From a virus: DNA of 22,302 bases. Under the pieces are notes generated by a model. The model searched no databases. It worked only from the letters and a program-made list of their open reading frames with translations, and was not told the origin of the DNA. Positions 1-22,302 of the stretch are shown here, in pieces; within the stretch, counting starts at the first letter, position 1; every line of letters starts with the position of its first letter. Made by a program: the position numbers and the translations under genes. The stretch lies in the IMG/VR virus record IMGVR_UViG_3300025695_000107, positions 1-22,302 of that record, one strand, 5' to 3'.

Positions 1-894
1 GTATTCACGGTATTGTCTGAACCTCCTAGTGACCTATCCAGTATCTCTAGTGCGACTGTAGATAGATTTAGTAGAGACAGCGATGATGGTGGTGTTAAGG
101 TTAAGCCTGGTGATAAGGAAGAGAATCTTCAGTCCGCAGAACAAACATTGGGAATATATAAGAACCTAGCTATCAGTGGAGACAAGTCACCTCAACGAAC
201 TAATAGACAAGTTTCGTTATATCTACCTCTTGGTCTACAGTATCGTGATAATGTTGCATATGAAAATATGGATTTAGGCGCGTCAGGTGGCGCAGCAGAA
301 CTTGCCATGAAGAGTGGCGCAAGTGCTTTGGCAGCAATGATTGATACAGGCGCACAAACTCTTGCCGCTGGATTTAAAGGTTCTGCTGGTTCGGCACTTA
401 CAACACTTGGTGCGACTAAACTTCTTGCGAAAGTGCCTGGACTTGGAAATGAACTAGGTGGCGCATCAAAGGTTGCGGGTCGTGTGACAACCAATCCGAA
501 CACACGAGTTTTGTTCAAACAAGTCAATCTCCGTCAGTTCGCATTTACATTTAAGTTTATTCCTACATCACAGAAAGAAGCAGAAGAAGTCAAACAGATT
601 GTCAAGTTCTTCCGCACAGAGTTGTATCCAGAAGATATTGAGATTGATGTTGGACAATCAAAACTATCGGTTGGTTATAAGTTTCCTAACAAGTTTGCGA
701 TTGATGTTGTCTATGATGGTGAAGAAGTGGCCACAAAAATCAAACCATGTTATCTTCGTGACGTTGGTGTAACATATAACAACACCGCAATGTCGATGCA
801 TTCGGATGGTAACTTCAGCGAAGTCGAGATGACTCTCTCATTCCAAGAAACAAGAACACTCAACAGAAAAGATGTTGAGGAAGGTGGATTCTAA
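1..894 (+). CDS. 48: Baseplate tail-tube cap protein gp48-like, 5' partial
   Basis: Predicted tail-tube initiator/cap that joins the baseplate hub to the first tube ring. The reading frame is open from base 1 with no upstream stop, so the gene is probably cut by the window; an in-frame TTG at 13 would give 293 residues, shorter than T4 gp48 (about 364). The recognisable part is the C-terminal half (counted from that TTG): a motif beginning NPNTRVLFKQVNLRQF near residue 161, then FTFKFIP and a helix leading to FFRTELYPE, followed by beta strands ending in EVEMTLSFQET. This resembles the tube-like fold shared by gp48 and gp54. Residues about 85-155 are Ala/Gly-rich. The stop overlaps the gp53 start (TAATG), and gp48 before gp53 fits T4-like marine phages. 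gp54 is the main alternative, since the two are paralogous. Confidence 0.75.
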   Translation, partial: VFTVLSEPPSDLSSISSATVDRFSRDSDDGGVKVKPGDKEENLQSAEQTLGIYKNLAISGDKSPQRTNRQVSLYLPLGLQYRDNVAYENMDLGASGGAAELAMKSGASALAAMIDTGAQTLAAGFKGSAGSALTTLGATKLLAKVPGLGNELGGASKVAGRVTTNPNTRVLFKQVNLRQFAFTFKFIPTSQKEAEEVKQIVKFFRTELYPEDIEIDVGQSKLSVGYKFPNKFAIDVVYDGEEVATKIKPCYLRDVGVTYNNTAMSMHSDGNFSEVEMTLSFQETRTLNRKDVEEGGF

Positions 895-1652
895 TGACTA
901 CCAAGTATTTCAGTAACTTCAGTCTTATTAACTATAGATTTGGTGATAATGAAGACCCAGTATTCTTCAATAAACTGAATCAGTATGTTGACCTCATCGA
1001 TTCGGTCAAGAATGAAGTAACATTCTATAACAAATATACTGTCACATCTGGAGAGAGCGCTGACACATTATCATATAAGTTATATGGAACAACTGATTAC
1101 TACTGGACATTCTATCTGATGAATGACCATGTTCGTATTTCTGGTTGGCCAATCGCATCATATGATATTCTTGACATCGCAAAGGAAAAGTATCCATATC
1201 GTATGGTTACAACAAATAGCAACATCTCAGAGAACTTCCCTGTTGGTCAGGCAGTTATAGGACAGACAAGTGGCACAACAGGAACTATTGTTCGCAAGAT
1301 TCCTGACTTGGGTCAAATGGTGATTGACACTGGCGAAGAACCAAACACAACAAACTTTGGTCAGACAGAAATTGTATCATACACCGACCCCGATGGTAAT
1401 CTACAAACGATTACGTTGATTAAAGAATCTACACAATATGATGCGGTTCATCATTATGAAGACGCAGACGGTGTATGGCAAGACTTGACAATCTACGACT
1501 TTGGAAATCCTAGTTCATCTTGGACACCTATCACATATCGTGATAGACTTGAAGCGAAGAACGACGAACTAAAAGAGATTATCGTCATCCGACCAGACGC
1601 AATCGAAAAGGTTGTGTCTGAGTTTAACACATTCATGAAACAAAGAGTATAA
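894..1652 (+). CDS. 53: Baseplate wedge subunit gp53
   Basis: Wedge protein that in T4 links neighbouring wedges around the hub. The N-terminal motif YFSNFSLINYRFGDN and the segment TVTSGESADTLSYKLYGTTD followed by YYWTFYLMND (residues about 50-78) look like the LysM-type fold known in T4 gp53. At 252 residues it is longer than T4 gp53 (about 196); the excess is an insert near residues 118-170 starting GQAVIGQTSGTTGTIV, a small beta module that recurs in other proteins here. The C-terminal part, with TYRDRLEAKNDELKEI, is typical of the marine homologues. The ATG overlaps the previous stop and is preceded by a strong GAGG/AAGG ribosome site at 877-884. Confidence 0.88.
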   Translation: MTTKYFSNFSLINYRFGDNEDPVFFNKLNQYVDLIDSVKNEVTFYNKYTVTSGESADTLSYKLYGTTDYYWTFYLMNDHVRISGWPIASYDILDIAKEKYPYRMVTTNSNISENFPVGQAVIGQTSGTTGTIVRKIPDLGQMVIDTGEEPNTTNFGQTEIVSYTDPDGNLQTITLIKESTQYDAVHHYEDADGVWQDLTIYDFGNPSSSWTPITYRDRLEAKNDELKEIIVIRPDAIEKVVSEFNTFMKQRV

Positions 1653-1656
1653 CTGA

Positions 1657-2994
1657 ATGGCACAATCACAACAATATAAGATTGTTGAAGCGACGATGGC
1701 TGCCGACAGATTGGGTGGATTTAATATCAACTCATTCGATTTACGGTCACTGATTGCGGAACTCAATATCTTTGAGTCTCTTGACAAACCATATCTAACT
1801 GGGTCAGTTTCAATCCTTGATGACAAAGCAATCTTTGATGCGATTCAGTTTCAGGGAACAGAAAGACTTCGCATCAAAATGGCATCAGTCGAAAATGAAC
1901 TAGATGTTGTTTTCGAAAGAACATTTATGATGACAGGTATTGAGAGAGTCAGAAAGGCGAATGCCAACGCAAAGTCTAGTATGTATCTCTTTACTCTTAT
2001 CGATGAACATGCGTTTGTGGGTCGTATCAGAAAGTTTAGTAAATCTTATGAGGGTAGTATTCAAACTATCATCACTAAGATTATGGCGAATGAGTTTGGA
2101 AAGAACATTGACCTATCATATTCGGTGGGTGCGCCAGGCGTTCAGACAGATATCAAATGTATTGTTCCTAATCTGACACCACTACAGGCCGTGAGTTGGT
2201 TGACATCAAGAGCATCAACCGAAACGGGTTCTCCGTTCTTCACCTATGCGTCTATGCATGATGATAACATTCGTCTAGGTAATCTGGACGTGATGTTACA
2301 ACAAAAAGCATTCAATCGAAAACTTCCGTATACTTACAATCCATCCAACGTATCTATCGCAGAAGGTCAGTCAGAACTAGAGAAAACATTTACGATTAAA
2401 CATCTACGTGCTGGTAGTATGTCCAACACACTCAAACTTATTGAAGCTGGTGCGGTGACATCTAAATACTCTAACACAAATCTCAACACAGGTCAAATCT
2501 TTTCTCAACGACATAGTATTCGTAAGACACTAGAGAATCTACAGAACAAAGAGATTATTGGTGATAAACAGAATGTCTTTGATGGCGACTTCTTTGTTGG
2601 TGACCAACAGATTGATTTGTATGACGCACAAAGATATCATACAGTTACATCAACAGGCACATATGGTAGTTACAAAAGTTACAATGATGAGTTTGATGAG
2701 ACTAAGTTCAGAAAGAAACTTGAACCAAGTGCGTTGAAGAATCATCTTCACAAGAACACATTGAATGTTGTTGTTGAGGGTGCTGGTTTTATTGTTTCCA
2801 AAGCAACAGTTGGTGATATCGTTAATCTCAAAGTTGTCAATGATAACTCAATGACCGAAAATGTAAACAATGAAGATGATGTCCTAGATAAGAGAATGTC
2901 TGGTGATTTCATCATTTATGATACACGACACACATTTCAGGGGACACAACACAGTGTTAGTATGAATGTGTGTAAACTGGAGAGAATGGAATGA
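1657..2994 (+). CDS. Baseplate hub protein, gp27-like
   Basis: Probable hub ring protein on which the gp5-type OB-fold protein sits. The 445-residue product has the opening typical of gp27/VgrG-N/gpD-like hub proteins: an ELNIFESLDKPYLTGSVSIL stretch near residues 35-55, then a strand-rich domain in which ERTFMMTGIERV and SSMYLFTLIDEHAF match the tube-like half, and a second half with SFFTY-like strands and many polar loops (PFFTYASMHDDN). It lies directly upstream of the gp5 OB-fold gene and overlaps it by four bases, as expected for an obligate partner. T4 gp27 is about 391 residues and lies elsewhere in T4, so the assignment rests on fold-like motifs and context. The ribosome site (AAAGAG) is weak. 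Confidence 0.65.
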   Translation: MAQSQQYKIVEATMAADRLGGFNINSFDLRSLIAELNIFESLDKPYLTGSVSILDDKAIFDAIQFQGTERLRIKMASVENELDVVFERTFMMTGIERVRKANANAKSSMYLFTLIDEHAFVGRIRKFSKSYEGSIQTIITKIMANEFGKNIDLSYSVGAPGVQTDIKCIVPNLTPLQAVSWLTSRASTETGSPFFTYASMHDDNIRLGNLDVMLQQKAFNRKLPYTYNPSNVSIAEGQSELEKTFTIKHLRAGSMSNTLKLIEAGAVTSKYSNTNLNTGQIFSQRHSIRKTLENLQNKEIIGDKQNVFDGDFFVGDQQIDLYDAQRYHTVTSTGTYGSYKSYNDEFDETKFRKKLEPSALKNHLHKNTLNVVVEGAGFIVSKATVGDIVNLKVVNDNSMTENVNNEDDVLDKRMSGDFIIYDTRHTFQGTQHSVSMNVCKLERME

Positions 2995-3836
2995 TTCCTA
3001 CAGAATACTATGGCGATAATACTCGTTGGTTTATCGCAACGGTTGTTAGTGCTGCTGCGCCTGTTGGATATGAGGGTCGTGTAAAGATTCGTATTCACGG
3101 CATACACAGTGAATCCAATCTGGATATTCCAGAAAAGGATTTGCCGTGGGCTCAGTGTGTTCTACCGACAACCGAAGGTGGTGTGTCTGGTATTGGTCGT
3201 ATTCCTCGTTTGTTGCCGAGTGCGTTGGTATTTGGTTTCTTTGTGGATGGTATCAACTCACAAACACCAATCATTATGGGTTCATTACCACACATCGAAC
3301 TTCCATCAGATATTCAACTGGGTCAACCAGAAGAAGATGTTGGTGAAGAGAAACCAGAAGGTTTCTTCAATAAAGTATCCGCATTCCTTAGTAGTTTTGT
3401 GACCGAAGATATTCGTAATGATGATACGGGCGGTCTTGTAGGAACGATTCTTCGCAACAGACAAAAAGTCTGTATTCAGTTCTTTCTAAATCTTGGATAT
3501 ACAATAAATCAAGCCATTGGTATTACAGCTGGATTGTCTACTTCGAGCAGAATGATGACGGGTCGTGATGGTATCGCAAGTTGGGGAGATGAGAGATACA
3601 AGAACCTTAAAACATTCTCTAATGACTATCTTCTTTTCACAACACAACTACAGTTTGTAGCATATGAGTTGAGAGGTCTTGAGAATGCCGCAAATATTCG
3701 TTTGTTGAATACCGAGAACCTTGAGGGTAGAGATGGGTCTTGTGAGGTATTTGTAAAATACTATCTAAGAGAGAAGAAGAAAGTGTTTGTCAAAAATACT
3801 GAAAGAACTGCGAAACGATTGAAGGATAGATTGTAA
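2991..3836 (+). CDS. 5: gp5-type hub protein: OB-fold domain plus degenerate lysozyme-like domain
   Basis: N-terminal part of the puncturing device, 281 residues. Residues about 10-105 form the gp5/gpV OB-fold: WFIATVVSA, GRVKIRIHGIHS, DLPWAQCVLPT, then the conserved GIGRIPRLLPSALVFGFF and PIIMGSLPH. Residues about 150-240 resemble the phage tail lysozyme family: CIQFFLNLGYTINQAIGIT, IASWGDERYKNL, TTQLQFVAYELRG. In that family a Glu-Ser pair follows the GNL segment; here the aligned residues are Ser185-Ser186, so the catalytic Glu seems lost. The C-terminus is a basic tail (KKKVFVKNTERTAKRLK). There is no spike; that lies two genes downstream. Both ends overlap neighbours (ATGA at the start, TAATG at the end). 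The OB-fold call is strong; the lysozyme relationship is inferred from pattern memory. Confidence 0.8.
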   Translation: MIPTEYYGDNTRWFIATVVSAAAPVGYEGRVKIRIHGIHSESNLDIPEKDLPWAQCVLPTTEGGVSGIGRIPRLLPSALVFGFFVDGINSQTPIIMGSLPHIELPSDIQLGQPEEDVGEEKPEGFFNKVSAFLSSFVTEDIRNDDTGGLVGTILRNRQKVCIQFFLNLGYTINQAIGITAGLSTSSRMMTGRDGIASWGDERYKNLKTFSNDYLLFTTQLQFVAYELRGLENAANIRLLNTENLEGRDGSCEVFVKYYLREKKKVFVKNTERTAKRLKDRL

Positions 3837-6199
3837 TGGCGTTAGATAAAGACGATTTAAATAATGCTCTGAAGAAAGAACAAAGAGTTGCTGTTGTCGG
3901 TGTTCAGAAAAAACAATACAAGTATGTGACGACACAGGGTGTTGACGAAGATGGATTCAGTTATACACTTACTCAGAGAGTCGAGGTAAAACCAGGCGAG
4001 TCTCTATCTTCTGTTGCTGGTAAGACACAGAAACAAGCAGAGGAGACATTCGCGAAGAAAGCAACCAAAGTCGGTAAGGAAGACGGTGAAGTTCTTGGTG
4101 GTGTAAAAAGTCTGGGTAAAGAGAATATCTCACCTAAAGAAGTTACTGACACTTCTGTGGGACAGATTACTGATAAGGTTGGTGGATTAACGGGGACAAA
4201 GACTCCTTCGGCATCTCTTGGTTCTCTCACTGGACTACCTGCACAGGTCGCGGGGGATAAAGCAAAGAGTGGTATTGTCGGTATTGGTTCTGGGTCACCT
4301 ACGGGTGTCGCATCTCTGGTGGCCGCTGGTAAAGATAAAAAAGGAGACCTTGCAACAGAAGTATCAGACTTTGCTACGGGTATTGCTGATGCGGGTGAGT
4401 TGAGTAACATTCAATCGAGTCTTCCCGAAGTTGATTTCGGTGACCTCACAGATACAGTAAAGGATATAAGTCCTATCTCAAGCATCACTGGTAAACTGAG
4501 TGATGTTGTTGATGGTGTTGTAGACGCAACAGGTATTGGTGGATTGACATCAAAAGCGACATCATCTAAGAATGGTCTAAGTTTCTTCAAGGACGCAAAG
4601 AGTCTGGTGTCAAGTTCATTGAGAGATGTGTCATCTGCAATCAAAGATACAAGTAGTGCGATTGACAGATTTACATCAAGTCAAACAAATAAGTTTAATA
4701 AGGGTCTTCAGTCAGGATTTCTTCAAAATGTCAGTGAGACAATCACGGGCGCAGCAAAGGGTTTTATTGCAACTATCGTGCCAGGCGGTGTGTCACTTAA
4801 TGATGATGAGTATGCCGAGACATTTGCACAACTTACAGTAAAAGATGATAACGAGAAAACTAAGGCTGTAAAGAATCTCACTGTAAAATCACCAAATGTC
4901 AGTGATAGAATGAAGGGTGTTGTCAGTAACACAAACGCATCATCCGCAACAGAGTTACAAGAGAAGGTTGTAACAGAGGCAAAGAGACAAGGTATTCCAC
5001 AAGAGGAGATTGATGTTGCGACTGATGAGATTGCCACAATCGATACTGTGGCGAGTCAACTTGATACAACTATTGGTGGAACACTGGTTGTTGATGCAAA
5101 GTTATTTGATGATGGTGTTCCTATTTCGGACAACAACCAGAAATGGTCGGGTCGCACAAGTCCTGATGATGTATTCACCTATGTCTCGTCTGTTGAAGAA
5201 CTTGATACCGAGTTTGCCAAAGTATCGCGTGATGTGACAGAAGTTGTCATTCATGCTACCGAAACATATACCAATAAGAACATCGGTGCTATTGAAATAA
5301 ATAACATTCACAATGAACTAGGACATGATGGTATTGGTTATCACTATGTGATAAGACGTGATGGCAGATTACAACGTGGTCGTCCAGTGAACAGAAAAGG
5401 TGAACATGCGCCAGTCAATGACCATGATACATATTCTATTGGTATTGTTATGGTCGGTGGTCTTGATTCCCCGTCTGGTTCTGCATCACCAAAAAGGTCA
5501 GGACATACATTCACGAGAGCTCAGTTCACTACCCTTGAACGTTTTATTAGTTCTTTCTATCGCAAGTTTCCAGGCGGTCAGGTCTTTGGTCACAATGACA
5601 TTGATGTGAATGAACTCGACCCATATTTTGATGTTGTTGATTATGTTGAATCTATCTTCCGTAAGAAGAATAAGGTTACAGACCCACTCACAAGAGGCCC
5701 ACTCACACCAGTTGAGATTATCAAGGGTGCAACATTTATTCCAAAATCTCAACGACTGGAAGAAAGAGAAGATGTTGCGTTTGAGTTAGAAAATACTGAC
5801 GACATTGAGATTGAAGAGAGACAATCAAATGTATTTGAACGCCCACCGAAACCAGAGGGTTTTCCAAAAGAAGAAGAAGATGGAACAATCTATGATTACG
5901 AATGGGATGATGAGTCTCGTAAATGGGTTCAGTCGATAGACTATTCAAACGTAAAAGAAGAACAAGATGTAAGAGCGGTCTCTGATGTAGAGAAACAGAT
6001 TGCAGGTCTTGAATCAAAAAGAACATACCTACAAACAAGACTTGATAGTGGTAAAGAGACAACAAGGTCAGAGATTTCTCTTGAGGGTAGAATCAAACGT
6101 CTTGACAGACAGATAAACAATCTAAAGAAAACAACAAATGTCAACTCACCAACCACGACTAAAGTATATGGCGTTGAAGACTTTGACGAGGACTTGTAA
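3836..6199 (+). CDS. Hub-associated N-acetylmuramoyl-L-alanine amidase (Amidase_2), 787 aa
   Basis: Probable virion peptidoglycan amidase, taking the place of T4 gp5 lysozyme. Residues about 468-612 match Amidase_2/PGRP: VVIHATET with His473, HNELGHDGIGYHYVIRRDGR, GEHAPVND with His524, YSIGIVMVGG, and GHNDIDVNELDPYFDV with His586 and Asp595. His473, His586 and Asp595 fall where the AmpD-type zinc triad lies; the lysine usually two residues before the Asp is Glu593 here. Residues 1-465 are low-complexity, Ser/Thr/Gly/Lys-rich, with many VGGLTG- and SGSPTG-like turns, perhaps a flexible or fibrous linker. A short PGESLSSVAGKT near residues 53-64 recalls the start of a LysM but is incomplete. 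The C-terminus is acidic (KEEEDGTIYDYEWDDES), then a coiled coil (VEKQIAGLESKRTYLQTRLD). The gene overlaps both neighbours by one base (TAATG), placing it inside the hub operon. Confidence 0.82.
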   Translation: MALDKDDLNNALKKEQRVAVVGVQKKQYKYVTTQGVDEDGFSYTLTQRVEVKPGESLSSVAGKTQKQAEETFAKKATKVGKEDGEVLGGVKSLGKENISPKEVTDTSVGQITDKVGGLTGTKTPSASLGSLTGLPAQVAGDKAKSGIVGIGSGSPTGVASLVAAGKDKKGDLATEVSDFATGIADAGELSNIQSSLPEVDFGDLTDTVKDISPISSITGKLSDVVDGVVDATGIGGLTSKATSSKNGLSFFKDAKSLVSSSLRDVSSAIKDTSSAIDRFTSSQTNKFNKGLQSGFLQNVSETITGAAKGFIATIVPGGVSLNDDEYAETFAQLTVKDDNEKTKAVKNLTVKSPNVSDRMKGVVSNTNASSATELQEKVVTEAKRQGIPQEEIDVATDEIATIDTVASQLDTTIGGTLVVDAKLFDDGVPISDNNQKWSGRTSPDDVFTYVSSVEELDTEFAKVSRDVTEVVIHATETYTNKNIGAIEINNIHNELGHDGIGYHYVIRRDGRLQRGRPVNRKGEHAPVNDHDTYSIGIVMVGGLDSPSGSASPKRSGHTFTRAQFTTLERFISSFYRKFPGGQVFGHNDIDVNELDPYFDVVDYVESIFRKKNKVTDPLTRGPLTPVEIIKGATFIPKSQRLEEREDVAFELENTDDIEIEERQSNVFERPPKPEGFPKEEEDGTIYDYEWDDESRKWVQSIDYSNVKEEQDVRAVSDVEKQIAGLESKRTYLQTRLDSGKETTRSEISLEGRIKRLDRQINNLKKTTNVNSPTTTKVYGVEDFDEDL

Positions 6200-7650
6200 T
6201 GACTACTAAAAAAGATACACTTGAACTGAGAGAAAAAGAACTAGGTTCTGGTCAAGAACTCACGGTTGGTGTGCCAGATAATGGTATGCAGAACGCATCG
6301 GGTGATTTACCCAAACGTGACTACAACTATGGGTCATCACTAAACAAGGTTGCTGTTGGTCAGAAGGTCAACAAACTTTATACGGCTGGCGGCGATGTTG
6401 GTGTTCCTCTGAACATTGCTCCACAGAGACCGTCCCAGTATCCTTGTAATCAGATTGATGAGACACCATCTGGTCATAGTATTGAGTTTGATGATACGCC
6501 AGGCGGTGAACGAGTGATGATTCGTCACCGTAAGGGTGCGGGTATTGAGATGAGAGCAGATGGTTCTGTTGTAATCTCTGCCACAAATAACAAAGTAGAG
6601 GTTACAGGTGGTGACCAAACTGTCATCGTAGAGGGACACGGTAATCTCATCTATAATGGTAATCTGAATCTAAAAGTGTCAGGTGACTTCAATGTAGATG
6701 TTGGTGGCAACTATAATGTCAATGTTGCGGGCAACCAAGTAGAGAACATCAAACGTAATCATAAGACTACTGTAGAAGAGAACTCCCATTATATCACCAA
6801 AGGGACGAAGAACACCAAGACAGTCGGAACACACACTGACATCATGTTAGCAGATAATAATCAGATTGTCAATGGCAATCAACAGAATGTTGTTGAAGGT
6901 AATGTTGACTTCTTCTCGGAAGAAAAGATTTTCATCTCTGGTAAAGAACAGTTTGCGGTCTCTGCAAAAGTTGCGAACATTGCGGCCGCTAAACAAATCT
7001 CTGTATTTGGTCAGAAAGGTGTTATCGGTGGTAAAGAGGTAGACTTCACTGGTAAATCTTATTATGGTAGTAAGGGTGAAGAAGAAGCGGCATCTAATGC
7101 AATCTTTTGGGGAACATTCAAAGGTGTCGCAACAGAAGCGATTCGTTCTGTCAATGCTGATAAAGCGGCATTTGCTGAAGTGGCAGACCTCGCACACTCA
7201 CAGTCATATGGAGAAGCACTCACATCTGGTTCTACAGTTGGTGATACTGCAACATTACACTCATTATCACAAGAAGATATTTCTGGTCAAGACGCACCTA
7301 TCACCCCTGACCTCGTTGTTGACCACACACTCAATGGGTCGTATGCGATTCAGACTGTGGTAGTTGATGCTGATGATGTATTGAAGAATAGTCTAAACAT
7401 AGAAGAGAAATACAACTTTGTTTTCAGAACAACGCCAACGATGCAGGAGATTCGTTCTGCGTTCAGAAATGAAGATTCTAGAAACACTGTGTCTGACCTT
7501 CTTGTATCAGAGGGAAGACTGAATCCAGATTACAAGAACATTGTTCCGCCTGCTATCGGTAGAACTGTGAGTAAGAAGGCATCTTCAAGATATGGTTACA
7601 CACCTATTGGTAATGCACTTGAGAATAGAGGAAAGAGATTTACACCATGA
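6199..7650 (+). CDS. Central spike, gp5 C-terminal beta-helix-like
   Basis: Predicted trimeric cell-puncturing needle. Residues about 90-135 (PSGHSIEFDDTPGGERVMIR and AGIEMRADGSVVISA) are the strands that start VgrG/gp5C spikes. From Val160 the sequence falls into octads of the V-x-G-x5 type seen in T4 gp5C: VSGDFNVD, VGGNYNVN, VAGNQVEN, IKRNHKTT, VEENSHYI, continuing with decay to about residue 255. Unlike T4, where this is the C-terminal part of gp5, it is a separate 483-residue protein. About 200 residues follow the helix, including an Ala-rich segment (SVNADKAAFAEVADLAHSQS) and a more ordered end (NFVFRTTPTMQEIRSAFRN), which is unusual for a spike expected to end in a tip. It starts by TAATG overlap with the amidase gene and has GAGGA upstream. 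Confidence 0.8.
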   Translation: MTTKKDTLELREKELGSGQELTVGVPDNGMQNASGDLPKRDYNYGSSLNKVAVGQKVNKLYTAGGDVGVPLNIAPQRPSQYPCNQIDETPSGHSIEFDDTPGGERVMIRHRKGAGIEMRADGSVVISATNNKVEVTGGDQTVIVEGHGNLIYNGNLNLKVSGDFNVDVGGNYNVNVAGNQVENIKRNHKTTVEENSHYITKGTKNTKTVGTHTDIMLADNNQIVNGNQQNVVEGNVDFFSEEKIFISGKEQFAVSAKVANIAAAKQISVFGQKGVIGGKEVDFTGKSYYGSKGEEEAASNAIFWGTFKGVATEAIRSVNADKAAFAEVADLAHSQSYGEALTSGSTVGDTATLHSLSQEDISGQDAPITPDLVVDHTLNGSYAIQTVVVDADDVLKNSLNIEEKYNFVFRTTPTMQEIRSAFRNEDSRNTVSDLLVSEGRLNPDYKNIVPPAIGRTVSKKASSRYGYTPIGNALENRGKRFTP

Positions 7651-8243
7651 TGATATTAGTAGACCCTATTTACAATCCTGAGAATCAGGAGACAATCACG
7701 TCTGCGACCAAACTTGGGCCAGGCATTACGATTGCGAAGTTTCTGGGTGCATATGGCGACAGAACATCATTCAATCATGTTGAGTTTGATTTCACTCGTA
7801 GACAGATTGCTCGTAACCTATATCTTCATGCAGAAGCAATGCGAGTAATCAATGGAAACACAGACATCTTTAATGATGTTCGTCTGATTGTGAGTGAAGG
7901 TTTGTATAGACGTAACCTTTTGGTAGATATTCTTGATACAAATATGGAAGACAAAGCATTTGGTCGTCTTGTATACTATCAAGTCATTGGTCGTGATGGT
8001 AAGATTGACTTTGAGAAGACATTTGAGGTCGCTGAGTATTGGAAAGATTATATCAACTTTGATACACTATATCTTGATTATGACTCATATAATCCAGATG
8101 GAAGTCTGACAGCACAGATTGGATTGAAGTTCCCTGAAGTATCTGCGACATTTGATGTGAACTTTGAGAACAACATCGAGACATGGTATAATAATTTTCT
8201 ACAGAGTAGAGATGAACTTGTAGAAATACGAGAAACTGAATAA
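7647..8243 (+). CDS. M15 peptidase-like protein, apparently without metal ligands
   Basis: 198-residue product. Its pattern follows the D-Ala-D-Ala carboxypeptidase-like (M15_3) proteins known in T4-like marine phages: EFDFTRRQIARNLYLHAEAM (46-65), VRLIVSEGLYRR where the family has an ITSGYR-like strand (78-89), FEVAEYWKDYINFDTLYLDY where the family has an IAxWIKDNxxYDQLxLEY segment (126-145), and a terminal strand SLTAQIGLKF (153-162). The zinc ligands are missing: in the SxHxxGxAxD motif the His position is Lys103 and the Asp position Tyr110, and the WIHVSF His is Gly159. If the relationship holds, this is a structural pseudoenzyme. It overlaps the spike gene (ATGA), has a good GAGGAAAG ribosome site, and ends the hub block. 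Otherwise it should be read as an unknown virion protein. Confidence 0.6.
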   Translation: MMILVDPIYNPENQETITSATKLGPGITIAKFLGAYGDRTSFNHVEFDFTRRQIARNLYLHAEAMRVINGNTDIFNDVRLIVSEGLYRRNLLVDILDTNMEDKAFGRLVYYQVIGRDGKIDFEKTFEVAEYWKDYINFDTLYLDYDSYNPDGSLTAQIGLKFPEVSATFDVNFENNIETWYNNFLQSRDELVEIRETE

Positions 8244-8250
8244 AAAAGCA

Positions 8251-8258
8251 TATAAATA
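8251..8258 (+). promoter_or_regulatory. T4-type late promoter box before gp25
   Basis: TATAAATA, the exact core of T4 late promoters, lies in the 20-base gap before gp25. T4 late boxes occupy about -13 to -6, which puts the start point at about 8264, the A of the gp25 ATG. It would transcribe gp25, gp6 and the gp7-like gene independently of the hub genes. Confidence 0.65.
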
Positions 8259-8263
8259 GAGTT

Positions 8264-8710
8264 ATGACTAAAAGAGCATTTGCACAAGAAGACGGTAATC
8301 TCAACACGGCGACTATTGAAACAAGTCGTCTTCGTGAGTATGTTGACGTTGACCTATCGTTTGCAGTTAAACCTACGAGTGGTGAAATCTACAAGAAGAA
8401 TGATGCCGCATCCGTAAAACAAGCAATCAAGACACTTGTCTTGTGTAATCGTCTTGAGAAACCATTCCGTCCAGACTTTGGTGGTAACATCAGAGCTCAA
8501 CTCTTTGAACTGGCGGATAGAGGTCGTGATTCTATTATTAAGAATGACATTATTTCTACGATAAGAAGATACGAACCAAGAGCAGAAATTTTAGATGTAA
8601 TAGTAAATCTACAGGCAGATAGAAATAGTCTTAGTGTAACAATAAGATTCAAAGTGGTAAACACAACAGAAGAAGTCGAACTTACCACATCACTAGCAAG
8701 GTTAAGATAA
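8264..8710 (+). CDS. 25: Baseplate wedge subunit gp25
   Basis: Sheath-initiator wedge protein of the GPW/gp25 family; in T4 it forms a conserved core with gp6 and gp7 and mimics the sheath fold that starts sheath polymerisation. At 148 residues it is close to T4 gp25 (132). Family hallmarks are DLSFAVKPTSGEIYKKNDAA, the VKQAIKTLVLCNRLEKPFRP strand-helix segment, FGGNIRAQLFEL, and IRRYEPRAEILDVIV (the EPR motif typical of the family). No convincing Shine-Dalgarno precedes the ATG at 8264, and the late promoter box is only five bases upstream. No other ATG, GTG or TTG lies in frame between the upstream stop (8237-8239) and 8264. Confidence 0.9.
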   Translation: MTKRAFAQEDGNLNTATIETSRLREYVDVDLSFAVKPTSGEIYKKNDAASVKQAIKTLVLCNRLEKPFRPDFGGNIRAQLFELADRGRDSIIKNDIISTIRRYEPRAEILDVIVNLQADRNSLSVTIRFKVVNTTEEVELTTSLARLR

Positions 8711-8711
8711 A

Positions 8712-10538
8712 ATGGCAACCACAATCAAATCAACAGCACTCGACTTTGATGCAATCAAGAATAACCTGAAGACATTCCTTGAGGAATCGGGTGAGTTCAA
8801 TGATTATAACTTTGAAGCGTCTGGTCTTTCCAGTATTCTCGATGTTCTTGCATACAATACGCACTACAATGCGTTGACTGCTAACTTTGCCTTGAACGAA
8901 TCATTTCTTGGAACTGCACAGTTGCGTAGTTCTATTGTTGCTTTGTCAGAGGGTATTGGGTATATTCCTGACTCAAAGACTGCATCACAATCAATCGTAA
9001 GACTATCCATGAATCTGAGTTCTGTGCCTGGTCGTCCAAATGAGATTCAAATCGATGATGGTTTCAAGTTTAACACTACGGTTGATGAGACCGACTACGT
9101 ATTCCAAACAATCGAAGACCTCACTGCGGTAGATGATGGTTCGGGTGTTTATAACTTTACTGATGCATCTGGTAGTAGAGACATTAAAATCTATGAGGGG
9201 ACTAATAGAACAAAGACATTTGTTGCATTGAAGGCAACCGATAACCCTGTCTATATTATTCCAGACAAGAACTTGGACATCGAAACTGCGGTTGTTCGTG
9301 TATACGAAACTCCCTCATCGTCATCATTTATCACATATTCAAATCTGACAACCGCAAACGTTATTAATGAGAACTCAACCCTTTATATTCTGAAGGAAGC
9401 ACCAAATGGTTACTTTGAGTTGTCGTTTGGTAACGGGGTAACGTTGGGTCAAGCCCCTTCTGCGGGTAGTAAGATTACTCTTGATTATCTTTCGGTTGCT
9501 GGTGCAAGTGCTGATACTGCCGCAACGTTCTCTCCACAGAATCAAGTATCGGTCAACGGAAACGCATATAGTGTGACAGTATCAACACAAGCAAACTCTG
9601 TTGGTGGTGGTAACAAAGAAACTGTTGAATCGATTCGCAAGAATGCTCCATTTCAGTATGCATCACAGAACCGTATGGTCACGGCTGTTGACTACTCCTC
9701 CCTTGTTCTGAAGAACTTCTCAACACTTATTAAAGACATTCAGTCATATGGTGGTGAAGATGCGCTTGAACCAGAATATGGAACAGTGTTTATGTCAGTT
9801 CTCTTCAATGATGATGTAGATGCGGTAACCATTCAGTCAACTAAGGATGCGATTCAGGAACTTGCGAAACAGTTGTCTGTCGCATCGTTTACGCTGAAGT
9901 TTGATGACCCTATTAAAACATTCATTGAAACACAGACATTCTTCCAGTTTAATCCTAACCTGACTACATTGTCTCGTAACACGATTCAAGATAATGTTAG
10001 AACAACTATTGAGGGTTATTTTGATACTAATACAGGCCAGTTCAGTCAGTCATTTAGACGTTCAAATCTTCTAACCTTGATTGATGATGTTAGTCCTGCG
10101 ATTCTTTCGTCTCGTATGACTGTCAAAATGCAGAGAAGGTTTACTCCAACATTGAATACGGTTCAGAATCATAAGTTAAGATATGCCGCAACACTTGCCC
10201 AACCAGATGATGTAAACTATGTCATTACATCGGGCGCTTTCACATATCAAAATAAAGCGTGTATTATTCGCAATAAACTGAACTCCAACAAACTTGAGGT
10301 CTTCAACACAGAGGATAATATTGTCGTTGTAGATAATGTCGGTGACTATTCGGGAGATACTGTAAACATTGTGGGTCTTCAGGTAGATGCGCTTATTGGT
10401 GCGAATAACTTCATCAAGTTGAGTGTAACACCAGCAAACCAAAGTGCGATTACGCCATTCAGACAGGATGTTGTTGAGTATGACTTATCTCGTTCATTCA
10501 CACAAATCGTTGATGTTGAGCCTGGGGTTACGAACTAA
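8712..10538 (+). CDS. 6: Baseplate wedge subunit gp6
   Basis: Major wedge protein, counterpart of gpJ/baseplate J, whose dimers form the iris that opens on contraction. The N-terminus has the gp6 signature LDFDAIKNNLKTFLEESGEF, then GLSSILDVLAYNTHYNALTA and NESFLGTAQLRSSIVALSEG. The middle has the J-like FELSFGNGVTLGQAP, and RKNAPFQYASQNRMVTAVDY lies near residue 310-330. Length 608 residues against about 660 in T4. The C-terminal part (SRMTVKMQRRFTPTLNT) is also typical. It begins one base after the gp25 stop, with AAGG at 8698-8701, and its stop overlaps the next gene (TAATG). Confidence 0.93.
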   Translation: MATTIKSTALDFDAIKNNLKTFLEESGEFNDYNFEASGLSSILDVLAYNTHYNALTANFALNESFLGTAQLRSSIVALSEGIGYIPDSKTASQSIVRLSMNLSSVPGRPNEIQIDDGFKFNTTVDETDYVFQTIEDLTAVDDGSGVYNFTDASGSRDIKIYEGTNRTKTFVALKATDNPVYIIPDKNLDIETAVVRVYETPSSSSFITYSNLTTANVINENSTLYILKEAPNGYFELSFGNGVTLGQAPSAGSKITLDYLSVAGASADTAATFSPQNQVSVNGNAYSVTVSTQANSVGGGNKETVESIRKNAPFQYASQNRMVTAVDYSSLVLKNFSTLIKDIQSYGGEDALEPEYGTVFMSVLFNDDVDAVTIQSTKDAIQELAKQLSVASFTLKFDDPIKTFIETQTFFQFNPNLTTLSRNTIQDNVRTTIEGYFDTNTGQFSQSFRRSNLLTLIDDVSPAILSSRMTVKMQRRFTPTLNTVQNHKLRYAATLAQPDDVNYVITSGAFTYQNKACIIRNKLNSNKLEVFNTEDNIVVVDNVGDYSGDTVNIVGLQVDALIGANNFIKLSVTPANQSAITPFRQDVVEYDLSRSFTQIVDVEPGVTN

Positions 10539-11530
10539 TGTCTCATAAAAATGATGATACACTAAAGGATGTCAATCGCAGAGAGATTGCGATTATAAAA
10601 CATAAGGTCAAGGAGGTTCTCCCTGAGTTCTTTCGCACGGAATATCCTAAGTTAATCACACTCCTTGAACAATACTATGAGTTTGAAGACACCGATGAAT
10701 CACCAAGTAGATTGATTCACGACCTGTTTTATGCGAGAGACATTACACAAACAGACCTCAGTCTTCTCTCATATATCGAAGATGAACTACTTTTGGGTCA
10801 ATCATACTTTGAAGGATTTACTGATAAGAGAGCGGCCGCAAGATACTCAAACACATTGTATCGTTCAAAGGGAACGAAGTATTCAATTCAACAATTCTTT
10901 AGAACCTTCTTTGGCGTTGACCCTGATGTAATTTACACAAAAGAGAATGTATTTAAGGTCGGTGATGAGATTGGATTCAATAGTCAGAAGTTTCTGACCG
11001 ACAATAAATTGTATCAACAGTTTGCCATTCTGGTTAAATCAGATATTGCGTTTAGTGAATGGAGAGAACCATATAAACTCTTTGCTCACCCTGCTGGCAT
11101 GTTCATTGGGTCAGAGGTTCAGATTGTTACGAGTGTGACCGACACACTTACCGCTCCAACGGTTATTCCTGCTGACCCACCACCAATATCAATTGAGGCT
11201 ACTGCTTCATTTGGTGAGTTTGCTGTAACAGATTTGACCGCATTGGTAGACGACATATATACAGATTCGGATGGCGTATTGAGTAGAATTAATCCAGAAC
11301 TAGCAAACATCGAAAATTTCTCACTTGATACTATTGAAACTATCAATAATCAATACTCAACCTTGCGTGAAGCACAAACTGCTACTTCACCAACATTTGA
11401 TGATTCGGATGAAGTTGGAACAAACGGTATGGACTTGTCTAACGACCTGTTCTTTGAGACGATTGACCAAGACAAACATGGTTGGTATAGTGCGGACTCT
11501 GACCAATACATAAAAAGTTTCACCCTCTAA
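10538..11530 (+). CDS. Baseplate wedge protein, gp7/gpI-like, short form
   Basis: 330 residues. Probable third member of the gp25-gp6-gp7 wedge core. The N-terminal domain has KHKVKEVLPEFFRTEYPKLI and LLEQYYEFEDTDESPS, a helical region (SLLSYIEDELL), then LYRSKGTKYSIQQFFRTFFG at residues 108-127, matching the R-x-KGT-x-x-x-I motif typical of P2 gpI-type and T4-like gp7 wedge proteins. The C-terminal 130 residues are acidic and Thr/Asp-rich with no recognisable fold. It is about one third the size of T4 gp7 (1032), so T4's peripheral gp7 domains are absent or moved. Position right after gp6 supports the call. The ribosome site is poor, and coupling to gp6 through the TAATG overlap is likely. 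Confidence 0.7.
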   Translation: MSHKNDDTLKDVNRREIAIIKHKVKEVLPEFFRTEYPKLITLLEQYYEFEDTDESPSRLIHDLFYARDITQTDLSLLSYIEDELLLGQSYFEGFTDKRAAARYSNTLYRSKGTKYSIQQFFRTFFGVDPDVIYTKENVFKVGDEIGFNSQKFLTDNKLYQQFAILVKSDIAFSEWREPYKLFAHPAGMFIGSEVQIVTSVTDTLTAPTVIPADPPPISIEATASFGEFAVTDLTALVDDIYTDSDGVLSRINPELANIENFSLDTIETINNQYSTLREAQTATSPTFDDSDEVGTNGMDLSNDLFFETIDQDKHGWYSADSDQYIKSFTL

Positions 11531-11541
11531 CCGATAAACCT

Positions 11542-11549
11542 TATAAATA
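11542..11549 (+). promoter_or_regulatory. T4-type late promoter box before the gp10-like gene
   Basis: TATAAATA lies in the 42-base gap between the gp7-like and gp10-like genes. Start point expected near 11555, giving a leader of about 18 bases that contains CGGGA as a possible ribosome site. It would drive the gp10-like, gp8 and DUF4815 genes. Confidence 0.7.
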
Positions 11550-11572
11550 GTTAAAATAAACGGGACTATAAA

Positions 11573-12619
11573 ATGGCAAGACAGACATTAAACAGAGGAA
11601 CAACAGCGAATGACGGGACGGGTGATACCCTCCGCACGGCTGCCCAAAAGATTAATGAAAACTTCTCGGAACTCTATCTGACTATCGGTGGTGATAGTGC
11701 GGTAACGAGTGTTACTCTGATTGAAAGTGGTGTATCCTTTGAGGGTTTGACCGAAGATGATTTTGAATTGATTCTTGGATTGGATTCAGAACCTTCTAGT
11801 GATTTAAAACTCTTACTACCAGTTGCTGCAAGAAACAATGATATTGTCACTCTAAACGAGACAACACAAACTCTTGCTCGTAAGACATTAGAGTCTCCAA
11901 TCATCACAAATGATTTTTCTATTGCGGATGTCACGGGTGACCATGCCTATGGTGTTGTTGCTAGTGAGTTATCTTCAAATGTTGATGTTGAATTACCAGC
12001 ATTGACTACTAGCGACACATTTGTATTTGCGAATGCGACACAGACACTTACCAACAAAACGATTGATGGATTGAATCTCAATAATCCTACTCTTGGTGGT
12101 ATCGCAAATGGTTCAACTTTCTTTGATAGTTCCAGTAACGAATATATTCAGTTCAGTAAGACCGCAGCTGCGGTAAACTATATCACACTAGCAAACGCTG
12201 CGACAGGTAATGCTCCGACCATTGATGTTGATGGTGATGACACAAATGTAAGTCTGAACCTCGCATCAAAAGGAACGGGTGGGATTACATTTAAGAACAA
12301 ACTTGTTTTGGAAAAAGGAACTGATGTTGCGTCCAGCACCGCAGTTGACCTAACCGAACCACTTACAGTATTTAATTCAGGTAGTCTCATCTCACCTACG
12401 ATTGGTGACGGGACTACTCAAGGCGAGACTAAATACTTCATCAATGTGAATACTGGTGAAACAAGACTTACTCCATCTGGCGCATCAACAAACATCTTTA
12501 GCGTTGATTCGGGTAATGGATTTATTAGTTTTGATGAGGGTGATGGATGTCAACTCATCTGGAATAGCACAAACAGTTTATGGTATATCGTTGCGAGTAA
12601 CGGCGTAACAACAGGGTAA
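11573..12619 (+). CDS. gp10-like baseplate/tail-pin or fibre protein
   Basis: 348 residues. Residues 1-37 (RQTLNRGTTANDGTGDTLRT then AAQKINENFSELY) match the N-terminal wedge-binding element of T4 gp10, whose own start reads VDDGTGDYLRKGGIKINENF. The rest is not T4 gp10: it has two copies of the fibre motif TQTLxxKTI (near residues 95 and 155), then a beta-rich region with VSLNLASKGTGGITFKNKL, and a C-terminal GCQLIWNSTNSLWYIVASNG typical of phage fibre or decoration ends. It is probably a trimer attached to the wedge by the N-terminus. Being followed by gp8 fits a peripheral baseplate role. The gp9 family shares the N-terminal motif and is the main alternative. Confidence 0.65.
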   Translation: MARQTLNRGTTANDGTGDTLRTAAQKINENFSELYLTIGGDSAVTSVTLIESGVSFEGLTEDDFELILGLDSEPSSDLKLLLPVAARNNDIVTLNETTQTLARKTLESPIITNDFSIADVTGDHAYGVVASELSSNVDVELPALTTSDTFVFANATQTLTNKTIDGLNLNNPTLGGIANGSTFFDSSSNEYIQFSKTAAAVNYITLANAATGNAPTIDVDGDDTNVSLNLASKGTGGITFKNKLVLEKGTDVASSTAVDLTEPLTVFNSGSLISPTIGDGTTQGETKYFINVNTGETRLTPSGASTNIFSVDSGNGFISFDEGDGCQLIWNSTNSLWYIVASNGVTTG

Positions 12620-12625
12620 TAAAAA

Positions 12626-13984
12626 ATGGCAATCGTAACAAATAGAATTAAAAAACAGGTAATCTCAGATATTGTAACGGACTTTTCTGACTCCGACAAT
12701 AACTACTTTGCGGCGATTGGTCGTTCCGAAGATTGGAATGATTCCGATGTTGCTCCAACAATCACAAATACGCAAAAAGAAGATAGAGATTTCCGTCTTG
12801 GTGTTCAATCAGTCAAGAAAATCATTGACCAGAGTTTTGTTGTTCCCCGTTACAACTGGTCATCTGGTGCGGTTTACTCTGCGTATGATGATAATCAAGT
12901 TGGGTATCCGTCACAATCATATTATGTGATGAACGATAACAACCAAGTTTATATCTGTCTACAACAATCAAAGAACGCATCTGGTGTGTCTCAGGTTTCA
13001 ACTGTTCAACCTTCGGGTAATACGACAGGGACACCTTTTGAGACTGCTGATGGTTATGTGTGGAAGTTCTTGTATTCCATCGGTGCGTTAGACGCAAACA
13101 AATATATTTCGGCTAACTTTATTCCAGTTCAGTTTATCACTTCAACCGACTCTGACTCTCCTGCTTCTGATATTGAACAAGAGACTGTTCAGAATAACGC
13201 TATTATTGGTCAAGTTGTTGGTTATGCGATTGACTCTGGTGGTGCGGGTTATTCTGCTACTCCGACAATCACAATCTCTGGTAACGGAACGGCCGCAAAA
13301 GCAGCTGCTTCTATTTCAGGTGGTCAAGTTGTAAAGGTAGAAGTTATTGATAGTTCAGGAACACTGACCTTTGGTTCAGGTTATGACTACGCAAAGGTTA
13401 ATTTGACGGGTGGTGGTTCACCAACCAAACCAGCATCAATTCGTCCTATCCTCTCAACACCTCTTGGTATGGGCGGTGACCCACGTGATGACCTTCGTTC
13501 AACTTCTATTATGTTCAATGCGAAACCAGAAGGAACTGAAGCTGGTGACTTTATTGTAGGTAACGACTTCCGTCAAGTGGGTTTGATTAAAAATATGGAA
13601 CTGCCTGATAGTGATGCGAAGTTTACCGAAAGCACTGGTATCGCATTGAAGAAACTGGTTCTATCATCTGTAACGACAGGATTCACTGCGGATAATACAA
13701 TCGAGGGTGGCACATCAGGTGTGAAAGCATTGATTGACCGTGTTGACTCGTCTAACATCTGGTATCACCAAACTGAAGTAACTGGTTTTGGTAACTTTGA
13801 CTCTGGTGAGAGTATCAGTGAAACTGATGGTTCTGGTGCGGGGACATTGAATGCTTCGTTTGCTCCATATGTTGACCCTGAAGTAGATACCTTCTCAGGA
13901 GAAGTCCTATATATTGATAACCGTGCGTCAGTCACTCGTTCATCCGAACAAACTGAAGATATTAAAATCGTAATTCAAATTTAA
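12626..13984 (+). CDS. 8: Baseplate wedge subunit gp8
   Basis: Wedge protein bridging gp7/gp10 and gp6 in T4. N-terminal hallmarks: QVISDIVTDFSDSDNNYFAA, IGRSEDWND, VKKIIDQSFVVPRYNWSSGA. Further family signatures are YVWKFLYSIGALDANKY, MGGDPRDDLRSTSIMFNAKP, FRQVGLIKNMELPD, and the end SGEVLYIDNRASVTRSSEQT followed by EDIKIVIQI. At 452 residues it is longer than T4 gp8 (334). The excess is a glycine-rich insert at about residues 192-262 with a GGAGYSATPTITISG repeat, and a small beta module near residues 355-415 (GGTSGVKALIDRV). AGGG lies a suitable distance upstream. Confidence 0.9.
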   Translation: MAIVTNRIKKQVISDIVTDFSDSDNNYFAAIGRSEDWNDSDVAPTITNTQKEDRDFRLGVQSVKKIIDQSFVVPRYNWSSGAVYSAYDDNQVGYPSQSYYVMNDNNQVYICLQQSKNASGVSQVSTVQPSGNTTGTPFETADGYVWKFLYSIGALDANKYISANFIPVQFITSTDSDSPASDIEQETVQNNAIIGQVVGYAIDSGGAGYSATPTITISGNGTAAKAAASISGGQVVKVEVIDSSGTLTFGSGYDYAKVNLTGGGSPTKPASIRPILSTPLGMGGDPRDDLRSTSIMFNAKPEGTEAGDFIVGNDFRQVGLIKNMELPDSDAKFTESTGIALKKLVLSSVTTGFTADNTIEGGTSGVKALIDRVDSSNIWYHQTEVTGFGNFDSGESISETDGSGAGTLNASFAPYVDPEVDTFSGEVLYIDNRASVTRSSEQTEDIKIVIQI

Positions 13985-13995
13985 GGTAGTAACCG

Positions 13996-16900
13996 ATGGC
14001 CAACACATTTACATCGAATGTATTTTCTTCCACTTATAAGGATGATTTTGTAGATAGTGATAACTATCATCGCATTCTGTTCAACAGTGGTCGTGCGCTA
14101 CAGGCACGAGAACTTACGCAGCTTCAAACAATCATTCAAGAAGAGATTGGTAGATTTGGTCGTAACATCTTTAAAGATGGAGCATCAGTAAATCCAGGCG
14201 GGCCAACAATCACTAACGATTATGAGTTCGTAAAACTCAATACATCCGTCAATACACTACCTGCCACACCAAGTGATTTGGTTGGTGTGGAACTGACTGG
14301 TGGAACATCAACTGTTAAGGCTCGTGTTCTTGAGGTTGTAGAAGCAACAGGTGGCGACCCAGCAACAATCTATGTTCAGTATACAAATACATCAGGTGGT
14401 GCGGTTGGTGCTAACCCTGTTCGTTTTATTGCGGGTGAAGACCTAACTGGTGGTGGTGAAACACTTACCGTTCAAACAACAAACACTGTTGCCAATCCCG
14501 CATTTGGTAGAGGTGCGAAGATTGCGAATGGTGCGGGGGACTTCTTTACTCGTGGCCACTTTGTTTTTGCTCCAGCACAAGAACTTATTCTTTCTAAGTA
14601 TTCACAGAATCCTACAAAGGTTGTTGGTTTCAAAGTAACCGAAGACATTGTAACAGTTGCTGATACAGACGTATTATACGATAACCAAGGTGCGACACCA
14701 AACTTGTCAAGTCCTGGCGCAGACCGTTATCGTATCAAACTCACCCTCACGACTCAAGACCTTGTTGACTCTGACGAAAACTTTATCTTCTTCTGTAATG
14801 TTGTAGATGGTGAAATCGTTGACCAAGTAACAGGCACAGACGATTATAATAAAATCAACGAACTACTTGCGGAAAGAACAAAAGAAGAGTCTGGTAACTA
14901 CATCGCAAAATCATTTGAGGCTGACCTATCTGATTCTGGTGATAATCTAATCATCACGGTATCTGATGGTGTCGCATATGTAAATGGTTATCGTGCGGAA
15001 ACAGAGACTCCAACGAAACTTGTTGTCCCAAAACCTCGTTCTACTGTAACAAACCAAAACGAAGTGGTTGGTATCAACTATGGTCAGTATTTCATCTGTG
15101 ATGTTCTCAAAGGTAATCTGAATGTCTCTGAGTTTGAATCAGTCAATCTGCGTAGTGCGGTCACTCATGGTGGTTCTACTATCGGGACAGCAAAGGTTCG
15201 TTATGTAGAAGAGGATGGTGCGAACTTCCGTGTCTATCTCTTTGACATCAAAATGAACTCAGGTCAAGTCCTGCGTAACGTAAAATCTGTTGGCACAAGC
15301 ACAACTGATTATGCGGACATTCTCCTTGAGAACAGTAAAGCAGTAATCAAAGAATCAACAAAAGTCAATATGGTGTTCGCTACACCAAATCCACGTCCTA
15401 AAAATATCACGGACGATGACTTTGAGGTTCAACGTATTCGCACAGGAACATCAAACGGTTCTGGTTCATTGACCCTTTCATTGGGCGCAACAGGCGAAAC
15501 CTTTGTAAATACAGGTCAGTGGATTGTCACCGATTCTTCGGGTGATGTGGTTGCGTCTCCTTCTATCTCAGGTTCAGGAACGAACTCAGTAGATATTACT
15601 GGTCTACCCAACTCTCAAGCAGTTACGGTATATTCTAAAGTCAACAAAGCACAACCTTCGGTTCGTCAGAAAACTCTGGTTGAAACAACATTCAGTGGTG
15701 CTGTTGAGTCTGATGGTTCAGGCACGAAATATGTTGACCTTCACGCGACAGACATCTATGATGTATTGTCAATCAAACAAACTGACTCAGATGGTTCAGA
15801 CCTCTCAAGTAGATTTACTGTTGACAACGGTCAACGCGCTGGTTACTATGCGAATGGTCGTCTGGTTCTTGATGGTGGTGCTACTGCTCCAAGTGGTTCT
15901 GTATTCACACGATTCAAACACTTCACACATGGTGCTGGTGACTATTTCTCTGTAAACTCATACACTGGTCAGGTTGACTACGAAAACATTCCTTCATTTA
16001 GTATTGGGCCAAGAACATCGGTCAATCTACGTGATGTGATTGACTTCCGTTCATCGGTTGACTCTGATGGCACATTTACTGGTTCTGGTGCTGCTCTCAA
16101 TGAAGTTCCGACAAACGGTGATGTGTTCCAAGGTGACATTGAATACTATCTGCCACGTGCTGATAAAATCGTTGTTACAACACAAGGTGTGGTCAAAAAC
16201 ATCCAAGGTGAGGATGGATTTGCTTCACAGATTCCATCAACACCAGAAAATACACTTTCTCTCTTTGAGTTAGAACACAACGCATATGGTCTGAATGACT
16301 CGGATACGGTTGTCACTCCTGTTGAATCAAAACGTTTCACTATGAGAGACATCTCAAACCTTGAGAAACGTATTGACAAACTCGAAGAAGTGACTTCATT
16401 GTCATTACTTGAAGTTGATACATCTGCTCTGTTGGTTCTAGACTCTGCGGGCAACCCAAGAACAAAATCTGGTTTCTTTGTAGATAACTTTGCGGACAGA
16501 AGTTTCTCTGACGCACAGAACTCAGAGTATCGTGCTGCGATTGACCCGTCAAGAGGTATTCTCCAACCACAGACAGTTGAAGAGAATGTCACTCTGAGAT
16601 ATGACTCAGCCGCATCGTCTAATACGATTCTGAAAGGTGACACAGTATTCCTAAACTACACACATAAAGAAGCAATCACACAGACCAAAGTGTCTGGTGT
16701 AGAGAACGTAAACCCATTTGCGGTTATCACGGGCGAAGGTAACATCACACTTTCTCCTGCTTCGGATGAGTGGTTACAAACCAAGTATTCTCCTGCGAAT
16801 GTTATCAATAAGACTGCTACAGAAGAGTTGTCAGACATCAATGAAGGTAATCTTGCTCTCGGAACTGCGAGACAAAGAGGTTTCAATCAGTGGAGATGGT

Positions 16901-19173
16901 CGGGTATTCCATTTATTCCACTCTTTGGGTTTGGTATCTTTGGTGGTCTAAACCTCTTCGGCGGTTGGGCTGGTGCTGGTCTCTGGAACTGGGGTGGTGT
17001 AACTACTAATAACGACATCACACTGAATAGCACACGCAGAAGTGGTCGTAACATTACTCGTCAGTATTCACAACGTATTGTTGTTGGTAATAGAACTGTT
17101 CGTAAGGTCACTGGTGATAGAACCGTATCCTTGACATTCTTGCCATATATTCGTTCACGTAAAGTATTCTTCCGTGCGGAAGGTATGCGTCCAAATACCA
17201 AATACTTCCCATTCTTTGATGGTGTTGCTGTTGATGACTTTGTTCGTGAAGAATCATTTGATAGATTCTCTAGTTCTACGAATGGCGGCGCGAAGTATGG
17301 TAACGCATACAGAAACTCAACATCTCACCCAGAGGGTTCTTCAGAGTTAGTATCTGATAATAATGGTAAGATTGCGGGTTCATTCTTTATTCCGTCTAAC
17401 TCATCCACACGTTTCCGTGCGGGCACACGTGAGTTCAAACTTCTTGACATTAGTAAGAATGATGATAACGCATCACTGTCACGTGCTTCAATCAACTATG
17501 TCGCACAAGGCACACTGGATACAAGACAGAAGACTGTTACTTCAACTCGTATCACTCAGGTAAGAACACGTAGATGGACAGAGACACAACGAGTTCGTAA
17601 TCGTGACCCACTTGCTCAGTCATTCCGTGTTACCGAACCGAATGGTATGTTCGTAACTAAAGTTCAGACCTACTTCAAAACAAGAGATGATGTGATTCCG
17701 ATTGAACTACAGATTCGTCCGATGGTAAATGGTGCGCCTTCTGCTACTGAAATCATCGGTAATGCTGTGAAGTTCTTGAACACACCATCATCAGAAGTAA
17801 ATCTTCCTGCGTCTCAAACGGCTGCTGGCGTTCTTGCCGCACCTACGACATTTGAGTTTGATGAACCAATCTTCTTGAATCCAAATACCGAATATGCTAT
17901 CGTTCTGTTGGCAGAGTCAACAAACTATGAAGCATATGTTGGTGAAACATACGCATTTGAGTTGGGTTCAACCGAAAAACGTATCAACCGTCAACCTTCT
18001 ATGGGTTCATTGTTCAAGTCACAAAACGGCACGACTTGGGAGCCAGACCAAACGAAAGACCTTGCGTTTAAACTGTTCAAGGCAGAGTTTGATACTGTGG
18101 GTGGTTATGCGGTATTTGAAAACGTTGACCTTGAAGACGAAGCCCTAGAAAACAATCCATTGTATGTTGATAGTGGTGACGCAACAATCACAACAGTTAT
18201 TCCAAGTCACGGTTTTGATGTTGGTGATACAATCACCATTTCAGGTCTTGACTCTGCGACAACTTATAATGGTATTCTAGGAACAAGTATTCTTGGTTCA
18301 AGAACGATTACTGCGGTAGACGGGTTTGGTGTTACCTTTGAAGCAGATAGTTCATCAACATCTGCTGGTCGTTTTGGTGGAACAAGTATTGTAACAGACC
18401 GTCAGGTTCAGTTTGACTTGTGTATTCCAAACTTCACAACACTGATTCCAGATGATACGAATCTGTCATATAGTGCTAAGTTTACAACAGGTAAATCACT
18501 TGCTGCGATTAGTGGTTCACAGGTTCGTTATCAAAAAGACCCATCATATTCATCAGACATTATTATCGGTGACGAGAATGTATTCTCTGCTCCACGTCTG
18601 GTCGCTAAATCTGGTAACGAAACATCAGAACTTGGTGCGGGTGTTCGTTCAACAACATTCAAAGTTGATATGACAACAACTCGTGCGGATGTGTCTCCAA
18701 TCATTGACGCACAAAGAGCATCATTGACTACGATTGGTAATCTGGTTGATAATCAAGCGGCATCGCCAGCAAGTGGTTTCAATGTCCCATTGAACTATGT
18801 TGAAGAGACAACAGCGTTTGGTGGTTCTGCCCTTTCTAAACATATGTCAACCGTATCAGTCCTTGAAGAGGCTGCGGTTGGTCTGAAAGTGATTGTGTCT
18901 GCGATTAGACCAAGTGGTTCAGACTTTGATTTATACTTTAGAACCGCTAACGATGGTGAAGACATCTTTGACATCGACTGGACACTTCAGTCACCAGAAA
19001 CCACGGTTGCTCCAGATGGAAATAACTTCCGTGAGTATCGTTATCTGATTGGTGGTCAGGGTGGTGACGTTGCTGAGTTCACTCAGTATCAATACAAGAT
19101 TGTAATGCGTTCCAATAACTCTTCTGCTGTTCCTGTATTCAAGGACTTTAGGTCAATCGCAATGGCAGTATAA
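13996..19173 (+). CDS. Giant DUF4815-type baseplate/fibre structural protein
   Basis: 1725 residues, the largest protein here. The N-terminus matches the DUF4815 type: YHRILFNSGRALQARELTQL then QTIIQEEIGRFG and FKDGASVNPGGP (residues 23-71). Beta modules follow at about 96-160 and 385-435. SKRFTMRDISNLEKRIDKLE near residues 773-795 is a predicted short coiled coil. A Gly/Trp/Phe-rich hydrophobic patch lies at about 966-1001. A more conserved half follows: VSLTFLPYIRSRKVFFRAEG, RDPLAQSFRVTEPNGMFVTK, ELQIRPMVNGAPSAT and FLNPNTEYAIVLLAES, as in phage proteins with adhesin-like domains. A SHGFDVGDTITISGL module sits near 1404, and the C-terminus (FREYRYLIGG, VPVFKDFRSIAMAV) is beta-sandwich-like. 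Probably a trimeric peripheral baseplate or side-fibre protein. AAGGTAG precedes the ATG. The exact role is not deducible from sequence. Confidence 0.75.
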   Translation: MANTFTSNVFSSTYKDDFVDSDNYHRILFNSGRALQARELTQLQTIIQEEIGRFGRNIFKDGASVNPGGPTITNDYEFVKLNTSVNTLPATPSDLVGVELTGGTSTVKARVLEVVEATGGDPATIYVQYTNTSGGAVGANPVRFIAGEDLTGGGETLTVQTTNTVANPAFGRGAKIANGAGDFFTRGHFVFAPAQELILSKYSQNPTKVVGFKVTEDIVTVADTDVLYDNQGATPNLSSPGADRYRIKLTLTTQDLVDSDENFIFFCNVVDGEIVDQVTGTDDYNKINELLAERTKEESGNYIAKSFEADLSDSGDNLIITVSDGVAYVNGYRAETETPTKLVVPKPRSTVTNQNEVVGINYGQYFICDVLKGNLNVSEFESVNLRSAVTHGGSTIGTAKVRYVEEDGANFRVYLFDIKMNSGQVLRNVKSVGTSTTDYADILLENSKAVIKESTKVNMVFATPNPRPKNITDDDFEVQRIRTGTSNGSGSLTLSLGATGETFVNTGQWIVTDSSGDVVASPSISGSGTNSVDITGLPNSQAVTVYSKVNKAQPSVRQKTLVETTFSGAVESDGSGTKYVDLHATDIYDVLSIKQTDSDGSDLSSRFTVDNGQRAGYYANGRLVLDGGATAPSGSVFTRFKHFTHGAGDYFSVNSYTGQVDYENIPSFSIGPRTSVNLRDVIDFRSSVDSDGTFTGSGAALNEVPTNGDVFQGDIEYYLPRADKIVVTTQGVVKNIQGEDGFASQIPSTPENTLSLFELEHNAYGLNDSDTVVTPVESKRFTMRDISNLEKRIDKLEEVTSLSLLEVDTSALLVLDSAGNPRTKSGFFVDNFADRSFSDAQNSEYRAAIDPSRGILQPQTVEENVTLRYDSAASSNTILKGDTVFLNYTHKEAITQTKVSGVENVNPFAVITGEGNITLSPASDEWLQTKYSPANVINKTATEELSDINEGNLALGTARQRGFNQWRWSGIPFIPLFGFGIFGGLNLFGGWAGAGLWNWGGVTTNNDITLNSTRRSGRNITRQYSQRIVVGNRTVRKVTGDRTVSLTFLPYIRSRKVFFRAEGMRPNTKYFPFFDGVAVDDFVREESFDRFSSSTNGGAKYGNAYRNSTSHPEGSSELVSDNNGKIAGSFFIPSNSSTRFRAGTREFKLLDISKNDDNASLSRASINYVAQGTLDTRQKTVTSTRITQVRTRRWTETQRVRNRDPLAQSFRVTEPNGMFVTKVQTYFKTRDDVIPIELQIRPMVNGAPSATEIIGNAVKFLNTPSSEVNLPASQTAAGVLAAPTTFEFDEPIFLNPNTEYAIVLLAESTNYEAYVGETYAFELGSTEKRINRQPSMGSLFKSQNGTTWEPDQTKDLAFKLFKAEFDTVGGYAVFENVDLEDEALENNPLYVDSGDATITTVIPSHGFDVGDTITISGLDSATTYNGILGTSILGSRTITAVDGFGVTFEADSSSTSAGRFGGTSIVTDRQVQFDLCIPNFTTLIPDDTNLSYSAKFTTGKSLAAISGSQVRYQKDPSYSSDIIIGDENVFSAPRLVAKSGNETSELGAGVRSTTFKVDMTTTRADVSPIIDAQRASLTTIGNLVDNQAASPASGFNVPLNYVEETTAFGGSALSKHMSTVSVLEEAAVGLKVIVSAIRPSGSDFDLYFRTANDGEDIFDIDWTLQSPETTVAPDGNNFREYRYLIGGQGGDVAEFTQYQYKIVMRSNNSSAVPVFKDFRSIAMAV
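16891..16998 (+). other. Sequence for Gly/Trp/Phe-rich hydrophobic segment of the DUF4815 protein
   Basis: Residues about 966-1001 read WRWSGIPFIPLFGFGIFGG, then LNLFGGWAGAGLWNWGG. The stretch has no charged residue after the first Arg and is dominated by Gly, Phe, Trp, Leu and Ile. It lies at the junction between the less conserved N-terminal half and the basic segment RRSGRNITRQYSQR. It resembles an amphipathic or membrane-active segment, but it could equally be a buried hinge of a trimer. Confidence 0.6.
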
Positions 19174-19382
19174 TGAAGAAGAACTTGATTATGGTGGAAG
19201 GTAGCAATGGTCTTGCTCGTGACGTAAATACGGGGGCGATTGTTAATATAAATAAAGAAGAGATTAATGCGGCACGAGAAGCAAAGAAAAGACGAAAGAA
19301 CAAGGATGCGGAGTTCGAACAATTAAAGAATGAAGTTGGTGAAATGAAAGAACTTCTTAACAAACTGGTAGAGAAACTATAA
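19173..19382 (+). CDS. Small coiled-coil protein conserved in type among T4-like marine phages
   Basis: 69 residues. The N-terminal motif GLARDVNTGAIVNINKEEI, reading as a beta hairpin, is followed by a basic stretch (AREAKKRRKNK) and a predicted coiled coil (AEFEQLKNEVGEMKELLNKL, about residues 45-69) with leucines in heptad spacing. No signal peptide or membrane segment. It overlaps the preceding stop and the following start (both TAATG), so it is cotranslated with the giant structural protein and the fibre. Function unknown; a fibre-assembly helper or small trimeric virion part are reasonable guesses. No strong Shine-Dalgarno, so coupling is likely. Confidence 0.65.
   Translation: MKKNLIMVEGSNGLARDVNTGAIVNINKEEINAAREAKKRRKNKDAEFEQLKNEVGEMKELLNKLVEKL
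19247..19254 (+). promoter_or_regulatory. Possible internal late promoter box
   Basis: An exact TATAAATA inside the small coiled-coil gene (codons for Val-Asn-Ile-Asn). If used, transcription would start near 19260 and feed the two fibre genes. It may be coincidental, since AT-rich codons can produce it. Confidence 0.3.
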
Positions 19383-20434
19383 TGGCGACAAGTAAACCAA
19401 CTATTACAAATATCGAAGATACCTTTACCACGCTGGTAAGTAATCTTAATACCGTGTCTCTCGATTTGGGTGCTACGGGTCGATTGACTACGAATGAAGA
19501 TTCTGATGCGATTTCTGCTATCAATGAGTTGGAAGTTGCGGTTCGAGGAACTTCTAACAATCTCGTAGCGACTGATTTAACTGCGGGTGGTCTGACGGCT
19601 ACTGACCTCACCGCCGCTGTTGTTGAACTTGATTCTGATATCGGTGCGAGACCTCACACCAACTTGACGACAACGGCAAAAACACTTACGGGTGCTATCA
19701 ACGAACATGAGACAGACATTGGTTCTATGTCTCTTACAACAACAGCAACCGATTTGACTGCCGCAATCAACGAACACGATGCGGAACTTGGAACGATTAC
19801 ATCTGGTGCGATGGGAACTACTGCTTCAACGGTAAGCGGTGCGATTTCGGAACTGGATAGTGACCGTGATGTTCTGGTTGCGTTTGTTGAACCTACCCAA
19901 GCACTGACAACCACCGCAACCACTGTTGCTGATGCGGTCAATGAGTTGGATGCTGAGATTGGTAGTGAGACACTCACAACAACAGCAACCACACTTGCTG
20001 GTGCTATTAACGAACATGATACCGAAATCGGTTCGGCATCACTCAATACATCTGCGACAACTCTACGTGGCGCAATCAACGAACTCCATACAGAGATTGG
20101 TTCAACAGTTGATTCATCAGGTTCAGGCAACATTGTTGCATCTGATATTGGTGCGTCTCTGAGATTACTAGATAGTTCTGTAGGTAATTTAGACAATCTG
20201 ACCTCAACGATTGCAGACCAATCTACACTTGTTGCCGCTATCAACTCAAACAAAGCGGCGATTGACCTTTTGGATTCTGATGGTGTTGTTGTCAATCAAA
20301 CACTTGGTTCTCTGAATCTACTTGACTCCGATGGGTTTGTTGGTTCGGAAAGAGATAACTTTGTAAATGCACTCAACGCATTAAGGGCAGACATACCACT
20401 GATATTTGATGAAAACGGCACACAACTGAACTAA
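19382..20434 (+). CDS. Repetitive trimeric fibre protein
   Basis: 350 residues, low in aromatic residues and with no Cys or Trp. From about residue 35 to 250 it consists of imperfect units of about 20-30 residues with the core LTTTATTLAGAINEHDTEIG: examples are TTNEDSDAISAINELEVAV, LTTTATDLTAAINEHDAELG, LTTTATTVADAVNELDAEIG and LNTSATTLRGAINELHTEIG. Each unit has a Thr-rich turn and an amphipathic helix with Ala/Ile/Leu in heptad-like spacing, as expected for a segmented trimeric coiled coil like fibritin or tail-fibre shafts. The C-terminal 80 residues repeat LLDSDG three times and end ADIPLIFDENGTQLN. It lies between a small coiled-coil gene and the terminal fibre gene, so a whisker or fibre-shaft role is likely. 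The ribosome site is weak; it overlaps the preceding gene by one base. Confidence 0.7.
   Translation: MATSKPTITNIEDTFTTLVSNLNTVSLDLGATGRLTTNEDSDAISAINELEVAVRGTSNNLVATDLTAGGLTATDLTAAVVELDSDIGARPHTNLTTTAKTLTGAINEHETDIGSMSLTTTATDLTAAINEHDAELGTITSGAMGTTASTVSGAISELDSDRDVLVAFVEPTQALTTTATTVADAVNELDAEIGSETLTTTATTLAGAINEHDTEIGSASLNTSATTLRGAINELHTEIGSTVDSSGSGNIVASDIGASLRLLDSSVGNLDNLTSTIADQSTLVAAINSNKAAIDLLDSDGVVVNQTLGSLNLLDSDGFVGSERDNFVNALNALRADIPLIFDENGTQLN
19732..20098 (+). repeat. Coding repeat cluster in the fibre shaft gene
   Basis: The best-preserved units encode TTTAT-x-L-x-x-AINEHD. The DNA around 19735-19790 and 19975-20030 is strongly similar and offset by exactly 240 bases (80 codons); both begin ACAACAACAGCAACC. 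The intervening units have diverged in sequence and length. Confidence 0.7.
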
Positions 20435-20446
20435 GGGCAATATAAA

Positions 20447-22302
20447 ATGGCTATAGGAGTTCCACTAAAACTCAAAGACAGTGCCGATTATCAGGATTTT
20501 ACATCAACCGAAGAAAATTATCTTGCATATCAAATTGGCGAATATCTTATCACTGGGGACAGTTCCAGTGTAGGTTCTCTTGCGCTTGATTCAAATGGTT
20601 CTAACCTACTAATCGGTAACTTCACAGACACCTCATATGATTCCGCAGTAGGAACAGGTGGGGACGGTTCATTCCTAACATTCACGACAGTCACCACACC
20701 TCTGAGAACAACTCTAGGAACATTGACAGTCGTTGATAGTGACTATCGTATTCCAATCTATCAATATGACAGTGATGGTCAAAAGATTATTCAAGAAGCC
20801 AAAGATTCGGACTTGACTGTTCTGGTTGACCGATTAAACTCTCGTATCTTTACATCTGATTATCTAGGTTCATATCGTCTTGGTTCAGCACCACCAAGCG
20901 GTGATTACACATTGAAACTCAATGATGTGATGACAGATACAAGAACCGATGGTAATTCTCTTCAGTATAACATCTATCAAAGAACAACTCAGACATCACC
21001 AACAAAGGTTCTTCCATTTTCAGTAAAAAGGTCAAATGGAGACAGTGGGGACTATCAAGGTCTTCAGTTGATGACCGACAGACAGATTCAACAGAGTCTC
21101 GGTCTGAAAGCAAGAAATAGACTTGGTGAATATTCAGATAACATTGGTAACTACAGACTTCTCAGTTCTGCCGCAGGAACACCAACGGATGTTGGTTTAT
21201 CAGGAACTTGGGCATCACGAGGAACTGCTACAGATACTCGTCAGGCAATTGTTGATGCTAACTATACCAGAGGTCGTGTATCAACATATTCACGTTTGAG
21301 AGAGTCTAACTTTACTGACACATATACAAGAACTCGTTCAAGTGCTTACTCAGCAGATTATACAACGACTCGTTCAAGCGCATATACCGCAAACTATGTG
21401 ACGACACGGACAAGCAACTACTCACTCGGTTTTGTTGGTAACTATATCGGTAACTTTACCAGAACTCGTCAAACAGACTTTACCAGAACTCGTAATTCTA
21501 CATTTGATTATGTGGGTAACTATGTCGGGGACTTTACGGGCAACTATTCCAGATTGTTAGGATTTACGGGTAACTTTACTGGGAACTATGTGGGTGCGCA
21601 GAATTATTCTATACCATCAGATTCCACATTCACATATGATGTTACCATACCTGGCGGCAGCACAACCCCTACCAGAATATATACCTTTGAATTTAATGGT
21701 ATTCAGACCAACCCCGCCGACAGTGTAGATATTTGGTGGAATGGTGTGAGGGTTGTTAATGGTTTTCCTATCCCAGAGGCCCAGCGAGTTCCAGCTAATA
21801 GTCAAACAACAACATTTAATTCAGTGACATCAGGTGGTTATACTTATTACAGAGGGCCTTTTAGAGCAAGTGACAGATTTGGCACGTTCAACATCGACCG
21901 CGGCGATTTCTTTGAAATTAGACGAACAAGAGTAGGAGAAGTTGCCTTTACCAGAGATTCAACCAGAAACTCACTCAGAACTTCAACTTACACCAGAAAC
22001 TCCACACAGGACTTCCTTGGTAACTATACACGGACTTTAACATATACTGGTAACTACACTGGTGATTTCTTAGGTGAATATACATCGGACTTTACAAGAA
22101 CAACTCCCGATGATTTTACAAGAGTTTTCATAGGTAACTATACTGGTGAGTTTACAAGAAATCGTGCGTCAACATATACAAGAACTCGCGGTAGCACATA
22201 TATTGGTAACTATATTGGTAACTTTACGGGTGACTTTACGGGTAACTATGTGGGGAACTATGCGGGGAACTTTATAGGGAACTATGTTGGTGGTGCTACT
22301 TC
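20447..22302 (+). CDS. Tail-fibre protein with tetrapeptide aromatic-x-Gly-Asn repeats, 3' partial
   Basis: The frame opens at ATG 20447, 12 bases after the previous stop, with AAGGG upstream, and stays open for 618 codons to the window edge. The N-terminus (MAIGVPLKLKDSADYQDFTS then TEENYLAYQIGEYL) is of the sort found in terminal structural genes of T4-like marine phages and probably anchors the protein. Residues 1-260 are otherwise beta-rich and unrecognised. Residues 273-383 are a repeat block of four-residue units (FVGN, YIGN, YVGD, FTGN) and eight-residue units (YTRTRSSA, FTRTRQTD, FTRTRNST). Residues about 384-500 are a non-repetitive domain (VDIWWNGVRVVNGFPIP, GDFFEIRRTRVGE). From Phe501 a second repeat block runs to the edge. 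Probably a host-contact or side fibre. Repeat fold and true length are unknown. Confidence 0.8.
   Translation, partial: MAIGVPLKLKDSADYQDFTSTEENYLAYQIGEYLITGDSSSVGSLALDSNGSNLLIGNFTDTSYDSAVGTGGDGSFLTFTTVTTPLRTTLGTLTVVDSDYRIPIYQYDSDGQKIIQEAKDSDLTVLVDRLNSRIFTSDYLGSYRLGSAPPSGDYTLKLNDVMTDTRTDGNSLQYNIYQRTTQTSPTKVLPFSVKRSNGDSGDYQGLQLMTDRQIQQSLGLKARNRLGEYSDNIGNYRLLSSAAGTPTDVGLSGTWASRGTATDTRQAIVDANYTRGRVSTYSRLRESNFTDTYTRTRSSAYSADYTTTRSSAYTANYVTTRTSNYSLGFVGNYIGNFTRTRQTDFTRTRNSTFDYVGNYVGDFTGNYSRLLGFTGNFTGNYVGAQNYSIPSDSTFTYDVTIPGGSTTPTRIYTFEFNGIQTNPADSVDIWWNGVRVVNGFPIPEAQRVPANSQTTTFNSVTSGGYTYYRGPFRASDRFGTFNIDRGDFFEIRRTRVGEVAFTRDSTRNSLRTSTYTRNSTQDFLGNYTRTLTYTGNYTGDFLGEYTSDFTRTTPDDFTRVFIGNYTGEFTRNRASTYTRTRGSTYIGNYIGNFTGDFTGNYVGNYAGNFIGNYVGGAT
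21263..21595 (+). repeat. First aromatic-x-Gly-Asn / TRTR repeat block
   Basis: Encodes residues 273-383. From Tyr273 to Phe353, successive repeat-position aromatics are 4 or 8 residues apart: 273, 281, 289, 293, 301, 305, 313, 317, 325, 329, 333, 337, 345, 353. A register shift of two follows (Tyr355), after which 355, 359, 363 and 367, then 373, 377 and 381 keep the four-residue step. Codons vary between units, so the repeat is kept at the protein level. Confidence 0.9.
21596..21946 (+). other. Segment encoding a non-repetitive domain inserted in the repeat shaft
   Basis: Encodes about residues 384-500 between the two repeat blocks. The sequence looks globular and beta-rich (IYTFEFNGIQ, VDIWWNGVRV, YTYYRGPFRASDRFGTF). 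Codon choice differs from neighbours, with AACCCCGCC, GAGGCCCAG, GTGAGG and several ATA codons, most of them uncommon elsewhere in the window. It may be a knob or lectin-like domain; no family recognised. Confidence 0.6.
21947..22302 (+). repeat. Second aromatic-x-Gly-Asn repeat block, continues past window
   Basis: Encodes residues 501-618. After an irregular start, the units from Tyr533 onward are four or eight residues long: YTGN, YTGD, FLGE, YTSD, FTRTTPDD, FTRV, FIGN, YTGE, FTRNRAST, YTRTRGST, then nine tetrads in a row from Tyr585 (YIGN, YIGN, FTGD, FTGN, YVGN, YAGN, FIGN, YVGG and on). At DNA level this end is an imperfect 12-base repeat using both GGT and GGG for the glycine. Confidence 0.9.

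Follow-up and report, generated by a model that had tools for sequence, protein, structure and literature searches.

The terminal ORF encodes a tail fibre protein

The 22,302-base viral contig fragment analysed here (the window) ends in an ORF that places an aromatic residue at every fourth position over long stretches. The ORF (20447..22300, + strand) is the last in the window and open at the contig end after 618 residues. Residues 1-230 (20447..21136, +) form a folded N-terminal domain, predicted by AlphaFold2 mostly at pLDDT 70-92, and two of its modules of ~70 residues are related to each other. Further on lie repeat tract 1 (residues 273-383; 21263..21595, +), built of [YF]-x-[GR]-[NDT] units, a non-repetitive insert separating the tracts (residues 384-500; 21596..21946, +) and repeat tract 2 (residues 501-616; 21947..22294, +), which is cut by the contig end.

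The upstream neighbour (19382..20434, +) encodes a tail-fibre-like protein (phrog_25848, E 6e-11). This protein is itself made of a repeat of ~21-23 residues, LTTTAxTLxGAINExxxEIG; the equivalent place in locus L005 holds DUF2345 and DUF5649 repeats instead. A VrlC-type baseplate protein (13996..19173, +; phrog_358) and a gp8-type baseplate wedge match are also found upstream of the fibre ORF. In pelagimyophages and cyanomyophages the fibre genes come after VrlC, in the host-recognition cluster (PMC7029224), and the tract ORF has the position expected of a T4-like cluster of this kind, downstream of a VrlC gene and a fibre-like gene. Its identification as a fibre protein in an earlier sequence-only reading is supported.

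Register of the aromatic residues in the window

That reading had placed the aromatics at multiples of four over residues 273-353 and, after early shifts, over residues 533-613, and a comparison with 20,000 shuffles confirmed this. Every aromatic within residues 273-353 is at a multiple of four, residues 355-367 are offset by +2 and residues 373-381 are in phase again; in tract 2, residue 501 and residues 533-613 are in phase and residues 515-527 are offset by 2. The best mod-4 phase contains 17 of 21 aromatics in tract 1 and 19 of 22 in tract 2, values reached by none of the shuffles. Since every departure from phase is exactly 2, all 43 window aromatics are on one parity. The arginine unit does fill exactly two steps, as had been described, with Arg at positions 3 and 5.

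The tract probably grew by DNA duplication and then diverged. TRF detected only short 12- and 36-bp arrays in the tract DNA of the window, at 78-84% match. The persistence of these weak repeats would agree with a selfish 12-bp DNA minisatellite that happens to be read in frame, the protein being unselected, and cellular genomes do contain 12-bp minisatellites that match the pattern, apparently as near-perfect copies. The tract units, however, are strongly diverged and differ in their codons, and both the register and single unit positions are kept among homologues that have 50-76% identity with the first row of the alignment, so that we regard a minisatellite origin of this kind as highly improbable. 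Among the best 30 matches listed in a DNA-pattern scan of cellular genomes there was no diverged tract; these were minisatellites with simple 12-bp units or scattered short matches. The codons had been called varied, which holds for Thr, Gly and Arg but not for Asn, encoded by AAC in 91% of cases in the tract versus 45% elsewhere.

The tract defines a family of fibre proteins

Scans of IMG/VR, one by N-terminal profile and one by DNA pattern, yielded at least 200 loci. These contain at least 189 distinct ORFs, which were thinned to 152 proteins, the longest of 3347 aa. The register of the window is shared by more than 150 related viral-contig proteins. The relatives span 370-3347 aa, with ...ETYTLYVRTA or ...TIKLWVRTA as the usual ending; the C terminus of the 151 complete tract ORFs is of the (T/Y)TLY type in 112 and of the xLW type in 33. 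Tract genes often occur in tandem pairs. In locus L005 (8367-15401) the motif YSRFSPNYGGGGVWIDY is found several times within a tract protein of 2344 aa.

When the window protein was used in a tblastn search of 50,697 phage genomes, the sole match was Phage C48C1 (OQ984149). Its 3347-aa hypothetical protein is a direct homologue (33% identity, 95% coverage) followed by the same downstream genes as in the tract family, but it is far longer than the window protein and is encoded by a single gene as opposed to the frequent tandem pair. Two relatives used as queries on the same collection added just weak matches, most of them in an aliphatic tract present in S-RIM2 phages; as BLAST masks low complexity, the collection may hold more tract phages. 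The fibre regions of HTVC008M, Mosig and Melnitz were searched and are without the tract. No convincing match to the fibre protein was obtained by sequence search in Pfam, PHROG or PDB, a PDB search with the window tract returned just Tektin-3 (E 0.59), and a literature search retrieved nothing describing the tract repeat or Phage C48C1. The tract represents a repeat family that is real, conserved and uncatalogued, carried by the tail fibres of T4-like phages from aquatic habitats. The sequence-only reading, which placed similar tracts in other marine T4-like phages, is supported on this point, and the register is kept in the homologues.

Phage host range is decided by tail fibres. The fibre genes of marine T4-like phages often go unrecognised, and conserved but divergent tail fibre proteins could not be identified in one study (PMC7029224); the tract gives a recognisable fibre family.

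Repeat grammar and the two faces of the tract

In the four-residue units of the family, position 1 is Y (56%) or F (43%), position 2 is T, A, V or S, with V, I and T together accounting for about half, position 3 is G (65%) or R (20%) and position 4 is N (44%), D (21%) or T (10%), whereas the eight-residue units read [YF]-x-R-x-R-x-[ST]-x. Y or F occupies 5,067 of 5,110 clock positions flanked by two units (99%), and the remaining residues are R (21), S (16), T (3), W (2) and V (1), with zero L, I or M. Tyr preceding position 3 favours Arg there (odds ratio 6.3, exceeding 1 in 86 of 89 proteins), and Phe is usually the next aromatic to follow Arg.

Where clean blocks are at most 16 residues apart, the gap between them modulo 4 is 0 in 243 cases, 2 in 217, 1 in 49 and 3 in 19, which makes 460 of 528 slips even. 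Because of these even slips, the tracts were tested for a two-face parity. Over 58,856 residues, the share located on the parity of the aromatics is 98% for R, 93% for Y, 92% for F and 87% for G; on the opposite parity are 94% of N, 93% of D, 89% of T, 87% each of V and I, and 80% of A. One clean block extends over 584 residues and is free of slips. Homologues align in register, many individual unit positions are invariant, and the indels between them in the tract are multiples of 4 in 187 cases, 2 mod 4 in 101 and odd in 31, counts in which the aligner may favour in-register gaps. No proof was obtained of a persistent 8- or 12-residue superperiod, and DNA duplications may account for part of the peaks at lags 8, 12 and 24.

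The four-residue clock of the sequence-only reading thus stands as a register, but its base is a step of two residues, with even slips and two faces. Even slips together with the strict alternation, Gly on the aromatic side and Asn opposite, imply such a two-residue clock and point to extended beta strands, of which the face split would be the signature. The proposed selection on a regular fold is borne out by the register kept in homologues and by the even-numbered indels, whereas a Gly-Asn turn in each unit does not agree with the two-residue slips and the alternation of faces. Binding of polyanionic glycans by the arginine units, suggested earlier, would be permitted by the location of 98% of Arg on the aromatic face.

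Structure prediction and a model of the shaft

Monomer predictions with AlphaFold2 yielded no fold for the tracts: the pLDDT of the tract was within 25-36 for the window protein with 19 alignment rows, and 26 for a clean 451-aa tract with 13 homologues. A Foldseek search of the AlphaFold model against PDB and BFVD gave nothing with E <0.1 and VIA gave a best Z of 2.4; most of this model is of low confidence, so the absence of a structural match does not establish a new fold. In line with the earlier statement that no structure has been described, none was located by the PDB, Foldseek, VIA or literature searches.

A pLDDT below 36 is also what an intrinsically disordered chain would give, in which Tyr/Phe and Arg are stickers and Gly, Asn, Thr and Ser spacers of an adhesive gel-like fibre. 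The composition fits, as do the exchange of Tyr and Phe and the near absence of aliphatics at the clock position. However, a flexible chain leaves the even-only slips, the two-face split and the 584-residue register without a reason, and V, I and T at about half of unit position 2 also argue against it; we consider disorder unlikely. A monomeric beta solenoid with a turn or face per four residues and Gly-Asn turns would explain the regular step and the frequent G-N/D at unit positions 3-4, yet slips of two residues would disrupt the arrangement of one face per unit, and AlphaFold2, which is often able to recognise monomeric solenoids, gave none in two attempts. A solenoid is accordingly judged very unlikely.

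The reading towards which we lean is that the tract builds a tail fibre shaft with a beta structure, which is probably a trimer and which operon partners may glycosylate or hydroxylate. This shaft would belong to a long fibre attached to the baseplate, where the folded N-terminal domain would bind the VrlC-type baseplate; the conserved C-terminal tail would terminate the shaft or bring about its trimerisation. Each chain would consist of extended beta strands whose residues point alternately to two sides, one with the aromatics together with G, R and S, the other with the small or polar residues T, V, A, N and D, and three chains would most likely wrap together into a slender beta-structured fibre comparable to other phage fibre shafts. 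A four-residue step would present one Tyr or Phe and, two residues on, Gly, or Arg after Tyr, and the length of the shaft may change by whole steps gained or lost, mostly in multiples of 4 residues. The tract grammar provides a basis for building and testing such a shaft model.

Comparison with known repeat proteins

The nearest analogue, as an analogy only, is the triple-stranded beta-helix of T4 gp5 and VgrG with its VxGxxxxx octads (PDB 3a1m, 4ku0). As in gp5, Gly is found two residues past a hydrophobic residue and is followed by N or D, and the faces alternate; gp5 is a slender trimeric fibre, as the tract would be if it trimerises, and its surface carries an N/D ladder (PMC4576200). Unlike gp5, the tract has a period of 4 rather than 8, strictly Tyr/Phe rather than Val, Arg-rich units and lengths of up to ~3,300 aa. 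The octapeptide VxGxxxxx itself is not the tract unit, which has 4 or 8 residues with Y/F, and almost never V, at the clock position. The window encodes its own gp5-type baseplate protein (6199-7650), with the needle-region octads YNGNLNLK, VSGDFNVD, VGGNYNVN and VAGNQVEN, and hhalign between this protein and the tract gave a probability of 0.3%. A 787-aa protein of the same baseplate region (3836-6199) contains a stretch which we take to resemble an N-acetylmuramoyl-amidase/PGRP domain.

The structural protein phrog_697 of the Synechococcus phage S-RIM2 (L207, 8787-9329), an isolated T4-like cyanophage and a relative, contains [VL]TGN repeats, which share the four-residue step and x-G-N with the tract and are weakly matched by gp5-type needles. 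In contrast to the tract family, its clock residue is aliphatic, Arg units are few or lacking, and the locus has no match to the downstream genes described below. As the sequence-only reading had stated, neither the RTX nor the pentapeptide period fits: aromatic spacings of 4, 8 and 12 dominate over the family, unlike the RTX beta-roll nonapeptide GGxGxDxUx, and the spacing of 5 expected for pentapeptide repeats, A(D/N)LxX, is rare (684 occurrences versus 10,365 at 4).

Genes linked to the tract ORF

The last tract ORF is followed on its 3' side by a gene for a ~155-aa protein, a DxD glycosyltransferase (GT)-like gene and a gene for a 224-aa protein, in this order. The GT follows the tract ORF in 77 of 82 loci with enough sequence, at a median distance of 506 bp (5-95%: 447-584), and the 224-aa gene does so in 68 of 72. 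In the reverse search, a tract ORF was found upstream of the GT in 52 of 53 distinct loci and upstream of the 224-aa gene in 49 of 51. More than 300 viral-contig stretches encode the GT-like protein and more than 300 the 224-aa protein. Among the 50,697 phage genomes each matches only C48C1, also the sole genome found with the aromatic tract. The window is cut before these genes, and their presence in its own phage is thus a prediction. These co-inherited downstream genes are new here, as are the two-residue clock with two faces and the Y/F-strict clock position. In locus L485 (2437-3702) an extra gene of ~420 aa, of no known family, takes the place of the tract gene before the ~155-aa gene, and the same replacement is found in locus L413.

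In the GT-like protein the DxD motif expected of GT-A glycosyltransferases (D83 and D85) is invariant in 16 sequences, and the protein weakly matches Pfam Glycos_transf_2 (best E 0.0014, under the curated cut-off). The 224-aa protein has an invariant WHNNANA as well as a later invariant H and R. It deviates from the HxD/E...H...R of 2OG-Fe(II) oxygenases in having HxN, the acid being replaced by Asn, although a protein of HTVC008M annotated as such an oxygenase shares YPPGxGFxxWH with it (hhalign probability 41%); the likeness to annotated phage 2OG oxygenases is of motif length only. A search of 563 cellular genomes of two classes with this putative oxygenase gave one weak match.

The grammar suggests two-faced beta strands, and the co-inherited gene set suggests modification, its members being candidate modifying enzymes in genetic linkage with the tract. 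The fibre is the most likely target of the ~155-aa protein, the GT-like protein and the putative oxygenase, which would serve in its assembly and would glycosylate and hydroxylate Tyr, Thr or Asn/Asp. Such modification, if real, bears on host binding and stability of the fibre. The main rival is that the GT- and oxygenase-like proteins have their targets on the host surface, altered for instance to keep out other phages, and that their linkage to the tract results only from a shared host-recognition cluster; pelagimyophage clusters contain glycosyltransferases thought to act in this way (PMC7029224), and paralogues of the oxygenase elsewhere in C48C1 mean that its substrate need not be the fibre. 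Against this stand the fixed order and the tight spacing (the 506-bp median) over GT identities down to 35%, and the lack of a match to either gene in the loci of HTVC008M, Mosig, Melnitz and S-RIM2 that were tested. We regard a target on the host surface as possible but not probable.

Collagen combines a short strict Gly-X-Y repeat, folded as a polyproline helix, with its own hydroxylases and glycosyltransferases. Should the partner gene products modify the fibre, the tract would resemble it in having a short strict repeat and modifying enzymes, but it lacks the Gly-X-Y triplet, its strands would be beta and not a polyproline helix, and the enzyme activities are putative. We tentatively raise the idea that such phage fibres form a class of their own, in which a beta-fibre of aromatic tetrads, up to several thousand residues long, receives hydroxyl groups and sugars from phage enzymes dedicated to it and inherited with it. 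The logic would be collagen-like and the fold a different one.

The putative oxygenase family has two more members in C48C1 (L507), at 17798-18920 and 40130-40804, one directly after a tail-tube gene and one two genes after a DnaB-like helicase. The same genome encodes a nucleotide-sugar epimerase and a UDP-glucose dehydrogenase (35326-37226), which could supply a donor for the linked GT.
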